A DNA stretch of 64,000 nucleotides from Flavobacteriaceae bacterium PS02337 (GTDB lineage: Bacteria > Bacteroidota > Bacteroidia > Flavobacteriales > Flavobacteriaceae). The stretch is taken from assembly GCA_029959285.1 (NCBI GenBank), contig JASCOE010000017.1:34666-98665 (forward strand). Reading direction: 5' to 3'. Shown piece after piece: positions 1-64,000 of this stretch. Every line of letters starts with the position of its first letter. The first letter of the stretch is position 1. The notes below the pieces were generated by a model that saw nothing but the letters and a program-made list of their open reading frames with translations, was not told the origin of the DNA and made no database searches. The position numbers and the translations under genes are program-made.

Positions 1-957
1 TTCAGGCAAAATCTTTTCAATTTGAGCAATTTTGTCTTTTACATTTACAATAACATTATTGGCATTTTCGCCTTTTAGCATCATTACAATTCCGCCTACA
101 GATTCTCCAAATTCATCTGTAGTCAATGCGCCATAACGAATTGCAGAAGAAATTTTGACGTTTGCCACGTCTTTCACTAAAATCGGTAATCCGCCTTGTG
201 TGCTTTTTACGACAATGTTTTCAATGTCTTGAATGCTTTTTGCTAAACCCGTACTTCTGATATAAGAAACTGTCGGACCTTTTTCAATATAAGCTCCACC
301 CGTATTTTCATTGCTATTATTTAAAGCAGAAAAAACTTGAGTAATTGTTAAGTTCTGAGCTTTCAATCGAGCTGGATTTACGGCAATTTCATATTGTTTC
401 AATTTTCCACCAAAAGTAGAAACATCTGCAATTCCAGGAGTTCCGAGAAGTTGTCTTCTAATCGTCCAATCTTGAATAGTTCGTAAATCTTCTAAAGAAT
501 ATTTTTCTTCATACCCTTTTACAGGTTTTAAAACATATTGATAGATTTCTCCCAAACCAGTTGTTACGGGAGCCATTTCTGGCGCATTGGCATTTCGGTC
601 AATTTCTACTTGTTGGAGTCTTTCGGTGATTTGTTGACGAGCCCAATACACATCAGCATCATCTTCAAAAACAACACTTACGAGAGAAAGTCCGAAACGT
701 GAAATACTTCTGCTTTCTTTTAAATGCGGAATATTACTAATCGCCTTTTCGATCGGAAAAGTAATTAATCTTTCTACGTCTTCTGCACCAAGAGAGGGCG
801 CTGTTGTAATAATTTGTACCTGATTGTTAGTGATGTCTGGAACGGCATCTATTGGCAATTGCGTAACCTCATACACGCCGTAGACAATCCACAACAGTGT
901 AAAGATTCCAATCGCCAGTTTGTTCTTAACTGAGAACTGAATTACTTTATTAAGCAT
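1..957 (-). CDS. CzcA/CusA-family heavy-metal efflux RND transporter, N-terminal part (cut by window edge)
   Basis: The first 319 codons of an inner-membrane RND pump start at the ATG at 955-957 and run off the left edge. The protein opens MLNKVIQFSVKNK, then a first membrane helix (about residues 13-33), then the periplasmic porter domain with the family signature LPIDAVPDITNNQVQI and later WARQQITERL. This is the heavy-metal (HME) branch, which exports Cu, Ag, Co, Zn or Cd together with a membrane-fusion protein and a TolC-like channel; the metal cannot be told from this part. A small exported protein lies just upstream on the same strand, 77 bp away. The family call is firm and the substrate is inference. 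Confidence 0.93.
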   Translation of the reverse strand, partial: MLNKVIQFSVKNKLAIGIFTLLWIVYGVYEVTQLPIDAVPDITNNQVQIITTAPSLGAEDVERLITFPIEKAISNIPHLKESRSISRFGLSLVSVVFEDDADVYWARQQITERLQQVEIDRNANAPEMAPVTTGLGEIYQYVLKPVKGYEEKYSLEDLRTIQDWTIRRQLLGTPGIADVSTFGGKLKQYEIAVNPARLKAQNLTITQVFSALNNSNENTGGAYIEKGPTVSYIRSTGLAKSIQDIENIVVKSTQGGLPILVKDVANVKISSAIRYGALTTDEFGESVGGIVMMLKGENANNVIVNVKDKIAQIEKILPE

Positions 958-1034
958 CTTATAATTAATTAAAAAATAATAAATGAGCGACCGAAACGAA
1001 ACGTCTCAGCCACAGCAAAAAATTTAAAAATTAA

Positions 1035-1412
1035 TTATGCAATCGGAGGTCTAAATAAAGAAAGTAAATTCGGATCTGAAAAAAGATCTGAATTGTAAAC
1101 AGGAATTTTTGATTGTGGTAAATCCAGATTTAAAGGAACTGGAAGTAAATTTTTATCATCTAAAATAAAAACAAAACTTGGAGAGCTATTGTTGATTGTT
1201 TTAAACGGCAACTTCATATCGCGATCATCATCATTATCATTTAAATCTTCTCCCCAATAATGCATCGACAAGAAATCTACAAAACTTACATTTTGTAGTT
1301 TTTGATGCTCTTGGAAATGCTCAATCAGGATCGGCAATTTGTAAAATTGCTGCACAAAACTGCTGTTTGAAGCGATTAGAAAGATAAATATGTAGATGAT
1401 TCGTTTTTGCAC
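1035..1412 (-). CDS. small exported protein upstream of the metal efflux pump
   Basis: This 125-residue protein has an N-terminal hydrophobic signal (about residues 4-20) and no recognised domain. The middle carries an acidic DLNDNDDDRDMKLPFK stretch after an H-Y-W motif, and the C-terminus ends in LFRPPIA. It sits directly before the RND pump gene on the same strand, so it is probably cotranscribed and may be a periplasmic accessory of metal efflux. That role is inferred from position only. A CAAATTTA at 1417-1424 (TAAATTTG on the minus strand) could be its -7 element, but it lies only 4 bp from the start codon, so either the leader is absent or the real start is further in. Confidence 0.7.
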   Translation of the reverse strand: MQKRIIYIFIFLIASNSSFVQQFYKLPILIEHFQEHQKLQNVSFVDFLSMHYWGEDLNDNDDDRDMKLPFKTINNSSPSFVFILDDKNLLPVPLNLDLPQSKIPVYNSDLFSDPNLLSLFRPPIA

Positions 1413-1549
1413 AAGGCAAATTTAACTTAAAATAAATAATTGCGCACTATCAAAAAGCTTTTGAAGAGTTCTTTTTACAATTTAAAAACATAGCGCGTTC
1501 TATATTTGCATTCTGTTAAAATTGAATTACGATTTTTATTAATTCAAAA

Positions 1550-1588
1550 AAAATCGAGTTAAAATCTTTTAGACATTAACTCGATTTT
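1550..1588 (-). terminator. rho-independent terminator of the 1594-2136 gene
   Basis: A perfect 13-bp inverted repeat (AAAATCGAGTTAA at 1550-1562 and TTAACTCGATTTT at 1576-1588) with a 13-base loop lies 5 bp beyond the minus-strand stop codon. On the minus strand it runs directly into a T tract. Confidence 0.85.
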
Positions 1589-1593
1589 AAAAT

Positions 1594-2136
1594 TTAAATC
1601 TTATTGTATTCAACTCCATTGGCATCTGCATACGGAAGCAGTAAATCCATTACTTTTCCAAATCGCTGATCTAATTCTGCTCCTTTAGTGTCATCAAGAT
1701 GTTTTACGGCGATATCTATTTCTTCGTCACTTTTTCCTTGATCTATCATTTTAGCAATCATCAAAAAATCTCTTGTCTGAATTTCATCTGCATATTCAAA
1801 CAACTCGATTCCTGCTTTTACAATTGGCTCGGCATCTTTTGTCGGATGGAGATCTTTTATTCTTTTAATGTCTTGCTTAAAAATATTAGCATAAGCAAAT
1901 TTTACTACTTCTTCGCAACTTGCTCTTTTCATTGTTTTTCCGTCTTCCGATGGCAATTTTAATGTTCCATTCGCTTTATGCTCTCGGAATTCTCTGAAAA
2001 TTCTTTGAAAACTCGACGGAATTTTATTGGCACTCAAACCAATTATATGAAAAACTTGATCAGGCGTATCGTTTATTAGATTGCAAGAAAAAATCGAAAT
2101 CAATAAAATGAAAAATGAAATGATTTTAATTTTCAT
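1594..2136 (-). CDS. putative lipoprotein of unknown function
   Basis: This 180-residue protein starts with a signal sequence ending in a lipobox-like ISIFSC (Cys about residue 18), so it is probably lipid-anchored. The rest is mostly charged and helical, with no motif I recognise. It follows three overlapping minus-strand genes with a 21-bp gap and ends at a strong terminator, so it may be the last gene of that unit. Function unknown. Confidence 0.7.
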   Translation of the reverse strand: MKIKIISFFILLISIFSCNLINDTPDQVFHIIGLSANKIPSSFQRIFREFREHKANGTLKLPSEDGKTMKRASCEEVVKFAYANIFKQDIKRIKDLHPTKDAEPIVKAGIELFEYADEIQTRDFLMIAKMIDQGKSDEEIDIAVKHLDDTKGAELDQRFGKVMDLLLPYADANGVEYNKI

Positions 2137-2157
2137 AAAATATACTTTTACTATGGT

Positions 2158-2679
2158 TTAGTTTTTAAGTTCTAAATGTATTTTCTCAATTAATGTGTCA
2201 ATTTTATGAAGCACAAAATTTTCATAAGACTCTTGTCTTTCCGAGCTTTTTCTCCCAGAACTAAAGGTTTCGCTAATTCTGTAATTTGTAATGAATTGAG
2301 ATTTATTTGCTCCCAATGCATAATACCAGCTTCCCATTTCTGACTGTGTAAATACTACAGCTTCATTTAATTGCATTATTTTCTTTTTTGAAAATAATGG
2401 GTTTTTCTTATAAATTGAATTCGTAGAGACATCAAATATATAATGAATTTTCGAACCAATCTTTATATCATACAAACTATGTAAAACAAAGTATATCAAT
2501 AAAATACATATTGCCCAACGCAAAACTTCGTCCAGATAATTTTGAAGAAAAAGCAATGCAAATAAACCTGCAATTATGCCCGCTAGAAACCACCAAGACA
2601 ATTGTAATGAAGGCTTATTTGGATACAGCTTAAATGTATTTAAAGTATATTCTATGTTATATCTTTCAATAACGTTCAT
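2158..2679 (-). CDS. two-helix membrane protein of unknown function
   Basis: This 173-residue protein has two adjacent membrane helices (about residues 30-48 and 53-70), followed by a soluble beta-rich domain. This architecture (two helices then a PH-like domain) is the same as that of the upstream neighbour, whose frame it overlaps by 14 bp, so the two are probably translationally coupled and may be distant paralogues. The C-terminal part ends in a charged helix. No enzymatic motif is visible. Confidence 0.65.
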   Translation of the reverse strand: MNVIERYNIEYTLNTFKLYPNKPSLQLSWWFLAGIIAGLFALLFLQNYLDEVLRWAICILLIYFVLHSLYDIKIGSKIHYIFDVSTNSIYKKNPLFSKKKIMQLNEAVVFTQSEMGSWYYALGANKSQFITNYRISETFSSGRKSSERQESYENFVLHKIDTLIEKIHLELKN

Positions 2680-3151
2680 TTGGCTGTATTATTTCATTGA
2701 TTTCATTAATTAGCTTTTGCATAGATCTTGTAGAGAATCCTTGCGCAATTCCCATGCATTTTTCTTTCGCATCTTTTCTATAATAAAGATTTAAAGAAAC
2801 GTTGGTCGTTATAAAATTGTGTCTGATTTTTACCAATTCAAAATTGACAAAACTAGATAGCGGAATAATTATCGGTTTATTAATTAATCCATTTTTTAGA
2901 ATGAATTCTTTGCTTTCCATATCTATAATAAACTGCTGCGCCCAAATGGAGATAAAACATAAAACAGTCAAAATACCGAAAATCCAGATTACGGGAGTAT
3001 TTTTATAATAGATGCCGCCAACGGTAAAAGCCAGCATTCCGATCACGACTACTAAACCAAAACCGTACTGTCTTTTCATAATGAACTGACTGCCGACTTT
3101 TTCAAATTTTTTAAGTTCCGCCATATCCTTAGTCAATTTTAACACCGTCAA
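2666..3151 (-). CDS. two-helix membrane protein, possibly with a bacterial PH-like domain
   Basis: This 161-residue protein has a short cytoplasmic N-terminus, two membrane helices (about residues 30-50 and 53-72) and a C-terminal domain of about 85 residues containing DMESKEFILKNGL and IPLSSFVNFEL. That pattern is common in bacterial PH-like membrane proteins; the assignment is weak. It overlaps the upstream gene by 23 bp and the downstream gene by 14 bp, so the three form a tight unit. Function unknown. Confidence 0.65.
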   Translation of the reverse strand: MTVLKLTKDMAELKKFEKVGSQFIMKRQYGFGLVVVIGMLAFTVGGIYYKNTPVIWIFGILTVLCFISIWAQQFIIDMESKEFILKNGLINKPIIIPLSSFVNFELVKIRHNFITTNVSLNLYYRKDAKEKCMGIAQGFSTRSMQKLINEINEIIQPNERY

Positions 3152-3578
3152 TAATTAATGAATCACAAAGAAGCGATAGATAAGCGCTAGTATAATCTGC
3201 AGTAATCTGATCGCTCAAAGAATCAATTCTTCCTTTTGTAAAATCAAATTTTCTGTTGGGCAATTTCCCAAACATATCGGTCATTGTAATCTGTCCGTCA
3301 ATTCCGGATTTGTTTTTCATAAAAGCCGCCAGCAAAGCAATATCCTGCTTTTCAAAATCAATAGAAAAATAATAATTGTTCTTGATTTCATTCGTTTCCG
3401 AATTAATCACAGTTCGAGTAAAAGAAAGTGTTGCAGATCTTATTGTGCCTTTTATAATTTTGTTTCCGTCTTTGACAGAAATTTCAATTTTAATGCGTTT
3501 TTCATCTTGCTGCCCGAACGTAAAAACAGAGAAAAAAAGACAAGCTATAAGTGATAATGTAAAAAATTTCTTATTCAT
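3129..3578 (-). CDS. exported beta-rich protein of unknown function
   Basis: This 149-residue protein starts with a clear signal peptide (MNKKFFTLSLIACLFFSVFTFGQ, cleavage near residue 23). The mature part alternates short strands: NYYFSIDFEKQDI, LLAAFMKNKSG, FDFTKGRIDSLS. The order of these patches faintly resembles the Hcp/TssD tube proteins of Bacteroidota type VI systems, but no other type VI gene is nearby and TssD is not exported by a signal peptide, so I do not make that call. It is the first gene of a three-gene overlapping set. Confidence 0.65.
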   Translation of the reverse strand: MNKKFFTLSLIACLFFSVFTFGQQDEKRIKIEISVKDGNKIIKGTIRSATLSFTRTVINSETNEIKNNYYFSIDFEKQDIALLAAFMKNKSGIDGQITMTDMFGKLPNRKFDFTKGRIDSLSDQITADYTSAYLSLLCDSLIIDGVKID

Positions 3579-3776
3579 AATTTTGAGGTTTTAAAAAAAA
3601 TTAATAACAACAAGATTACTGCTAAGATCTTCTCTCGACAATTCGAAATTGGCAAATGGAGCTTTTAGATTTTTATTTGGTAAATCTCTATCATTATTGA
3701 GAAAAGGCACTTTTAGATTAGCGCTTAAAAGATTGTTTACAAAGCCTTTTCGTGTAAAATTTGGTTACTTATTTTT

Positions 3777-3806
3777 TTGGTTAGTCAACTCGCAATTTGT
3801 ACTTTG
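3777..3806 (+). promoter_or_regulatory. Bacteroidota-type promoter of the LytS-like kinase gene
   Basis: TTG at 3777-3779 and TACTTTG at 3800-3806 are separated by 20 bp, matching the TTG-(17-23)-TAnnTTTG pattern except for one missing base in the -7 element. Transcription would start near 3812, downstream of any start codon earlier than 3826, so this promoter decides the start of the kinase gene. Confidence 0.6.
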
Positions 3807-3825
3807 CTTTCAATTAGAATTGTAT

Positions 3826-5844
3826 ATGCACTTAAAAACTATTTTTATAACAACAGAAAACAGCAAGTTTAAAGCCTTGTTTTGTTTCTTTATTTTGTTC
3901 ATTTCGTATTCAAACGCACAGCAAATTTCTTCCATAGAAAAAATGGCGGCGTATGGATATGACAAACGTTTTTCAGATTCTGCTTCTTGTAAAAAAATGC
4001 AGCTTTTGGCTTTAGATTTGGCTAAGAAAAAAAAGAATATCGACGATGAAGTGATTTGTTATTCGTATTTGGCATTAACACAAAGACGCTTGCTTCATTT
4101 AAAAGAATTTACGCGTTATGCAGACACCGCGTATATTTTAGCTCAGAAAAGCAATAAAATTAGAGTAAAGGCTTTTGCATCGCTTGCTATGGGATCTTTA
4201 AAATCTTATATAGACGATAAACCTCAGGCTTTAGATAATCTTCTGAAAGCGTACGAACTTTTTTCTTCTATAAAAGCTCATGATCAATGTGCAAAAATTG
4301 CCTCAGATATCTCTTATTTGTTTTCTCCCGCTTCACCAGAAAAGGTAAAAAAATATGCCAAAGAAGCTTTATATCATGCAAATAAAGCTGGAGATCCAGA
4401 AAGTCAATTGTACGCTCGACTAGCTTTTGGAGGTTATTTAACAGATCAGTTAGATTCTGGACATCATGAAAATTGGGCGGTTGCTGTAAATTTCTTTAAA
4501 CAAACTGTTGCTTTAGCCGAAAAAAATACTTCTAAAATAGTCAGTAAAAGTAATATCGGAATCGCGTACGTTAATCTCGCCGATCTTTATTCAAAAGGTC
4601 CAAAACCCATTGATGAAAAAGCATTGTTAAGCAATCTAGAAAAAGCTACCGCAATTGCCAAAAAATACAATATCAGAATTATTTACAGAAGCGCAATTGG
4701 ACTTCAGGGCATGTATTATACCGAAAAAGGAAATTTCGCAAAAGCAGAATTACTTTTTATCGAAGGAATAAAATATCAATTAAGTCTTCCGTATACGGAT
4801 AACTATCTGCTTGCAACTTTTTACAGCTGCTTGAAAGATGTTTCGATAAAACGAAAAGATTATCACGCTTACTACGCATACGACACATTATACGCCAAAT
4901 ACAATCAGTTAAAATATAATGAAAGCACACAAAAGCTTTTGCAAAACGCAGATGTCAGATATGAATCTTCCAAAAAAATGGAACGCATTAAACAACTGGA
5001 ACTTGAAAATGAATTGGAACAAAAAAACAAACTTTTAGGTTATGGAATTGCTGGCGTTTTGCTAATTGGACTCGTATTTATGTTTCGTTCTTATTATTAC
5101 AGACAGCGGTATTACTTAAATCGTGAAGAAATTTTAAAACAAGAACAAGCCAATAGCGATTTGAAAATGCAGTTAATGGAAAAAGAAACCATGGAAAATC
5201 TGGCAGCAAGACTTTCGCTCGAAAGAAGATTACTGCGTTCTCAAATGGATCCGCATTTTATTTTTAATGCTTTAGGAAATATTCAGAGTATGATTCTGCA
5301 AAAAGATACTATTCCGGCGATTTCTTATTTGAATAAATTTGCGAAACTTACACGACAGATTTTAGAGCAATCGCGTAAAGAAACTATTTCGCTAGAAGAA
5401 GAAATCGGCACCTTGAAAAATTATATCGAATTGCAGCAACTTCGTCTAAACAATAATTTTGATTATACTATTGCTTGTGACGATACGGTTGAAGAAGATG
5501 TTCTTATTCCGCCATTATTGATTCAGCCTTTTATAGAAAATGCCGTTGAACACGGATTAAAACCGAAACCTAAAGACGAAAAAGGTTTATTAGAAATCAA
5601 TTTTTCGCAACAAACCGATTTAAAGAATTTAATCTGCACCATCAAAGACAATGGCATCGGACTCAGCGCTTCTCGCAAACTTAAAGCAAATGAAAACCAT
5701 CAATCTTTGTCTACTACAATTACAGATGAAAGGTTGAGTAAAATGCAAAAAGAATATCCAAATGCTGGTTTTCAGGTTTTAGAACGCAGCCAAGAAAGTA
5801 ATGAAACGGGCTGCATTGTTATTATCAATATTCCAATCGTATAA
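3826..5844 (+). CDS. TPR-containing LytS-type sensor histidine kinase
   Basis: I place the start at 3826, not at the earlier in-frame ATG at 3649. From 3826 the protein (672 residues) opens with a signal peptide (hydrophobic core about residues 16-28, then SNAQ), and a promoter lies at 3777-3806. An export domain of tetratricopeptide-like repeats fills about residues 40-390, followed by a membrane helix (about 402-422), a coiled coil and a His_kinase domain: H-box QMDPHFIFNAL (about 472-482), N-box IQPFIENAVEHGL (about 565-577) and G-box DNGIGL (about 608). It senses an unknown extracytoplasmic signal and phosphorylates the adjacent LytTR regulator, 2 bp downstream. Confidence 0.92.
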   Translation: MHLKTIFITTENSKFKALFCFFILFISYSNAQQISSIEKMAAYGYDKRFSDSASCKKMQLLALDLAKKKKNIDDEVICYSYLALTQRRLLHLKEFTRYADTAYILAQKSNKIRVKAFASLAMGSLKSYIDDKPQALDNLLKAYELFSSIKAHDQCAKIASDISYLFSPASPEKVKKYAKEALYHANKAGDPESQLYARLAFGGYLTDQLDSGHHENWAVAVNFFKQTVALAEKNTSKIVSKSNIGIAYVNLADLYSKGPKPIDEKALLSNLEKATAIAKKYNIRIIYRSAIGLQGMYYTEKGNFAKAELLFIEGIKYQLSLPYTDNYLLATFYSCLKDVSIKRKDYHAYYAYDTLYAKYNQLKYNESTQKLLQNADVRYESSKKMERIKQLELENELEQKNKLLGYGIAGVLLIGLVFMFRSYYYRQRYYLNREEILKQEQANSDLKMQLMEKETMENLAARLSLERRLLRSQMDPHFIFNALGNIQSMILQKDTIPAISYLNKFAKLTRQILEQSRKETISLEEEIGTLKNYIELQQLRLNNNFDYTIACDDTVEEDVLIPPLLIQPFIENAVEHGLKPKPKDEKGLLEINFSQQTDLKNLICTIKDNGIGLSASRKLKANENHQSLSTTITDERLSKMQKEYPNAGFQVLERSQESNETGCIVIINIPIV

Positions 5845-5846
5845 AA

Positions 5847-6584
5847 ATGTATAGAACAATAATTATAGAAGACGAACAACGCATTCGCGAAGCTTTATCG
5901 ATTATGCTTGAAATGGTGGCGTCAGATGAAGTTCAGATTATCGCTTACGCGGAAAGTGTAGAAGAAGCCGTAAAATTAATTGATCGCTTAAAACCAGATT
6001 TAGTTTTTATGGATATTGTACTGCAAAACGGAACGGGATTTGACGTTTTACAGCAGATTGAATTCAATTCTTTTCATTTAATATTTACAACCGCTTACGA
6101 ACAACACGCCGTAAATGCATTTAAATACAGCGCTATAGATTATCTTTTAAAACCAATTGATCCAGAAGAACTGAAAACGGCAATTGAGCGTATTTCTCTT
6201 TTGCAAGAACGCGTTTTAGAAAAACATCAGTTAAACGAATTACAGCACAATCTTGCGAAAACTCCAGACCGAATTATTCTGCCAACGCAAGAAGCAATGT
6301 ATGTAGTGAAATTAGACCAAATTTTAAGATGCGAAACTTCGGGCTCTTACACCACTTTCTTTTTAATAGACGGAAGAAAAATAATGGTTTCTAAACCCTT
6401 AAAAAACTACGAAGATTTACTCGAACCGCCTTTATTTTTCCGCATTCACCAATCACATTTAATTAATATTAATTCCATAGTAAGTTACTCGCGTGAAGGA
6501 ATGGTGCATATGAGCGACAAATCTGTTGTGCCAATTTCGAGAAGCAAAAAAGAACAATTTTTTAAATTGATGAAGGACGATTAA
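5847..6584 (+). CDS. LytTR-family response regulator
   Basis: This 245-residue protein is the partner of the upstream kinase. The receiver domain (about 1-120) has the acidic pair IIEDE, phosphoacceptor Asp56 in DLVFMDIVL, and the TTAYEQ and LLKPID motifs. The C-terminal LytTR DNA-binding domain (about 140-243) contains the RCETSGSYTTFF and FFRIHQSHLIN signatures. LytTR proteins bind paired direct repeats of about 9 bp. Two base pairs separate it from the kinase gene, so the pair is one unit. Target genes are not evident. Confidence 0.95.
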   Translation: MYRTIIIEDEQRIREALSIMLEMVASDEVQIIAYAESVEEAVKLIDRLKPDLVFMDIVLQNGTGFDVLQQIEFNSFHLIFTTAYEQHAVNAFKYSAIDYLLKPIDPEELKTAIERISLLQERVLEKHQLNELQHNLAKTPDRIILPTQEAMYVVKLDQILRCETSGSYTTFFLIDGRKIMVSKPLKNYEDLLEPPLFFRIHQSHLININSIVSYSREGMVHMSDKSVVPISRSKKEQFFKLMKDD

Positions 6585-6590
6585 TAATTA

Positions 6591-6624
6591 TTAATTGTTA
6601 ATTGTTAATTGTTAATTGTTAATT
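6591..6624. repeat. 7-bp tandem repeat (TTAATTG)
   Basis: Four exact copies of TTAATTG (6591-6618) followed by a partial copy begin 6 bp behind the regulator stop codon. Such arrays vary in copy number by slippage; no function is evident. Confidence 0.9.
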
Positions 6625-6694
6625 AAAACTTTCCGAATACCAATCCAAAGCTACCATAGACAAAGCAACTATTTCAGCATCGGTTTTCTGCATT

Positions 6695-6702
6695 TATTTT
6701 TG
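6695..6702 (+). promoter_or_regulatory. -7 promoter element (TATTTTTG)
   Basis: An exact TAnnTTTG match lies 20 bp before the ATG at 6723. No clear TTG is seen at the expected -33 position. Confidence 0.5.
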
Positions 6703-6722
6703 ACGTAATAAATACTAAAACG

Positions 6723-7052
6723 ATGAATAATAAAACCCTGTCTATTTTAAGCTATATCACCATTATTGGATGGATTGTAGCTTTTGTGAAAAGTAAAGAT
6801 TTAACACCAAAAAGCGATTTGGTGCGCTACCATTTAAAACAAGGATTCGGAATTTTTCTGGTTTCCTTAGTTGTAAATATTGCTTTGTCTGTAATTGTAA
6901 CGATCGTTCCGCCGCTTTACTTTTTAAGTTATGTGGGTTACATTATTTTGATTTTGTGGATTTTCGGAATCATAAATGCTGCAAACGAACAAAAGAAACC
7001 TATTCCGGTAATCGGAAAAATCTTTGAAGACAAATTCAATTTTATCGACTAA
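6723..7052 (+). CDS. DUF4870/Tic20-like small membrane protein
   Basis: This 109-residue protein has hydrophobic segments at about residues 8-24, 44-62 and 66-86, separated by SDLVRYHLKQGFGIFL, the motif typical of the DUF4870 family (YHxxQ followed by a helix). The C-terminal NAANEQKKPIPVIG also fits. Members are found widely but their function is not known; Tic20-like annotation is by remote similarity only. It has its own promoter-like element and a hairpin downstream, so it appears monocistronic. Confidence 0.85.
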   Translation: MNNKTLSILSYITIIGWIVAFVKSKDLTPKSDLVRYHLKQGFGIFLVSLVVNIALSVIVTIVPPLYFLSYVGYIILILWIFGIINAANEQKKPIPVIGKIFEDKFNFID

Positions 7053-7101
7053 TCTGTCTTGCTTTTTTTGGCTGACGTTTTTATTTTTTGGATGTAGGAA
7101 T

Positions 7102-7158
7102 GATTCTCAAAGAATATCAATGCTGTAGTAACATTGATGAGTACTTGAGAATCTTTTT
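7102..7158 (+). terminator. nested hairpin with T tract, likely terminator of the DUF4870 gene
   Basis: An outer perfect stem GATTCTCAA (7102-7110) / TTGAGAATC (7145-7153) encloses an inner perfect stem ATCAATG (7116-7122) / CATTGAT (7132-7138) and is followed by TTTTTCT. The two-part stem with an internal loop is unusual for a simple terminator. Confidence 0.55.
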
Positions 7159-7173
7159 CTATTTATTATTCTC

Positions 7174-7194
7174 TTTATTCTTTATTCTTTATTC
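7174..7194. repeat. 7-bp tandem repeat (TTTATTC)
   Basis: Three exact copies of TTTATTC abut the stop codon of the minus-strand HxlR regulator gene at 7195. Confidence 0.85.
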
Positions 7195-7488
7195 TTAAGA
7201 CAATCCTTCTAACTGCAGAAAAACAGGAATCAAAGCTTTTCCTTTTTCCGTCAAGTTATATTCGATATGTAAAGGTTTCAATTTAATTGTTATTTTTTCT
7301 AAAAGTCCTTCTTCTTCCAATTCTTTCAAAGCAGTTGCCAAAGATTGTTTATTTGAACCCTGAATTTGTCGCAGCAAAGTATTAAAACGCAAAGGCGATT
7401 CTACCGACAAACGAAAAATTTCTGCTTTCCATTTTCCAGATAACATCTTTAAAAGTCTTTGCGCGGGACAAGTTTCGATTTCTTCCAT
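7195..7488 (-). CDS. HxlR-family winged-helix transcriptional regulator
   Basis: This 97-residue DNA-binding protein shows the whole HxlR domain: CPAQRLLKMLSGKWKAEIF (the conserved Cys-Pro near the N-terminus and the GKW motif), RFNTLLRQIQG, then SLATALKELEEEGLLEK and the wing ending in YNLTEKGKALIP. Many HxlR proteins sense electrophiles or oxidants through the N-terminal Cys, here about residue 7. The gene is divergent from the mechanosensitive channel gene 148 bp away, so it may control that gene or itself; this is inference. Confidence 0.93.
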   Translation of the reverse strand: MEEIETCPAQRLLKMLSGKWKAEIFRLSVESPLRFNTLLRQIQGSNKQSLATALKELEEEGLLEKITIKLKPLHIEYNLTEKGKALIPVFLQLEGLS

Positions 7489-7604
7489 GAATTAAATAAT
7501 GTTCCAAAAATTGTATGTAAAAATAAAGATAAAATATTACCCCAAAATACGGTATGGCTTTTAAATTTAATTTTTCTTAACTGAAAGTTGTTGAAAAAAA
7601 ATTA

Positions 7605-7612
7605 CATTTGAG
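7605..7612 (+). promoter_or_regulatory. -7 promoter element of the MscS-type channel gene
   Basis: TACATTTG is an exact TAnnTTTG match 24 bp before the ATG at 7637. No well-placed -33 TTG was found. Confidence 0.55.
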
Positions 7613-7636
7613 TTCCCTAAATAAGCCATATATATT

Positions 7637-9991
7637 ATGATTTTTCAAAAAAGAACTTTTTACTTTCTTCCTCTATTTTTATTTCTTTTTTCCTTACAAT
7701 TAATTTTCGGACAAGACCAAAAAACAGTCAAAAAAGAAAGTCGAGGTAGATTGTTTAACGACACTACAGCGACTGATAGTGATTATTTAATGGCAATTGA
7801 GAAAGCTGGAGAAGTATTAGAATCTGCTTACAATGATATTGATTTTGCGGGCGATATACATCATCTTTTTGGCGATATGAAACGTACAGAAAGCAAACTG
7901 AATTTAATTTTGGCGAGTTTAAAAGGAGCAAATCCAAATGTGCGTAACCAGCAGATGTATCGTCTTGTTCTTCAAGAAATTCAACAAGAATTGGAAGAAC
8001 AAAATAAAGCCATTAACGATCGAAATCTAAATCTAGAAAAAATTAAAAGTCGTGTTATCGAACTTCGAAAAGACAAGACTTTAATGACATTGATAAAAGA
8101 TACAATTCGTCGTCAGCAATTCAAAAAAGAATTTGCCAATCTTAGAAAAAGATACGTTGCTACAGATAGTCTAATGACTAAAAACCAAACGACTTTAAAC
8201 AATAAAAAAAGACTGACCGTTGAAAGAAAAATTACTGTTTCTAATGCTTTGGTTACCGTTGAAAATAAACTAGAAAAATCTGGAATCAGCATTTTTAAGA
8301 AAGAATACCCTTCTTTATGGCAGATTAATGATTCTGTAGCTTCTAAAAAAGTGACCCATAACATTAAAGCCAAAATCATAATTGAAGAAAATGTTGCGGC
8401 ATATTATCTAAGCTATAAAGCTGGCGGATTGATTACTTTATGTTTCTTTATGGGACTTTTATTCTGGTATATTTCTAGAAATATAAAATATCTAAAAGAC
8501 AATAATTATAATGAAAGTCTTTCGCTTTTAAACTTCAAATATTTAAATAGAGGCGTTTTATTACCCGTTTTAGTAATTGCATTAAACATTGCAGTCGTTA
8601 CCAACTTGTATGCTCCTGCCCTGTTTTTAGAATTATTACAGCTTGTCTTACTTGGCGTTTTGACTATTCTTTTCAAAAATCAATGGTCGGGAGTTTCTAT
8701 GCGAAATTGGCTTTTTCTTCTCGGATTATTCTTTGCACTTTGTTTCCTGGATTTATTTATAACGATCGGATTGTTGCAACGTTTTGCTTTTGTAGCAATC
8801 AATCTTTTTGGAATTCGTTACGGTTTAGTTCAGATCAAAACACTTAAAGAAGAACTTTATATAAAAGGCTTTTTTAAATGGGCAAGTATCATCTTTATTG
8901 GACTAAATATCTTATCTATTCTTTACAATTTATTTGGAAGAGTTTCTCTTTCTAATATGCTAAGTATTACAGCATTTATTTCACTTACTCAAATTGTTGC
9001 TTTAAGTGTTTTATTGAAGATTATTTTAGAAATTATTTTACTTCAAATTTACACCACTAGAGTAAAAAGAGGAATAGAAAAAATGTTTGATTACGAAAGT
9101 TTATCAGACACATTAAAAAAGCCATTTATAATCGTAATCAGTTACATGTGGCTGATCGTGATTGCTTCAAATCTTAATATTTGGGAATCGCTTCGTGCTT
9201 CTTTAACTTCGTTATTAGGTCATCCAAATACAATTGGAAGTATTACGTTTACGCTAGGAAATGTTGTTCTTTTCTTTATCATTATTTGGGCAGCACATTT
9301 ATTGCAAAAATATGTGGCGTATTTCTTTGGCGAAATTGACGATGAAAACGAAGAAAACATCAACAAAAGACAGCACTCTAAATTGCTTATTACTCGTTTA
9401 ATCGTTTTAATAAGCGGTTATTTATTAGCAGTTGCCGCATCAGGAATGCCTTTAGACAAATTAAGCATTCTTTTAGGAGCTTTAGGTGTCGGTGTCGGAC
9501 TTGGACTTCAAAACGTAGTAAACAACTTTGTATCGGGAATTATTTTGATTTTTGATAAACCAATCCAAATTGGAGATGTTGTAGAAATTAGTTCAGAATC
9601 AGGCCGCGTAAAATCGATGGGACTTCGTACAACAAAAATCAACGCACCAAACGGAGCCGAAATTATTATTCCGAATGGTAATTTATTATCTCAAAACATC
9701 ACAAACTGGACGTATACCGATAATTTTAAATTGGTCGAAATTACTTTTGAAATCAATGGAGAAACCATTCCAGAAGAAATAAATACTATCGTAAATGAAA
9801 CACTTGCAAACTTGCCGATGGTAAACAACACCAAACCATCGCAAATTTATTACAGTTCTATTTCTGACGGAAAGTACAAACTGCTCATTAAATTCTGGTG
9901 TAGCATTTACAGAACCGAAGAAACGATAAGTTCGGCAAGACAAGAACTTTATGTAAGTTTTAAAAATAAAGGTTTGAATTTTTCTAGTTAA
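7637..9991 (+). CDS. large mechanosensitive ion channel (MscS family, MscK-like layout)
   Basis: This 784-residue protein starts with a signal peptide (cleavage near LIFGQ, residue about 26). A long periplasmic coiled-coil region (about 40-255) follows, then many membrane helices and the MscS core. The pore helix is LSILLGALGVGVGLGLQ (glycine and alanine rich, about 610-626), followed by NNFVSGIILIFDKPIQIGD and the cytoplasmic beta domain with PNGNLLSQNITNW. It protects against hypo-osmotic shock by opening under membrane tension. The core motifs are intact; the large periplasmic domain places it with MscK/YbdG-like big members rather than the small MscS. Confidence 0.93.
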   Translation: MIFQKRTFYFLPLFLFLFSLQLIFGQDQKTVKKESRGRLFNDTTATDSDYLMAIEKAGEVLESAYNDIDFAGDIHHLFGDMKRTESKLNLILASLKGANPNVRNQQMYRLVLQEIQQELEEQNKAINDRNLNLEKIKSRVIELRKDKTLMTLIKDTIRRQQFKKEFANLRKRYVATDSLMTKNQTTLNNKKRLTVERKITVSNALVTVENKLEKSGISIFKKEYPSLWQINDSVASKKVTHNIKAKIIIEENVAAYYLSYKAGGLITLCFFMGLLFWYISRNIKYLKDNNYNESLSLLNFKYLNRGVLLPVLVIALNIAVVTNLYAPALFLELLQLVLLGVLTILFKNQWSGVSMRNWLFLLGLFFALCFLDLFITIGLLQRFAFVAINLFGIRYGLVQIKTLKEELYIKGFFKWASIIFIGLNILSILYNLFGRVSLSNMLSITAFISLTQIVALSVLLKIILEIILLQIYTTRVKRGIEKMFDYESLSDTLKKPFIIVISYMWLIVIASNLNIWESLRASLTSLLGHPNTIGSITFTLGNVVLFFIIIWAAHLLQKYVAYFFGEIDDENEENINKRQHSKLLITRLIVLISGYLLAVAASGMPLDKLSILLGALGVGVGLGLQNVVNNFVSGIILIFDKPIQIGDVVEISSESGRVKSMGLRTTKINAPNGAEIIIPNGNLLSQNITNWTYTDNFKLVEITFEINGETIPEEINTIVNETLANLPMVNNTKPSQIYYSSISDGKYKLLIKFWCSIYRTEETISSARQELYVSFKNKGLNFSS

Positions 9992-10015
9992 AAAAGAAAA
10001 AACATCTTAATCAAT

Positions 10016-10052
10016 AAAAGCTGTAGCTCTAAAAAGAGTTGCAGCTTTTTTA
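10016..10052 (+). terminator. terminator of the channel gene
   Basis: AAAGCTGTAGCTCT and AGAGTTGCAGCTTT pair with one mismatch and one G-T pair around a 4-base loop and are followed by a T run, 24 bp beyond the stop codon. Confidence 0.85.
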
Positions 10053-10114
10053 TTTAATACACTTTTTAAAAACCTTCTCCACAGCATAAAATAAGAAAAT
10101 AAATATCTAAGACT

Positions 10115-10128
10115 ATGATTTGAATCAT
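10115..10128 (+). promoter_or_regulatory. FNR/CRP-like operator upstream of nadA
   Basis: ATGATT-TG-AATCAT is a perfect inverted repeat whose inner TGAT-N4-ATCA matches the FNR/CRP half-site pair TTGAT-N4-ATCAA except at the outermost bases. Its centre (10121.5) lies about 42 bp before the start of transcription predicted from the -7 element at 10151, the usual spot for a class II activator. The downstream operon (ric, nrdD, nrdG) fits control by oxygen or nitrosative stress; the actual regulator is inferred. Confidence 0.6.
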
Positions 10129-10130
10129 GT

Positions 10131-10158
10131 TTTGAAAGAAATGATGATAATACATTTA
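10131..10158 (+). promoter_or_regulatory. promoter of the nadA-nrdG operon
   Basis: TTTG at 10131-10134 and TACATTTA at 10151-10158 (one mismatch to TAnnTTTG) are separated by 16 bp. The leader to the nadA ATG would be about 55 bases. Confidence 0.5.
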
Positions 10159-10218
10159 CCCTATTAAAATTATATGCTTAAAAGCATTTCCAAACAAAAT
10201 AGATTAAGATTCTAAAAA

Positions 10219-11151
10219 ATGAACAAGAACTTTTTAAGACAAGAAATCATTCAATTGAAAGCAGAAAAAAATGCTGTAATCCTAGCTCATTATTATCAAG
10301 ATGAAGAAATCCAGGAAATAGCAGATTTTATCGGAGACAGTCTTGAATTATCTAAAAAAGCGCAACAGACAAATGCCGATGTTATTGTTTTTGCTGGAGT
10401 TCATTTTATGGCAGAAACGGCTAAAATTTTAAACCCAAATAAAAAAGTATTATTACCAGATTGGGAAGCTGGTTGTTCACTTGCTGAAGGCTGTAATCCT
10501 AAAGATTTTGAATTGTTCAAAAACCAGCATCCTGATCATGTTGTTGTAACATATATTAATTGTTCTGCCGAAATAAAAGCCATGAGCGATTTGGTTTGCA
10601 CTTCGGCGAATGCCAAAAAAATAATCGGATCAATTCCCGAAACACAAAAAATCATATTTGCTCCAGATGAGAATTTAGGTAATTATCTCAAAAAAGAAAC
10701 CAAACGTGACTTGGTCTTATGGAAAGGCTCTTGCGTTGTGCATGAAGCCTTTTCACTAGACAAATTAATTGAAATCTATACTAAAAATCCGAATGCGAAA
10801 ATAGCAGCGCATCCAGAATCTGAAAGCCATATTTTGAAAGTGGCGCATTATATCGGTTCTACTTCGGGCATTATTAATTTTATTAAAACGGATCCTGCTG
10901 CCGTTTTCATTGTGGCTACAGAAGCCGGTATCCTGCATGAGCTTTCTAAAGCGGTACCCGATAAAACGCTGATTCCGGCTCCTTCCACAGAAGACAATAC
11001 TTGCGCTTGTAGTGAATGCGCTTTCATGAAAATGAATACACTTGAAAAATTGTATTGGTGTCTTAAAAATGAAAGTCCAGAAATGAAGATCTCAGAAAAG
11101 CTTAGAATAGAAGCTTTAAAACCAATTGAAAGAATGCTTGAATTATCATAA
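10219..11151 (+). CDS. nadA: quinolinate synthase
   Basis: NadA (310 residues) condenses iminoaspartate with dihydroxyacetone phosphate to give quinolinate in de novo NAD synthesis. The sequence shows the opening LAHYYQDEEIQEIADFIGDSL, the FAGVHFMAETAKIL segment, and the three cysteine patches that bind the oxygen-sensitive 4Fe-4S cluster: AGCSLAEGC (Cys86), GSCVVHE (Cys172) and TCACSECAFM (Cys262-267). Length is normal. It is the first gene of a seven-gene plus-strand run, 28 bp before nadB. The FNR-like box upstream and the anaerobic genes downstream suggest that this NAD pathway is raised when oxygen is low. Confidence 0.97.
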   Translation: MNKNFLRQEIIQLKAEKNAVILAHYYQDEEIQEIADFIGDSLELSKKAQQTNADVIVFAGVHFMAETAKILNPNKKVLLPDWEAGCSLAEGCNPKDFELFKNQHPDHVVVTYINCSAEIKAMSDLVCTSANAKKIIGSIPETQKIIFAPDENLGNYLKKETKRDLVLWKGSCVVHEAFSLDKLIEIYTKNPNAKIAAHPESESHILKVAHYIGSTSGIINFIKTDPAAVFIVATEAGILHELSKAVPDKTLIPAPSTEDNTCACSECAFMKMNTLEKLYWCLKNESPEMKISEKLRIEALKPIERMLELS

Positions 11152-11179
11152 AATGCCATAACGCTAAAATCAAAATAAC

Positions 11180-12694
11180 ATGCTTAAAACAGATATATTA
11201 ATCATCGGTTCTGGTATTTCGGGATTATTTTTTGCGATGAAAACGGCAAAAAAACGCCCAGATTTATCTATTGTTATAATGACCAAAGAAACTGCCAAAA
11301 ACACCAATACACAATTGGCACAAGGCGGTATCGCAGTGGTAACCGACCTTATAAAAGACAGTTTTAATAAACACATTCATGATACGCTTCGTTCTGGAGG
11401 TGGTTTGTGCGATAAAGAAATTGTAAATATGGTGATCAAACAAGCGCCAGAAAGACTTCAGGAATTAATCGAAATTGGAACTTCTTTTGACAAAAATGAA
11501 AAAGGCCAATGGGATTTAGGACTCGAAGGCGGGCATTCGCAAAACAGAATATTACATCATAAAGATAGCTCCGGATTAGAGATTGAGCGTAAGCTACTCA
11601 AAATCATCAAAAGCATGCCTAACATTGAACTTTTAGAAAACCATCTGGTGATTGACTTGAATACAGAAGTGAAGCGGAATAAAACGATCTGTACCGGAGC
11701 CTTTTTTTATGAAAAAAAACACAATCGAATAAAATACATCAGAACAAGATCTGTCGTTTTAAGTACAGGCGGATGCGGTCAGCTTTTTGAAAATACAACC
11801 AATCCGAAAATTGCAACGGGAGACGGAATCGCAATGGCAGCGCGCGCAGGTGCAGAAATTGTAGACATGCAATACATGCAGTTTCACCCAACGGCTTTGT
11901 TTACTGGAAAAGAAAATCCGCTTTTTTTGATTTCTGAAGCTGTAAGAGGTTTTGGCGCTCATATTGTAAACGAAGAAGGAAAACGATTCTTATTTAAATA
12001 TGATATTCGAGGCGAATTGGCTACACGAGATATGGTTTCTAATGCCATTAGCAAAGAACTTCGATTGAGCGGAAAAGATCACGTTTACTTAGATTGCAGA
12101 CATTTGAATAAAGCCGATTTCTATGCTCATTTCCCTGTAATTGCGGCGCATTGCAACGAATTAGGCATAAAACCTGAAAAAGATTTAATTCCGGTTGTTC
12201 CTGCGGCTCATTATCAATGTGGCGGAATTAAAGTAGATGAAAATGCTGCAACTGCAATTAAAAATCTTTACGCTGTTGGCGAATGCGCTAGAACTGGACT
12301 TCACGGTAAAAATCGTTTGGCTTCAAATTCACTTTTAGAAGCTTTAGTTTTTGCACATCAAGCTTCTGAAAATGTAGACAAAACCATTGCCGAATTTATT
12401 TTTTCTGATAAAATATTAATTCCGAAGTTCCCAAAAGCACATCGTGTAGATGATTATATGGCTTTTGAAATATTAAAAAAAGAATTGCAAAAAATGGTTA
12501 CTTCATTTTACACTAGCGAAGAACGCGATGCTGAATTGGTTTTTATAAAAATAAAAGAGCTTCATAATTATGCTGTTTCACTTACACAATCGCACGAAAT
12601 TACCATTCCTTTTATAAAATTTTCGAACATGATTGCGACATCTTTACTTATCATAAACCAATGTAAAGAGGCAGAAAACAAACAAATGTGCTGA
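11180..12694 (+). CDS. nadB: L-aspartate oxidase
   Basis: NadB (504 residues) oxidises aspartate to iminoaspartate, the substrate of NadA, passing electrons to oxygen or, without oxygen, to fumarate. The N-terminal FAD-binding GSGISGLFFAMKTA, the AQGGIAV loop, the active-site region QFHPTAL and the C-terminal GLHGKNRLASNSLLEALVF motif are all present. The succinate-dehydrogenase-like C-terminal domain is complete. It lies between nadA and ric with short gaps. No nadC is visible in the window. Confidence 0.97.
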   Translation: MLKTDILIIGSGISGLFFAMKTAKKRPDLSIVIMTKETAKNTNTQLAQGGIAVVTDLIKDSFNKHIHDTLRSGGGLCDKEIVNMVIKQAPERLQELIEIGTSFDKNEKGQWDLGLEGGHSQNRILHHKDSSGLEIERKLLKIIKSMPNIELLENHLVIDLNTEVKRNKTICTGAFFYEKKHNRIKYIRTRSVVLSTGGCGQLFENTTNPKIATGDGIAMAARAGAEIVDMQYMQFHPTALFTGKENPLFLISEAVRGFGAHIVNEEGKRFLFKYDIRGELATRDMVSNAISKELRLSGKDHVYLDCRHLNKADFYAHFPVIAAHCNELGIKPEKDLIPVVPAAHYQCGGIKVDENAATAIKNLYAVGECARTGLHGKNRLASNSLLEALVFAHQASENVDKTIAEFIFSDKILIPKFPKAHRVDDYMAFEILKKELQKMVTSFYTSEERDAELVFIKIKELHNYAVSLTQSHEITIPFIKFSNMIATSLLIINQCKEAENKQMC

Positions 12695-12723
12695 ACCAAA
12701 ATTAATCTATACACTCCCCCATT

Positions 12724-13455
12724 ATGAAACTAACAAATAAAAGTACCATTGGCGAAATCGTAGCAGATGATTTCAGAACAGCTGCCGTTTTTACAAAATA
12801 CCATATTGATTTTTGCTGTAAAGGATTTCGAACTATTGAAGAAGTTTGCAAGAAAAGAGATATTGATGAAACTGTTTTGATAGAATATATTCTAGATGCA
12901 AAAAAAAATACAGCCAATCAATCTTTCGATTATAAAACTTGGCCCGTTGATGTAATTACAGATTATCTCACTAAAACGCATCATCGTTATATTAATGAAA
13001 AAGCGCCTATTATTATTCAATATCTAACCAAATTAGCTGGAGTTCATGGTGCTATTCATCCTGAATTGCATGAAATACATACTATTTTCTCAAAATCTTT
13101 TTTGGATTTAAAAGCACATTTAAATCGAGAAGAAACAGTTGTTTTTCCTTTCATTATAAAAATGAAAAATGCCCAAAGCAAAGGAACTGATTTAGATATA
13201 CCGCCTTTTTTAAGTATCGAAAATCCGATTGCAACGTTAAAAGAAGATCATGAAGTAGAAAGTGAACGCTTTAGAAGAATCGCAGCTTTAACCAACAATT
13301 ATACGCCGCCAACAGAATCTTGCAATACGTATAAAGTCGCTTTTGCAATGTTGGAAGAATTTGAAAAAGATTTAAGAAAACACATTCATTTAGAAAATAA
13401 TATCCTTTTCCCGAAAGTAATTGAACTGGAAAAAACTTTTGAAAAAGTACTGTAA
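12724..13455 (+). CDS. ric: iron-sulfur cluster repair di-iron protein (Ric/ScdA/YtfE)
   Basis: This 243-residue protein has the ScdA_N (DUF542) domain at about residues 1-60, with FTKYHIDFCCKG carrying the conserved Cys pair, then a hemerythrin-like four-helix domain. Candidate di-iron ligands are in THHRYINEKAP, HPELHEIH, LNREETVVFP, KEDHEVESERF and RKHIHLENNILFP. Ric proteins restore Fe-S clusters damaged by nitric oxide or oxidants. Its place between nadB (NadA has a labile cluster) and the class III reductase (whose activase has one) fits repair of the operon's own enzymes. It ends 11 bp before nrdD. Confidence 0.95.
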   Translation: MKLTNKSTIGEIVADDFRTAAVFTKYHIDFCCKGFRTIEEVCKKRDIDETVLIEYILDAKKNTANQSFDYKTWPVDVITDYLTKTHHRYINEKAPIIIQYLTKLAGVHGAIHPELHEIHTIFSKSFLDLKAHLNREETVVFPFIIKMKNAQSKGTDLDIPPFLSIENPIATLKEDHEVESERFRRIAALTNNYTPPTESCNTYKVAFAMLEEFEKDLRKHIHLENNILFPKVIELEKTFEKVL

Positions 13456-13466
13456 ATATATTTAGG

Positions 13467-15590
13467 ATGGAAAAATATGTAATAAAACGCAATGGAGATT
13501 ATAAGCCTTTTGAAGCTTATAAAATTCAGGATGCAATTCAAAAAGCTTTTCAAAGCGTCAATAAACCTTTCGACAAAAAGATTTACAAAATTGTGCTTTC
13601 TGGTTTAGAAGTCAAATATTCGTGGCCTGTTGAAGAAATTCAGGATATTATTGAGCGTGTTCTTTTTGAAAATGGCTATTTCCAAACCATGCGTTCGTTT
13701 ATTGTTTACCGCCATACCAGAAAATTACAGCGCGAACATATTAACGGTTTAAATGATGACACAACATATATAGACAGTACGCAAACTGTTGAAGAATACA
13801 TAAACCAGTCTGATTGGCGAATCAATGCGAATGCGAATATTTCCTATTCAAATGCGGGATTAGTCAGCAATACCGCAGGAAAAGTGATCGCCAATTATTG
13901 GCTGGATAAAATATACAATAAAGAAGAAGGTTCTGCTCATAGGAATGGCGACATACACATTCATGATTTGGATTGTCTTACCGGATACTGCGCTGGTTGG
14001 AGCCTGCGAGTGCTATTAAATGAAGGTTTTAATGGCGTTCGAGGACGTGTCGAGAGCAGACCTCCTTCTCATTTTAGAGAAGCTTTGGGGCAAATGGCTA
14101 ATTTCTTGGGAATTTTACAAAGCGAATGGGCTGGCGCTCAAGCTTTCAGTTCTTTTGATACTTATCTGGCGCCTTATGTTTTTAAAGATCAGCTTTCTTA
14201 CGAAGAAGTTTTAAAAGCAATTAGAAGTTTTGTTTATAATTTGAATGTGCCTGCGCGTTGGGGACAATCGCCTTTTACGAATATTACATTAGATTGGAAT
14301 GTTCCAGAAGATTTGAAAGAACAAATTCCGACTCAAAATAACGAACATTTATTCTCCAAAATAAAAGATAAAAATTTAGTTGATGAAGCTAAAAAAAGAG
14401 GCGTTGAAAAACTAGTCGATTTAAAATATGCCGATTTTCAGAAAGAAATGAATCTGATCAATAAAGCGTATTATACAATTATGACGGAAGGCGATGCCAA
14501 CGGACAGCCGTTTACGTTTCCGATTCCGACCGTGAATATTACGGAAGATTTTGATTGGAATGGAGAAAATGTTGATTTGTTATTTGAAAATACAGCCAAA
14601 ATCGGTTCGTCTTATTTTCAGAATTTTATTGGAAGCCAATATATTTTGGATGAAAAAGGAAATCGAATTGAAAATCCAGAAGCGTACAAACCAAATGCAG
14701 TTAGAAGTATGTGCTGCCGATTGCAACTCGATTTGAGAGAATTATTAAAACGAGGAAACGGACTTTTTGGAAGTGCAGAAATGACGGGAAGTATTGGCGT
14801 TGTTACGATTAATATGGCACGTTTGGGTTATTTGCACAGAGGAAATATCATCAATTTGTTTGCTCATTTAGATGAATTACTAAAAATCGCTAAATCGACT
14901 TTAGAAAAGAAAAGAGTTTTTATTCAGCAAATGTATGATCGTGGATTGTATCCGTATACGAAACGTTACTTAGAACATTTTAGAAATCATTTTTCGACAA
15001 TTGGCGTAAACGGAATGAACGAAATGGTGATTAATTTTTCTGAGGGAAAACAGAATATTACGTGCAGTTCGGGAATTCATTTTGCTACTGAAATTCTAGA
15101 TCATATTCGATTAAGAATGAAAGAATTTCAAGAAGAAACGGGAAATCTTTACAATCTAGAAGCAACTCCTGCCGAAGGAACAACGTATCGTTTTGCGAAA
15201 GAAGATAAAAAGCGTTTTCCAGAGATTTTGCAAGCGGGGCAAAACGAGAATATTTATTATACCAATAGTTCACAAATTCCGGTAGATTATACCGATGATC
15301 CTTTTGAGGCTTTGCTGCTTCAAGACGAATTGCAATGCAAATATACTGGCGGTACAGTTTTGCATCTTTATATGAGAGAAAAAATAAGCAGTCCAGAAGC
15401 TTGTAAAAACTTCGTAAAGAAAGTTTTAACCAACTTTAAATTGCCTTACATAACCGTAACACCAATTTTCAGCATTTGCCCAATTCATGGTTATCTGAAT
15501 GGAGAACATGAATATTGTCCGAAATGTGACGAAATTTTACTTCAAAAAAACAATCAAAAACACTTGGCTTATGAAAACAAAAACGCATAA
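13467..15590 (+). CDS. nrdD: anaerobic ribonucleotide reductase catalytic subunit lacking its glycyl radical domain
   Basis: This 707-residue class III reductase makes deoxyribonucleotides without oxygen. It has an ATP-cone (about 1-90), the GDIHIHDLDCLTGYC motif (Cys170, Cys174), SMCCRLQLDL, and the GSIGVVTINMARLGY strand. The C-terminus keeps the zinc site (Cys671, His674, Cys684, Cys687 in the ICPIHGY and YCPKCD patches) but stops 20 residues later without the expected R-V-x-G-Y glycyl radical motif. That motif is in an overlapping frame at 15571-15738. The body of the protein is otherwise intact, so the gene is split rather than decayed. Confidence 0.93.
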   Translation: MEKYVIKRNGDYKPFEAYKIQDAIQKAFQSVNKPFDKKIYKIVLSGLEVKYSWPVEEIQDIIERVLFENGYFQTMRSFIVYRHTRKLQREHINGLNDDTTYIDSTQTVEEYINQSDWRINANANISYSNAGLVSNTAGKVIANYWLDKIYNKEEGSAHRNGDIHIHDLDCLTGYCAGWSLRVLLNEGFNGVRGRVESRPPSHFREALGQMANFLGILQSEWAGAQAFSSFDTYLAPYVFKDQLSYEEVLKAIRSFVYNLNVPARWGQSPFTNITLDWNVPEDLKEQIPTQNNEHLFSKIKDKNLVDEAKKRGVEKLVDLKYADFQKEMNLINKAYYTIMTEGDANGQPFTFPIPTVNITEDFDWNGENVDLLFENTAKIGSSYFQNFIGSQYILDEKGNRIENPEAYKPNAVRSMCCRLQLDLRELLKRGNGLFGSAEMTGSIGVVTINMARLGYLHRGNIINLFAHLDELLKIAKSTLEKKRVFIQQMYDRGLYPYTKRYLEHFRNHFSTIGVNGMNEMVINFSEGKQNITCSSGIHFATEILDHIRLRMKEFQEETGNLYNLEATPAEGTTYRFAKEDKKRFPEILQAGQNENIYYTNSSQIPVDYTDDPFEALLLQDELQCKYTGGTVLHLYMREKISSPEACKNFVKKVLTNFKLPYITVTPIFSICPIHGYLNGEHEYCPKCDEILLQKNNQKHLAYENKNA

Positions 15591-15738
15591 AGTTTTAGCA
15601 GAACACAAAAACGAAAGAAGCAAATGTTTGGTTTATACCCGCGTAATGGGATATCACAGACCTGTAGAAAGTTTTAATATTGGAAAAAAAGGTGAACATC
15701 AACAACGCAAACATTTCGAAGAAACCATTATCTACTAA
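15571..15738 (+). CDS. separate glycyl radical domain (tail) of the anaerobic ribonucleotide reductase
   Basis: This 55-residue frame starts at an ATG inside the last 20 bases of nrdD, in the +1 frame, and ends inside nrdG. It contains CLVYTRVMGYHRPV followed by a lysine-rich tail, the C-terminal glycyl radical signature (Gly27) that normally ends NrdD. By analogy with GrcA/YfiD, which supplies a spare radical domain to pyruvate formate-lyase, it would dock on NrdD and carry the radical made by NrdG. About 40 residues separate CPKC from RVMGY if the two frames are joined, against roughly 10-20 in usual fused proteins, and the tail has its own ATG; both argue for an evolved split rather than a base error. 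Confidence 0.85.
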   Translation: MKTKTHKVLAEHKNERSKCLVYTRVMGYHRPVESFNIGKKGEHQQRKHFEETIIY

Positions 15739-16408
15739 AGGAATATTTAGCCTCACGCCTTTTACTTTATTAAATTATCCGCATAAAACGGCCTGCATAG
15801 TGTGGTTTGCGGGCTGTAACATGCGGTGTTTATACTGCTACAATCCAGAAATTGTTTTAGGAAAAGGAAAAATAGATTTTCAAACTGTTTTGAATTTTCT
15901 AAAAACACGTAAAGGATTATTGGACGGAGTAGTTTTAAGTGGCGGCGAATGTACTTTACACCATAAAATAATTGATTTTATAAAAGAAATCAAAGCAATG
16001 GGATTTGCAGTCAAAATTGACACCAACGGTTCCAATCCTAAAATATTGAATAGCCTGATTCGTAATCGATTAATTGATTATGTCGCGTTAGATTATAAAA
16101 GTCTTCCTCATACCTTTAAAAAACTAACGCAATCAGGCTTATTTTCAGAATTTGAAGAAAGTCTAAAACTTTTAATTCAGTCAGATATTCCGTTTGAAGT
16201 TCGCACGACTTTTCATTCTTCTTTAATTTCAGAATCAGATTTTGTGCAAATGATTCGATATTTAGAAACTCAAAATTTTGAAGGAAATTATTATGTTCAG
16301 CATTTTATTAATAATGTACCAACGCTTTCAAAACTAGACAGTTCGAATAAAGAAATACAATTTAAAGACTTTTCAACTTCAAAAATAAAAGTTGTTTTTA
16401 GAGAGTAA
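15680..16408 (+). CDS. nrdG: anaerobic ribonucleotide reductase activating protein (radical SAM)
   Basis: The activase uses S-adenosylmethionine and a 4Fe-4S cluster to place the radical on the glycine of the NrdD tail. The radical SAM cluster motif CNMRCLYC (CX3CX2C) follows TACIVWFAGC, and LSGGECTLH and KIDTNGSNP complete the barrel. No ATG fits: the open frame allows TTG at 15680 (242 residues) or GTG at 15692 (238 residues); I keep the longer form but the GTG is equally likely. The frame overlaps the glycyl radical tail by 59 or 47 bp, so nrdD, tail and nrdG use all three frames and are probably translationally coupled. Confidence 0.9.
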   Translation: MEKKVNINNANISKKPLSTKGIFSLTPFTLLNYPHKTACIVWFAGCNMRCLYCYNPEIVLGKGKIDFQTVLNFLKTRKGLLDGVVLSGGECTLHHKIIDFIKEIKAMGFAVKIDTNGSNPKILNSLIRNRLIDYVALDYKSLPHTFKKLTQSGLFSEFEESLKLLIQSDIPFEVRTTFHSSLISESDFVQMIRYLETQNFEGNYYVQHFINNVPTLSKLDSSNKEIQFKDFSTSKIKVVFRE

Positions 16409-16429
16409 TAAACTTAAAATGAACATATT

Positions 16430-16876
16430 ATGACTTTACATCATTTTGTATTAATAATTCATCTTTTGGCTGCTACGATTTGGGTTGGCGGACATTTATT
16501 GCTGGCAATTTGTTATTTACCAACAGCGTTAAAGAAAAAAGATCCGCATATTATTTTAAATTTTGAAAAGAAATTTGAAGTTCTCGGAATGTATTCTCTT
16601 GCCTTATTAATTATTACAGGAATTTGGATGGCGTACGATTTTGGCATTACCATTGAAACCTGGTTTGCTTTTAAAAGCGGATTTGAAAAAGTGATTTCAA
16701 TAAAATTAATCTTGCTTTTCTGTACTTTTTTCTATGCAATTTGTGCTCAGTTTTATGTAATTCCGAATTTGAATGAAAATAATATTAACAGAATTGCTCT
16801 GATTATTATTTCTGTTACTTCTATCGGTGTTGCAATGTTAGTTTTAGGATCAACGCTTCGTTATGGCGGGATTTGA
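16430..16876 (+). CDS. CopD-like four-helix membrane protein
   Basis: This 148-residue protein has four membrane helices (about 5-27, 50-68, 85-107, 120-140). The first carries LHHFVLIIHLLAATIWVGGH with several His residues, as in CopD and related haem or copper membrane proteins. It ends the nadA-nrdG run, 21 bp after nrdG, so it may be cotranscribed. A role in metal or haem handling at low oxygen would fit but is inference. Confidence 0.7.
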   Translation: MTLHHFVLIIHLLAATIWVGGHLLLAICYLPTALKKKDPHIILNFEKKFEVLGMYSLALLIITGIWMAYDFGITIETWFAFKSGFEKVISIKLILLFCTFFYAICAQFYVIPNLNENNINRIALIIISVTSIGVAMLVLGSTLRYGGI

Positions 16877-16909
16877 TTTATAAGATTTGTAAATATTTAA
16901 TAACGACTT

Positions 16910-17266
16910 TTAAATTTCTAGTAATTTCAAATCTTCCCACACATCAACATAATTGCCATTTTCTGCAATTAAAACTCTGCTTCCAGCTGCCAATCCGAGA
17001 AAAGGAATAATTAAAGGACAAAAATCTTCCAAATGGGAAGCGTGTAAAGGTTTATAAAAGTCATCATCATCAGAATAATCTCCAGCCCAAATATACCAAC
17101 CCGTTGTATCACCTTGTGCAGGATGTCGTAGTGCATGAATAGGGAAAAATTTACTTTTTTCTTTAATATCTAATGTTATACCAACCTTTAAGTTTAAATC
17201 GCAAGGTTCGAATTTTAAACCGTATTTATTGCAAATTTCTTTTTGAATTTCGATTAACTTATCCAT
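16910..17266 (-). CDS. Imm33-like (DUF2185-type) small protein
   Basis: This 118-residue soluble protein contains HALRHPAQGDTTGWYIWAGD, DDDDFYKPLHASHLEDFCP and the C-terminal VDVWEDLKLL, a set I recall from proteins annotated as Imm33-domain. Imm33 proteins are predicted immunity proteins against polymorphic toxins, but many are orphans. No toxin gene is next to it: neighbours are a CopD-like protein and a TIM-barrel enzyme. The family match is from memory and should be checked. Confidence 0.6.
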   Translation of the reverse strand: MDKLIEIQKEICNKYGLKFEPCDLNLKVGITLDIKEKSKFFPIHALRHPAQGDTTGWYIWAGDYSDDDDFYKPLHASHLEDFCPLIIPFLGLAAGSRVLIAENGNYVDVWEDLKLLEI

Positions 17267-17331
17267 CTTGTGATTAATAGTTTTCTAAACAAATATAAAG
17301 AAAAATAGAACTTTAAAATATTGATCCTAAA

Positions 17332-18057
17332 TCAACCAAAAGTACTCCTATATTTATCCATCACCGTTTTAAATAAATCTTTGTTTGAAGGTGGCGAAAG
17401 TACAATTGCCCTTGAACCAGAATTTATAGATTCTTCGATACTTTCTAAACTTTTTCCGCCTGTTGCCATTACAGGAATATCTGGAAATTTATCGGCAATT
17501 TCTTTTACAATTTTACTCGTATTTGCTCCGCCAGAAACGTGAAAAATTGTAACTCCAGCGTCAATTTTTCCTTTTAGAAAATCATAATCAGAAGAAGTAA
17601 CCGTTGCTATAATCGGTAAAGAAACTTTCTCTCTTATTTTTTTTATGTCTTTATTTTCAAACGGAACATTGACAATAATTCCTGCCGCACCAACTTCTTC
17701 AGCATAAATTGCTACTTCTAACGACTTTTTGCCTTTTGTTGTTCCGCCACCAACGCCACAGACAATTGGTTTTCCAGCAAAATCAATCAATGTTTTTATG
17801 ATTTTTGGTGAAGGCGGAAAAGGATAAACAGCTAAAATTGCATCGGCATCATTATTTTCAATTAATGCCATATCTGTCGAAAACAGAAACGATTTCACAT
17901 TTTCGTTTTTCAACAATAAACCTTGACAATTTGCACCAATTATTTCTGGTGTTGTCAATGCTTTATTGATGGATTTGTTTCTTCGAAATAATCTTTCCCA
18001 GAAAGAAACTTTCTTTTTATTGCCCCAAAATGAGTCTGAAATTAAATTGATTTGCAT
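17332..18057 (-). CDS. TIM-barrel protein, putative hydrolase or phosphate-binding enzyme
   Basis: This 241-residue protein shows beta/alpha repeats with glycine-rich ends: GKPIVCGVGGGTTKG, VGAAGIIVNVP, LPIIATVTSSD, FHVSGGANTSKIVKEIADKF, PVMATGGKSLESIEESINSG and AIVLSPPSN. The last two are typical of a phosphate-binding TIM barrel. No catalytic residues can be assigned. The genes on either side do not suggest a pathway. Confidence 0.75.
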   Translation of the reverse strand: MQINLISDSFWGNKKKVSFWERLFRRNKSINKALTTPEIIGANCQGLLLKNENVKSFLFSTDMALIENNDADAILAVYPFPPSPKIIKTLIDFAGKPIVCGVGGGTTKGKKSLEVAIYAEEVGAAGIIVNVPFENKDIKKIREKVSLPIIATVTSSDYDFLKGKIDAGVTIFHVSGGANTSKIVKEIADKFPDIPVMATGGKSLESIEESINSGSRAIVLSPPSNKDLFKTVMDKYRSTFG

Positions 18058-18201
18058 GGTCGTGATTTTTGCATTTCGACCAAATTTAGAACATTGAAAT
18101 TTATTTCATTTACAAAATGAAAGCGGAAAATTACATTTTGTAATGAGTTGGGGAAAATTTGTAGTGAAACTTGAAAAGGCTATTTCGAAAAGGTTTAAAA
18201 T

Positions 18202-18233
18202 AAAAAAATCGCAAAGCCAAAGACATTTGCGAT
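18202..18233 (-). terminator. terminator of the PepSY/TonB-receptor operon
   Basis: ATCGCAAA (18208-18215) and TTTGCGAT (18226-18233) form a perfect stem 30 bp beyond the minus-strand stop at 18264; on that strand it is followed by a run of T. Confidence 0.8.
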
Positions 18234-18263
18234 TAATATATTCTTCTAATAGATGTTCATTTT

Positions 18264-19370
18264 TTAAGCCTTAATCTTTTTACTTTTAGACTTTTTCCCT
18301 TTCTTCCACCAAATAATAAATCCAGTAATGGGTAATGAAGCTCCAATCAAACTGACCAAACTCCAGATTATTTTACCAATAAAACCAAAGAAAACACCTG
18401 TGTGCAAATCGTGATTACTGGCTTCGTAAATATCTGCTACATTGTTGTCTTTGTATAGTTTTGTACGAAGCATTTGCCCTGTTTTTCCATCAAAGAAAAT
18501 CGTGTTTTGGTTTCTTGCCCAAGTATTTGGATACGTCATTCTTAATCGAAGTTCGCCTGTTTTTCTAATCGAAAAAGAAACCGAAGTCGCGCAAGGATAT
18601 GCTGTATTCGCTTTTTCGTAAATAGTATTATAACGAACAGGAATTGTAGTCGAATCTATTTTGGCGTTAGAAACTACTTCATCTCCTTTTCGCAGCTTAC
18701 TTCCTGTAACAAAACTCACTCCTTTTTTTACGGCATCATATCTGAAATAAGTTCCCGAAAAAGCAATTAAAAGCAAAAAAATAGAAGCGTAAAATCCTAA
18801 AACTTGATGTAAGTCAAAATTGACTCTTTTAAACGAACCGCTCCATTTTATTTTTAAAGATTGTTTGAGTAAACGTCTTTGGTTTGGAAACCATAAAATC
18901 AATCCCGTAATCAGCATAATGATGAAAATCACAACCGACCAGCCTTGAATAAATTCGCCGAATTCTCCCAATAATAAAGTTCGATGTATTTCTAAAACTG
19001 TATCTAACCAATCTGAACTTTGTTCGTTAATTAAACTTCCATCATACGGATTAAAATAATACGTCTTTTTCTTTTTGGTAGAAATTTCGACCGCTGCATT
19101 TGGCTCTTCTTTATTTATTTTTAAAGCCGTAATTTTCTGTTTAGGTTCTGCGTGTTCATAATTTTCAATAATCGTTTTTAAACCTATAAATGGCTTTTCT
19201 TGAACAGGAACATGTAGATATTCTTTCTGCGAAAAATCACGAATTTCTTCTTCAAAAACATAAAGAAATCCAGTAATGCTTACTATAAAAACAATGAGGC
19301 CCGATGCTAAACCGAGCCACAAATGTATTTGTCTAATTGTATTCTTGAAACCTTTGGTCATAATTTGCAA
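18264..19370 (-). CDS. PepSY-associated membrane protein (iron uptake reductase type)
   Basis: This 368-residue protein has the IRQIHLWLGLASGLIVFIVSITG first helix of PepSY_TM proteins, two further helices (about 140-165, 195-215) and a fourth near the C-terminus (IWSLVSLIGASLPITGFIIWW). Conserved His residues occur in IHLWLG, EIHRTLLLGEFGEF, FDLHQVLGF and DLHTGVFFG. Such proteins accompany TonB-dependent siderophore receptors and are thought to reduce Fe(III)-siderophores. The better start is the second ATG (19361). It lies 47 bp after the receptor gene and shares its promoter. Confidence 0.88.
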   Translation of the reverse strand: MQIMTKGFKNTIRQIHLWLGLASGLIVFIVSITGFLYVFEEEIRDFSQKEYLHVPVQEKPFIGLKTIIENYEHAEPKQKITALKINKEEPNAAVEISTKKKKTYYFNPYDGSLINEQSSDWLDTVLEIHRTLLLGEFGEFIQGWSVVIFIIMLITGLILWFPNQRRLLKQSLKIKWSGSFKRVNFDLHQVLGFYASIFLLLIAFSGTYFRYDAVKKGVSFVTGSKLRKGDEVVSNAKIDSTTIPVRYNTIYEKANTAYPCATSVSFSIRKTGELRLRMTYPNTWARNQNTIFFDGKTGQMLRTKLYKDNNVADIYEASNHDLHTGVFFGFIGKIIWSLVSLIGASLPITGFIIWWKKGKKSKSKKIKA

Positions 19371-19417
19371 TAAAATCCAAATGTATATAATATCATTTAA
19401 ATGAAAGATTTAAAATC

Positions 19418-21799
19418 TTAGAATTTAAACGTAATATTTCCTGTAACTCTCGTCGGATTTTGTGCTGCCAAACGGTACGACCAATATTTTTCGTTCGTCA
19501 AATTATCTACTTTTAAACCTAATCTGTATTTTGGTCTGTCAAAAAACACAGAAGCGTCCAAAACAGTGTAAGAAGGAATACTAAATTTAAAAGTTGAGGT
19601 ATTGGTTTGATAATATTCGCTTCCGTAAATTCCTCCGAAACCAAAACCAAGACCTGCGGCTGGACCTTCAGATAAACGGTAACTTGCCCAAAGATTGGCT
19701 GTTCTTGGCGAACCAGCCGTTGTCGGACGCAATCCGTTTATAGTTGGATTTGCTTTTGTGTATTCGCTATCATTATACGTATAACCCGCTACAATGTTTA
19801 AACCACGAATTGGATTGGCAATTAATTCTGCTTCAAAACCTTTACTCAACTGTGTTCCATCTTGAATTTGAAAGTTTACGTGATCTGGATCGTCACGCGT
19901 TACATTTGTTACCTTAATATCATAATAACTAAAAGTCGCGCTAATTTTATTAAAGTCAAATTTAACTCCACCTTCCAATTGATTTGCCTGATTTGGTTTG
20001 AACGTATTTCCGTTAAAATCAGATCCGCCAACATTGTTAAATCCGTTCATGTAATTTCCGAAAACCGAAACTTTGTCTTTAATCACTTGGTAAACAGCTC
20101 CAAATCTTGGAGAAAATGCCGTTTGATTGTAATTTCCAGCAATAGAATCACGACTCGGATAATAAACCCCTTTATTAATATAACGATCCGCTCTTACGCC
20201 TCCCATCACTAACAATCTATCCGTAACATTTAGAACATCAGAAACATAAGCGCTATATGTTCTTTCATTATTTGAAACAAAATTATTAAACTTTGCTGTT
20301 GCAAATAATGGCGCTATTCTGTCTTCTGTAAAATTATTGTAAGCATCTCCAGGTTTCTTAAAGTTGATCGCTGGCATGTTTACAGTCGCATCATTACGTG
20401 TGGCACGAAGACTGTAAAAATCGAAACCTGCCACTACTCTATTACGCAATTTTCCGATTTTAAAATCACCATTAAAGTTTTGCTGAATATCAGTACCATA
20501 ATATGGATAATCTTGACTTGTAACTTGTTGTCTTAATGTTTCATTGGTTAACATTGTCAAAGCTACAGTATATCCTTCTGAAGATGATCTTGTACGCGAA
20601 ACAACAGTTTGAGAAGTCCATTGATCTGATATTTTATATTTTAACTGAGCAAAAATATTATACTGCTGACCCGTATAATTTACGGTATTATTGGCAAAAG
20701 AAAGTTTATACGGAATTCCCAACTCTTCAATACTATGCGCTGTTGCATCTGCTTTTGAGTATGGCGTTAATCTCGTTGGAGAAGTTCCTTTTGAAGCACT
20801 AAATTCAGCATCAATCAATAAAGTCAATCTATCACTTACTGCATAAGAAAAACTTGGCGCAATAAAAAAGCTTTTACTAAAACCAGCGTCTTGAAAACTT
20901 CTTTCGCTATGCAGAGAAGTATTGATTCTAAAAAGAGCTGTTTTTTCTTCGTTAAGCGGTGTATTGATATCGGCAGTAAAACGATTCAAATCCCAATCTC
21001 CAGCAGAATAAGAAACCTCACCTTTAAAGAAATCAAAAGGCTTTTTGGTAACTCTGTTAAACAAACCTCCAAAAGAAGAAATCGTACTTCCGAATAAAGT
21101 TGCAGATGGCCCTTTAATAACTTCTATACGCTCTAAGTTTGATGGATCAATTGAGTTATACGTAAAACTTCCTACTCCGTTTCTAACTAATTGCGGCGTT
21201 GCAAAACCTCTAGAAATATTGGTTGTTCTTCCTTGGTTTCTAACTTCTGCAATACCTGCACCTGGAACGTTTTTAAAAGCACTGTTGTAATCTGTAATTA
21301 CTTGCTCTTTCATCAATTCCTTGCTTACAATGGTATAAACTTGCGGATTTTCCATGTTTTTCAGTTTCATTTTAGAAACCTCTTCGCTTTCTTTTCTCGC
21401 AAAACGGTTTCCACCAGAACTAATAATTACTTCTTCTAATTTTTGAGAAGTATACGTCAATTCAAAATCAGCTTTTGCATCTGCGTTATTTTGACTAACA
21501 GTAACTGAAGCTGGCATAGCATCATATCCGTTTAAGTCTGCTTCTACCAAATACGTTCCGAAAGGGATATTTCTTAACTGATAAAAACCTTCAGAATCGG
21601 TTGTAGTTGTTTTATTTAATTCTGAAATTTTAACTTTTGCACCTTGTAAAGGATTTCCGTCTTTCAAGATTACTTTACCTGAGATTGAACCTACGGTTGA
21701 TTGAGAAAAAGCAGTTTCTGAGCAAATAAAGAGAATCAAAAACGCTAGAAACACTTGAGATAAAACATTGTTTTTAAGTGTTTTAAAAATTGTTTTCAT
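19418..21799 (-). CDS. TonB-dependent siderophore receptor with N-terminal carboxypeptidase-regulatory-like domain
   Basis: This 793-residue outer membrane receptor has a signal peptide (about 1-32), a CarboxypepD_reg-like domain (about 36-118: GKVILKDGNPLQGAKV), the plug domain (VYTIVSKELMKEQVITDYNSA, then GPSATLFGSTISSFGGLFNRVTKKP) and a beta barrel ending in the aromatic TGNITFKF. The wording of the plug matches the siderophore (FhuA/FecA-like) branch. The ligand is probably a ferric siderophore. The PepSY gene downstream and the operator-like repeat on its promoter fit control by iron. Confidence 0.93.
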   Translation of the reverse strand: MKTIFKTLKNNVLSQVFLAFLILFICSETAFSQSTVGSISGKVILKDGNPLQGAKVKISELNKTTTTDSEGFYQLRNIPFGTYLVEADLNGYDAMPASVTVSQNNADAKADFELTYTSQKLEEVIISSGGNRFARKESEEVSKMKLKNMENPQVYTIVSKELMKEQVITDYNSAFKNVPGAGIAEVRNQGRTTNISRGFATPQLVRNGVGSFTYNSIDPSNLERIEVIKGPSATLFGSTISSFGGLFNRVTKKPFDFFKGEVSYSAGDWDLNRFTADINTPLNEEKTALFRINTSLHSERSFQDAGFSKSFFIAPSFSYAVSDRLTLLIDAEFSASKGTSPTRLTPYSKADATAHSIEELGIPYKLSFANNTVNYTGQQYNIFAQLKYKISDQWTSQTVVSRTRSSSEGYTVALTMLTNETLRQQVTSQDYPYYGTDIQQNFNGDFKIGKLRNRVVAGFDFYSLRATRNDATVNMPAINFKKPGDAYNNFTEDRIAPLFATAKFNNFVSNNERTYSAYVSDVLNVTDRLLVMGGVRADRYINKGVYYPSRDSIAGNYNQTAFSPRFGAVYQVIKDKVSVFGNYMNGFNNVGGSDFNGNTFKPNQANQLEGGVKFDFNKISATFSYYDIKVTNVTRDDPDHVNFQIQDGTQLSKGFEAELIANPIRGLNIVAGYTYNDSEYTKANPTINGLRPTTAGSPRTANLWASYRLSEGPAAGLGFGFGGIYGSEYYQTNTSTFKFSIPSYTVLDASVFFDRPKYRLGLKVDNLTNEKYWSYRLAAQNPTRVTGNITFKF

Positions 21800-21820
21800 A
21801 TAAAATTTGTAATTTATTCT

Positions 21821-21841
21821 TATTTAGACTGATTACAAATA
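21821..21841 (-). promoter_or_regulatory. putative iron-regulator operator over the receptor promoter
   Basis: TATTT-N11-AAATA (21821-21825 and 21837-21841) is an AT-rich imperfect inverted repeat that overlaps the -7 element of the TonB receptor gene. Repression by a Fur-like protein would fit the gene content; the assignment is inference. Confidence 0.45.
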
Positions 21842-21843
21842 TA
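21836..21843 (-). promoter_or_regulatory. -7 element of the TonB receptor gene
   Basis: CAAATATA on the plus strand reads TATATTTG on the minus strand, an exact TAnnTTTG match about 36 bp before the start codon at 21799. No TTG at -33 was found. Confidence 0.55.
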
Positions 21844-21916
21844 TAAATGAGAAACGAAATCTTATAGAAAGATTAAAATTTTCTTAAAAAATAATTAAGA
21901 TCGATAATAGAGTTTG

Positions 21917-22294
21917 TTATTCTACAATTGGAACAGAATAAGTTCGCGAAAATATAAACTCATCAGAAGTAACTTCAATAACATTAAAAGAAAAAATTCC
22001 GTAGAAATAAATTTCTTTTTCGAAACTAATTTTTGAGTCTGAATTTAGAAGTTGAACTACGTTTCTTCCTAAAGAAAGATTAAATCCTTTTGAAAAAGAA
22101 GTTGGAATATTGACGTTTAATGTATCAATCTTTTGATTGTTTACTATTAAAATAAAATCATTTTTATAATGATTCAATTCACCGCCATAAACTCCCAAAT
22201 AAGAGTTAGCATTGTGTGCAATATATAAGTTCACTTCATAAATCAAAACAATAAAAACTAAACCGCTCGCTAAAATTTTAATCCATTTTATCAT
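21917..22294 (-). CDS. membrane-anchored protein of unknown function
   Basis: This 125-residue protein has one N-terminal membrane helix (about 5-23) and a small beta-rich extracytoplasmic domain (NDFILIVNNQKIDTLNV, GRNVVQLLNSDSKISFEKEI). No known family is recognised. It is divergent from the fructokinase gene, with a perfect palindrome between them. Confidence 0.65.
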   Translation of the reverse strand: MIKWIKILASGLVFIVLIYEVNLYIAHNANSYLGVYGGELNHYKNDFILIVNNQKIDTLNVNIPTSFSKGFNLSLGRNVVQLLNSDSKISFEKEIYFYGIFSFNVIEVTSDEFIFSRTYSVPIVE

Positions 22295-22345
22295 TTTTCG
22301 AAGATATTTATCTTTTCAAAAATCTACTTTCTAAACAAATATATA

Positions 22346-22357
22346 CCGAAATTTCGG
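22346..22357. promoter_or_regulatory. perfect 12-bp palindrome between divergent genes
   Basis: CCGAAATTTCGG sits 51 bp before the minus-strand gene and 125 bp before the fructokinase gene. It is GC-richer than its surroundings and symmetric, as expected for a dimeric regulator site, but no partner is known. Confidence 0.4.
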
Positions 22358-22482
22358 ATATTTTTAAGTTAATAAAACGTTGCCTTTCTTACAATTTGGT
22401 TGCATAAACCGTTAATGTTTTTTATTTTTATCGACTAAGAAAAATTTACAAGCCCCAAATAACAAATTAAAAAGAAAACTAA

Positions 22483-23379
22483 ATGAGTAATAAACTACTT
22501 AAAGCTGTCGCTTTTGGCGAAGTATTGTATGACATTTTTGGTAACGAAAAAAAAATTGGCGGAGCTCCACTAAACGTCGCGCTTCGAATGAAAGCTTTAG
22601 GAGCCGAAACCAATATGATAAGCTGCGTTGGTAACGACGAAAATGGCGACTCCATTATTACCGAAATAACAAATTTAGGTTTACAAACGGACACTATTCT
22701 TAAATCTGACGATTTTCCTACTGGACTAGTGCACGTAACTTTAGACGAAAGTAAATCTGCAACTTATGAAATTCTTTATCCATCTGCATGGGATAAAATT
22801 GTTTTAAATGAAGAAGCAAGAGATTTAGTTGTGAACTCAGATGTTTTAATTTATGGAAGTTTAGTTTGCCGAGATGAAGTTTCTAGACAAGCTTTAGAAG
22901 AATTATTAAATACACATACTTATAAAGTTTTCGATGTTAATTTAAGAAAACCACATTATAGCTACGAACTTTTGCTTGAATTAATGCAGTTTGCCAATTT
23001 CATAAAATTTAATGATGAAGAACTAACTGAAATCAGCGCTGCTTTAGATTCTCCTTACACTTCTCTAGAAGAAAACATGAACTTTATTTGTTCGCTTACC
23101 AATGCAACTGCTATTTGCGTAACTAGAGGAAAAGACGGTGCTTTATTATTATGGGACAAACATTTATACGAAAATAAAGGTTATACCGTAAAAGTGGAAG
23201 ATACAGTTGGTGCTGGAGATTCGTTTTTAGGCGCTCTGGTTACTTCACTTTTAACAGACAAAGAACCGCAAGAAGCCTTAAACTTTGCTTGTGCAACGGG
23301 AGCTTTGGTCGCTGGTTCTTCTGGTGCAAATCCAGAAATTTCAACAATTGATATTCAAAATCTTATCCATAAAAATTAA
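22483..23379 (+). CDS. PfkB-family fructokinase
   Basis: This 298-residue sugar kinase has the N-terminal GEVLYDIFGNEKKIGGAPLNVA and the C-terminal ATP and catalytic motif DTVGAGDSFLGAL (base Asp in GAGD). The fructokinase call rests on these motifs plus the neighbours: sucrose-phosphate synthase and a GH32-like enzyme. It would feed fructose from sucrose cleavage back to fructose 6-phosphate, the substrate of the synthase. It is followed by a terminator, so the synthase may be driven partly by its own promoter. Confidence 0.9.
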   Translation: MSNKLLKAVAFGEVLYDIFGNEKKIGGAPLNVALRMKALGAETNMISCVGNDENGDSIITEITNLGLQTDTILKSDDFPTGLVHVTLDESKSATYEILYPSAWDKIVLNEEARDLVVNSDVLIYGSLVCRDEVSRQALEELLNTHTYKVFDVNLRKPHYSYELLLELMQFANFIKFNDEELTEISAALDSPYTSLEENMNFICSLTNATAICVTRGKDGALLLWDKHLYENKGYTVKVEDTVGAGDSFLGALVTSLLTDKEPQEALNFACATGALVAGSSGANPEISTIDIQNLIHKN

Positions 23380-23398
23380 GTTTAAGAAATAATTTTAT

Positions 23399-23433
23399 AA
23401 AAAGCCTGATTTAATAAAATCAGGCTTTTTTTA
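23399..23433 (+). terminator. terminator after fructokinase
   Basis: AAAAGCCTGATTT and AAATCAGGCTTTT pair perfectly around a short loop and run into T residues, 20 bp beyond the stop codon. Confidence 0.9.
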
Positions 23434-23551
23434 TAGTTAAAACATCTTATTCAACTTTCAAACATGGGAACTATGTAAATTTAAAACGTAATTATTTCTT
23501 CGAGATCGAGACAGGTGCTGTAACTTGCGATTTGAAAATATTTAATGAAGA

Positions 23552-25729
23552 ATGATGAAAAAATTACGAATTTCACTTATCAATATACACGGACTTTTAA
23601 AGGGTTCTGGTCTAGAAATTGGACGAGATGCCGACAACGGAGGTCAGACCAAATACATTTACGAACTAGCCGAATTTTTATCGCAACATGAAGATGTAGA
23701 ACACGTTCACATTTTTACCAGATTAATAGATGATCCTGCACTTTCTCCCGAATATGCTGTGCCTGTTGAAATTATTAATGATAAATTAGACATAAGGCGA
23801 ATTCCGTTTCTGGGAAAAAAATACAGAGCAAAAGAGCAGCTTTGGGAAGGTCTTGACACTTTTGTGAATGGAGCGATGCAACACATCAAACAACATAATA
23901 TTTTCCCAGACTGGATTCACTCACATTATGGCGATGCCGGATATGCCGCCGCCGAATTATCTGCCGTTTTAAATATTCCTTTTGCCCACACAGGACATTC
24001 TCTCGGATTTTATAAAAAGAAAAAATTACTCGAAAGCGGTCAAACCGAAGAAGAACTGGAAAAAAAATTCAAATTTAAAGCTAGAATTGCCGCAGAAGAA
24101 AAAACACTCGAACTTGCCGAATTTATTGTTACTTCGACCGAACAAGAAATCGAAACCTACAAAGCGTATAAAAATTTCGAATTAGGAAAATACCACGCCA
24201 TTTCTCCCGGAATTGATACCAGAAAATTTGTTCCTTACTATTTTCAAGAAAATGATTCTGAAAAGAATATGGAAGAAATACAACGAAAATACTGGGTTCA
24301 AGAAAGTATTTCAAAATTTCTTACCAATCCGCATAAGCCAATTATTTTGGCACTTTCTAGACCAGATCGTCACAAAAACCTCAACACTTTAATCGAAGTT
24401 TATGGAAAAGATAAAGAACTTCAAAGCATTGCCAATCTGGTCATTTTTGCCGGAATTCGAAAAGATATTGCCAAAATGCCAGAATCTGAAAAAAATGTTT
24501 TAACCGATTTATTGCTGTTAATGGATAAATACGATTTGTACGGAAAAATGGCAATTCCGAAAAAACACGATGTTGAAAATGAAGTTTCGATTATCTATCG
24601 TTATGCCGCCGAAAAAAGAGGTGTTTTTGTCAATTTAGCTTTGCATGAAAACTTCGGCTTGACCGTAATTGAATCTGCTAGTTCTGGACTTCCCGTTGTG
24701 GTAACAAAAAATGGCGGACCTTCAGAAATTATTCCTGTTTGTCAGAATGGAGAATTAGTAGATCCGCAGGAAGAAAGTCAGATTAAAAAAGTACTTCGAA
24801 ATATTTTAACAGATGAAAATCAATGGAAATATTATTCTAATAACGGCGCCATAAACATTCAAAAACATTACAGCTGGATTAGTCACGTCAATCAATATGT
24901 GGAATTGATAAATGAAAATTTATCAGTTTCGTCTGCGGGAATTAAAAAACAGCATTATCCAAATATCAATATTGATCGTTTAAAAAGAAAAATCGATCAT
25001 TTGTTAGTTTCTGATATCGACGGAACTTTAATTGAACCAAAACTTTCTAATCCGGGTTTAAAAGAATTAAAATCGCATTTAACAAATCGTACCGATAAAA
25101 TGGCTTTTGCAATGGCTTCTGGTCGAAATCTCGAACTCGTTAAAAAAGTAATTGTCGAAGAAGAATTTCCTCTGCCCGATTTCGTTATTTGTTCGGTTGG
25201 AACTGAAATTTATTACACCAACGGAAAAGATTACATTTTAGATAAAGGCTGGGCAAAATTCCTTTCAGGAAGATGGAAAAGAGATGATATTGTAAATAAA
25301 CTGAAAGCCATTAAATGGATAAAATTGCAGGAAGAAGAAGCGCAGAATCCATATAAAATCTCCTATTATTATGAAAAACAACATTACGATCATGAAGAAT
25401 TAATTCGCGTTTTAGGAAGCGGTTGGTACAAAGTAAATATTATTCCGAGTCACGGACAGTTTTTGGATTTTATTCCCAAAAGAGCTTCAAAAGGGAATGC
25501 TATTAAATTTTTATGCCGAAAATGGTCAATTCCGCTTGGAAATGTAGTTGCCGCTGGAGATTCAGGAAATGATGTAGATATGTTTAGAGGTCCTGTAAAA
25601 GGCATTATTGTCGGAAATCGAAGCGCTGAACTGGCAGCTTACGAAACCACAAAAAGTATTTATGTCGCTGCAACCTCAGCATCTGAAGGAATTTTAGAAG
25701 GTTTAAAACATTATAAAATTATTAAATAA
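23552..25729 (+). CDS. sucrose-phosphate synthase fused to sucrose-phosphate phosphatase (bifunctional)
   Basis: This 725-residue cytosolic enzyme has a GT4 glycosyltransferase part (about 1-465) and a HAD phosphatase part (about 485-725). The GT4 part shows GRDADNGGQTKYIYELAEFL, SRPDRHKNLNTL and the E-x7-E motif in ENFGLTVIE, followed by KNGGPSEI. The phosphatase part keeps the DIDGTL nucleophile motif (about 490), the lysine motif RASKGNAI and GDSGNDVDMF. In several cyanobacterial synthases the phosphatase-like domain has lost these residues; here all are intact, so one protein could make sucrose from UDP-glucose and fructose 6-phosphate. Start could also be the second Met. Confidence 0.9.
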   Translation: MMKKLRISLINIHGLLKGSGLEIGRDADNGGQTKYIYELAEFLSQHEDVEHVHIFTRLIDDPALSPEYAVPVEIINDKLDIRRIPFLGKKYRAKEQLWEGLDTFVNGAMQHIKQHNIFPDWIHSHYGDAGYAAAELSAVLNIPFAHTGHSLGFYKKKKLLESGQTEEELEKKFKFKARIAAEEKTLELAEFIVTSTEQEIETYKAYKNFELGKYHAISPGIDTRKFVPYYFQENDSEKNMEEIQRKYWVQESISKFLTNPHKPIILALSRPDRHKNLNTLIEVYGKDKELQSIANLVIFAGIRKDIAKMPESEKNVLTDLLLLMDKYDLYGKMAIPKKHDVENEVSIIYRYAAEKRGVFVNLALHENFGLTVIESASSGLPVVVTKNGGPSEIIPVCQNGELVDPQEESQIKKVLRNILTDENQWKYYSNNGAINIQKHYSWISHVNQYVELINENLSVSSAGIKKQHYPNINIDRLKRKIDHLLVSDIDGTLIEPKLSNPGLKELKSHLTNRTDKMAFAMASGRNLELVKKVIVEEEFPLPDFVICSVGTEIYYTNGKDYILDKGWAKFLSGRWKRDDIVNKLKAIKWIKLQEEEAQNPYKISYYYEKQHYDHEELIRVLGSGWYKVNIIPSHGQFLDFIPKRASKGNAIKFLCRKWSIPLGNVVAAGDSGNDVDMFRGPVKGIIVGNRSAELAAYETTKSIYVAATSASEGILEGLKHYKIIK

Positions 25730-25750
25730 AAATTTTGAGCATAAAAAATT

Positions 25751-25952
25751 AAACACATAGAAACATAGACTTTATTTCTTGGAAAAGGTGATGGAAAGAA
25801 ACTAGTTTCTCACAGATAGCAATTTGCCAGCTTTGAGATCAACTTTGTCAAAGTTCAAAACTTTGACAAAGTTGATTAATCACCAAAACTATGTTTGTTA
25901 ATGCAAGTGAAACGCCTTTCTAGACAAAGAAAATCTATGTTTCTATGTGTTT
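25751..25952. repeat. intergenic element A1 with 18-bp terminal inverted repeats
   Basis: AAACACATAGAAACATAG (25751-25768) is exactly inverted at 25935-25952. Inside are the palindrome GAAACTAGTTTC (25798-25809) and a 15-bp inverted repeat AACTTTGTCAAAGTT / AACTTTGACAAAGTT (25841-25855, 25859-25873) with a 3-base loop. It starts 21 bp behind the synthase stop codon and codes for nothing. Element A2 is an inverted, degenerate copy. Confidence 0.9.
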
Positions 25953-25992
25953 AAAAAATAAAAAAATAGTAACAGATTAAATAAGTAATAAA

Positions 25993-27504
25993 ATGTATTC
26001 AGGTTCAGGATTTAGCAATTGGGAAATCGGAGATGTTGATGTATTTATAGACGAAAAAGGAATGCATCATTTATTTCATTTAATAATTCCAAATCACGAT
26101 TATATTGCACACGCCGTTTCAAAAGATGGTCTTTCATGGAAAAGAGTAAAAAATGCCCTATTTGTTGGTGATCCAGGCGAATGGGACGATGATATGTTGT
26201 GGACGATGCATATTACCAAAAAGTCTGAAGGTGATGGTTATGAAATGTATTACACGGGCTTAAAACGTCAAGATAAAGGAATTGAACAAAAAGTTGGAAG
26301 AGCAGTTTCTACCGATTTAATTACTTGGAAAAAAGAAAATCTATACGGACTTCCATTTAAAAGTGAAGCACCGCATTATGAAGGCAAAAACAATAATCCG
26401 AGACAATGGATTAGTTTTAGAGATCCGTTTAAATACCAATATAAAGGAGAAGATTATATGCTAATATGCGCCCGAAGTGCTTCTGGACCAACTTATAGAA
26501 GAGGTTGTATTGGTGTTGCAAAAAGAGAAAAAGAAGGTTTTGTGTTGCAAAAACCGCTTCATATTCCGTATGTGTATGATGATGTGGAATGCCCTTGCGT
26601 TTTCGAAATTAAAGGAACGCATTATCTTTTAGGATCAATTCGTGAAGATATTAAAGTGCGTTATTGGTCTGCTTCAGAATTTAGAGGCGAATATTCGGCT
26701 TTTCATAATAATGTATTGCTTCCGCAAGGAAATTATGCCGCGAGAGTTGTAAAAGATGGCAAACACTTTTTGGTATACAATTTCTATTTTGCTGACGGAA
26801 ATGTCAACACGCATCGCGTTATTCCGCCGCCAAAAGAATTGGATACTGATAAAAGCGGAAGACTTCGTTTGAAGAGTTATTATTACTGGGAAAAATTGTA
26901 TCAGAAAACAATTCTTCAAAAAGATTTGCCACTTCCCTTACCTATTTTAGGAAATCCAACGGCTGAATTTGTTGTCGAAAATGAAAATAAATGGCGTTTT
27001 GGCTGTCGAAGCGGTTATGAAATTTATGGTTTCGAAAAACCTTCCAACGATTTTGTTTGGGAAGGAACGCTTTCTGTTGAAGGAATGGGAAAAACAGGTT
27101 TTGTAATTGAATGCGATAAAGAAGGAACGGGATATTATATTTCGATTGATTTTATGAATGGTTTCGTTCAGTTTAGAGCGTGGGGATTTAATGAAAAAGA
27201 TGTGAAGAATAATTTTATCTTCGAAAATATCCAAACCAATCAATTTGAAATTGGCGAAGAAAAACAGATTTATTTCAAGATTATCCGCTACGGAAATTAT
27301 TACGAACTTTCGATCAACGACATTGTAAAACTGACTTTATTAGATTTTAAATACAACGAAGGAAAAGTCGGAATTTATGTTTGTTCGGCTGTTATTTCGA
27401 TCAGCGATTCTAAAATTCATGTTATTCCAGAACCAGAAAATGAATATGCAGCGTCAGATCCTGAAAAATATAATAATGAATTACAGCCAAATTCTGTAGT
27501 TTGA
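25993..27504 (+). CDS. GH32-like beta-fructosidase (cytosolic), probable sucrose hydrolase
   Basis: This 503-residue protein has a five-bladed propeller (about 1-310) and a C-terminal beta-sandwich (about 320-480). The three GH32 motifs are present in changed form: the N-terminal DVDVF patch (Asp14 or Asp16) in place of NDPNG, FRDPF (Asp144) and VECPCVF (Glu199). There is no signal peptide, so it acts in the cytoplasm. With the synthase and the fructokinase it can close a sucrose cycle; fructan or sucrose 6-phosphate are possible substrates. The altered first motif leaves the substrate uncertain. Confidence 0.75.
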   Translation: MYSGSGFSNWEIGDVDVFIDEKGMHHLFHLIIPNHDYIAHAVSKDGLSWKRVKNALFVGDPGEWDDDMLWTMHITKKSEGDGYEMYYTGLKRQDKGIEQKVGRAVSTDLITWKKENLYGLPFKSEAPHYEGKNNNPRQWISFRDPFKYQYKGEDYMLICARSASGPTYRRGCIGVAKREKEGFVLQKPLHIPYVYDDVECPCVFEIKGTHYLLGSIREDIKVRYWSASEFRGEYSAFHNNVLLPQGNYAARVVKDGKHFLVYNFYFADGNVNTHRVIPPPKELDTDKSGRLRLKSYYYWEKLYQKTILQKDLPLPLPILGNPTAEFVVENENKWRFGCRSGYEIYGFEKPSNDFVWEGTLSVEGMGKTGFVIECDKEGTGYYISIDFMNGFVQFRAWGFNEKDVKNNFIFENIQTNQFEIGEEKQIYFKIIRYGNYYELSINDIVKLTLLDFKYNEGKVGIYVCSAVISISDSKIHVIPEPENEYAASDPEKYNNELQPNSVV

Positions 27505-27539
27505 TGTTTTTTCAATTTCCATTTTTAATCTAAAACTTT

Positions 27540-28061
27540 ATGAAAATGCAAATCCATAAAATCCTTGTTGCATTAATGCTTTTGCTGACTTTTAATTTAG
27601 CTAATGCACAAAAAATCGATAAAGAAAAATGCCGTTACACTAAAACCAATTATGGTTATCTCATGGTTCTTCGCGAAGGCGATAATGTTTTAGAATTAAT
27701 AGAAAATATAGCCAAAGAACAAAATATTCCGTCTGCGAGCTTTACTGGAATTGGTTTTGCGCAAGATGCTACATTTGGTTTTTATGATTTTGGAGAAAAG
27801 AAATTTCACCCTAAAACCTTCAATAAAGTCGAAATGGGAAGCATTACAGGTTCAATTGCATGGAGCGACGAAAAACCTTCTATACATATGCACGGCGTGG
27901 CAACAGACAATAAATTTGACGCTTACGGCGGACACATTCTAGCACTTAAAGTTGGAACTGGTTCTATGGAAATTTATATTACAGTAAATAATGAAAAATT
28001 AGAACGAAAAGTTGAGCAACCTTTAAATGCAAATGTTTTGCAATTGCCCTGTTTGAAGTAA
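27540..28061 (+). CDS. exported PPC/DUF296-domain protein
   Basis: This 173-residue protein has a signal peptide (about 1-23, NLANAQ) followed by a single PPC domain: YLMVLREGDNVLELIENIAK, SASFTGIGFAQDATFGFYD, KPSIHMHGVA and AYGGHILALKVG. The conserved His residues (in HMH and GGH) bind a metal in relatives. PPC domains occur on plant AT-hook proteins, but the bacterial stand-alone form forms trimers and its function is unclear. It follows the GH32-like gene by 35 bp and is flanked by elements A1 and A2. Confidence 0.85.
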   Translation: MKMQIHKILVALMLLLTFNLANAQKIDKEKCRYTKTNYGYLMVLREGDNVLELIENIAKEQNIPSASFTGIGFAQDATFGFYDFGEKKFHPKTFNKVEMGSITGSIAWSDEKPSIHMHGVATDNKFDAYGGHILALKVGTGSMEIYITVNNEKLERKVEQPLNANVLQLPCLK

Positions 28062-28093
28062 GGTTTAGCACTAAATTCATTGGTGTCATTATT

Positions 28094-28242
28094 TAAACAA
28101 ACATAGTTAGTCTGAGATAACTTTGTCAAAGTTTAAAACTTTGACAAAGCTTGCTTCAGAAATTACATAAAAGCTATGTTTGAGAAACTAGTTTCTTTCA
28201 ATAACCTTTTCCAGAAAGATAAACCTATGTTTTTATGTGTTT
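28094..28242. repeat. intergenic element A2, inverted degenerate copy of A1
   Basis: The right end CTATGTTTTTATGTGTTT (28225-28242) has 17 of 18 bases of the A1 terminus; the left end (about 28094-28106, AAACAAACATAG-like) is degenerate. The inner AACTTTGTCAAAGTT hairpin (28119-28149) and GAAACTAGTTTC (28184-28195) are in the reverse order to A1. It lies 32 bp behind a stop codon. Confidence 0.85.
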
Positions 28243-28329
28243 AAAAAAATAAAATAACGAGGTAATACAGTTATTTTTATTTTGACAGATAAAACTTAAA
28301 TTGGCAATCCAAACCGATACTTATAAAAA

Positions 28330-28920
28330 ATGCCACAAAGTCCATCACCAGAAGATGTAAAGAGAATTTTCGAAACTTATTTTACCGCCGATATGAATAT
28401 CTGGAAAGGTTTCTCGGAGAAAATTAAAGTTCGTGAATTTGAAAAATCTGAAATTATTAAAGATTATAATGGCGTAGAAAAATACCTCAACATCGTTATT
28501 AAAGGATCGGCAGGATTATTTGTTTGGGACGGAAAAAGAGACATTTGCATCAATTTATTGTATGAAAAAAGTTTTATCAGCGATTATATGTCTTTTTTAA
28601 ATCAGCAGCCGTCTGTTATTAAAACAGAAGCTTTAGAAGATATTACGCTTTGGTCTATTTTTTATCAAGATTTAAACGAATTATATCAAAGATCTGAAAC
28701 GGGTTTACGAATCGGAAAAGCTATTTCTGAAATGCTTTATGTTCGCAAACAGCAAGAACAGATTAATCTTTTGACGCTTTCTCCGCAAGAACGTTATTTA
28801 AAACTCATAGAAGGTCGTCCAGAAATTTTTCAAAGAACTCCATTAAAAATCATCGCTTCTTACCTCGGATTAACGGCAGAAAGTTTAAGCCGAATTCGAA
28901 AAAGAGTTATGGAAAAATGA
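28330..28920 (+). CDS. Crp/Fnr-family transcriptional regulator
   Basis: This 196-residue protein has a cyclic-nucleotide-binding fold (about 20-120, KGSAGLFVWDGKRDICINLL) and a C-terminal helix-turn-helix (IIASYLGLTAESLSRIRKR). No cysteine ligands of an FNR iron-sulfur cluster are present, so it resembles the Bacteroidota Crp-like group that senses unknown signals. It could be one candidate for the FNR-like box at 10115, but nothing links them directly. Confidence 0.9.
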   Translation: MPQSPSPEDVKRIFETYFTADMNIWKGFSEKIKVREFEKSEIIKDYNGVEKYLNIVIKGSAGLFVWDGKRDICINLLYEKSFISDYMSFLNQQPSVIKTEALEDITLWSIFYQDLNELYQRSETGLRIGKAISEMLYVRKQQEQINLLTLSPQERYLKLIEGRPEIFQRTPLKIIASYLGLTAESLSRIRKRVMEK

Positions 28921-28994
28921 TTTCTTACCCAAAGTCAATTTTATTTTCATTTAGGCTCGCTAAGTTTGCTTCACTAAATCAAACAAAATAACCG

Positions 28995-29687
28995 ATGAAA
29001 AATAAAATCAACTTTGGAGCTATTATAGTTTATTACGTAATTGCAATTATCTGCAGATATGCTGCTGTAAAAACCAATTTATTGGCAGGAATCGAAAGTG
29101 AATATTTAAAAATCTTACTTCGCGGCGTTGGTCCAGCAATTGGAGCTTATGTTGCAATAAAATTATTCGCGCTAAATAATCCGCTTTCTTTAAAAGGAAT
29201 TTATAAAACTGTTCTAATTCCGTTTGCGGTTTATTGGATACTTCCTGTAGTTTTAATTTCTAGCGTTTATTATTTTACGCTTGGTAAATTTCCAATCTTA
29301 CTAATGTTTACTATCGTAGTGTATGGTTTATTGGAAGAAATTGGCTGGCGCGGATTTTTACAAAATCAATTGAAATCGCTTCCTAGCTTCTACTCTACAG
29401 CAATTATTGCCATTCTTTGGTTTGCATGGCATCTTGATTTAAACATGACTTCAAACAATTTACTTTTCTTCGGAATTATCTTTTTTGGTGCGTGGGGAAT
29501 TGGAAAAGTATACACAAAAACGGGTTCGTTATTGGCTGTTGCGGGAGTTCATTCTCTAAATAATTTCTTTGTAAAAGGTGTTCACCAAACAGAATTAATT
29601 ATAATTCTAGTTTTATTAGCCATTTGGATTAGTTTCATTATTATTTATGATAAAAAAACTAAAGCACTTGCCACTCAGACAAACTAA
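28995..29687 (+). CDS. CPBP-family intramembrane metalloprotease
   Basis: This 230-residue membrane protein has six to seven helices and the CPBP (Rce1-like) motifs: EEIGWRGFLQ (EExxxR, about 117-126), LWFAWHLD and HSLNNFF. The glutamates and histidines would bind zinc. Bacterial members include bacteriocin immunity and processing proteins; the substrate is unknown. It is 74 bp behind the Crp-like regulator on the same strand and shares a bidirectional terminator with the convergent gene. Confidence 0.9.
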   Translation: MKNKINFGAIIVYYVIAIICRYAAVKTNLLAGIESEYLKILLRGVGPAIGAYVAIKLFALNNPLSLKGIYKTVLIPFAVYWILPVVLISSVYYFTLGKFPILLMFTIVVYGLLEEIGWRGFLQNQLKSLPSFYSTAIIAILWFAWHLDLNMTSNNLLFFGIIFFGAWGIGKVYTKTGSLLAVAGVHSLNNFFVKGVHQTELIIILVLLAIWISFIIIYDKKTKALATQTN

Positions 29688-29706
29688 TTCTTTAATTTTT
29701 AAAAAT

Positions 29707-29745
29707 AAAAACTGCGTAAAGTAAATTATAACTTTACGCAGTTTT
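29707..29745. terminator. bidirectional terminator between convergent genes
   Basis: AAAACTGCGTAAAGT (29707-29721) and ACTTTACGCAGTTTT (29731-29745) form a perfect 15-bp stem, with A and T runs on both sides, between the CPBP gene (plus) and the gene at 29750 (minus). Confidence 0.92.
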
Positions 29746-29749
29746 TATT

Positions 29750-30112
<363 letters not shown>

Positions 30113-30301
30113 TTATTAATATAAAATTGCAAAGATAAAATATCAAACAGCTTCTGAAAACTAAATGCTGTGAAACTTTGATTTTAGTTTTTAATGAAAA
30201 TTTAGCAACTGTAAATGAGAATCGTATAAAATAATCCGAAAGCTAATTTTTAATTTTAATTATATAAGTTTTTCAGATTTATTAATTAAAAGACACGCAT
30301 T

Positions 30302-30616
30302 ATGATAACTGATAGATATACCAATTACGAAGATGAAAATCAAAATTTTTCAGAACAATATAAAGATCCTTTTGATGAAAGATTTCTTTTTGAAGAAAAA
30401 CAATTGAGCGATAAAGATTATTTGGATAACGAGTTTTCTAATGCACAAAACAAAGACGATGATTTTGATTTCGAACAAAATACACCCGAAAGTGATTTAG
30501 ATGATGATATCGAAGATTTAGACGAAAACGACATGGACGACGATCTAGTAGAGCGTTACGATGAAAATGATCGAGAACCAGAAACCTTTAGCGACGATGG
30601 TTACAAGATTGATTAA
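30302..30616 (+). CDS. highly acidic small protein
   Basis: This 104-residue protein is extremely rich in Asp and Glu and almost lacks hydrophobic segments; the middle has alternating DDD and EDLDEND runs. It has a plus-strand frame with ATG and a terminator. It is likely to be disordered. Function unknown; similar acidic proteins are found in many Flavobacterium genomes. Confidence 0.65.
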   Translation: MITDRYTNYEDENQNFSEQYKDPFDERFLFEEKQLSDKDYLDNEFSNAQNKDDDFDFEQNTPESDLDDDIEDLDENDMDDDLVERYDENDREPETFSDDGYKID

Positions 30617-30628
30617 TCTCTCAAATAA

Positions 30629-30660
30629 AAAAAGTGCTGTCTTAATGGACAGCATTTTTT
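30629..30660. terminator. bidirectional terminator after the acidic protein gene
   Basis: AAAAAGTGCTGTC and GACAGCATTTTTT pair with one mismatch around a 6-base loop between two convergent genes. Confidence 0.88.
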
Positions 30661-30978
30661 TTATTCTAAAAGTCTTTCTGTTTTTTCTAAAAAACTATTC
30701 ATAGCTTCTTTGATGTCAATTCCAGATCTTTCTGCAATCACAATAAGCCACCAAATATTTTCGGCCAATTTGTGTTTCAATTCAGATTCAGAATCTAGTT
30801 TTGGCCAGCGCTCTTGTTGCGACATCACATTTCTGCCAATTAATCCTGCGTCAGTCAAATACGCCAAAGCATCTTCTTCTACAGACCATTTACTGCCATG
30901 ATGATGCAATTCTAGTTCATGATATTTTTTTCTGATTTCTAGTGAACGCTCAATAATCTCGTCAAATGTAGTACTCAT
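30661..30978 (-). CDS. MazG-like nucleotide pyrophosphohydrolase domain protein
   Basis: This 105-residue helical protein has the ELKHKLAENIWWLIVIAERSGIDI motif with acidic residues spaced as in all-alpha NTP pyrophosphatases, preceded by RKKYHELELHHHGSKWSVEEDALAYL. MazG-like proteins hydrolyse NTPs to NMPs and clean up modified nucleotides. Function assigned by pattern only. It is 14 bp from the next minus-strand gene. Confidence 0.75.
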   Translation of the reverse strand: MSTTFDEIIERSLEIRKKYHELELHHHGSKWSVEEDALAYLTDAGLIGRNVMSQQERWPKLDSESELKHKLAENIWWLIVIAERSGIDIKEAMNSFLEKTERLLE

Positions 30979-30992
30979 AATTTCTTTTTTTT

Positions 30993-31331
30993 TTAATGAA
31001 TTAAATCTGCTTTCGCGAAGATTATTTTTTCGTTTTTAAATTTTAAATCGAAGATTCCTCCCAGTTTTCCTTCTGAAAAATCTCCTGTAAATTCAACTTC
31101 TAGATGAACGTTTTCTTCATCTTTTATATTCAGATTTACCAATTTTGTATTGGTATTATAACCAATAAAATAGCTTTCAAAATAATCTTTAATTCCTTTG
31201 TGACCAATAAACTGTCTTCCAACTGAAGGATCATCTAATATGGAATCAGGTTCGTAAAACTCAAGATACTTTTCGGTATCAAAGTTATTGCTGGCAAGAA
31301 GCCAATCGTTAATAAAATTATGTATGTTCAT
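30993..31331 (-). CDS. SnoaL/NTF2-like small protein
   Basis: This 112-residue protein has the NTF2-like fold pattern: an opening helix (NFINDWLLASNNFDTEKYLEFY), DPSVGRQFIGHKGIKDYFESYF, and beta strands near the end (VHLEVEFTGDFSEGKLGGIFDLKF). Related proteins isomerise or bind small molecules. It lies between the MazG-like gene and an AraC regulator, all on the minus strand. Confidence 0.8.
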   Translation of the reverse strand: MNIHNFINDWLLASNNFDTEKYLEFYEPDSILDDPSVGRQFIGHKGIKDYFESYFIGYNTNTKLVNLNIKDEENVHLEVEFTGDFSEGKLGGIFDLKFKNEKIIFAKADLIH

Positions 31332-31355
31332 TATGTTTTTCTTAAATAATTAAAC

Positions 31356-32267
31356 CTAGTTCAAAAGGCTTTTTTTGTAATCTGAAGGAGAAAGATTGGT
31401 TTTGCTTTTAAAAAGTTTATTAAAAGACTGCGGATGTTCAAAACCTAAATGAAACGCAATTTCTGCTGTTGTCATTTCGTCTTTCGCCAAATATTCTTTT
31501 GCTTTTTCGATTACTTTTTCATGGATAAACTGCTGTGTATTTAAGCCAATTAAATTTCGAAGTAAATCGCTTAGATAACGAGGCGTTACATTTAGATTTT
31601 CAGCCATAATATTTACCGAAGGCAAACCTTTCATTACAGCTTTATTTTCCATGAAATAAGTTTCTAATTGCTCTTCTAACTTAGAAAGGAGATCATTATT
31701 TACGGCCTTTCGCGTAATAAACTGACGATCGTAAAAACGGTTGGCATAATTAAGCAGTAATTCTATCTGTGAAATAATAACGTCTTGACTGAATTTATCA
31801 ATTCTCTCGTTCAATTCATCTTGAATAAATTGATAAATACTTAAGATTGTTGTTTTTTCTTTTTCAGAAAGATAAAGCGCTTCGGCAGCAGAATAACTAA
31901 AAAAGCCATATTGTTTTATCTGCGAATCTAGCGCATAAGTTCGTAACAAATCAGGATGAATATGCAATGACATTCCGTCGTAATTGGCTTCTTCTTCCTG
32001 CATGCGCAATAATTGTCCCGGCGCAACAAAAGACATTCCGCCTTCTTCAAAATCATAAAATCCTTGACCGTATTTTAGTTTTCCAGAAAATTTAGTTTTA
32101 AAAGAGATTTTATAAAAATTCAGAATAATTCCACCTTCTAAATCCGCTGGATCAAATTGAGCTTCTCCATAGTTGATAATACTAATAAGCGGATGAAGTG
32201 GCGCTGGAAGTCCCATTGCTTTATGCAATTGAGATAATGAATTGAATATAACGGGTTGTTTTTTCAT
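31356..32267 (-). CDS. AraC-family transcriptional regulator
   Basis: I take the ATG at 32267 (303 residues) rather than a TTG nine bases earlier, because a TAAATTTG element at 32274-32281 would start transcription just before it. The C-terminal AraC domain has two helix-turn-helices (VNIMAENLNVTPRYLSDLLR and MTTAEIAFHLGFEHPQSFNKLFK). The N-terminal part is a cupin-like sensor. It precedes the NTF2-like and MazG-like genes and follows the SDR gene 45 bp upstream on the same strand. Ligand unknown. Confidence 0.9.
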   Translation of the reverse strand: MKKQPVIFNSLSQLHKAMGLPAPLHPLISIINYGEAQFDPADLEGGIILNFYKISFKTKFSGKLKYGQGFYDFEEGGMSFVAPGQLLRMQEEEANYDGMSLHIHPDLLRTYALDSQIKQYGFFSYSAAEALYLSEKEKTTILSIYQFIQDELNERIDKFSQDVIISQIELLLNYANRFYDRQFITRKAVNNDLLSKLEEQLETYFMENKAVMKGLPSVNIMAENLNVTPRYLSDLLRNLIGLNTQQFIHEKVIEKAKEYLAKDEMTTAEIAFHLGFEHPQSFNKLFKSKTNLSPSDYKKSLLN

Positions 32268-32273
32268 TTCTAA

Positions 32274-32281
32274 CAAATTTA
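32274..32281 (-). promoter_or_regulatory. -7 element of the AraC regulator gene
   Basis: CAAATTTA on the plus strand is TAAATTTG on the minus strand. Transcription would begin almost at the ATG (32267), implying a very short or absent leader. Confidence 0.4.
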
Positions 32282-32311
32282 ATCATTTATAATGCTTCGA
32301 AGCCTTTTGAG

Positions 32312-33118
32312 TTATATTAAAAATTGAGTTCGCATTTTTTGGAATTGATTTTCTGGAGAAATAGACAAACGTTCGTTATATAATTCATTTGCGTCATTTC
32401 CTGCTATATATCGCAATTGATTTTTTTCATCTGTCGCAGCGTTATAAATAATTTCTGCAACGGTTTCTGCTTTGGTGTAATTTGCAATTTGCTCTTCGCT
32501 GTAACCTTCGCTAACTTTAGCAATTAAGCCTTGATACGCTTCATGTAAACCGCCTTGCAAAGATCTTCCAGCAAAATCAGTCTGCATTCCACCCGGAGCG
32601 ACCACTTTTACTTTAATTCCGAATTGCCCCAATTCATAAGCCAAACCTTCTGAAAATCCATCAACCGCGAACTTTGAAGCATTGTAAATCGAACAAGTTG
32701 GATAACCTAATAAACCAAATGTTGAGGTAATATTAATAAATGTTCCGCTTTTTCTTTCTCTAAAATAAGGCACAAAAGCTCTTGTAACATTGATTACGCC
32801 AAAAAGATTTGTCTGAAGCTGATTTTCAATTTGTTCTTCGCTAAAAGATTCTAAAGGACCAATTAATCCATAACCTGCATTATTCAAAACAACATCAACA
32901 TTTTCTGTTTTTAAAACTTGATTTATGGTTTCGTTTATCTGAGATGAATTTGTAACATCAAGCGCAATAACTTTTACATTTTCTAAACTTGTTAATTCTG
33001 TTTCGTTTTCAGGTTTACGCATGGTTGCAATGACATTCCATCCTTTTTCTTGAAATAATTTTGCTGTTGCTTTTCCTAAACCTGATGAAGCTCCTGTAAT
33101 AAAGATTGTCTTTTTCAT
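32312..33118 (-). CDS. short-chain dehydrogenase/reductase
   Basis: This 268-residue NAD(P)-binding oxidoreductase has the TGASSGLGKATA cofactor motif, NNAGYG, the catalytic Ser in FINITSTFG and the YxxxK in YNASKFAVDGFSEG. The specific substrate is unknown. It is upstream of the AraC regulator on the same strand and divergent from the alpha/beta hydrolase. Confidence 0.95.
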   Translation of the reverse strand: MKKTIFITGASSGLGKATAKLFQEKGWNVIATMRKPENETELTSLENVKVIALDVTNSSQINETINQVLKTENVDVVLNNAGYGLIGPLESFSEEQIENQLQTNLFGVINVTRAFVPYFRERKSGTFINITSTFGLLGYPTCSIYNASKFAVDGFSEGLAYELGQFGIKVKVVAPGGMQTDFAGRSLQGGLHEAYQGLIAKVSEGYSEEQIANYTKAETVAEIIYNAATDEKNQLRYIAGNDANELYNERLSISPENQFQKMRTQFLI

Positions 33119-33288
33119 AATTGTAGTGTTTAATAGTACACTGCAAAATTGTTCTTATTTAAGCTTCAGAATGTAGCCAAAAAGGAGAATAGATAAGTCG
33201 AAATTACTTCTGTAGAAAAAGTTTTTATTCTATAATTATTTCAACAATTAATGAATTTCATATAAAACACAACGAGCATTTCATAAAA

Positions 33289-33304
33289 TAACGAAATATC
33301 GTAA
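33289..33304. promoter_or_regulatory. palindrome TAACGAAATATCGTAA (regulon site 1)
   Basis: Near-perfect palindrome (one internal mismatch) with flanks ATAAAATA and ATCAAAA that match site 3 at 49117. Its centre is about 101 bp before the start predicted from the -24/-12-like element. Confidence 0.6.
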
Positions 33305-33370
33305 ATCAAAAAACAGCCAAAATTTAGGAATCTCTTTAAAACAAAGGGGTTAACTATTCAGGCACATTAA

Positions 33371-33387
33371 TTGGCTATTGTTTGGCA
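33371..33387 (+). promoter_or_regulatory. -24/-12-like promoter element upstream of alpha/beta hydrolase
   Basis: TTGGCTATTGTTTGGCA: GG (33373-33374) and GC (33385-33386) are 12 bp apart as required for sigma-54 contact, but the -12 part reads TTGGC instead of TTGC. Two other promoters in the window have the same shape. Confidence 0.4.
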
Positions 33388-33459
33388 TCTACATTCAAAC
33401 TTAAAAAATGCTAAACATGAAAACACATCCAGAATAAATAAATAGAGGAAATTTTCACT

Positions 33460-33484
33460 TCTTAATCTAGGTTAATCGATGCAG
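33460..33484 (+). promoter_or_regulatory. shared 25-bp block with TTAATC-N4-TTAATC direct repeat (copy 1)
   Basis: Bases 33460-33484 are identical to 49240-49264. Two TTAATC hexamers start 10 bp apart (33463 and 33473), one helical turn, and the block ends 15 bp before the TACATTTG -7 element at 33500. This is the expected position of an activator next to RNA polymerase. Confidence 0.75.
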
Positions 33485-33499
33485 GTTTCATTCTCTAAT

Positions 33500-33507
33500 A
33501 CATTTGC
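33500..33507 (+). promoter_or_regulatory. -7 element (TACATTTG) of alpha/beta hydrolase gene
   Basis: Exact TAnnTTTG match with no -33 TTG; the 25-bp block takes its place, as expected for an activator-dependent promoter. Confidence 0.6.
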
Positions 33508-33618
33508 ATCATACTAATACAAAAACAGACAATTTTTTAATATAAAGACTTAAAACTTAAACTTTATTATAAAATTCAATTAAAACAATAAAATATTAAT
33601 AATCTAAAATCAAAAATC

Positions 33619-34434
33619 ATGAGCACATTTACAGTAAAAGACGGAACAGAAATTTATTACAAAGATTGGGGAAATGGACAACCAATTGTTTTTCATCACG
33701 GTTGGCCTTTATCAAGTGATGATTGGGATGCACAAATGATGTTTTTCTTAAAACAAGGGTACAGAGTTATTGCACACGATCGCCGAGGACATGGTCGTTC
33801 TGGTCAAAGTTCTGAGGGAAATAACATGGAAACTTACGCATCTGACATTGCTGAATTAACGGCAGCTTTAGATTTAAAAGATGCTATTCACGTAGGACAT
33901 TCAACTGGTGGTGGTGAAGTAATTCGTTACGCTGCTAAATACGGAAAAGGACGTGTTGCAAAAGCGGTAATTATTAGCGCTGTAACGCCAATAATGATTT
34001 TAAACGAATCGAATCCTGAAGGTGTGCCATTGTCAGTTTTTGATGAAATCAGACAAGGAACTGCTTTTAACAGAGCGCAATATTTTTACGATTTTCCAAT
34101 TCCGTTTTACGGATGGAATCGCGAAGGAAAAACTGTTCAAGAAGGTATCAAACACAATTGGTGGCGTCAAGGAATGATGGGTTCTGTTTTAGCGCATCAT
34201 GACGGAATTAAAGCATTTTCTGAATCTGATTTTACAGAAGATTTAAAAAGTTTAGACATTCCAGTTTTGGTTTTACACGGAGAAGATGACCAAATCGTTC
34301 CTTACGCTCAAGCGCCAAGAGCTGCAAAATTATTAAAAAACGGAAAACTGATTTCGTATCCTGGATTTCCTCACGGAATGCCAACTACAGAAGCAGAAAC
34401 AATTAACAACGATATTCTAGCTTTCATAAAATAA
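33619..34434 (+). CDS. alpha/beta hydrolase, non-heme chloroperoxidase-like
   Basis: This 271-residue enzyme has HHGWPLSSDDWDAQM, the nucleophile elbow GHSTGGGEV (Ser about residue 96), the acid in DDQIVP and the His in FPHGMP. These match the cofactor-free haloperoxidase/arylesterase family. The natural substrate is unknown. No signal peptide. It has the same promoter layout as the ring-cleaving dioxygenase gene at 49328 and probably belongs to the same stress regulon. Confidence 0.95.
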   Translation: MSTFTVKDGTEIYYKDWGNGQPIVFHHGWPLSSDDWDAQMMFFLKQGYRVIAHDRRGHGRSGQSSEGNNMETYASDIAELTAALDLKDAIHVGHSTGGGEVIRYAAKYGKGRVAKAVIISAVTPIMILNESNPEGVPLSVFDEIRQGTAFNRAQYFYDFPIPFYGWNREGKTVQEGIKHNWWRQGMMGSVLAHHDGIKAFSESDFTEDLKSLDIPVLVLHGEDDQIVPYAQAPRAAKLLKNGKLISYPGFPHGMPTTEAETINNDILAFIK

Positions 34435-34442
34435 TAAATCAT

Positions 34443-34480
34443 AACTGCCTGCAAAGGTTTCTTTTCGGGCAGTTTTAATC
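34443..34480 (+). terminator. terminator-like hairpin after the alpha/beta hydrolase gene
   Basis: AACTGCC (34443-34449) and GGCAGTT (34468-34474) pair around an 18-base loop and are followed by a short T tract, 8 bp behind the stop codon. The next gene starts 17 bp later, so read-through is possible. Confidence 0.5.
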
Positions 34481-34490
34481 TCTTCAAATT

Positions 34491-34811
34491 ATGAGTTTAT
34501 TTCAACAACCCTCTTTTGACACCGTTACAGAAGCTTTACAATGGCTGAGTACGCAAGGTTTTACAGAAAACTTTAATCTAGATACCAATTGTATTCGTTA
34601 CAATAATAATACGCAAAGTATGTCGCCAGAAGAATTCAAAATTGAATATTTATTTCGATTTGAAGGTGATACCGATCCAGGAGATGAAGATATTGTATAC
34701 GGCATTACTTCTGAAATCTATAATCTAAAAGGTGTTTTAACCAGTGCTTTTGGAATCTATGCCGACACTGTTACAGCAGAAATGATTAAAAAACTTTCTA
34801 CACATTCATAA
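34491..34811 (+). CDS. small soluble protein of unknown function
   Basis: This 106-residue protein has no recognised catalytic motif. Its C-terminal half, FRFEGDTDPGDEDIVYGI followed by GVLTSAFGIYADTVTAEMI, recalls short Bacteroidota proteins sometimes labelled phosphoribosylpyrophosphate synthetase, but the PRPP-binding loop is absent, so I do not use that name. It lies between two members of the candidate regulon. Confidence 0.65.
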   Translation: MSLFQQPSFDTVTEALQWLSTQGFTENFNLDTNCIRYNNNTQSMSPEEFKIEYLFRFEGDTDPGDEDIVYGITSEIYNLKGVLTSAFGIYADTVTAEMIKKLSTHS

Positions 34812-34834
34812 AAAGATATAAAGGCTTAATAAAA

Positions 34835-34850
34835 TTACGATATATCGTAA
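34835..34850. promoter_or_regulatory. palindrome TTACGATATATCGTAA (regulon site 2)
   Basis: A perfect 16-bp palindrome whose centre is about 88 bp before the start predicted from the -24/-12-like element of the isochorismatase-like gene. Sites 1 and 3 are near-identical. Confidence 0.65.
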
Positions 34851-34903
34851 GTGATTTTTAGCTCTTAAAAACCTAAACCCTTATTCAACAACAAATTAAT
34901 AGT

Positions 34904-34920
34904 TTGGCATTTCATTGGCT
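34904..34920 (+). promoter_or_regulatory. -24/-12-like promoter of the isochorismatase-like gene
   Basis: TTGGCATTTCATTGGCT: GG (34906-34907) and GC (34918-34919) have the sigma-54 spacing, the -24 half TTGGCAT is close to consensus and the -12 half reads TGGCT. No TAnnTTTG element is present in this gap. Confidence 0.5.
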
Positions 34921-34952
34921 TAACTCATTATAAATATTAAAAAATAAATATC

Positions 34953-35585
34953 ATGAAACCATCAGTTAACTTATTATCACCAGACAATCACGCTTTAGTA
35001 TTAATCGATTTTGAAGGTCAAATGGCTTTTGCTACAAGTAATATTCAGTTGAGCGAATTGCGTACTAATGTGGCTATTATTTCTGGAGCTTCTAAAATCT
35101 TTAATGTGGCTACGGTTGTAACAACAGTTGCAGAAGAAAGCTTTTCTGGTCCAGTTTTTCCTGAATTGGAAGAATTTTATCCAATTGCAACTTCAGGATA
35201 CATTGACAGAACAACAATGAATACTTGGGAAGACGAAAATGCTTATAAAGCTATTGTTGCTAAAAACAAGAAAAAAATTGTGCTTGCAGGATTATGGACA
35301 GGAGTTTGCATCGTTGGACCAGCTTTATCTGCTATAGAAGAAGGTTATGAAGTTTATGTAATTACAGATGCTTGTGGTGACGTAAGCGACGAAGCTCACG
35401 AACGTGCCGTTCAAAGAATGATTCAGGTTGGAGTTCAGCCAATTACTTCTATTCAATATTTATTAGAACTTCAAAGAGATTGGGCTCGTGAAGAAACTTA
35501 TGTGCCTGTAACCAACTTAATGAAAAAATACGGTGGTTCTTATGGTTTAGGAATTCACTACGCACATAACATGATCAAACACTAA
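34953..35585 (+). CDS. isochorismatase-family cysteine hydrolase
   Basis: This 210-residue enzyme has the Asp in VLIDFEGQMAF, the lysine of NKKKIVLAGL and the nucleophile in GVCIVGPALSAIEEGYEV, the Asp-Lys-Cys triad of the family, plus DACGDVSDEAHERAVQRM. It resembles YcaC-like hydrolases; the substrate is unknown. It begins a same-strand run with the outer membrane channel, M17 N-domain protein, amidohydrolase and DoxX genes, and its promoter carries the regulon palindrome. Confidence 0.93.
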   Translation: MKPSVNLLSPDNHALVLIDFEGQMAFATSNIQLSELRTNVAIISGASKIFNVATVVTTVAEESFSGPVFPELEEFYPIATSGYIDRTTMNTWEDENAYKAIVAKNKKKIVLAGLWTGVCIVGPALSAIEEGYEVYVITDACGDVSDEAHERAVQRMIQVGVQPITSIQYLLELQRDWAREETYVPVTNLMKKYGGSYGLGIHYAHNMIKH

Positions 35586-35627
35586 TTCGAACTAATTCAA
35601 TTTATTATAAATTCCTTACCCTTCATT

Positions 35628-37016
35628 ATGTTGGAATCATCAAAATCCATATCGAAAAACGTTAAGTTACTTGTTCTTTTTCTCTTTATCGGAAATATGG
35701 CAATGGCGCAAAACTTTAAACTTTTGCGTTATGACGAAAATTACGAATTCTTAAAAGACTCTTCCAGAAACTTTTATGAGAATTTAAAATTTATTCCTTT
35801 AAATAAAGAGAAAAATTTTTACCTGTCTTTTGGAGGCGAAGCACGATATGAATACGTTGATTTCAACAATGAAGATTGGGGCAGATTAAATATCGGACAT
35901 AATAATTTCTTGCTTCAGCGCTATGATCTTCATGCCGATATTCATTTAGGAAAAACTTTCAGAGTATTTGCTCAATTAAGAAGTGCACTAGAAGATGGCC
36001 GTGTAAACGGAGCGCGAGGCATTGATGAAGATCAGCTAAATGTTCAGAATTTATTTTTGGATGTGAATGTCTGGCAGCAAAGAGATAAAAAAATAACAGT
36101 TCGTGCCGGAAGACAAGAATTAGATTATGGTTCTGGAAGATTAATTTCTGTTAGAGAAGGTCCAAACACGAGATTGTATTTTACAGGAGGAAAAATAATG
36201 TATTCTTCTGCAAGAGTTTCAGTTGATGCTTTTGCAATGATGGCAGATACCATTTACACAGGAGTTTTCGATAATAAAATGTCAAAACAGTTGAATCTCT
36301 GGGGAGCGTATTCTAAAATAATATTCCCAAAAGCAGGAAATCTCGATGTTTATTATCTCGGAATAAGAAGAGATGAATCGCTTTTTGAAGAAGGAATTGC
36401 ACCAGAAAGACGTCACACAATTGGGTCAAGATTATGGAAATACGGCGGAGGTTTTATTTATAATCTAGAAGCAGCTTATCAATTTGGAACTTTTGGTTCA
36501 GGAAATATTAATGCTTGGACAGGATCTATTGATGTTGGATATATGTTTGAAAACATAAAATTTAAGCCGACCATAAATCTTCGAAATGATTATATCTCTG
36601 GAGATAAAAATCAAGGTAACGGAAACCTTCAAACGTTCAATCCGCTGTATCCAAAAGGAGGTTATTTTGGTTTCAGTCCGCAAGTTGGACCAGTAAACCT
36701 TATCGATATTCATCCTTATGCGACAATGGATTTACTTTCGAATTTAAAGATGCAGGTCGATGTGGTTTTAAACTGGAGATATTCAACTCAAGACGGAGTT
36801 TATAGACCAAGCGGAATGCTGAACCTTCGCGGAAGCGCTTCTGACGAAAGATACATCGGAACAGCTTATTTAGCCAATTTTACCTATAGTGTAAACAAAT
36901 ATATTTCGGTAGTCAGCGGTATTCAATACTTTAAAACGGGTGCTTTTATCAATGACATAATTCCGAACTCAAAAGATGGAGTTTTCTTTAACGCCCGATT
37001 GGGATTCAAATTTTAA
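35628..37016 (+). CDS. outer membrane channel of the alginate-export (AlgE-like) family
   Basis: This 462-residue protein has a signal peptide (about 1-28, GNMAMAQ), then a beta barrel with repeated aromatic strands: FYLSFGGEARYEYVDFNNEDWG, QRYDLHADIHLG, RLYFTGGKIMYSS and a final FFNARLGFKF. The family exports or admits small charged molecules; the true substrate is open. It is 42 bp behind the isochorismatase-like gene, so it may be in the same unit. Confidence 0.85.
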   Translation: MLESSKSISKNVKLLVLFLFIGNMAMAQNFKLLRYDENYEFLKDSSRNFYENLKFIPLNKEKNFYLSFGGEARYEYVDFNNEDWGRLNIGHNNFLLQRYDLHADIHLGKTFRVFAQLRSALEDGRVNGARGIDEDQLNVQNLFLDVNVWQQRDKKITVRAGRQELDYGSGRLISVREGPNTRLYFTGGKIMYSSARVSVDAFAMMADTIYTGVFDNKMSKQLNLWGAYSKIIFPKAGNLDVYYLGIRRDESLFEEGIAPERRHTIGSRLWKYGGGFIYNLEAAYQFGTFGSGNINAWTGSIDVGYMFENIKFKPTINLRNDYISGDKNQGNGNLQTFNPLYPKGGYFGFSPQVGPVNLIDIHPYATMDLLSNLKMQVDVVLNWRYSTQDGVYRPSGMLNLRGSASDERYIGTAYLANFTYSVNKYISVVSGIQYFKTGAFINDIIPNSKDGVFFNARLGFKF

Positions 37017-37025
37017 AAATATAGT

Positions 37026-37147
37026 GACGCTAAATTAGAACACTGATAACGCGGATTTACACAGGTTCTTTTTATGATTTTATTTGAAAAATCCGATTTA
37101 ATCGGCGTCTTTGCGATAGCTAATCCGTTATATCCGCGTCAAAATTT
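37026..37147. repeat. intergenic element B (ACGCGGATWTA inverted ends)
   Basis: GATAACGCGGATTTA (37044-37058) is mirrored by TAATCCGTTATATCCGCGTC (37121-37140), with AATCCGATTTAATCGG inside. The sequence is GC-richer than its surroundings and resembles a repeat type that I associate with Flavobacterium intergenic regions; 45591-45612 looks like a fragment. Confidence 0.55.
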
Positions 37148-37188
37148 ATTCACTTAAAAAAATAATAAACAATACTAAACCCTTAATA

Positions 37189-37905
37189 ATGAAAACAAAC
37201 ACTTCAACATACAGATTTAGATATTCGTATCTGATTCTCCTAATCATAACATTCAATGCCTTTGCACAAACCGCTTCAATTGGTTCGACAGTAACTTGGG
37301 GAAAAGTAGACGGAGTTGCCATAAACGGATTGGTACAAGGACCATCTGCGGCAGAAGCAGATCTACAAGTTGCCTGTGTTTTCGAATATACAGAAGGCGA
37401 CATCTTCAACCCTTCTGCTCTTCCTGCAAACCTTAACGGAATGGTTCACTTAGACAAAGCTTTAAAAGGCATTATTACAGAATTACGCAAAAGCGGAAAA
37501 TTTACAGGTCATGCACTTGAAACTTTATTGATTACACCTCCAAAAGGAACTTTAGCGTCCAACCAATTGTTATTAATCGGATTGGGAGATCGAAATAAAT
37601 TTACACCCGATTTAATGATTAGTGTCGGAAATACCGCAATGCGCGAAGCTTTACGTTTAGGCGTTTCTAACTACTCTTTTGCAAGCGATATTAAAGATGC
37701 AGGAATTGATTCTCCAACGGCTTTAGTTGCTACCAACGTTGTTTTAGGTTCATTTGAAGCTTATAGAACGCAATCTTATTTAAAAGAAAAAAAGTTAGCA
37801 GATTATAAGCCTTTAACGAAAGTTATTCTACTTGCTGGTCCCGCTTTTTACAATGTTGCAGGAGAAGGAATTAAAGAAGCGATTGCAAAATTAAACTCTA
37901 AATAA
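37189..37905 (+). CDS. exported protein with M17 leucyl aminopeptidase N-terminal (macro-like) domain only
   Basis: This 238-residue protein has a signal peptide (about 1-28, FNAFAQ) followed by the peptidase M17 N-domain pattern: ADLQVACVFEYTEG, GMVHLDKALKGIITELRKSGKF, ETLLITPPKG, LLIGLGDRNKFTPDLM and NTAMREALRLGVSNYSFA. The catalytic M17 domain is missing, so it is not a peptidase by itself; the N-domain may bind a ligand. It precedes the amidohydrolase by 7 bp. Confidence 0.85.
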   Translation: MKTNTSTYRFRYSYLILLIITFNAFAQTASIGSTVTWGKVDGVAINGLVQGPSAAEADLQVACVFEYTEGDIFNPSALPANLNGMVHLDKALKGIITELRKSGKFTGHALETLLITPPKGTLASNQLLLIGLGDRNKFTPDLMISVGNTAMREALRLGVSNYSFASDIKDAGIDSPTALVATNVVLGSFEAYRTQSYLKEKKLADYKPLTKVILLAGPAFYNVAGEGIKEAIAKLNSK

Positions 37906-37912
37906 TAAGACT

Positions 37913-39799
37913 ATGAAAGCGGATTTAATTTTATTCAACGGAAAAATTCATAGTTTCAATGCAGAAACGCCAAATGTTACAGCTGTAGCTATCAAAGACG
38001 GAAAATTTATTGCAGTTGGAAATGATAGCGATATTATGACTTTTGCTTCTGAAGAAACCAAAATAATTGACCTTCAAAACAAAAGAGTTGTACCAGGAAT
38101 CAACGATTCTCACATTCATCTTATTCGCGGTGGATTAAATTATAATTTAGAATTGCGCTGGGATGGCGTTCCTTCTTTGGCTGATGCGCTTCGAATGCTA
38201 AAAGAACAAGTAGATCGCACACCAAATCCGCAATGGGTTCGTGTGGTTGGCGGTTGGTCAGAATTTCAGTTTGCTGAACGCAGAATGCCTACTTTAGAAG
38301 AAATCAATGCTATTGCGCCCGATACTCCAGTTTTTATTTTGCATTTGTATGACAGAGCAATAATGAACAGAGCGGCTTTAAGGGCTGTTGGTTACAATAA
38401 AAATACGCCTGCGCCTCCTGGCGGACAAATTGAACGAGATTCAAACGGAGAACCAACAGGACTTATTATTGCGACGCCAAATGCGATGATTTTGTATTCG
38501 ACTTTAGCTAAAGGTCCGACGCTTTCTTACGAACATCAAATCAATTCTACGCGTCATTTTATGAAAGAATTGAATCGTTTTGGAATAACAAGTGTGATTG
38601 ATGCTGGCGGCGGATTTCAGAATTTCCCTGATGATTATAAAGTTGTAAATGAATTGAATGAAAAGAAGCAATTGACCGTAAGAATCGCTTATAATCTTTT
38701 CACTCAAAAACCAAAACACGAATTTGAAGATTTCAACGATTGGATTGACACCGTAAAATTATATCAAGGAGACGATATGTATCGCCATAATGGAGCTGGA
38801 GAAATGCTGGTTTTTTCAGCCGCAGATTTTGAAGATTTCTTGCAGCCAAGACCAGATCTTCCAGAAAACATGGAAGCAGAATTAGAAAAAGTTGTTCGCC
38901 TTTTGGTAGAAAATCGTTGGCCTTTCAGACTTCATGCAACTTACAACGAAAGCATTACACGATTTTTGAATGTTTTCGAAAAGATAAATCAAGATGTTCC
39001 TTTCAACGGGCTTCCGTGGATATTTGATCACGCTGAAACTATTGACGAAAGAAATATCGAACGTGTAAAAGCTCTGGGCGGCGGAATTGCTGTACAAAGT
39101 AGAATGGCGTATCAAGGAGAATATTTTACAGATCGATACGGAGCAAAAGCTGCTGAAAACACACCGCCAATTAAAAAAATGTTAGAAATGGAAGTTCCTG
39201 TTGGCGCCGGTTCAGACGCTACACGTGTGAGCAGTTACAATCCGTGGGTTTCTATGTATTGGATGACGGTTGGAAAAACAGTTGGAGGTTTACAATTATA
39301 TACTGAAACGAGATTGAACAGACAAACCGCTTTAGAATTGTACACTAGAGGAAGTGCTTGGTTTTCGCAAGAACAAACTAAAAAAGGAGATATTAAAGTG
39401 GGAATGTTTGCTGATTTAGTGGTCTTAGATCGCGATTATTTCACCATTGATGACGAAGACATAAAAAAAATCGAATCAGATCTAACAATTGTCGACGGAA
39501 AAATTGTTTATGCAAATGGAGATTTTTCTTCGTTCTCTCCACCTCATATTCCAATTTTACCAGATTGGTCACCAACAAATATTTACAACGGATATCCAGT
39601 AAGAAGCAGTTTGCAAAGTGCGATTGAAAAAAATACAAAAGCAGATGCAAAACCAAAACTGACTTCACAAATTCACAGCTGCAGCGGAAGTTGCGATGTT
39701 CATTTACACAATCACGATGCCGCTCGAATGAGCAATGTTCCTGTCAATAATTATAATGCATTCTGGGGCGCTTTAGGCTGTTCTTGTTTTGCTTTTTAA
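37913..39799 (+). CDS. YtcJ-like amidohydrolase with Cys/His-rich C-terminal tail
   Basis: This 628-residue cytoplasmic enzyme is an Amidohydro_3 family member: VVPGINDSHIHLIRGG (the HxH pair), RLHATYNESI, FDHAE, GAGSDATRVSSYNPWVSMYWM (catalytic Asp) and FADLVVLDRDYF. The last 45 residues after the barrel hold a separate Cys/His cluster: HSCSGSCDVHLHNHD and WGALGCSCFAF. This may bind a metal. Substrates of the family are N-formyl or N-acyl compounds and similar amides. The stop lies 10 bp before the DoxX start. Confidence 0.92.
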   Translation: MKADLILFNGKIHSFNAETPNVTAVAIKDGKFIAVGNDSDIMTFASEETKIIDLQNKRVVPGINDSHIHLIRGGLNYNLELRWDGVPSLADALRMLKEQVDRTPNPQWVRVVGGWSEFQFAERRMPTLEEINAIAPDTPVFILHLYDRAIMNRAALRAVGYNKNTPAPPGGQIERDSNGEPTGLIIATPNAMILYSTLAKGPTLSYEHQINSTRHFMKELNRFGITSVIDAGGGFQNFPDDYKVVNELNEKKQLTVRIAYNLFTQKPKHEFEDFNDWIDTVKLYQGDDMYRHNGAGEMLVFSAADFEDFLQPRPDLPENMEAELEKVVRLLVENRWPFRLHATYNESITRFLNVFEKINQDVPFNGLPWIFDHAETIDERNIERVKALGGGIAVQSRMAYQGEYFTDRYGAKAAENTPPIKKMLEMEVPVGAGSDATRVSSYNPWVSMYWMTVGKTVGGLQLYTETRLNRQTALELYTRGSAWFSQEQTKKGDIKVGMFADLVVLDRDYFTIDDEDIKKIESDLTIVDGKIVYANGDFSSFSPPHIPILPDWSPTNIYNGYPVRSSLQSAIEKNTKADAKPKLTSQIHSCSGSCDVHLHNHDAARMSNVPVNNYNAFWGALGCSCFAF

Positions 39800-39809
39800 A
39801 TTTAAAAAA

Positions 39810-40244
39810 ATGATCGAAATTATTAAACAAATCCTTCACTCTGATTTAGGAAATTCATTCAACAATATCGCTCTTTTAGTATTTAGAGTTTTACTTGCAA
39901 TTGAATTATTTAGAGTACACGGAATGAAGAAATTCAGAGTTGAAAATGGACAGAAAGAACACGTTCCAAATCCGCTTCATCTTCCTGAAAAACTAAACGG
40001 ATTAGTTGCGACTTTTTCAGATACTGTTGTTCCGTTTTTTATTATTATGGGACTTGGAACACGTCTTGCCGTTCTTCCAACAATTGGCGTTACAGCTGTT
40101 GGTTATTTTGTAGTTCACAGAAAGGATTCACTCGAAGTACGCGACGTTCCTTATATGTACACTTTATCACTATTATTGCTTCTTGCACTTGGTGCTGGAA
40201 CTTATTCACTTGATTATTATTTATTAAATTTTATAACCAATTAA
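39810..40244 (+). CDS. DoxX-family membrane protein
   Basis: I start at the ATG at 39810 (MIEIIKQILHSD, 144 residues); an earlier ATG at 39789 lies in the end of the previous gene. Four membrane helices (about 15-32, 60-78, 82-100, 110-130) and the DoxX features IALLVFRVLLAIELFRVHGMKKF and FIIMGLGTRLAVLPTIGVTAV are visible. DoxX proteins link to respiratory quinones and, in the MhqP form, to quinone and thiol stress. Confidence 0.88.
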   Translation: MIEIIKQILHSDLGNSFNNIALLVFRVLLAIELFRVHGMKKFRVENGQKEHVPNPLHLPEKLNGLVATFSDTVVPFFIIMGLGTRLAVLPTIGVTAVGYFVVHRKDSLEVRDVPYMYTLSLLLLLALGAGTYSLDYYLLNFITN

Positions 40245-40247
40245 TTT

Positions 40248-40315
40248 AAACACATAGAAACATAGCTTTCGATATCCTTTTCAAATTCAAAAAAAATCTA
40301 TGTTTCTATGTGTTT
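40248..40315. repeat. intergenic element A3, minimal copy
   Basis: Perfect 18-bp terminal inverted repeats (40248-40265 and 40298-40315, the same as A1) enclose only 32 bases. It starts 3 bp behind the DoxX stop codon and could form a single long hairpin in the transcript. Confidence 0.9.
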
Positions 40316-40352
40316 AATTTCTAAACATATCACTAATTAAACCTAATTTAAA

Positions 40353-40826
40353 ATGAAAGCAAACATCGGAATTAAACAAGAAAACATCAACAAAGTAGTT
40401 GAGGTATTAATTAAAGTTCTTGCAGACGAATTTGTACTTTATACCAAAACAAAAAGAGCGCACTGGAATGTTGAAGGTCCAGATTTTTACAACAAACATA
40501 TTTTTTTCGAACAACAATACGATGCAATTGATGAGGTTGTAGATACTGTTGCAGAAAGAATCAGATCTCTCGGACATTATACGCCTGCAACATTAAAAGA
40601 CTTTTTGGCTTTAACGCATCTAACAGAAGAATTACAAGAAAAAAATGACGCTCACGGTTTTATCAAAGAATTACTTGTAGATCATGAAAGTATCATAATT
40701 TACTTAAGGGAAAACATTAATAGTATTGCCAACGAATTACAAGATGCAGGAACAAGTGATTTTATTACTGGACTTGTAGAAACTCACGAAAAAATGGCTT
40801 GGATGCTTCGCGCACATTTGAAATAA
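40353..40826 (+). CDS. dps: Dps-family DNA-binding/ferritin-like protein
   Basis: This 157-residue protein has the intersubunit ferroxidase motif: His in KRAHWNVEGPDFYNKHIFF, then Asp and Glu in YDAIDEVVDTVAERIRSLG. The four-helix bundle is complete, with HEKMAWMLRAHLK at the end. Dps stores iron and shields DNA under oxidative stress, which fits its stress-related neighbours. The membrane protein gene follows with 5 bp between. Confidence 0.95.
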   Translation: MKANIGIKQENINKVVEVLIKVLADEFVLYTKTKRAHWNVEGPDFYNKHIFFEQQYDAIDEVVDTVAERIRSLGHYTPATLKDFLALTHLTEELQEKNDAHGFIKELLVDHESIIIYLRENINSIANELQDAGTSDFITGLVETHEKMAWMLRAHLK

Positions 40827-40831
40827 AAATT

Positions 40832-41500
40832 ATGGAAATACAACAAAAAAACATTTGGTACGTAACCCTGTTGCTGACTATAATAGCAGGGTATTGCGAC
40901 ACCGTAACGTTTGTCGCAGCCGATTCGATATTTTCGGCACACGTTACGGGTAACTTTATTGTCTTTGCTTATCAAATCATAAAAGGTTCAGACATACACG
41001 CGTGGATAAAACTGCTCACCTTTCCTATTTTTATAATAGCTGTAATCACTGGCGGGAGAATTGCATTAAAAGCAACTAATCGCTATACCATTTTATTTTG
41101 GGAAGGTGTAATATTGGTTTTAAGCGGTATTGCTTCTTATGTTTTTGGTTATTTAGAAAACTTTTCAGAATGGACCATGTATACTGTTGCCATGACAACC
41201 GTATTTGCAATGGGACTTCAGAATGCTTTTGGAAAGCTTTACGCGAAAGAAACACACGGTCCAACTACCATGATGACGGGAAATGTAACGCAAGCTTCTC
41301 TAGATTTAGGAAACTTACTAAAAAACGGATTGAAAGACGTAGATGTTCTTTTAAGTTTTAAGAAACAATTAGTTACCATAATCGGATTTCTTGTGGGTTG
41401 TTTTCTGGGTGCAGTTGCTGGAAAATTTTTCGGATTAGGAACTTTAATTCTCCCTGGAGTAGCAATGATTATTTGCTATTTATACCACCGAGAAAGCTAG
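40832..41500 (+). CDS. DUF1275 (YoaK-like) membrane protein
   Basis: The start MEIQQKNIWYVTLLLTIIAGYCDTVTF at 40832 (222 residues) is preferred to an earlier ATG inside dps. Six membrane helices, the motif AGYCDTVTFVAADSIFSAHVTGN and FAMGLQNAFGKLYAKETHGPTTMMTGNVTQA are typical of YoaK. The function of the family is unknown. Confidence 0.9.
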   Translation: MEIQQKNIWYVTLLLTIIAGYCDTVTFVAADSIFSAHVTGNFIVFAYQIIKGSDIHAWIKLLTFPIFIIAVITGGRIALKATNRYTILFWEGVILVLSGIASYVFGYLENFSEWTMYTVAMTTVFAMGLQNAFGKLYAKETHGPTTMMTGNVTQASLDLGNLLKNGLKDVDVLLSFKKQLVTIIGFLVGCFLGAVAGKFFGLGTLILPGVAMIICYLYHRES

Positions 41501-41551
41501 ACAAACACGGATTTGGATTGCAAATTTCTGATAATATAGTATCTTTAAAAA

Positions 41552-43819
41552 ATGAATTTCAGCCCTATTATTTCTGTCAAAAACCAAGTATGCGCCTTAT
41601 TTGCAACGACTTTATTTTTAGTTGTAAATTATGGCGCTTCGGCACAATCCAGAGAAAATCCTGATGTATTAAAAAATAAAATTGCTAAAGCTAAAAGTGA
41701 TCCAAAAAAGGTCGAATTACTTTTAGCTTTAAGCGATTATTATCTGACAAAAACTGGCGAAGATAAATCTGATCTTGATAATGCAGATCTTATTAATACA
41801 CAAGCAAGATTATTAAGTGATCGATTAAAATATAAACTCGGAAAAGGAAAATCAATTCTTTTAGGAGCTCAGATTTATAGAGAAAAAGGCGATGTTGAAA
41901 ATGCTTTAGAAAAAACAAAAAATGCGATTACGTATTCGAAAACCAATAATCTGACTGAATTACAAGCAAGCAGTTACGCGGAATTGTCTATTTATGATGC
42001 AGAAATTGAACAAAAAGCGAAGTATAAGCAAATGGCAATTCTGCTTTATAAAAAAGCAAATTCAAAAGAAAAACAAGCTACTGTTTTAAAAGACCTTGGT
42101 GAATTATATAGCAGTAACGAACAACTAGATAAGGCAGAACCTTTTTTAAAAGAATCTCTTGAGATTTATAAAGCGATAAAATTTAAGAGTTTGCAAGGTA
42201 TTTATAATATCCTTTCTGAAGTATATACGCAAAAAGGAAATTTTTCAGAAGCCCTAAAATGCGGACTTCTTGCAGAAAAAACCGCTTTGGAGCTTCATGA
42301 TAATACTTTGCAGTTAAGTTCTATTTACAACCATATTGCATTGGTTTACTATTATTTGCGCCAGAATGAGAAAACCGAAGAATATTGGAACAAAGCATTA
42401 AAAATTGCCAAAGAGTATGATGATACAGAATACATAAGAACCATTGCTGATAATCTTAGTTCCTTATATATTCGTCAGAAGAAAGAAAGTGAAGCGCTAA
42501 AACTCATAAAAGAGATGCAGGACAATTATCCGACTTCAAATATGGAGCGAATAATGACCGAGAATTATCTTTTATTTAATATTTATAGAATACAAAGAAA
42601 CAATGCCAAAGCAACCTTATATTATAAAAAAATGGTTGCTCATTATGGTGAAAATGCAGAAAGAAACGGAAATACTTTTGCTGTTTTAAGAAGTTTTGCG
42701 TCCTATCATTATCAAGTTAAAAACTTTACTGCTTTTTATCAAATAATTAAAAAATTAGATTCGGTTTCTGCGGCAATAGGAAATAACAATATTAGATCAG
42801 AGAGTCACCTTATTTGGTTTAAAGCCGATTCATCAAGAGGTGACTATGTCAATGCTATCAAGCATTATCAGCTTTATAAAAGTCTTTCTGATTCGGTTTT
42901 TAAAGGAGAAAAAAGCAAACAGATTAATAGTCTTCAAATTGAATTTGAAAGTGAGAAAAAAGATAAAAACATCAATCTGTTGCAGGAACAGGCAAAAGTA
43001 CAGCAAATTCAAATTCAGAAAGATACAGTTGTAAAATATGTATTTGTTGGAAGTGTAATCGTTTTGATTCTTTTTCTCGCGCTTTTATACAACAGTTTTA
43101 GATTGAAAAAGAAAAAGAATGCCGAATTAGAAATGCAGCGTCAGCAGATTAATGAACAAAACGAACTGAACAAAAAAATGCTGATTGAAAAGGAATGGCT
43201 TTTAAAAGAAATTCATCATCGTGTAAAAAATAATCTTCAAATCGTTATAAGTTTATTAAACACGCAATCGGCTTATTTGGATAATGAAGATGCTTTAATA
43301 GCGATTCAAAACAGCCAGCACAGAATGCATGCCATGTCTTTGATTCATCAAAAACTGTATCAATCTGATAATCTGGCAAATATTGATATGTCGTGGTATG
43401 TTTACGAATTAATCAATTACATGAAAGAATGTTTTGATACCGATCGAAATATCAGTTTTGTTTTAGAAGTCGAAAAAACGTATCTTGATGTAGCACAAGC
43501 CGTTCCTCTTGGTTTAATTATAAATGAAGCCGTAAATAACGCTATTAAATATGCTTTTCCAGAAAACAGAAAAGGAGAAGTAATCATTGTTCTTAAAAAT
43601 ATTGGAGAAAGCAATTACGAATTAAAAATTGCTGACAATGGAGTTGGTCTTCCAGAAAATTTTGATGATATCGAAAGAGATTCTTTAGGTATGAATTTAA
43701 TGATGGGATTAAGCGACCAAATAGATGGAACTTTTGAAATGAAGAACGATAACGGACTAAAAATCGCAATTACTTTTACAGGAAATACAGAATTTGAAGT
43801 TACAGCAGAGAATTCTTAA
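41552..43819 (+). CDS. TPR sensor histidine kinase, HisKA_2 type
   Basis: This 755-residue kinase has a signal peptide (about 1-32, ASAQS), TPR-like helical repeats (about 40-480), a membrane helix (about 495-515), a short coiled coil, and the HisKA_2 phosphoacceptor EIHHRVKNNLQIVISLLNTQ (His about 554) with the ATPase boxes NEAVNNAIKYAFP and IADNGVGLPENF. HisKA_2 kinases are often partners of response regulators nearby. It lies 18 bp before the sigma-54 activator with a receiver domain (43838), an obvious partner. Confidence 0.92.
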   Translation: MNFSPIISVKNQVCALFATTLFLVVNYGASAQSRENPDVLKNKIAKAKSDPKKVELLLALSDYYLTKTGEDKSDLDNADLINTQARLLSDRLKYKLGKGKSILLGAQIYREKGDVENALEKTKNAITYSKTNNLTELQASSYAELSIYDAEIEQKAKYKQMAILLYKKANSKEKQATVLKDLGELYSSNEQLDKAEPFLKESLEIYKAIKFKSLQGIYNILSEVYTQKGNFSEALKCGLLAEKTALELHDNTLQLSSIYNHIALVYYYLRQNEKTEEYWNKALKIAKEYDDTEYIRTIADNLSSLYIRQKKESEALKLIKEMQDNYPTSNMERIMTENYLLFNIYRIQRNNAKATLYYKKMVAHYGENAERNGNTFAVLRSFASYHYQVKNFTAFYQIIKKLDSVSAAIGNNNIRSESHLIWFKADSSRGDYVNAIKHYQLYKSLSDSVFKGEKSKQINSLQIEFESEKKDKNINLLQEQAKVQQIQIQKDTVVKYVFVGSVIVLILFLALLYNSFRLKKKKNAELEMQRQQINEQNELNKKMLIEKEWLLKEIHHRVKNNLQIVISLLNTQSAYLDNEDALIAIQNSQHRMHAMSLIHQKLYQSDNLANIDMSWYVYELINYMKECFDTDRNISFVLEVEKTYLDVAQAVPLGLIINEAVNNAIKYAFPENRKGEVIIVLKNIGESNYELKIADNGVGLPENFDDIERDSLGMNLMMGLSDQIDGTFEMKNDNGLKIAITFTGNTEFEVTAENS

Positions 43820-43837
43820 AAGGATATAAATAATAGA

Positions 43838-45199
43838 ATGAAGGAGAAAATTTTAATTGTTGAAGATGAATTTATAGTAGCAAATGATTTGAAAATTATG
43901 CTACAAAAAGCAGGATATCAAGTGGTGGGTATTGCTTCTTCTGTGGTTCAGGCTCGAAAATTAATTGAAGATAAAAAACCTGAATGGATTTTGCTTGATA
44001 TTATGCTAAAAGGCGATTTAACTGGTATTGATCTCGCTTGGGAACTTAGAGAAATGCATCTTCCTTTTTTATATATTTCGGCAAATACGAACCAAAGTAC
44101 GCTAGAAGCTGTAAAAGCAACGCATCCGTATGGTTTTATGGTAAAACCTTTCCGCGAAAGAGATCTTATAGTAATGCTCGACATTGCCAAATATCGATTT
44201 AATGAAGAAAAAGGAAGTTTAGGAGAAGTTAAAATCGATACGCAAATTCAAGAAATTGAAGGCATTGTTGGTAATAGTTCGCTTTTGAAAGAGGTGATTG
44301 AAAAAATAAAAATCGTGGCTCCAGCTGAAACTTCTGTTTTAATTTTAGGCGAAAGCGGAACAGGAAAAGAAAGAGTGGCACATTCTATACATGATCTTTC
44401 GCAACATTCTTCAAATCCAATTGTAATTGTAAACTGTGCCGCTTTACCGCAATCCTTAATAGAAAGTGAATTATTTGGACACGAAAAAGGTGCTTTTACA
44501 GGAGCAAATTCGTTACGAATTGGAAAGTTTGAACAAGCCGATAACGGAACCATTTTCTTAGATGAAATTGGAGAATTGCCATTAGATTCTCAAGTAAAAT
44601 TATTGCGCGTTTTGCAAGAGAAAGAAATTCAAAGACTTGGAGGCAATAAGACGATTAAAATAAATGTTCGTGTTGTGGCCGCAACCAACAGATCTCTAGA
44701 AAAAGAAGTTGCAGAAGGCCGTTTCAGACTTGATTTGTATTACCGATTAAATGTATTTCCGATACAATTGCCAACATTAAAAGAACGAAAAGAAGATATT
44801 GAAGCCTTGGCTTTTCATTTTCTAAAAAAATATGCCGCAAGCGCTAGAAGAAATGTCAACAGTATTAGTGTTACTGCTTTACAACAATTGAAAAATTACG
44901 ATTGGCCGGGAAATATTCGCGAATTAGAACATTTAATAGAAAGAAATGTATTGCTTGCGAAAACAACCGAAATAGAAAATTTTGATCTTCCTTCGAATAC
45001 CTCTGTTCCATTTGAAGTCGTTCCTACAGGAAAAATGAAATCAATGGAAGAAATGGAAAAAGAACACATTATGAATGCACTGCAACTTTGCGACGGAAAA
45101 GTTTCAGGTCCTGTAGGCGCCGCAGAAATGCTCAAAATGCAGCCACAAACTTTGTATTCGAAAATGAAAAAATTAGGCATAAAACAAGGATATAATTAA
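43838..45199 (+). CDS. NtrC-type response regulator (receiver, AAA+, Fis HTH)
   Basis: This 453-residue sigma-54 activator has a receiver domain with Asp54 (WILLDIMLKGD), the AAA+ core with Walker A GESGTGKE (about 170), GAFTGA (about 217, the sigma-54 contact) and [12 protein letters not shown] (about 235), and a C-terminal Fis-type helix-turn-helix (VSGPVGAAEMLKMQPQTLYSKM). It would be phosphorylated by the kinase upstream and would act at -24/-12 promoters. A second activator with a related core lies at 47429; this one is a likely regulator of the -24/-12-like promoters described below. Confidence 0.95.
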   Translation: MKEKILIVEDEFIVANDLKIMLQKAGYQVVGIASSVVQARKLIEDKKPEWILLDIMLKGDLTGIDLAWELREMHLPFLYISANTNQSTLEAVKATHPYGFMVKPFRERDLIVMLDIAKYRFNEEKGSLGEVKIDTQIQEIEGIVGNSSLLKEVIEKIKIVAPAETSVLILGESGTGKERVAHSIHDLSQHSSNPIVIVNCAALPQSLIESELFGHEKGAFTGANSLRIGKFEQADNGTIFLDEIGELPLDSQVKLLRVLQEKEIQRLGGNKTIKINVRVVAATNRSLEKEVAEGRFRLDLYYRLNVFPIQLPTLKERKEDIEALAFHFLKKYAASARRNVNSISVTALQQLKNYDWPGNIRELEHLIERNVLLAKTTEIENFDLPSNTSVPFEVVPTGKMKSMEEMEKEHIMNALQLCDGKVSGPVGAAEMLKMQPQTLYSKMKKLGIKQGYN

Positions 45200-45271
45200 T
45201 CTACATTAAGTAGACTTAACTGCTAGTTTAACGAACTTTGTAATTCTAAACCAAGACATAAAAAAATAAAC

Positions 45272-45562
45272 ATGGAAACAATAAAATTAGAATTAGACGA
45301 AAAAAAACACGGCGCATTCAATCTTTATGTTGATGATAAAAAACAAGGTGAAATGACCGTGAGCCTCAAGCCAGATTTATTGACAGTTTACCACACTGGA
45401 GTTGAACCAGAAGCCGAAGGAAAAGGTTATGCAAAAAAACTTTTGGAAGAAATGGTATCGTATGTACGAGCTAATAATTTGAAAGTTTTACCACTTTGTC
45501 CTTACGTTCATGCCCAATTCAAAAGACATCCAGATGAATATGAAGATATTTGGAAAAAGTAG
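45272..45562 (+). CDS. GNAT-like N-acetyltransferase (YjdJ type)
   Basis: This 96-residue protein has the acetyl-CoA loop EPEAEGKGYAKKLLEEMVSYVRANN and LPLCPYVHAQFKRHPDEYEDIW, the latter being the signature of the small YjdJ branch. The acceptor is unknown. The reading frame is 83 bp upstream of the hydrolase gene at 45645. Confidence 0.9.
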   Translation: METIKLELDEKKHGAFNLYVDDKKQGEMTVSLKPDLLTVYHTGVEPEAEGKGYAKKLLEEMVSYVRANNLKVLPLCPYVHAQFKRHPDEYEDIWKK

Positions 45563-45644
45563 ATTTTTCTTGATTCCGTATTTCTCCAAGATTGTGTGAA
45601 ATCTGTGCAAAAAAAACTTTAGACAATATTCAAAAAAATATATT

Positions 45645-46265
45645 ATGAATACAGATATAATAACAGACGGCATTCCTTTAAACGAAGCCAAGAAAGCACT
45701 CATCATGATTCACGGACGTGGTGCAGGAGCGCATGATATTCTTTCGATTGCGAAACATCTTAAAGTACAAGATTTTGCTTTGGTTGCGCCTCAGGCAGAA
45801 AACAGAACTTGGTATCCGTACTCATTTTTAGCTCCTCTTGACGAGAATGAACCTTCGTTTTCAAAGTCACTTGAAGCTATTCATCAGGTTGTGGTTGCAA
45901 TTCAGCAAAATGGCATCGAAAAAGAGAATATTTATTTCTTAGGATTTTCTCAAGGCGCTTGTCTTGCTTTGGAATTTACCACAAGAAATGCAGCAAAATA
46001 TGGTGGAATTGTAGCTTTTACTGGCGGATTAATCGGCGATCAAGTTTATGAAAACCATTATACTGGAAATTTCGAAAATACTCCGGTTTTTATCGGAACA
46101 AGCGATCCAGATTTTCATGTTCCTGTAGAAAGAGTAAATGATACTGAAACACTTATGACAAAAATGGGTGCAGATGTTACTAAAAAAATCTATCCAAATA
46201 TGGGACATACGATTAGTCAGGATGAAGTAGATTGTGCAAACGCATTGGTTTTCAATAAAAAATAA
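45645..46265 (+). CDS. phospholipase/carboxylesterase-type alpha/beta hydrolase, MhqD-like
   Basis: This 206-residue hydrolase has LIMIHGRGAGAHDILSIA, the nucleophile motif GFSQGACLALE (Ser about 106), the acid in GTSDPDFHVP and the His in MGHTISQ. This is the family of MhqD, induced by quinones in Bacillus subtilis. It overlaps the cupin gene by one base (TAATG). No export signal. Confidence 0.9.
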   Translation: MNTDIITDGIPLNEAKKALIMIHGRGAGAHDILSIAKHLKVQDFALVAPQAENRTWYPYSFLAPLDENEPSFSKSLEAIHQVVVAIQQNGIEKENIYFLGFSQGACLALEFTTRNAAKYGGIVAFTGGLIGDQVYENHYTGNFENTPVFIGTSDPDFHVPVERVNDTETLMTKMGADVTKKIYPNMGHTISQDEVDCANALVFNKK

Positions 46266-46615
46266 TGATTACGATAACGCGAGTGTACAGCGATGAAAAT
46301 GGAGAAAGTCATTTTAAAGATTTTGAAGTTCCATTAAAAAACAATGGCGATATCGGATTTTTATCTGATGATGAACCTGTCAAATCTATCGTTTTTAGAG
46401 AAGTCAGTCCTTCTTATGATTACGATTTTCACAATGCGCCAGACCGTCAATATATTGTTTTATTGGAAGGCGGCGTAGAAATCGAAACTTCATTGGGTGA
46501 AAAAAGAACATTTCCTACTGGTTCAATTTTATTGGTTGAAGACACCACAGGAAAAGGACACAAAACAAAAAATATTGAGCCTAAACTTCGAAAATCAATA
46601 TTCATAAAAATATAA
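46265..46615 (+). CDS. cupin-domain protein
   Basis: This 116-residue protein has the small beta barrel of a cupin: HNAPDRQYIVLLEGGVEIETSLGEKRTFPTGSILLVEDTTGKGHKTK. The metal ligands HxxxxxE and H are partly present (His in DFHNAPDRQ, Glu of EGG, His of GHKT). It is translated from a start that shares the last base of the previous stop codon. Confidence 0.85.
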   Translation: MITITRVYSDENGESHFKDFEVPLKNNGDIGFLSDDEPVKSIVFREVSPSYDYDFHNAPDRQYIVLLEGGVEIETSLGEKRTFPTGSILLVEDTTGKGHKTKNIEPKLRKSIFIKI

Positions 46616-46620
46616 TTTTT

Positions 46621-46800
46621 AAACACATAGAAACATAGTTTTTCTACTTCAAAAAAAATTTAACCGCAAAGTTCGCAAAGTTTTTTTATTCATTTTTTTA
46701 AAGGTGAATACAAAGTTCGCAAAGCTTTGTCTAAAAACTTTGCGAACCTTGCGCAAAACCTTGCGAACTTTGCGGTTAAAATGATTATGTTTTTCAAATA
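46621..46800. repeat. intergenic element A4 with an inner TTTAACCGCAAAG repeat
   Basis: The left terminus (46621-46638) is exactly the A1 sequence; the right end (46783-46800, ATTATGTTTTTC) is degenerate. Inside, TTTAACCGCAAAGTTCGCAA (starting at 46659) is mirrored by TTGCGAACTTTGCGGTTAAA (46761-46780), and a partial third copy lies near 46738. This is a second repeat type nested in the first, starting 5 bp behind the cupin stop codon. Confidence 0.85.
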
Positions 46801-46811
46801 AAATTAAAAAA

Positions 46812-47426
46812 ATGGAAAAAGAAACCGTAAGAATAGAAAACTTCAGCGATGCCGTATTTGCCATCGCTATCACACTTTTGGTTTTAGATCTTCATGCGCC
46901 AGAAATAAATGCGGTAAAAAACGGTACAGAATTATTGGCTTTTTTAAAAAGTGAATGGACAACGTATTTAGCTTTTACGCTTTCTTTCTTCAGCATTTTC
47001 ATCATGTGGGTCAATCATCACAAGATTTTTAAACAGATTTATAGTAGAAATACAGCGATCATGTTTTCAAACGGATTGATTTTATTTTTGGTTACAGCAG
47101 TTTCGTATCCAACGGCTTTATTAGCCCGTTTTTTTGAAGGTGAAGCATCTAATATTGCGGTAGCGATTTATACTGGAATTTTTGTATTGATTAATATTTC
47201 GTATAATTTGCTGTGGTTTATTGCCAGCCATAACAAGAAATTATTGCGTCCTGGAATTACAGATTCGGCAATCCAGAAAATCAGAAATAATTATCTGTAC
47301 GGATTTCCAACGTATTTAATTGCATTCGGAATTTCATTTCAATTTCCAACAGCCGCTTTGGCAATCAGCATGCTTTTATTGATTTATTGGGCGGTTTCTT
47401 CGGGAAAAATAAAAATGATTGACTAA
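46812..47426 (+). CDS. TMEM175-like (DUF1211) potassium channel family protein
   Basis: This 204-residue protein begins with RIENFSDAVFAIAITLLVLDL, the FSD motif and first helix of bacterial TMEM175/DUF1211, and has six membrane helices. Bacterial members form tetrameric K+ channels. The gene ends 2 bp before the stop codon of the convergent sigma-54 activator gene, with no terminator in the gap. Confidence 0.9.
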   Translation: MEKETVRIENFSDAVFAIAITLLVLDLHAPEINAVKNGTELLAFLKSEWTTYLAFTLSFFSIFIMWVNHHKIFKQIYSRNTAIMFSNGLILFLVTAVSYPTALLARFFEGEASNIAVAIYTGIFVLINISYNLLWFIASHNKKLLRPGITDSAIQKIRNNYLYGFPTYLIAFGISFQFPTAALAISMLLLIYWAVSSGKIKMID

Positions 47427-47428
47427 AA

Positions 47429-49009
47429 TTAATCTAGAAAATGTTCTTTTTTAATTCCTAATTTCTGCATTCTCGAAGCTAAAGTTGTAGACGGTAAACC
47501 TAACAAAACTGCTGCGCCTTGCGGACCAGAAATTCTTCCGTTGCATTTTTTAATGATTTTTAAAATATGCTCCTTCTCTACTTCTTGTAATGTTTTAGTT
47601 TGAAATTCTGTTTTAGAAGTTTCAGATTTTTCAATAAAAATCTCAGAAAAAGTCATTTCTCTAATCGTGTCGTCTTTTGCAAACAAAATACTTCTTTCGA
47701 TCATATTTTCTAACTCGCGTACATTTCCTGGCCAAGCATTCTCTATCATGCCGTTGAGTACTTTTTTAGAAAAACCTTTTATCTTCTTCCCTATTTTTTC
47801 TGAATGTTTTTCTAAGAAAAAATTTCCAAGAATTTCAATATCTCCTTTACGATCGCGCAAAGCCGGAAGCGGAATCGGATAAACATTCAAACGATAATAT
47901 AAATCGCTTCTAAATCGTTCTTCGGCAACTTCTTTTTCAAGTGATTTATTCGTTGCCGCAATTACTCTTGCGTTTATTTTGATGCTTTTATTTCCACCAA
48001 CTCTTTCAATTTCTTTTTCTTGCAAAACACGAAGCAGTTTACCTTGTAATTCTAACGGGAGTTCTCCAATTTCATCCAAAAAAATAGTACTATTTTGTGC
48101 TTGTTCAAATTTCCCAATTCTTTGTTCGGCAGCTCCTGTAAAAGCTCCTTTTTCGTGTCCGAATAATTCACTTTCAATCAAATTTTCTGGAATTGAAGCA
48201 CAATTTACTTTAATCATTCTATTATTAAAAACTGGAGATAAATGATGAATGGCACTTGCTACGAGCTCTTTTCCTGTTCCGGTTTCACCAAAAATTAAAA
48301 CCGTAGCATTTGAAGATGCAACTTGAGAAATTAATTCATAGACTTCTTGCATCGCGTCGCTATTCCCGACAATTCCATGAAAACCTTGTTTTTTAATTTC
48401 CGTTTTTTCTTGATTACTATTTGAATAATTGTTTTTGAGCTTTTTTAATTCGACAAGATTACTTTCATATTCTTGAGTCATTTTAATATTTCTAATCGTG
48501 ATAGAAAGCTGAGTTGCAATTCCTCTTAAAACACGATTGGATTCTCTTGTAAAAGTTTTGGCATTTTTGAAGAAAAGGAAAAGTACATTTCGGTTTCCTT
48601 TAGTATGAGGAAGACAAATTCCGATCGCATTTTTGAAACCTTTTTTATGTATGTTTTGAATGTAATCTGGATTTTTTTGATCTTCAGTCAAATCAAAAAT
48701 AACCGTATCGGCTGAGTCTAAACAGAGATTAAAAAATCCGTCGTTTAAAACATAATTTTTTACGTCCGTATTTTTATTTGAAGAATGATAAAAAATTTGA
48801 TAATCGGTTTCGTCTTCATTTGAAGAAGTTAAAATAAAATTATCAAACAGAAAATTGTCTTTTAATGTTCCGTTTATAACAGTACTAAATTCTTCTTTAT
48901 TTAAAATTGTAGAAAGTGCCGTACAGATAGATAAAATCAACATTTGTTCTTGCTCTCTTTCCTGCAATCGCTTCATCAGGATTGCAGTTTTTTCTGTTGA
49001 TTTTTCCAT
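47429..49009 (-). CDS. sigma-54 activator with N-terminal GAF-like sensor (FhlA-type)
   Basis: This 526-residue protein has a GAF-like sensor domain (about 20-185), a linker, then the AAA+ core with GETGTGKE (Walker A), [13 protein letters not shown] (sigma-54 contact loop), [12 protein letters not shown] and a Fis-type C-terminal helix-turn-helix ([23 protein letters not shown]). The lack of a receiver domain suggests a direct ligand sensor. It is divergent from the ring-cleaving dioxygenase gene, with palindrome, -24/-12-like element and 25-bp block between them, and is the most likely regulator of that promoter. Confidence 0.93.
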
Positions 49010-49116
49010 AACGGTAATTCTTGTGGTATTTTTTATGCGTGGTAGTGTAAATTTAAGAAATAGCCTTTATTAAACTACTATCGATTTTCTAAATACGAGA
49101 TATTAAATTCATAAAA

Positions 49117-49132
49117 TTACGATATATCGTAT
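49117..49132. promoter_or_regulatory. palindrome TTACGATATATCGTAT (regulon site 3)
   Basis: Its core ACGATATATCGT (49119-49130) is identical to site 2. Flanking ATAAAATT and AATCAAAA extend the match to site 1. The centre is about 101 bp before the start predicted from the -24/-12-like element. Confidence 0.65.
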
Positions 49133-49198
49133 AATCAAAATGTGGTTCCCTTTCCAAAACCCTTAATAAACAACATATTAAGTTAAATGGAATATTAT

Positions 49199-49215
49199 TT
49201 GGATATATTATGGCA
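49199..49215 (+). promoter_or_regulatory. -24/-12-like promoter of the ring-cleaving dioxygenase gene
   Basis: TTGGATATATTATGGCA: GG (49201-49202) and GC (49213-49214) have the sigma-54 spacing, with an AT-rich middle and TGGCA in the -12 place. Confidence 0.4.
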
Positions 49216-49239
49216 CGTCGAAAATTAACCGTTTTTTAT

Positions 49240-49264
49240 TTCTTAATCTAGGTTAATCGATGCA
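49240..49264 (+). promoter_or_regulatory. shared 25-bp block with TTAATC-N4-TTAATC direct repeat (copy 2)
   Basis: Identical to 33460-33484. The hexamers start at 49243 and 49253; the block ends 15 bp before the TAAATTTG at 49280, the same spacing as in copy 1. Confidence 0.75.
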
Positions 49265-49279
49265 CAGCCATAACGGACG

Positions 49280-49287
49280 TAAATTTG
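49280..49287 (+). promoter_or_regulatory. -7 element (TAAATTTG) of the ring-cleaving dioxygenase gene
   Basis: Exact TAnnTTTG match, without a -33 TTG, 40 bp before the ATG at 49328. Confidence 0.6.
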
Positions 49288-49327
49288 TAAAAGAAAAATC
49301 AAATAACAATTTAATATAACAAATACC

Positions 49328-50266
49328 ATGGAAAATAAAATTTTAGGCTTACACCATATTACTGCAATTGCAGGTGATGCTAAACGTAATTTCAACTTTT
49401 ACTCAAACATATTAGGATTAAGATTTATCAAAAAAACGGTGAATTTTGACGATCCAGGAACTTACCATTTTTACTTTGGTGATGAAGTTGGAAGCGCTGG
49501 AACTATTTTGACTTTTTTCCCTTGGGGAGAAGGAATTCAGCAAGGAAGAAAAGGTTCTGGAATGGCAACTGAAATTGGTTATTCTGTTCCAAAAGGAAGT
49601 TTAGATTTTTGGCAAAAACGTTTTGAGAAATACAATGTAATTTACAATAAACCTGCTGAAAAATTCGGTGAAAAATACTTGACTTTCTTAGATCCAGACG
49701 GATTAAAATTAGAGTTAATCGAATCTAAAACAGAAGACAACAGAAAAGCTTGGGAAACTGAAGAAGTAAAAGCTGATGTAGCAACAAAAGGTTTTCATAA
49801 CATCACTTTGACTTTAAACGACATTAAACCGACTGCTGCGATTTTAACGGAAATATTTGGTTATAAATTAATCGATCAAGACGTAAATCGTTATCGTTAT
49901 GCAACAGACGCTGTAGAAAATGCCGCAATTGTAGATTTGGTAGAATTAAGTGATGAAAAACGCGGTTTAAATGCCAACGGAACTGTTCATCACGTAGCCT
50001 TCCGAGTACAAAATGATGAAATTTTAATGCACTTCCGTGAAAAAATCGAAGATTACGGATTGTCTATTACACCACAAATCGACAGACAATATTTCCACTC
50101 ACTATATTTCAGAGAACCAGGCGGAGTTTTATTTGAAATTGCTACAGATAATCCAGGATTTACAGTTGATGAAAGTTTAGAAGAATTAGGTAAAAACTTG
50201 AAACTTCCAGCACAATACGAATCACAAAGAAAAGATATCGAAGATCATTTGGTTAAAATAAATTAA
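49328..50266 (+). CDS. glyoxalase/ring-cleaving dioxygenase, MhqO-like
   Basis: This 312-residue protein is a tandem vicinal-oxygen-chelate enzyme: N-terminal LHHITAIAGDAKRNFNFYSNILGLRF with ITAIA and LDPDGLKLELIE, then a second half with KGFHNITLTLNDIKPT, GTVHHVAFRV and LFEIATDNPGF. These match the MhqA/MhqO type, which opens hydroquinones and protects against quinone stress. The Fe-binding His in LHHI and VHHVA and Glu in KLELIE and LFEIAT are present. The promoter is shared in layout with the alpha/beta hydrolase at 33619. Confidence 0.93.
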   Translation: MENKILGLHHITAIAGDAKRNFNFYSNILGLRFIKKTVNFDDPGTYHFYFGDEVGSAGTILTFFPWGEGIQQGRKGSGMATEIGYSVPKGSLDFWQKRFEKYNVIYNKPAEKFGEKYLTFLDPDGLKLELIESKTEDNRKAWETEEVKADVATKGFHNITLTLNDIKPTAAILTEIFGYKLIDQDVNRYRYATDAVENAAIVDLVELSDEKRGLNANGTVHHVAFRVQNDEILMHFREKIEDYGLSITPQIDRQYFHSLYFREPGGVLFEIATDNPGFTVDESLEELGKNLKLPAQYESQRKDIEDHLVKIN

Positions 50267-50280
50267 TCAAAAAAATAGTA

Positions 50281-50372
50281 GAGCACGTAGAAACATTTAA
50301 AAATTATTTAAAGTTAAAAAATTGACAATCAATATTTTAATATTAAATTTATAAATATGTTTTTACGTGCTC
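50281..50372. repeat. intergenic element A5, variant with paired base changes in both ends
   Basis: GAGCACGTAGAAACAT (50281-50296) and ATGTTTTTACGTGCTC (50357-50372) pair in 15 of 16 positions. They match the A1 ends except where the two ends change together (A to G and T to C in the ACRTAG/CTAYGT stretch and at the outer bases), so the base pairing is kept. It starts 14 bp behind the dioxygenase stop codon. Confidence 0.8.
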
Positions 50373-50416
50373 CATTTTAATTCTGCAAATAAATAATCAT
50401 TTAAATTAATTATATC

Positions 50417-51418
50417 ATGGCAAAAATAGCATTATACGGATTTGGCCGAATTGGAAGACAATTTCTTCGCGTGGCATTAAAAAACAATCTTTTTGTTCCT
50501 GAAGTCATTGCTGACATTCAAGATATAGACTTGCTCGGAGCGCTTTTTAGTGTCGACACCAATTACGGCAGATGGCACGAAGAAGTAAAAACAGCAGATG
50601 AAAATTTTATTATTGGAGACAGAAAAATTCCGTACAAAAATTCAAAACTAGACATTCCAGATTGGAAAGCACTTGGAATTGATTTGGTTGTAGATTGTAC
50701 CGGACGTGCAACTAACAGAGATTTTGCACAGAAACATATTGACAAAGGCGCAAAATATGTTTTGGTAAGCGCACCAAGTAAATCTTTAGCCGACTGTGAC
50801 GCTGTTCTTTTGAAAGGAATTAATTTAGATCAATTTGATGCATCGAACCATAAAATTATCAGTATGGGAAGTTGTACAACCAATGCTTTGGCTGCCGTTG
50901 TAAAAGTGATTAAAGAGAATTTCGGAATTGAATATGGTCTTTTTTCAACCGTACATTCTTATACCAATACGCAATCTTTGACCGATCAGCCAATGAAAGA
51001 CAGACGCGATTCTTGGGCAGCCGCAGAAAATATTATTCCGTCTTCATCGGGAGCAGCAAAAGCATTGCAATTTATTTGGAGCGATTTAAAAATTACCGGA
51101 AAAGCATACAGAGTTCCGACCAAAACAGGAAGCATTGCCGAATTGAACTTGGTTACAACCAAAGATTGTACGGTGCAAGAAGTTAATGATGCTTTTAGAA
51201 AAGCTGCAAAAGAAGGCGAATTAAAAGGTGTTTTGGATGTTTTAGAAGATCAATGGACATCGGCTAGAATTGTAGCAGATCCGCATTCTTCGATTATCGA
51301 TTTACCTCTTACCGCTAAAGAAGGAAATTTGCTTTCGGTAGCCACTTGGTACGATAATGAATGGGGATTTTCTAACCGACTTGCCGAAGTGGCGAAATAT
51401 ATTGGAGATAAAATCTAA
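50417..51418 (+). CDS. gap: glyceraldehyde-3-phosphate dehydrogenase lacking the second active-site Cys
   Basis: This 333-residue enzyme has the NAD motif YGFGRIGRQFLRVAL and the catalytic Cys153 in SMGSCTTNALAAVVK. In most GAPDHs the motif reads SCTTNC, with a second cysteine four residues later; here it is Ala157. The rest (TVHSYTNTQ, RDSWAAAENIIPSSSGAAKA, WYDNEWGFSNR) is normal. It oxidises glyceraldehyde 3-phosphate in glycolysis or gluconeogenesis; a stress-tolerant form is suggested by the missing cysteine and the neighbours. It lies 150 bp behind the dioxygenase gene. Confidence 0.95.
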   Translation: MAKIALYGFGRIGRQFLRVALKNNLFVPEVIADIQDIDLLGALFSVDTNYGRWHEEVKTADENFIIGDRKIPYKNSKLDIPDWKALGIDLVVDCTGRATNRDFAQKHIDKGAKYVLVSAPSKSLADCDAVLLKGINLDQFDASNHKIISMGSCTTNALAAVVKVIKENFGIEYGLFSTVHSYTNTQSLTDQPMKDRRDSWAAAENIIPSSSGAAKALQFIWSDLKITGKAYRVPTKTGSIAELNLVTTKDCTVQEVNDAFRKAAKEGELKGVLDVLEDQWTSARIVADPHSSIIDLPLTAKEGNLLSVATWYDNEWGFSNRLAEVAKYIGDKI

Positions 51419-51442
51419 TCGAAATATCGTTTTTAAATCGAA

Positions 51443-51476
51443 ATAAAAAAAGCTGTCCTTATTCGGATGGCTTTTG
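51443..51476 (+). terminator. terminator after GAPDH
   Basis: AAAAGC-TGTCC and GGATGGCTTTT pair with mismatches around the TTATTC loop and run into T residues, about 25 bp behind the stop codon. Confidence 0.75.
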
Positions 51477-51507
51477 GTTTTGAGTAAAAATTGTAAGAAA
51501 AAATAAA

Positions 51508-51515
51508 TATATTTG
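51508..51515 (+). promoter_or_regulatory. -7 element (TATATTTG)
   Basis: Exact TAnnTTTG match that overlaps the earliest in-frame start (TTG at 51513) of the next gene, so the real start of that gene is probably downstream. Confidence 0.45.
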
Positions 51516-52337
51516 AGAAAACAAAAGCAAAACAAACCTTCGCTTATTTCCTCAATTTTGAATAAGAAAAACAACCATAGTCGCAATAACAAAAAAGCCT
51601 CTTTTATAAGGAAAGAGTTTTACAAAAAAATCATAATCATAGGATTATGTATAATTCCGATTGTTTTATTTGCAGACAATAAAGGAACATTTAGACTTGT
51701 TCCTTTACCATTCTTTCTATATGGAATGTATCAATTATTACAAATTGTTGCAATTTCACAGCTTATTATAGATGACTTTTTTCCTCCAAAGATATCTTAC
51801 GAAAAAAACACTAAACCAATTGACAAATTATTTTACTATTTCTCGAATACACTTTTTTTTATTAGCTTGATAGCTTTGTTGTTTGAAATCAGGAATTTTG
51901 ATAACACTATAAATGGTACAAAACTTTTTTGGACAGCAGGTGTCTTCGGAATTCTGGCAGCAATTATTACGACCATAATCTTAAAATTAACAACTCCAAG
52001 CGTTTATTATGAAAGTAAAAGAAGATATACTGTTCATTTTGGGCTTTTTATAGGATTTTTTTTAATATCTACCGCTTTGGCAAGTTTTGTAAACCATTAT
52101 TTTGCGAACCCAACAACTTTTTATAAAAATTTTAAAATAGAAAGCAAAAGTATTAGCGGTGGTAGATCTACTGAATACTTTTTCTATTTGAAAATGGAAA
52201 ATGGAGATAAAGAAAGGTTTTCTGTAGGGAAAACAAATTATAATAATTTTGAAGAAGGAGAAGAAATAAAACTTGGTCTGTTGAAAGGAAAACTTGGCTT
52301 TGATTATGTGGCAGGATTTAAAAAAATAAAGCAATAA
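51513..52337 (+). CDS. membrane protein of unknown function
   Basis: This protein of up to 274 residues has four membrane helices (about 38-56, 62-85, 110-130, 140-160), a fifth near 172-190, and a soluble C-terminal domain (TEYFFYLKMENGDKERFSVGKTNYNNFEEGEEI). No ATG is available in the N-terminal part; TTG at 51513 or 51558 are candidates, and the -7 element argues for 51558 or later. No family recognised. Confidence 0.6.
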   Translation: MRKQKQNKPSLISSILNKKNNHSRNNKKASFIRKEFYKKIIIIGLCIIPIVLFADNKGTFRLVPLPFFLYGMYQLLQIVAISQLIIDDFFPPKISYEKNTKPIDKLFYYFSNTLFFISLIALLFEIRNFDNTINGTKLFWTAGVFGILAAIITTIILKLTTPSVYYESKRRYTVHFGLFIGFFLISTALASFVNHYFANPTTFYKNFKIESKSISGGRSTEYFFYLKMENGDKERFSVGKTNYNNFEEGEEIKLGLLKGKLGFDYVAGFKKIKQ

Positions 52338-52354
52338 ATACTGAAAAACGGATA

Positions 52355-52798
52355 ATGCAAACCAATATTATTGAGATGAAATACATAAAAACATTCCTAC
52401 TATTTTATTTACTTGGTTTTTCTCCATTTTCTTGGGCAAAAACAGAAATAGATACGATTACAAATTGGCAGATCTACAAAGATTCAAAAGTGTTATTTCG
52501 TAGCAATGAGCGTGAATGTTATAAACTAACTGGAGTAGTAAAAAAGAAAGATAATTTTAAATCCTTAAAAATTGTTTTTTTTCGTGATACAAAATCATAT
52601 GGAAAACAAAAAATTACATTATTAAAAGGAGAAAAAGTTTTAATACAATTTGATTATGAAAATAGTGACGAATTAGAAATAAGTAAAAGTAAAATTCAAA
52701 ACCTATTTGAAAAAACGAAAGTAGATTTAACTATAATGTACTATGACAAAAGAGAACCGAAAGAAATATTATTGGGTTATTTAAGCTTAGAAAACTAA
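52355..52798 (+). CDS. exported protein of unknown function
   Basis: This 147-residue protein has a signal peptide (MKYIKTFLLFYLLGFSPFSWAK, from the second Met at 52376) and a small beta-rich mature part with SLKIVFFRDTKSYGKQKITLLKGEKVLIQF. It is 17 bp behind the membrane protein gene on the same strand. No family recognised. Confidence 0.6.
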   Translation: MQTNIIEMKYIKTFLLFYLLGFSPFSWAKTEIDTITNWQIYKDSKVLFRSNERECYKLTGVVKKKDNFKSLKIVFFRDTKSYGKQKITLLKGEKVLIQFDYENSDELEISKSKIQNLFEKTKVDLTIMYYDKREPKEILLGYLSLEN

Positions 52799-52863
52799 AC
52801 TTTAATAATCTATCAATTGACATCAGAAAAAGCAGAAATCATTAATAACAAAAAAACCAAAAA

Positions 52864-53322
52864 ATGAAAAAACTCAATACCATAATTCTTATGATATGCT
52901 TTACAACAGTATCATTTGGACAAAGCACGACCAAGACCGTTAAATCGCAAATAAAACAATTAATTATTGAATCTTTTGATGAAATCTGGTCGAAATTAGA
53001 CTCTAAAAACATTGATAAATACTACACAAAAGATTTTCTTCTCTTAGAAAATGGAGAAATATGGAACAATGATTCTATAGCAAAATATTTAGACAAGGCT
53101 ATACTCGAAAAACCAATTCCAAATCGAGTGAATTCTATTGAAGTTATTGAAATTAAGATCTTAAACAAAATGGCTTGGATTGCATACAAAAACCAAGCTG
53201 TATTTTCATTCGACAATAAAAAAACTAAAAAAGTGTATTGGCTAGAAAGTGCGACCGCAATTTTAACAAAAAACGGATGGAAATTAGAGATGTTACATTC
53301 TACCAGAATGAAAGATGAATAA
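52864..53322 (+). CDS. exported SnoaL/DUF4440-like protein
   Basis: This 152-residue protein has a signal peptide (about 1-19, VSFGQS), then an NTF2-like domain: IKQLIIESFDEIWSKLDSKNIDKYYTKDFLLLENGEIWNN and the closing strands WLESATAILTKNGWKLEMLHST. These are the features of the DUF4440 group. The ligand or function is unknown. A strong terminator follows. Confidence 0.85.
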   Translation: MKKLNTIILMICFTTVSFGQSTTKTVKSQIKQLIIESFDEIWSKLDSKNIDKYYTKDFLLLENGEIWNNDSIAKYLDKAILEKPIPNRVNSIEVIEIKILNKMAWIAYKNQAVFSFDNKKTKKVYWLESATAILTKNGWKLEMLHSTRMKDE

Positions 53323-53384
53323 AAACAATTTAATGCATCAGTTCAAAAAGTATATGAAACATGCTAATCTTAAAGACAAAATAT

Positions 53385-53420
53385 AAAAAAAGCTGTCTAT
53401 TATTTTAGACAGCTTTTTTG
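53385..53420 (+). terminator. terminator after the DUF4440-like gene
   Basis: AAAAAAGCTGTCTA and TAGACAGCTTTTTT pair perfectly around a 6-base loop with a T run. Confidence 0.93.
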
Positions 53421-53519
53421 TGATTCATAATTAACGTATTAATCAAAATCAATTAGAAATGACAAATACGGCTCCTTTTCAGAATACCGTATTTATCAAA
53501 CTAATTCAAATTCTAACTT

Positions 53520-54041
53520 TTATAAACTTGCTTTTACTTCACCGCAAGTCAGCATATTTTTTGGATAATATGGATTTTTAATTTCCTTGCTATCACTTGT
53601 CCAAACTGCGCCTGTCATTGGGCAAACTTGTAAATATAGGGTTGCATCGGCTGCTTTAAATTTTGAAGCCTGTTCCCAGTATTTAACAGAAAGGGTTTCA
53701 AAAACTTTACGCTGTTTATTGATATTTTTATTCGCGATAAGCTGATCTGCTAATGCTATAATTTCTGTTCTTGATGTTGTTGCTTCGTTCATTTTTTCAA
53801 GACTTAATTTTTTAAACCTGAAATTCTTCAACGAGTTTTTTAATGCTTCTGCATTTTTTGCAACAGCAAGACTATCTGAAACTAAAAAACTATTTTTAAG
53901 AGCCAGATAACTTTTTGTGATTTCTTTTTTCTGTGCTTCTCTCTTTTCTACCAAGTCAGGAGTTACTTCTTCTTTTGATGTTAATTGAGCTTGTGCAAAT
54001 GCGCTTAAGAAAAGAAATGCCAGAACTACTAATTTTTTCAT
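53520..54041 (-). CDS. exported DUF3347-type protein
   Basis: This 173-residue protein has a signal peptide (about 1-19, SAFAQAQ) and a helical middle (SYLALKNSFLVSDSLAVAKNAEALKNSL, TTSRTEIIALADQLI), then the C-terminal VCPMTGAVWTSDSKEIKNPYYPKNMLTCGEV, the Cys-rich signature of the DUF3347 group. In relatives the Cys and Met residues of this motif are thought to bind copper; this is from memory. It overlaps the metalloprotease gene by 4 bp (ATGA), so it is the last gene of the SusCD operon. Confidence 0.85.
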   Translation of the reverse strand: MKKLVVLAFLFLSAFAQAQLTSKEEVTPDLVEKREAQKKEITKSYLALKNSFLVSDSLAVAKNAEALKNSLKNFRFKKLSLEKMNEATTSRTEIIALADQLIANKNINKQRKVFETLSVKYWEQASKFKAADATLYLQVCPMTGAVWTSDSKEIKNPYYPKNMLTCGEVKASL

Positions 54042-56473
54042 GATGTAGGTTTATCTAATTTTGTAATAATTTTTTCGATGTCAATCAAAATACTTTCATA
54101 ATGGTCTTTGCTTAATCCTGTAGTTCCATTCATAAGTTTTGTAACATCTGCTTTTAATTTTAAAAGATGCTGTTTCCCGTATAAATTTACATCACTACGT
54201 TGTGCCGTATTGGCTGCTTTACCAGGCTCTAGTTCTTTTGGTAATAAAAGCATTCCTAGTTTTTCTACATAACTACGCTGCAAACTTCTTCTGTAAAAAT
54301 CTTGTTTTTCATCTCCACTGAATTTTACCCAAACCGTTTGTTGCAAATCATTTAAAAATTCTGGAACTGTATAAGCACCTTCAAACTGTATTGCTTTTAC
54401 GCTGATATTGTAAAGCATTCCAGAGCTTAAAAGCATATTTAAAACCTGATTCTGCTGATCTGCTATTTGGTCTGCTGTTTTCAACGGAATTAGCTGTTCA
54501 ATTTCCTTTGGATACATCCATAAAGGCGCTACAAACAATTGTCTTCCAACATAATCAATCGCTGCCTTTACTTTTGCTTTTGGAATTGGCTGATATATTG
54601 TGCCTTTTTCATCAACAGTTCTTTTAGTAACATAATTATTACCAATATTTTTCAATACATGATACAAATAGCGGCTATATTGTAATACAACTGCTTTATG
54701 CATATCTGATAAATTATCGTAAGCATCGTTTGGCTGATACGTCCATTGAACTAGATTTGGAACTACTCGCTTAAGATTTTTAATTCCGTAATCGCTCGCC
54801 AAAACTGAATCATCGCCAAGATCTTCTGCCTGACTTCTAGGATCTTCGTCTTTTCCTTCACCTCCAAACCATAATTTTGGATTTGCTGTTAAACTATCTG
54901 TTGTCAATTTAGCAAGAGTTTTTTCTTCTTCAAACTCATCTTTAGCATTTGGATAATATTTGTATCCCCATTGAACTGCCCATTTATCGTACATTCCGAT
55001 TCGCGGATAAATCCCTTTCGAACTAATATTATCTTCTGGTTGTGCTACGTAATTAAAGCGAGCATAATCCATAATAGAAACCGTATGTCCATTTGCTTCA
55101 ACCCATTTTTTATCACGAAGTTTTTCTACAGGCGTTGCACTGCTCGCTCCCATGTTGTGGCGTAAACCAATTGTATGTCCAATTTCATGAGAAGAAACAA
55201 AACGAATTAATTGTCCCATTAATTCATCATCTAAATGCATTTTTCTTGCTCTTGGATCTAAAGGTCCGGCTTGAATCATATACCATCTCTGAACTAATTT
55301 CATCACATTATGATACCAGCCAACGTGGCTTTCCATAATTTCTCCACTTCTCGGATCACTTATTCTTGGTCCGTAAGCATTTGGGGTTTCAGAAGCTAAA
55401 TATCTTACTACAGAATATCTTGCATCTTCTAAACTCATCGTTTTATCGTCTTCTGGCCATTCTTTTCCGACAATCGCATTTTTGAAACCAGCGGCTTCAA
55501 AAGCTTTCTGCCAATCGTTAATACCAGCAATTAAATAAGGTCTCCATTTTTTTGGCGTTGCAGGATCGATGTAATAAACAATTTGTTTCTTTGGTTCAAC
55601 TAATTCGCCTCTTAGGTATTTTTTGATGTCTTTTTCTTTAGGCTCTAAACGATAACGTTGAATAATGAATTTTTTCTGCGCACGTTGCTCATCATCATCA
55701 AACAAAACATATTTATTGGCAAAGTAACCCACTCTTTCATCAGAAAAACGTTTACGCATAGGCGTTTTCGGAAGAAGCACAATTGAAGTGTTTAATCTCA
55801 ATGTAACGCTTCCGCTGCTCGCTGTAGAACTTGTATACGTTTTTGTTGTTTTGACTTCAATATTAATTGGATACGTATCTATATTTTCAACAAAAGATTT
55901 ATCGTCAGCAAGTGAGTTTAATTTTTTTTCAGTTTTCTCTGTACTTCCAATAGAAAACATCGCATTATCTTTTTTGAATGCATCGGTAACATCTATTACA
56001 ACTTCCCCAGTATCAGGATTGGTTGTTTTTATTGGAAAAGCCGCCACAATCGGATTTTCGTTACTTCCTGCCAACGCTTTTGCAAGCATTGAATCGGAAG
56101 AACGAACATCTTGCTTGTATTGTAATGATCTCAAATAAACGGTGTTATTAGATCCTTTTTCAAAGTAAATAGTTTGCTCGTTGGCTTTTTCTCCACCAAA
56201 AATTCCCATCCCTTCTGGCGTAGATAAATATCGGGTTACCACCAACATATATCGATTAAATAAAGTATTTGGAATTTGAAAGTAATACTTCGTATCGACC
56301 TGACTAATTGTAAAAAGACCTGATTTGTTTTTAGCTTTATCGGTAATGACTTTGTTGTAAGCCATCATTCCTTTCGGTTGAGTACTTGTGCTATCGGCTT
56401 TCTTTTCTGGAGTTTGAGCAAAACCATGCTGACCAACAGCCAGCATGATTAGCATTATAAATAGTTTTTTCAT
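54038..56473 (-). CDS. zinc-dependent metalloprotease (DUF5117/DUF5118 type)
   Basis: This 811-residue exported protein has a signal peptide (about 1-19, QHGFAQT) and the zinc site SSHEIGHTIGLRHNMG (HExxHxxGxxH, about 428-443) with MDYARFNYVA after it as in the metzincin Met-turn region. The N-terminal half contains the DUF5118 and DUF5117 patterns (GLFTISQVDTKYYFQIP, LYLRSLQYKQD). Such proteases are part of SusC/SusD loci in Bacteroidota. Five bases separate it from the SusD gene, and it would cleave protein or peptide substrates outside the cell or in the periplasm. Confidence 0.92.
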   Translation of the reverse strand: MKKLFIMLIMLAVGQHGFAQTPEKKADSTSTQPKGMMAYNKVITDKAKNKSGLFTISQVDTKYYFQIPNTLFNRYMLVVTRYLSTPEGMGIFGGEKANEQTIYFEKGSNNTVYLRSLQYKQDVRSSDSMLAKALAGSNENPIVAAFPIKTTNPDTGEVVIDVTDAFKKDNAMFSIGSTEKTEKKLNSLADDKSFVENIDTYPINIEVKTTKTYTSSTASSGSVTLRLNTSIVLLPKTPMRKRFSDERVGYFANKYVLFDDDEQRAQKKFIIQRYRLEPKEKDIKKYLRGELVEPKKQIVYYIDPATPKKWRPYLIAGINDWQKAFEAAGFKNAIVGKEWPEDDKTMSLEDARYSVVRYLASETPNAYGPRISDPRSGEIMESHVGWYHNVMKLVQRWYMIQAGPLDPRARKMHLDDELMGQLIRFVSSHEIGHTIGLRHNMGASSATPVEKLRDKKWVEANGHTVSIMDYARFNYVAQPEDNISSKGIYPRIGMYDKWAVQWGYKYYPNAKDEFEEEKTLAKLTTDSLTANPKLWFGGEGKDEDPRSQAEDLGDDSVLASDYGIKNLKRVVPNLVQWTYQPNDAYDNLSDMHKAVVLQYSRYLYHVLKNIGNNYVTKRTVDEKGTIYQPIPKAKVKAAIDYVGRQLFVAPLWMYPKEIEQLIPLKTADQIADQQNQVLNMLLSSGMLYNISVKAIQFEGAYTVPEFLNDLQQTVWVKFSGDEKQDFYRRSLQRSYVEKLGMLLLPKELEPGKAANTAQRSDVNLYGKQHLLKLKADVTKLMNGTTGLSKDHYESILIDIEKIITKLDKPTS

Positions 56474-56478
56474 CGGAA

Positions 56479-57903
56479 TTAAAACGGAACTTTCTCGTCT
56501 GTGTTTAATGTAAGTTTTGGATTCTTTGTTAATGCACTTAATGGAAAAGGTACAATGTATAATCTAGAATTTGGCTGTAAAGTATAGGTCTTTTGTGGAA
56601 CTGTTTTATTTACGATTGGAAATACTCTTGTAACCGTTTTGGCATATTCTGTTTCCGTATTTAATCTTTTTAAGTCAAAAAATCGATTAAATCCTAAAAG
56701 CAATTCTTTTCTACGTTCGTTTATAACCAATTGCATTGTTTCTTTTCTTGTCGCTGGAACAGTTAAATTTACAGTTCCTGATACAATACGTTTTGCTCTT
56801 AATTTATTTAGAACATCAACAGCTTCAGCAAGTTTATTATCTCTTGCATAACATTCAGCCAAAATTAAATATACTTCAGGTGTTTTCATTCCAACTGTCG
56901 GATAGAAAAATCTTGTGTATTGCGTTGCCCAATATGCCGTATTTGAACCTATATCTAAATTGGTTGCACTTGTAGAGTTGAAAAACAAATTGAAACGTGC
57001 ATCGTTAGTTCCGAATAAAGTTCTCAATTCTGGACTGATGATGTAGCTTTGCGCGAAGTTCATTTCATTATAACCAGTCATGTACATATAACTCAAAACT
57101 TCTACATTATTTGCAGCTGGAACAGCTACAGCCGTTGGTCCGCCTTGAGCGTTATATGCTACTAAATCAAATATCTGATTATTATAACTCAATGATTTTT
57201 CTGCAGCCGCTTGTGCTTGAGCAATTTCGCGTTTAAACAAATGAACTTTAGCTTTAAATGCATAAGCAAATGCTAACGAAGGATGATAAACGTCTGCTGG
57301 TTTTTCTTTAATATAAGGTAATGCTTCTTCGATATCCTTTTGAATAAAATCGTAAACCTGTGCTACTGTAGATTTTGCAGGTTGTGCTTCTAAATCGAAT
57401 TTATCCATGATACAAATACCTCCATCTGTAGCTGCAGTTTGAGGATCGTAACCTTTAGCATAAGTATTAATCAATAAAAAGTGATCGTAAGCTCTGAAAA
57501 TTTTAGCTTCAGCTTTTGCCAATTGTTTAATGCTTTGATCTCCTTTACTATTATCAACTAACGAAATAATGGTATTCCATCGGTTGATATAAGTGTATGC
57601 TTGATTGTAAAAACTTGAACCTGTTAATAACGAAACACGATCTACACTTTCATCAAAAGTAAAATTAATGATATCAATGTTTGGAGTTCTTCCGATTACG
57701 TTGGCTTCTCTCATCCATTGATCGTCTGACAAATATTGAAAGTTATTAATTGGATAACCTCTATTTGGCAATGATACCAATTCAAGAAATTGTTCTGGAG
57801 TTTCTATAACTAGAGCTCCTTTTGGTGTAACATCGGTATAATCTTCGCAAGATGTTACGGTTAACATCATAAGCGACAGTAGTGTTATATATATATGTTT
57901 CAT
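56479..57903 (-). CDS. SusD/RagB-family outer-membrane lipoprotein
   Basis: This 474-residue protein has a lipoprotein signal (SLMMLTVTSC, Cys about 19) followed by the SusD fold: PEQFLELVSLPNRGYPIN, TYINRWNTIISLVDNS, AKAEAKIFRAYDHFLLINTYAKGY and the C-terminal KELLLGFNRFFDLKRLNTE. It caps the SusC transporter and helps to bind its substrate. It is 3 bp downstream of the SusC gene. Confidence 0.95.
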   Translation of the reverse strand: MKHIYITLLSLMMLTVTSCEDYTDVTPKGALVIETPEQFLELVSLPNRGYPINNFQYLSDDQWMREANVIGRTPNIDIINFTFDESVDRVSLLTGSSFYNQAYTYINRWNTIISLVDNSKGDQSIKQLAKAEAKIFRAYDHFLLINTYAKGYDPQTAATDGGICIMDKFDLEAQPAKSTVAQVYDFIQKDIEEALPYIKEKPADVYHPSLAFAYAFKAKVHLFKREIAQAQAAAEKSLSYNNQIFDLVAYNAQGGPTAVAVPAANNVEVLSYMYMTGYNEMNFAQSYIISPELRTLFGTNDARFNLFFNSTSATNLDIGSNTAYWATQYTRFFYPTVGMKTPEVYLILAECYARDNKLAEAVDVLNKLRAKRIVSGTVNLTVPATRKETMQLVINERRKELLLGFNRFFDLKRLNTETEYAKTVTRVFPIVNKTVPQKTYTLQPNSRLYIVPFPLSALTKNPKLTLNTDEKVPF

Positions 57904-57906
57904 TTT

Positions 57907-60900
57907 TTAAAGAGTAAGATTAAAGCCAAATAAATAGGTTTTTGGCGATGGTAAATTACGTGTTGCAGCATTTGCACTATAAACTTCTGGATCAATATGA
58001 TTTCCTGCAGCACTCCAATACCAAAGATTGTTTACCTGAAAAGTAAATTTTGCCGATGCCATTTTGATTTTGTTTGCAAAAGTCTTTGGCAGATTATAAC
58101 CTAATGAAATATTTCTAAGTTTAATGTAATCTCCATCTACAACATTCGCACTAGAATTTTTCCATTGACCACTTATAGTTGATGCATAATTTCTAATACT
58201 TTCATCAAAATCTACATATAAACGAGTATTGCCATTTCTATTTGTATCAGTATAACGATCTGCAATACCAGAAAGATTTACCAAATCAGATGACATATCA
58301 AAAGTTTCTTTACGCATTACATTTCCTCCAGAAAAAACAAATAAGAAATTCAAATCAAATTGTTTGTATGAAAATCGTTGCGAAAGTGAACCTGTATAAG
58401 TTGGCAATAAAGTTCCCATATTTACCAAAGCGTTAGGACTTGTAATAGATTTAATCGTAGTTGAAATTGGGTTTCCATTACTATCAAAAGTAATTGAAGG
58501 ATTTCCGTTTTCATCTAATACATACGGATATCCATTTACCATTCCGCCATATTTGTAGGCATATAAACTATTATACGCTTCATTTTCTATAAAATAATCT
58601 CCTGGTGAAGCCACATAAGACGTTGCTGTAGATTGAGCTCTTGTAACTTTTTTAACAGTCGTTTCGTTAAAAGCAAAGATTAAATTAGAAGCAACTCGGA
58701 AACTTCCATTGTTGTACCATTCAGAACCTAAACTAAATTCAATTCCTTTATTTAATAACGCTCCTGCATTAATTCTTCTTGTCAATGCTCCAACTGTAGG
58801 ATCTAAGTCTGTTGTAGCTAATAAATCACTACTATATTTGCGATAAACATCAATAGTACCATTTAACTTCGCGCGGAACAAACTATAATCTACACCTAAA
58901 TTCGTACTTTGAGTTTTTTCCCATCTCAACATCGGATTTGGCTGTGCGGTAATATTGGTATATTGTAAAGATTGATATAAATTATCGTTTCTTCTTGTAG
59001 CCGTAATATATGGAGTTGTAGTTTGATCAATGTTTCCATTAATACCATAGGTTGCTCTTAATTTTAGCATGCTAACCCATTTTACTTCTTTCATGAAATC
59101 CTCATTGCTGATATTCCAACCTAAACCTGCAGACCACAAAGGACGATTTTTATATTTTGGATCTACCCCAAACAAATCTGCTCGGTCAACACGATAACTT
59201 CCTGTTACATTATATTTAGATAAATAAGTATAACTAGCAGTACTAAAAACTGAAAAGTAACGGTGTAAAATTTCTTGTTGTGTTCTTCCTAAAGCTGCTA
59301 AAGTTCTGTTATTTCCATAAATGTAACTAGCAACTCCTGTCTGACTTAACGCAAGGTTATTTAGAACTGCAGAACTAAGCGTAACTGGATCGTAACCGTA
59401 TCTAAGTTGTTCTATACTTCTTGGAACAAAAGTTTCACGCATTTCAAAACCAGCTAATGCATTTATAGAATGTTTTCCATCAGCAAAATCTTGATTAAAA
59501 TCTAATTGATTTCTAAAAGAATAATTACTCGCCTGACTGCTTAATTGCTTGTATCGGCCTCCAGTCGAAAATCCATCTACATAAGTATACGCGTTTGTAG
59601 CTGGATTATATCCTGTTAGAGAATTAATAGCCATACGCATTTTATAAGAGTTAATATCGTAATATTGCTCATTATCGTTTTTTCTTACTTCGTATTGAAA
59701 TTGCGTATTAAAACTTAATCCTCTCCAAAGTTTAGCTTTTATGTTAGCAAAAGTTCTTAAACTTAATGAATTCTGTTTTTCAATACCTTCTTGAAGCGCA
59801 TTCAAAACATTAAATTGAGTTGATTTAAACCCGCTTAAACCTGCTAATTTTCTAGCTACGTACGGGTTAATAATACTCCCAGAAGTAAAACCGTCGCTAA
59901 TTCCAACAAATGGCGATATTACAAGATCACCGTTGTCGTCGGTGATACGTTCGTATCTTTTTTGAATATCATAATTACTATAACTAGAATCTGTAACATC
60001 ATCATTACTGTACGTTCCATTTACTCCAAATGTTGCATTTAACCAATCGTTTAATTGAAAACTGCTTTTTGCATAAAGATTAAATGCACGACTGTTATTG
60101 TATTTAATACGATTTTTTGATTCATCATAATTTATCGAAACATAAGTATTTTGTCTGCTTGTACTTCCAGAAAATGCGATATTATATCTTTGTCTTAATT
60201 CATTCTGCCATACATTATCACGATAATCTTTAATGTAATCGTTCTTTCTCCATTGAGCAACCGTAGAATTGTAATCTGCATTATTAATAACACCTTCCTC
60301 CAAATCTCTATTAAGTTGATAAAGCGGACTGTAATATTTCATACTACTATTTCCAATATCTCCATAACCACTAAACATACTAGCAGTATTAGCAAATCTT
60401 GCTCTTTCTCTATTGTAAACTGCTTGTTCAAGATCGATTAAATCGCTTGTTGAAGCATAATTCATGTCTCCTAAATTTGGTTTATTAGCAATAAAGAAAT
60501 CTGAATTGATACTAACTTTTAATTTACCATTTCCTTTTTTTGTAGTTAAAACAATAATACCGTTTGCAGCTCTTGAGCCATAAATGGAAGCCGCAGCCGC
60601 ATCTTTAAGAACATCAACACTTTCAATATCATACGGATTAATTTCATCTAAAGTCAATTCACTAGGCAAACCATCTATTACGATAAGCGGACTATATCCA
60701 ACTTGATTAGAAAAAGTTCCCATACCACGCAATATAGGTTTATCAGCTGCCGCACCACTAGGATTTTTTTGAAACATTAAACCTGCTACACGACCTTCTA
60801 ATGCACTTGACAAACTAGAGTTGATATTTTCGTTTAATGTTTTTTCATCCACTTTAGTTATGGCACCAGTAAAATTACTTCTTGCAATAGTTTGAAAACC

Positions 60901-61548
60901 AGTAACTACAACCTCTTTCATTGCCGCAACTTTGTCTTCAACAATAAGTGTTAAATCTGTGCGTCCATTAATTGCAATCGATTTTTTTTCAATAGTTAAT
61001 CCTGTGCAATCAAGAATACCGTTAGAAGGAGCTTTTTCAAAAGAAAAACTACCATCAAAATCAGTTACAGCAATTCGGTTTGTTCCCCAAATAGTTACCG
61101 ATACACCAGGAAAAGGTTCATTTCTATTATTTACGACCTTTCCTCGTATATCGATTAATCCGTTTCCCCGCTCCTCTTCTTTTGGATTTGAAGCAGTTAC
61201 CACAATAGTCTGATTGGTAAGTGTGTATTTTAAGTTTTGGTTTCTAAAAACTTGATTTAGAGTTTCATTCAAAGATGAATTCTTTACGCTAATAGTTACA
61301 TTTTTAGAATCTTTCAGCAATTTTTGCGTATAGAAAACTTCATAATTTGCCTGTTTAGAAATTTCTTTTAAAACTTTTTCTAATGGTGCATCCTTAAAAT
61401 TAATAGAAATGCTTTGAGCTTGTACTGAGAAACTGCACAATAGCATAAACATCAAACATAACGACCATAAATTAGTCGAAAAATTAATTTTTGGGATCTT
61501 TTTTTTAAGTTTTTTGTAAGGTTTTTTTGGTTGTAAATTTAATTTCAT
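57907..61548 (-). CDS. SusC/RagA-family TonB-linked outer membrane transporter with STN domain
   Basis: I start at the ATG at 61548 (MKLNLQPKKPYKK, 1213 residues); the frame is open for nine more codons upstream. After the signal sequence (about residues 25-47) come an STN domain (about 49-120, ISINFKDAPLEKVLKEISKQ), a CarboxypepD_reg-like domain (about 134-215), the plug (AAAASIYGSRAANGIIVLTTKKG) and the barrel ending in a Phe-rich strand (LFGFNLTL). The STN domain is the part that signals to FecR-type anti-sigma factors, which fits the sigma/FecR genes upstream. Its substrate is likely a peptide, given the protease gene in the same operon. Confidence 0.95.
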   Translation of the reverse strand: MKLNLQPKKPYKKLKKKIPKINFSTNLWSLCLMFMLLCSFSVQAQSISINFKDAPLEKVLKEISKQANYEVFYTQKLLKDSKNVTISVKNSSLNETLNQVFRNQNLKYTLTNQTIVVTASNPKEEERGNGLIDIRGKVVNNRNEPFPGVSVTIWGTNRIAVTDFDGSFSFEKAPSNGILDCTGLTIEKKSIAINGRTDLTLIVEDKVAAMKEVVVTGFQTIARSNFTGAITKVDEKTLNENINSSLSSALEGRVAGLMFQKNPSGAAADKPILRGMGTFSNQVGYSPLIVIDGLPSELTLDEINPYDIESVDVLKDAAAASIYGSRAANGIIVLTTKKGNGKLKVSINSDFFIANKPNLGDMNYASTSDLIDLEQAVYNRERARFANTASMFSGYGDIGNSSMKYYSPLYQLNRDLEEGVINNADYNSTVAQWRKNDYIKDYRDNVWQNELRQRYNIAFSGSTSRQNTYVSINYDESKNRIKYNNSRAFNLYAKSSFQLNDWLNATFGVNGTYSNDDVTDSSYSNYDIQKRYERITDDNGDLVISPFVGISDGFTSGSIINPYVARKLAGLSGFKSTQFNVLNALQEGIEKQNSLSLRTFANIKAKLWRGLSFNTQFQYEVRKNDNEQYYDINSYKMRMAINSLTGYNPATNAYTYVDGFSTGGRYKQLSSQASNYSFRNQLDFNQDFADGKHSINALAGFEMRETFVPRSIEQLRYGYDPVTLSSAVLNNLALSQTGVASYIYGNNRTLAALGRTQQEILHRYFSVFSTASYTYLSKYNVTGSYRVDRADLFGVDPKYKNRPLWSAGLGWNISNEDFMKEVKWVSMLKLRATYGINGNIDQTTTPYITATRRNDNLYQSLQYTNITAQPNPMLRWEKTQSTNLGVDYSLFRAKLNGTIDVYRKYSSDLLATTDLDPTVGALTRRINAGALLNKGIEFSLGSEWYNNGSFRVASNLIFAFNETTVKKVTRAQSTATSYVASPGDYFIENEAYNSLYAYKYGGMVNGYPYVLDENGNPSITFDSNGNPISTTIKSITSPNALVNMGTLLPTYTGSLSQRFSYKQFDLNFLFVFSGGNVMRKETFDMSSDLVNLSGIADRYTDTNRNGNTRLYVDFDESIRNYASTISGQWKNSSANVVDGDYIKLRNISLGYNLPKTFANKIKMASAKFTFQVNNLWYWSAAGNHIDPEVYSANAATRNLPSPKTYLFGFNLTL

Positions 61549-61612
61549 ACATTTACATTGGTTATAGTTAAACAATAGTGGACAACTTATATTGGCTATA
61601 AACTTTTATAAC

Positions 61613-61641
61613 AACCAGAAGCATCGCAACTGCCTCTGGTT
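61613..61641 (-). terminator. hairpin between fecR and susC-type genes
   Basis: AACCAGAAGCA and TGCCTCTGGTT pair around a 7-base loop, with one pair that is a G-T wobble only when read on the minus strand. That favours use in the minus-strand transcript, as a partial terminator or attenuator between the regulatory and transport genes; the T tract on that strand is weak. Confidence 0.45.
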
Positions 61642-61681
61642 TTTTAGTTTATAGACTCAATATAATCGGGTAAATTTAAAT

Positions 61682-62827
61682 TTAAGGATATACAATAACT
61701 GTTTTTCCTTCAACTTTAAATTTTATATTACTAAGCTCAAGCACTTTTAATACTTCAGACAAATTTTTATTTCTAAATGTACCTCCGTTAAATCTAACAT
61801 CTGAAACATCACCACGGTACTCAACTTTAATTCCGTACCAACGCTCTAATTGTTTCATAACAGATTTTAAATCTGCATTATCAAATTTAAATCGACCATT
61901 TTTCCAAGCAATAGCCTCTTCAGTATCAACTTCTTTTACTACTATTTTATTAAAATTATTTGATGTGTTAGATTGCTGGCCTGGTTTTAAAACTGTTTTT
62001 TGATTTTTGTATGAAATAGCTACACTTCCTTCTAATAAGGTAGTTTTCACAACCGATTCATTGTTGTAAGCATGTACATTAAAGTGCGTACCTAAAACTT
62101 CTATAGTTTGATTATCCGATTTTACTAAAAAAGGTTTGTTTTTATTTTTAGCAACCTCAAAATAAGCTTCTCCTTCTAGTTCAACAATTCTTTGATCACC
62201 ATTAAACTGTGTTGGATATTTAATTGATGAAACTGCATTTAAAAATACCTTAGTTCCATCTGCTAAAACAATATTATATTGTCCACCTGTTGGAGTTGAA
62301 AGCGTATTAAATGAATTGACATCTTCTTTTGAAGCATCGCTATTTGGATTTATTACATAAGTGATAACTCCATTTTCATCCATTTTTATTGTAACTTCAT
62401 CTTCTTCTCCTTCTTTTGCAATGACATCTTTTGATGATATATCTGAAAGAATGATTTGTTTTCCATTAGAAAGTGTCAAAATTCCTCTATTTCCGCCAGG
62501 AGCAATTTCTTTTACTTTTTCAACAACCTGAATATTTTGGCTTGGTTGTTTTGATGCTGTAAAATAAAATATACCCGAACCCAATAAAACTGCAATTGAA
62601 GCTGCAACTGCAATACGAGGCCAAATGCTAATAACTTTTTCCTTTTGCTTTAACGGTAATTTAGATTTTAAATGTTCGTAACTATCTTCCAATTCATAAT
62701 CAGTAAGCTGTTTATCACTATTTAAAGATTTATGCAAATACCACGCATCAAGTTTATCCTTATCTGTATCTGATAAGGTACCTTCTTGATATTTTTGCAG
62801 TAATGTTAAGATTTCTGATTCATTCAT
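61682..62827 (-). CDS. FecR-family anti-sigma factor
   Basis: This 381-residue protein has a cytoplasmic N-terminal domain with EILTLLQKYQEGTLSDTDKDKLDAWY, a membrane helix (about 70-88), the FecR domain (about 130-285, DEVTIKMDENGVITYVIN, GGQYNIVLADGTKVFLNAVSSIKYP) and a C-terminal DUF4974 domain (about 310-381, LKSVMKQLERWYGIKVEYRGD). It holds the upstream sigma factor until SusC reports substrate through its STN domain. It starts about 200 bp from the sigma gene and has no overlap with it. Confidence 0.95.
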   Translation of the reverse strand: MNESEILTLLQKYQEGTLSDTDKDKLDAWYLHKSLNSDKQLTDYELEDSYEHLKSKLPLKQKEKVISIWPRIAVAASIAVLLGSGIFYFTASKQPSQNIQVVEKVKEIAPGGNRGILTLSNGKQIILSDISSKDVIAKEGEEDEVTIKMDENGVITYVINPNSDASKEDVNSFNTLSTPTGGQYNIVLADGTKVFLNAVSSIKYPTQFNGDQRIVELEGEAYFEVAKNKNKPFLVKSDNQTIEVLGTHFNVHAYNNESVVKTTLLEGSVAISYKNQKTVLKPGQQSNTSNNFNKIVVKEVDTEEAIAWKNGRFKFDNADLKSVMKQLERWYGIKVEYRGDVSDVRFNGGTFRNKNLSEVLKVLELSNIKFKVEGKTVIVYP

Positions 62828-63024
62828 AATTACAATACGAAAATTAGTCCCGTTTTAAATAAGACAGTTATAAATGACTTTTGTCATAGACGAAATTGAA
62901 AAAAATTAAAAAAACATTAAATAATTATTAAATAAAATTATTCAAATATTATTTACTATTTAATAATGAAGAAGTTAGACATGAATTATCTAACAAAAAT
63001 TTTACAAAATAAATTTCCAAAATT

Positions 63025-63594
63025 TCACCAAATAAAGAAATTCATTGAAGATTTAAGTTTTTCGCGGAGAATTTTTAAAGAATTATATACTTGCTGTTTT
63101 GCAGTTTTATCAGTGATATTTAATTGAAATGCAATTTCATCATATGAAAGTTCTTCTACTTTTCTTAAAAGAAAAACTTCACGCATTTTTTCTGGAAGTA
63201 AAGCGATTTCCTTTTCTATGATTCTTTCTAATTCTTTTTCTCTTAGTTTCGAATCTGCAAAAACATAATCATTTTCAATAAATTTAGAAATAGAATCTGC
63301 ATAACGCGAAACAACCTTATCATGTGCGATATGATTTAATATTCTATTCTTTGTTGCTTTGTATAAATAAGCTGAAAAAGATCCCGTAATCGATATTTCA
63401 TTACGTTTAGTCCAAATTAACAAAAGTACTTCTTGAACAATATCATTTGCTTCATCACGATTTCCAAGTATTTTGTAAGCATGATTTACAAGTAGTCTGG
63501 AATATCTTTCAAAAATTTCTGTATAAGCCAACTGATCATCCTCTTTGAGAAGATTTAGTAAAATATGATCAGCATATTTGCTATAAACAGACAT
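63025..63594 (-). CDS. ECF RNA polymerase sigma factor
   Basis: This 189-residue protein has region 2 (YTEIFERYSRLLVNHAYKILGNRDEANDIVQEVLLLIWTKR) and region 4 (ALLPEKMREVFLLRKVEELSYDEIAFQLNITDKTAKQQVYNSLKILREKL). The layout with FecR, STN-containing SusC and SusD is the usual Bacteroidota trans-envelope switch. Its target promoter is probably upstream of the SusC gene; I could not assign a motif there. Confidence 0.95.
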   Translation of the reverse strand: MSVYSKYADHILLNLLKEDDQLAYTEIFERYSRLLVNHAYKILGNRDEANDIVQEVLLLIWTKRNEISITGSFSAYLYKATKNRILNHIAHDKVVSRYADSISKFIENDYVFADSKLREKELERIIEKEIALLPEKMREVFLLRKVEELSYDEIAFQLNITDKTAKQQVYNSLKILREKLKSSMNFFIW

Positions 63595-63882
63595 TTAATT
63601 AAACAGATAAGTATGAAAAACGCAATATTAAACATTTTTTATGTTAAATACTAAAAGATTAATATCTAAAAAAATAACATTTACGTAAAATAGATTAATT
63701 CTTAGCTTAAAAATCGGAACAATAAATTTTTATTAAGATAATACATTAGTAAAGTTCCAATTAATCTATTCTACATTTTTCTTTTAGAAATAAATTTCCA
63801 ATTTATAATTTTACATACAACTCCAAAATCGATAAAATATGTGAGCTTATTTTTTAAAGTCTAAAACTGTTATAAACAAAAA
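63595..63882. other. AT-rich non-coding region between the sigma factor gene and the 5S rRNA terminator
   Basis: About 290 bp with no open frame, repeat or promoter that I can support. Confidence 0.6.
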
Positions 63883-63911
63883 AAACCCTATCCTGATTGG
63901 ATAGGGTTTTT
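63883..63911 (-). terminator. terminator of the rRNA operon
   Basis: AAAACCCTATCC and GGATAGGGTTTT form a perfect 12-bp stem around TGATT and run into T residues on the minus strand, just behind the 5S rRNA. Confidence 0.92.
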
Positions 63912-63916
63912 GAAAA

Positions 63917-64000
63917 GAAAGGCGACGACATACTCTCCCACATAACTGCAGTACCATCTGCGCAGGCGGGCTTAACTTCTCTGTTCGGGATGGGAAGAGG
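63917..64000 (-). rRNA. rrf: 5S ribosomal RNA, 3' part (cut by window edge)
   Basis: The minus strand reads CCCATCCCGAACAGAGAAGT, the conserved central 5S sequence, followed by TTAAGCCCGCCTGCG and the 3' end GTATGTCGTCGCC. The 5' part and the rest of the rRNA operon lie beyond the right edge. Confidence 0.92.

Follow-up and report, generated by a model that had tools for sequence, protein, structure and literature searches.

A probable two-polypeptide class III ribonucleotide reductase with its radical glycine on a separate small subunit

The usual picture of class III ribonucleotide reductase (RNR) is that of a single chain, destroyed by oxygen at its glycine. In Flavobacteriaceae bacterium PS02337 the gene for this chain, nrdD, stops 20 residues after the last cysteine of its zinc site and lacks the C-terminal RVxGY glycine. 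The motif lies instead on a 55-residue reading frame with its own ATG inside the end of nrdD and its stop inside nrdG (Table 1). Is this frame a subunit in its own right, or a piece of NrdD that is joined to the large chain or has been lost from it by error or decay? We analyzed the whole 64,000-nucleotide stretch of DNA that holds the locus (the window) together with related loci in bacteria, plasmids and viral contigs. Gene structure, conservation, spread and the presence of body-less tails on viral contigs and plasmids make it very likely that the enzyme consists of two polypeptides, a large NrdD (the body) and a separately translated subunit of about 55 residues with the radical Gly27 (the tail).

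Table 1. Features of the split class III RNR locus, in positions of the window
Feature	Position	Strand	Remarks
Gene for a ScdA/YtfE (RIC)-type di-iron protein, upstream of nrdD	12724..13455	+	PF04405 and PF01814
nrdD, catalytic large subunit of the probable split class III RNR	13467..15590	+	707 aa; ATP-cone, barrel and zinc site, without radical glycine; PF03477, PF13597, NF006126
Finger-loop Cys416-Cys417 (MCCR motif), presumed thiyl radical site	14712..14717	+	Invariant in 34 alignment rows; role from the passages available of PMC9669993
Zinc site CxxHG...CxxC, C-terminal end of nrdD	15477..15527	+	C671, H674, C684 and C687 invariant in 34 rows; zinc binding presumed
Probable stand-alone glycyl radical subunit (tail)	15571..15738	+	55 aa; own ATG; PF13597 positions 530-562
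Arg16-x-x-Cys19 of the tail, signature of stand-alone tails	15616..15627	+	Motif counts across split and fused tails
RVMGY radical motif of the tail	15640..15654	+	Gly27 codon 15649-15651; invariant in a 13-row alignment
nrdG, NrdG2-type radical-SAM activase	15680..16408	+	TTG start, GTG at 15692 also possible; TIGR02495, 194.2 bits

The two chains are complementary in a Pfam profile search. NrdD covers positions 2-528 of the 562 positions of PF13597 and the tail covers positions 530-562, with no overlap. The tail scores 30.0 bits (Pfam cut-off 26.2), and all its Pfam and NCBIfam matches are NrdD models. The large chain is of the PRK08270/NF006126 type with an ATP-cone (PF03477), and its catalytic domain is present (PF13597 549.9 bits, NF006126 1088.9 bits). 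Solved structures related to it by sequence are 8p23, 4coi, 4u3e, 9d3x and 1h78. The zinc-site and finger-loop cysteines expected of a class III RNR are found in NrdD, and from knowledge of the family we take C671, H674, C684 and C687 to be the zinc ligands. The NrdG activase expected beside such an enzyme is encoded at the locus, and the full set of class III features, including the glycine, is carried only by both chains together. nrdD, tail and nrdG each lie in a different reading frame; the tail shares 20 nt with the end of nrdD and also runs into the start of nrdG. The distance from the zinc CxxC to Arg24 of the tail is 112 nt in the window, compared with 24-48 nt in five fused relatives. 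The original prediction had described an nrdD that ends past its zinc site without the motif, a motif on a separate frame and a wider spacing than in usual NrdD proteins, and all three descriptions agree with what we found. It had also placed the glycyl radical domain as such on a separate gene. This is correct for the strand, the Gly loop and the C-terminal arm, but the zinc half remains on NrdD, so only the radical half of the domain is separate. The ScdA/YtfE-type gene is a probable functional neighbor of nrdD.

The division is conserved across the genus. PF13597 was matched in 91 of 250 Flavobacterium genomes, and the listed matching genomes have exactly two matches, as expected for one body and one tail, except for G000, G031, G046, G160, G210 and G221. 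Contig-end fragments of G247, G069, G031 and G221 were left out, and L093 is represented by its tail only. Of 89 loci read, one duplicate was removed; all 88 distinct loci are split and none is fused, which supports the evolved split that had been predicted. The frame of the tail differs from that of nrdD by 1 in 63 loci, by 0 in 20 and by 2 in 5. Its ATG, defined as the first ATG within 30 codons of the motif, lies between -29 and +278 nt from the nrdD stop, and the two genes overlap in 48 of the 88 loci. Among 83 distinct Flavobacterium sequences of the tail core (34 codons), 33 codon columns vary in DNA and 7 in amino acid, and the median dN/dS is 0.026, versus 0.037 for a 46-codon piece of NrdD. 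Strong purifying selection acts on the tail core, which is conserved far more than chance would allow. Another complete split copy is found on a different contig of the window's genome (C15:7000-11500, locus L035), where the tail is in the frame of nrdD and follows its stop. In one locus (L073, genome G139) the zinc-finger end of nrdD is doubled in tandem ahead of the tail, a trace of local duplication.

From a scan of 84,980 species genomes the best 80 of 531 relatives were kept; they come from Flavobacterium, Sphingobacterium, Mariniradius, Arthrospiribacter and metagenome-assembled genomes. With one duplicate removed, and L173 and L181 set aside because they have no body end, all 77 distinct loci with a readable body end among these best 80 are split (24 of the 77 repeat loci of the genus Flavobacterium). 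In the same best 80, NrdG is matched in 80 of 80 loci and the ScdA/YtfE-type gene in 56. Five other Bacteroidota genomes from class or phylum searches are split as well (5/5). The tail model matches 8 of 295 genomes of the window's class, always as a small ORF. It matches 22 of 395 Bacteroidota genomes, 10 with a small ORF, 11 fused in a frame of 714-805 aa and one, in G372 (E 4e-4), taken as chance because no motif was found on reading. Outside Flavobacterium the split is thus sporadic. It occurs in other Bacteroidota, in Alpha- and Betaproteobacteria and in Campylobacterota. None of the body ends of split loci that were read has a glycine motif.

Plasmids carry both forms. Fourteen plasmid NrdD loci were read, and 11 are split (Cupriavidus necator H16, C. 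metallidurans, Sulfuricurvum, Aquabacterium, Bradyrhizobium, Paracoccus, Sulfuricystis, Azospira, Shinella, Cereibacter and Thiothrix) and three fused (Actinomyces oris, Acidiphilium and Geoalkalibacter). Thiothrix is not counted as an intact gammaproteobacterial system because its body is matched in fragments and no CDS is listed for it. Where annotation is given, nrdD is the name of the small gene, and the large gene is called ribonucleoside triphosphate reductase; small plasmid genes of this kind are already named in RefSeq-based annotation, and the genome of the window is not alone in having the split. Three plasmid systems lie near nor, nap or nos genes, and these neighbors, together with the ScdA/YtfE-type gene, would fit a denitrifying or microaerobic life. 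The passages available of PMC2864759 term NrdDG essential for complete denitrification in C. necator H16, and as the H16 system is split, this is indirect evidence that the split enzyme works. On the plasmid of Azospira sp. I09 (L292), nrdD, tail and nrdG stand between the genes for the class I alpha and beta subunits in one cluster.

A tree of 48 bodies (midpoint root; the program warned of long branches) has a branch with 100/100 support. On one side are 33 split bodies, the two fused bodies of Actinomyces oris and Acidiphilium and the viral body L300, and on the other side are 12 fused bodies. L268, L301-L304 and L296 (probable inteins or fragments) were left out, and L316 has no body match. 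As the two fused NrdDs fall within a mostly split branch, at least two label changes are forced, and the tree allows either a single origin with later re-fusions or several splits. The window copy joins F. denitrificans and F. johnsoniae (100/99), while the second copy of the same genome belongs with F. succinicans and F. hiemivividum in a lineage apart from it. The F. johnsoniae locus (L146) is likewise split. A mixed alignment of bodies and tails misplaced the tails and was set aside.

The stand-alone tails share a signature. Arg-x-x-Cys precedes the radical strand in every distinct split cellular tail (49 of 49), every distinct lone viral tail (58 of 58) and both lone plasmid tails, and in none of 12 distinct fused tails (14 loci, a small set mostly from one Bacteroidota family). 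The scan patterns were TRVMGYH for viruses and CLVYTRVM for genomes, so the glycine, and Cys19 in the genome-scan set, were partly selected for; Arg16 is in no pattern. The motif count missed L226, L259, L276 and L034, and by eye L226 and L276 keep both the glycine and Arg-x-x-Cys. The best-scoring neighbor of each of the 58 lone viral tails is a split tail. Judged by their sequences, the lone viral tails are of the stand-alone (split) type. On the eight viral loci that also have a body, five tails keep Arg-x-x-Cys and three score closer to fused tails; Cys19 is missing from two of the eight and is therefore not essential everywhere.

Unexpectedly, lone tails are found on viral contigs. When IMG/VR was scanned with the alignment of tails, 80 of 137 relatives were kept (L204-L283). 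When the whole contigs were compared with PF13597, 77 of these 80 had no match to a NrdD body (none is listed as at least 90% complete), and a body was found on three, L236, L252 and L268. The body-less contigs include some of 211, 183, 176, 108 and 104 kb; a 15-bit match to PF13597 positions 503-529 on the 176-kb contig was taken as chance. L230 has no PF13597 match at all, yet its tail is readable. Of 47 tail-bearing contigs that reach 20 kb or more, 14 have a terminase of family phrog_2, and 13 of these 14 lack a body. Neighbors of the tail were collected after removal of twelve lone viral loci with identical tails (L226 and L276 were not located), giving 57 upstream and 58 downstream. Holins, endolysins, small terminases, portal, RusA, single-strand binding proteins and thymidylate synthase are among the families listed, and we claim no enrichment of lysis genes. 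In L204 and L228 a holin gene and an endolysin gene flank the tail, and in L224 it has an endolysin gene as a neighbor. Where a body is present, the tail can be 2 kb downstream of it, as in L300, or upstream of it, as in L301. Four viral bodies (L268, L301, L302 and L303) lie in frames of 818-1461 aa that match the profile in pieces, probably owing to inteins, and each has a separate tail. In L261, L263, L267 and L277 the viral tail frame has a Cys-containing stretch ahead of the tail.

Two Allochromatium plasmids, pALVIN01 (L298) and pAt1 (L299), have a tail and no NrdD body on the plasmid, and in A. vinosum the lone tail gene comes after a gene for a CHAP-domain protein. A tblastn search of 50,697 INPHARED records found no lone tail in isolated phages, the best match (E 8e-3) being the annotated NrdD of ANMV-1 virus, which argues against a frequent use of lone tails by cultured phages. 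Phages may nevertheless bring only the radical subunit and combine it with the NrdD body of their host.

For the two-polypeptide enzyme we propose that the small subunit docks beside the zinc half-domain of NrdD, so that its Gly loop would enter the barrel and place Gly27 at the MCCR finger loop. The docking draws on knowledge of the family and on the NrdD of P. copri, in which, according to the passages available of PMC11226230, the radical domain is mobile and is disordered with dATP. NrdG would abstract hydrogen from the tail glycine, and the glycyl radical of the tail would then generate the thiyl radical on the finger-loop cysteine of NrdD. Because the glycine is absent from the large chain, NrdD itself would survive an oxygen cleavage at Gly27; only the small subunit would be lost, and a new copy could take its place. 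Phages and plasmids with the tail gene alone probably supply their own copy to the host NrdD. The body-less tails on viral contigs and plasmids make the idea of a replaceable domain more plausible. The radical subunit might thus be an exchangeable cartridge, with cleaved copies replaced and with phage or plasmid copies that switch on, revive or take over the host NrdD, a proposal that we make tentatively and rate slightly below an even chance.

Other readings of the small frame have to be weighed against this. A programmed frameshift or readthrough could fuse nrdD and the tail, so that the small ORF would not be translated alone; slippage is conceivable in the window, where the overlap of the two ORFs falls on an A-rich stretch. 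However, the tails occur in all three relative frames, some gaps (up to the +278 nt given above) contain several stops, the tail stands 2 kb away from the body in L300 and upstream of it in L301, and tails are present on contigs with no nrdD match. Joining by frameshift is excluded as a general mechanism, and this reading of the small ORF is extremely improbable. The chance that the layout reflects a sequencing error or a decaying pseudogene in the genome of the window is close to nil. We found no point in its favor, and the identical layout of the 88 Flavobacterium loci, the low dN/dS of the tail and the second split copy in the genome all stand against it; with no fused locus among the 88, there is no base error that joins the frames.

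The remaining alternatives accept a separate protein and give it another role. The tail could be a spare part of the GrcA/YfiD type that only repairs damaged enzyme. The two share the logic of a separate radical domain, and to this extent the likeness in the original prediction is sound; the passages available of PMC8683613 also allow for spare parts that serve other glycyl radical enzymes. However, the body ends read in split loci lack a glycine motif of their own, and a NrdD body without glycine needs the tail at every turnover and not only after damage. The tail is thus required rather than spare, and a role in repair alone is very unlikely. The body-less viral tails could also be inhibitors or decoys that occupy the host NrdD or NrdG. 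This agrees with the lack of a partner match on their contigs, and the tails of L204 and L228, between lysis genes, could conceivably act in a late shut-off. But all 58 distinct lone viral tails keep Arg-x-x-Cys and also the radical glycine (which the scan pattern and the motif script favor), and a decoy has no obvious need for a radical residue. We consider this role unlikely.

If the enzyme is a two-polypeptide RNR, its natural split makes it possible to swap, label, activate and damage the radical subunit apart from the rest of the enzyme, and in-trans loading of the glycyl radical and repair by exchange become directly testable. Repair by exchange for enzymes other than pyruvate formate-lyase (PFL) is left open in the passages available of PMC8683613. 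Many Flavobacterium and other facultatively anaerobic bacteria encode the oxygen-sensitive part as a separate protein of about 55 residues. With their lone tails, the viral contigs hint at an auxiliary gene of roughly 150 bp, one that may direct how the host makes its DNA precursors; a function for phrog_4132 is suggested as well. Among the matches listed in the literature searched (titles, abstract starts and passages, with few subscription journals), no description of a split class III radical subunit or of phage-borne NrdD tails was found; the small tail genes are already named in public annotation.

Several known systems resemble this one in part. The tail of the window matches phrog_4132, as do three viral tails (E 5e-10 to 1e-11), a family without assigned function and with a longer profile (179 positions). 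GrcA/YfiD and the phage T4 protein Y06I, described in the passages available of PMC8683613, are likewise small separate glycyl radical proteins, phage-borne in T4. They repair PFL, which has its own glycine, whereas the NrdD body has none, and the tail belongs to the NrdD family and not to that of PFL. In the split class II RNR NrdJa/NrdJb of Pseudomonas aeruginosa (cited in the passages available of PMC9669993), a C-terminal functional region is also a separate chain, but class II enzymes have no glycyl radical. Phage nrdD genes can be fragmented too (PMC3653736 and PMC12363816, in the passages available), mostly with introns, inteins and endonucleases between the pieces; the three pieces of phiAS4 nrdD are left unexplained in those passages. 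Unlike these, the split described here has its break at one constant place before the radical strand, with no insert seen. With the class III NrdD itself it shares the barrel, the ATP-cone, the MCCR finger loop, the zinc site and NrdG, and the tail corresponds to the C-terminal end of the NrdD profile; it differs in that the radical strand, the loop and the C-terminal arm are on a separate polypeptide.
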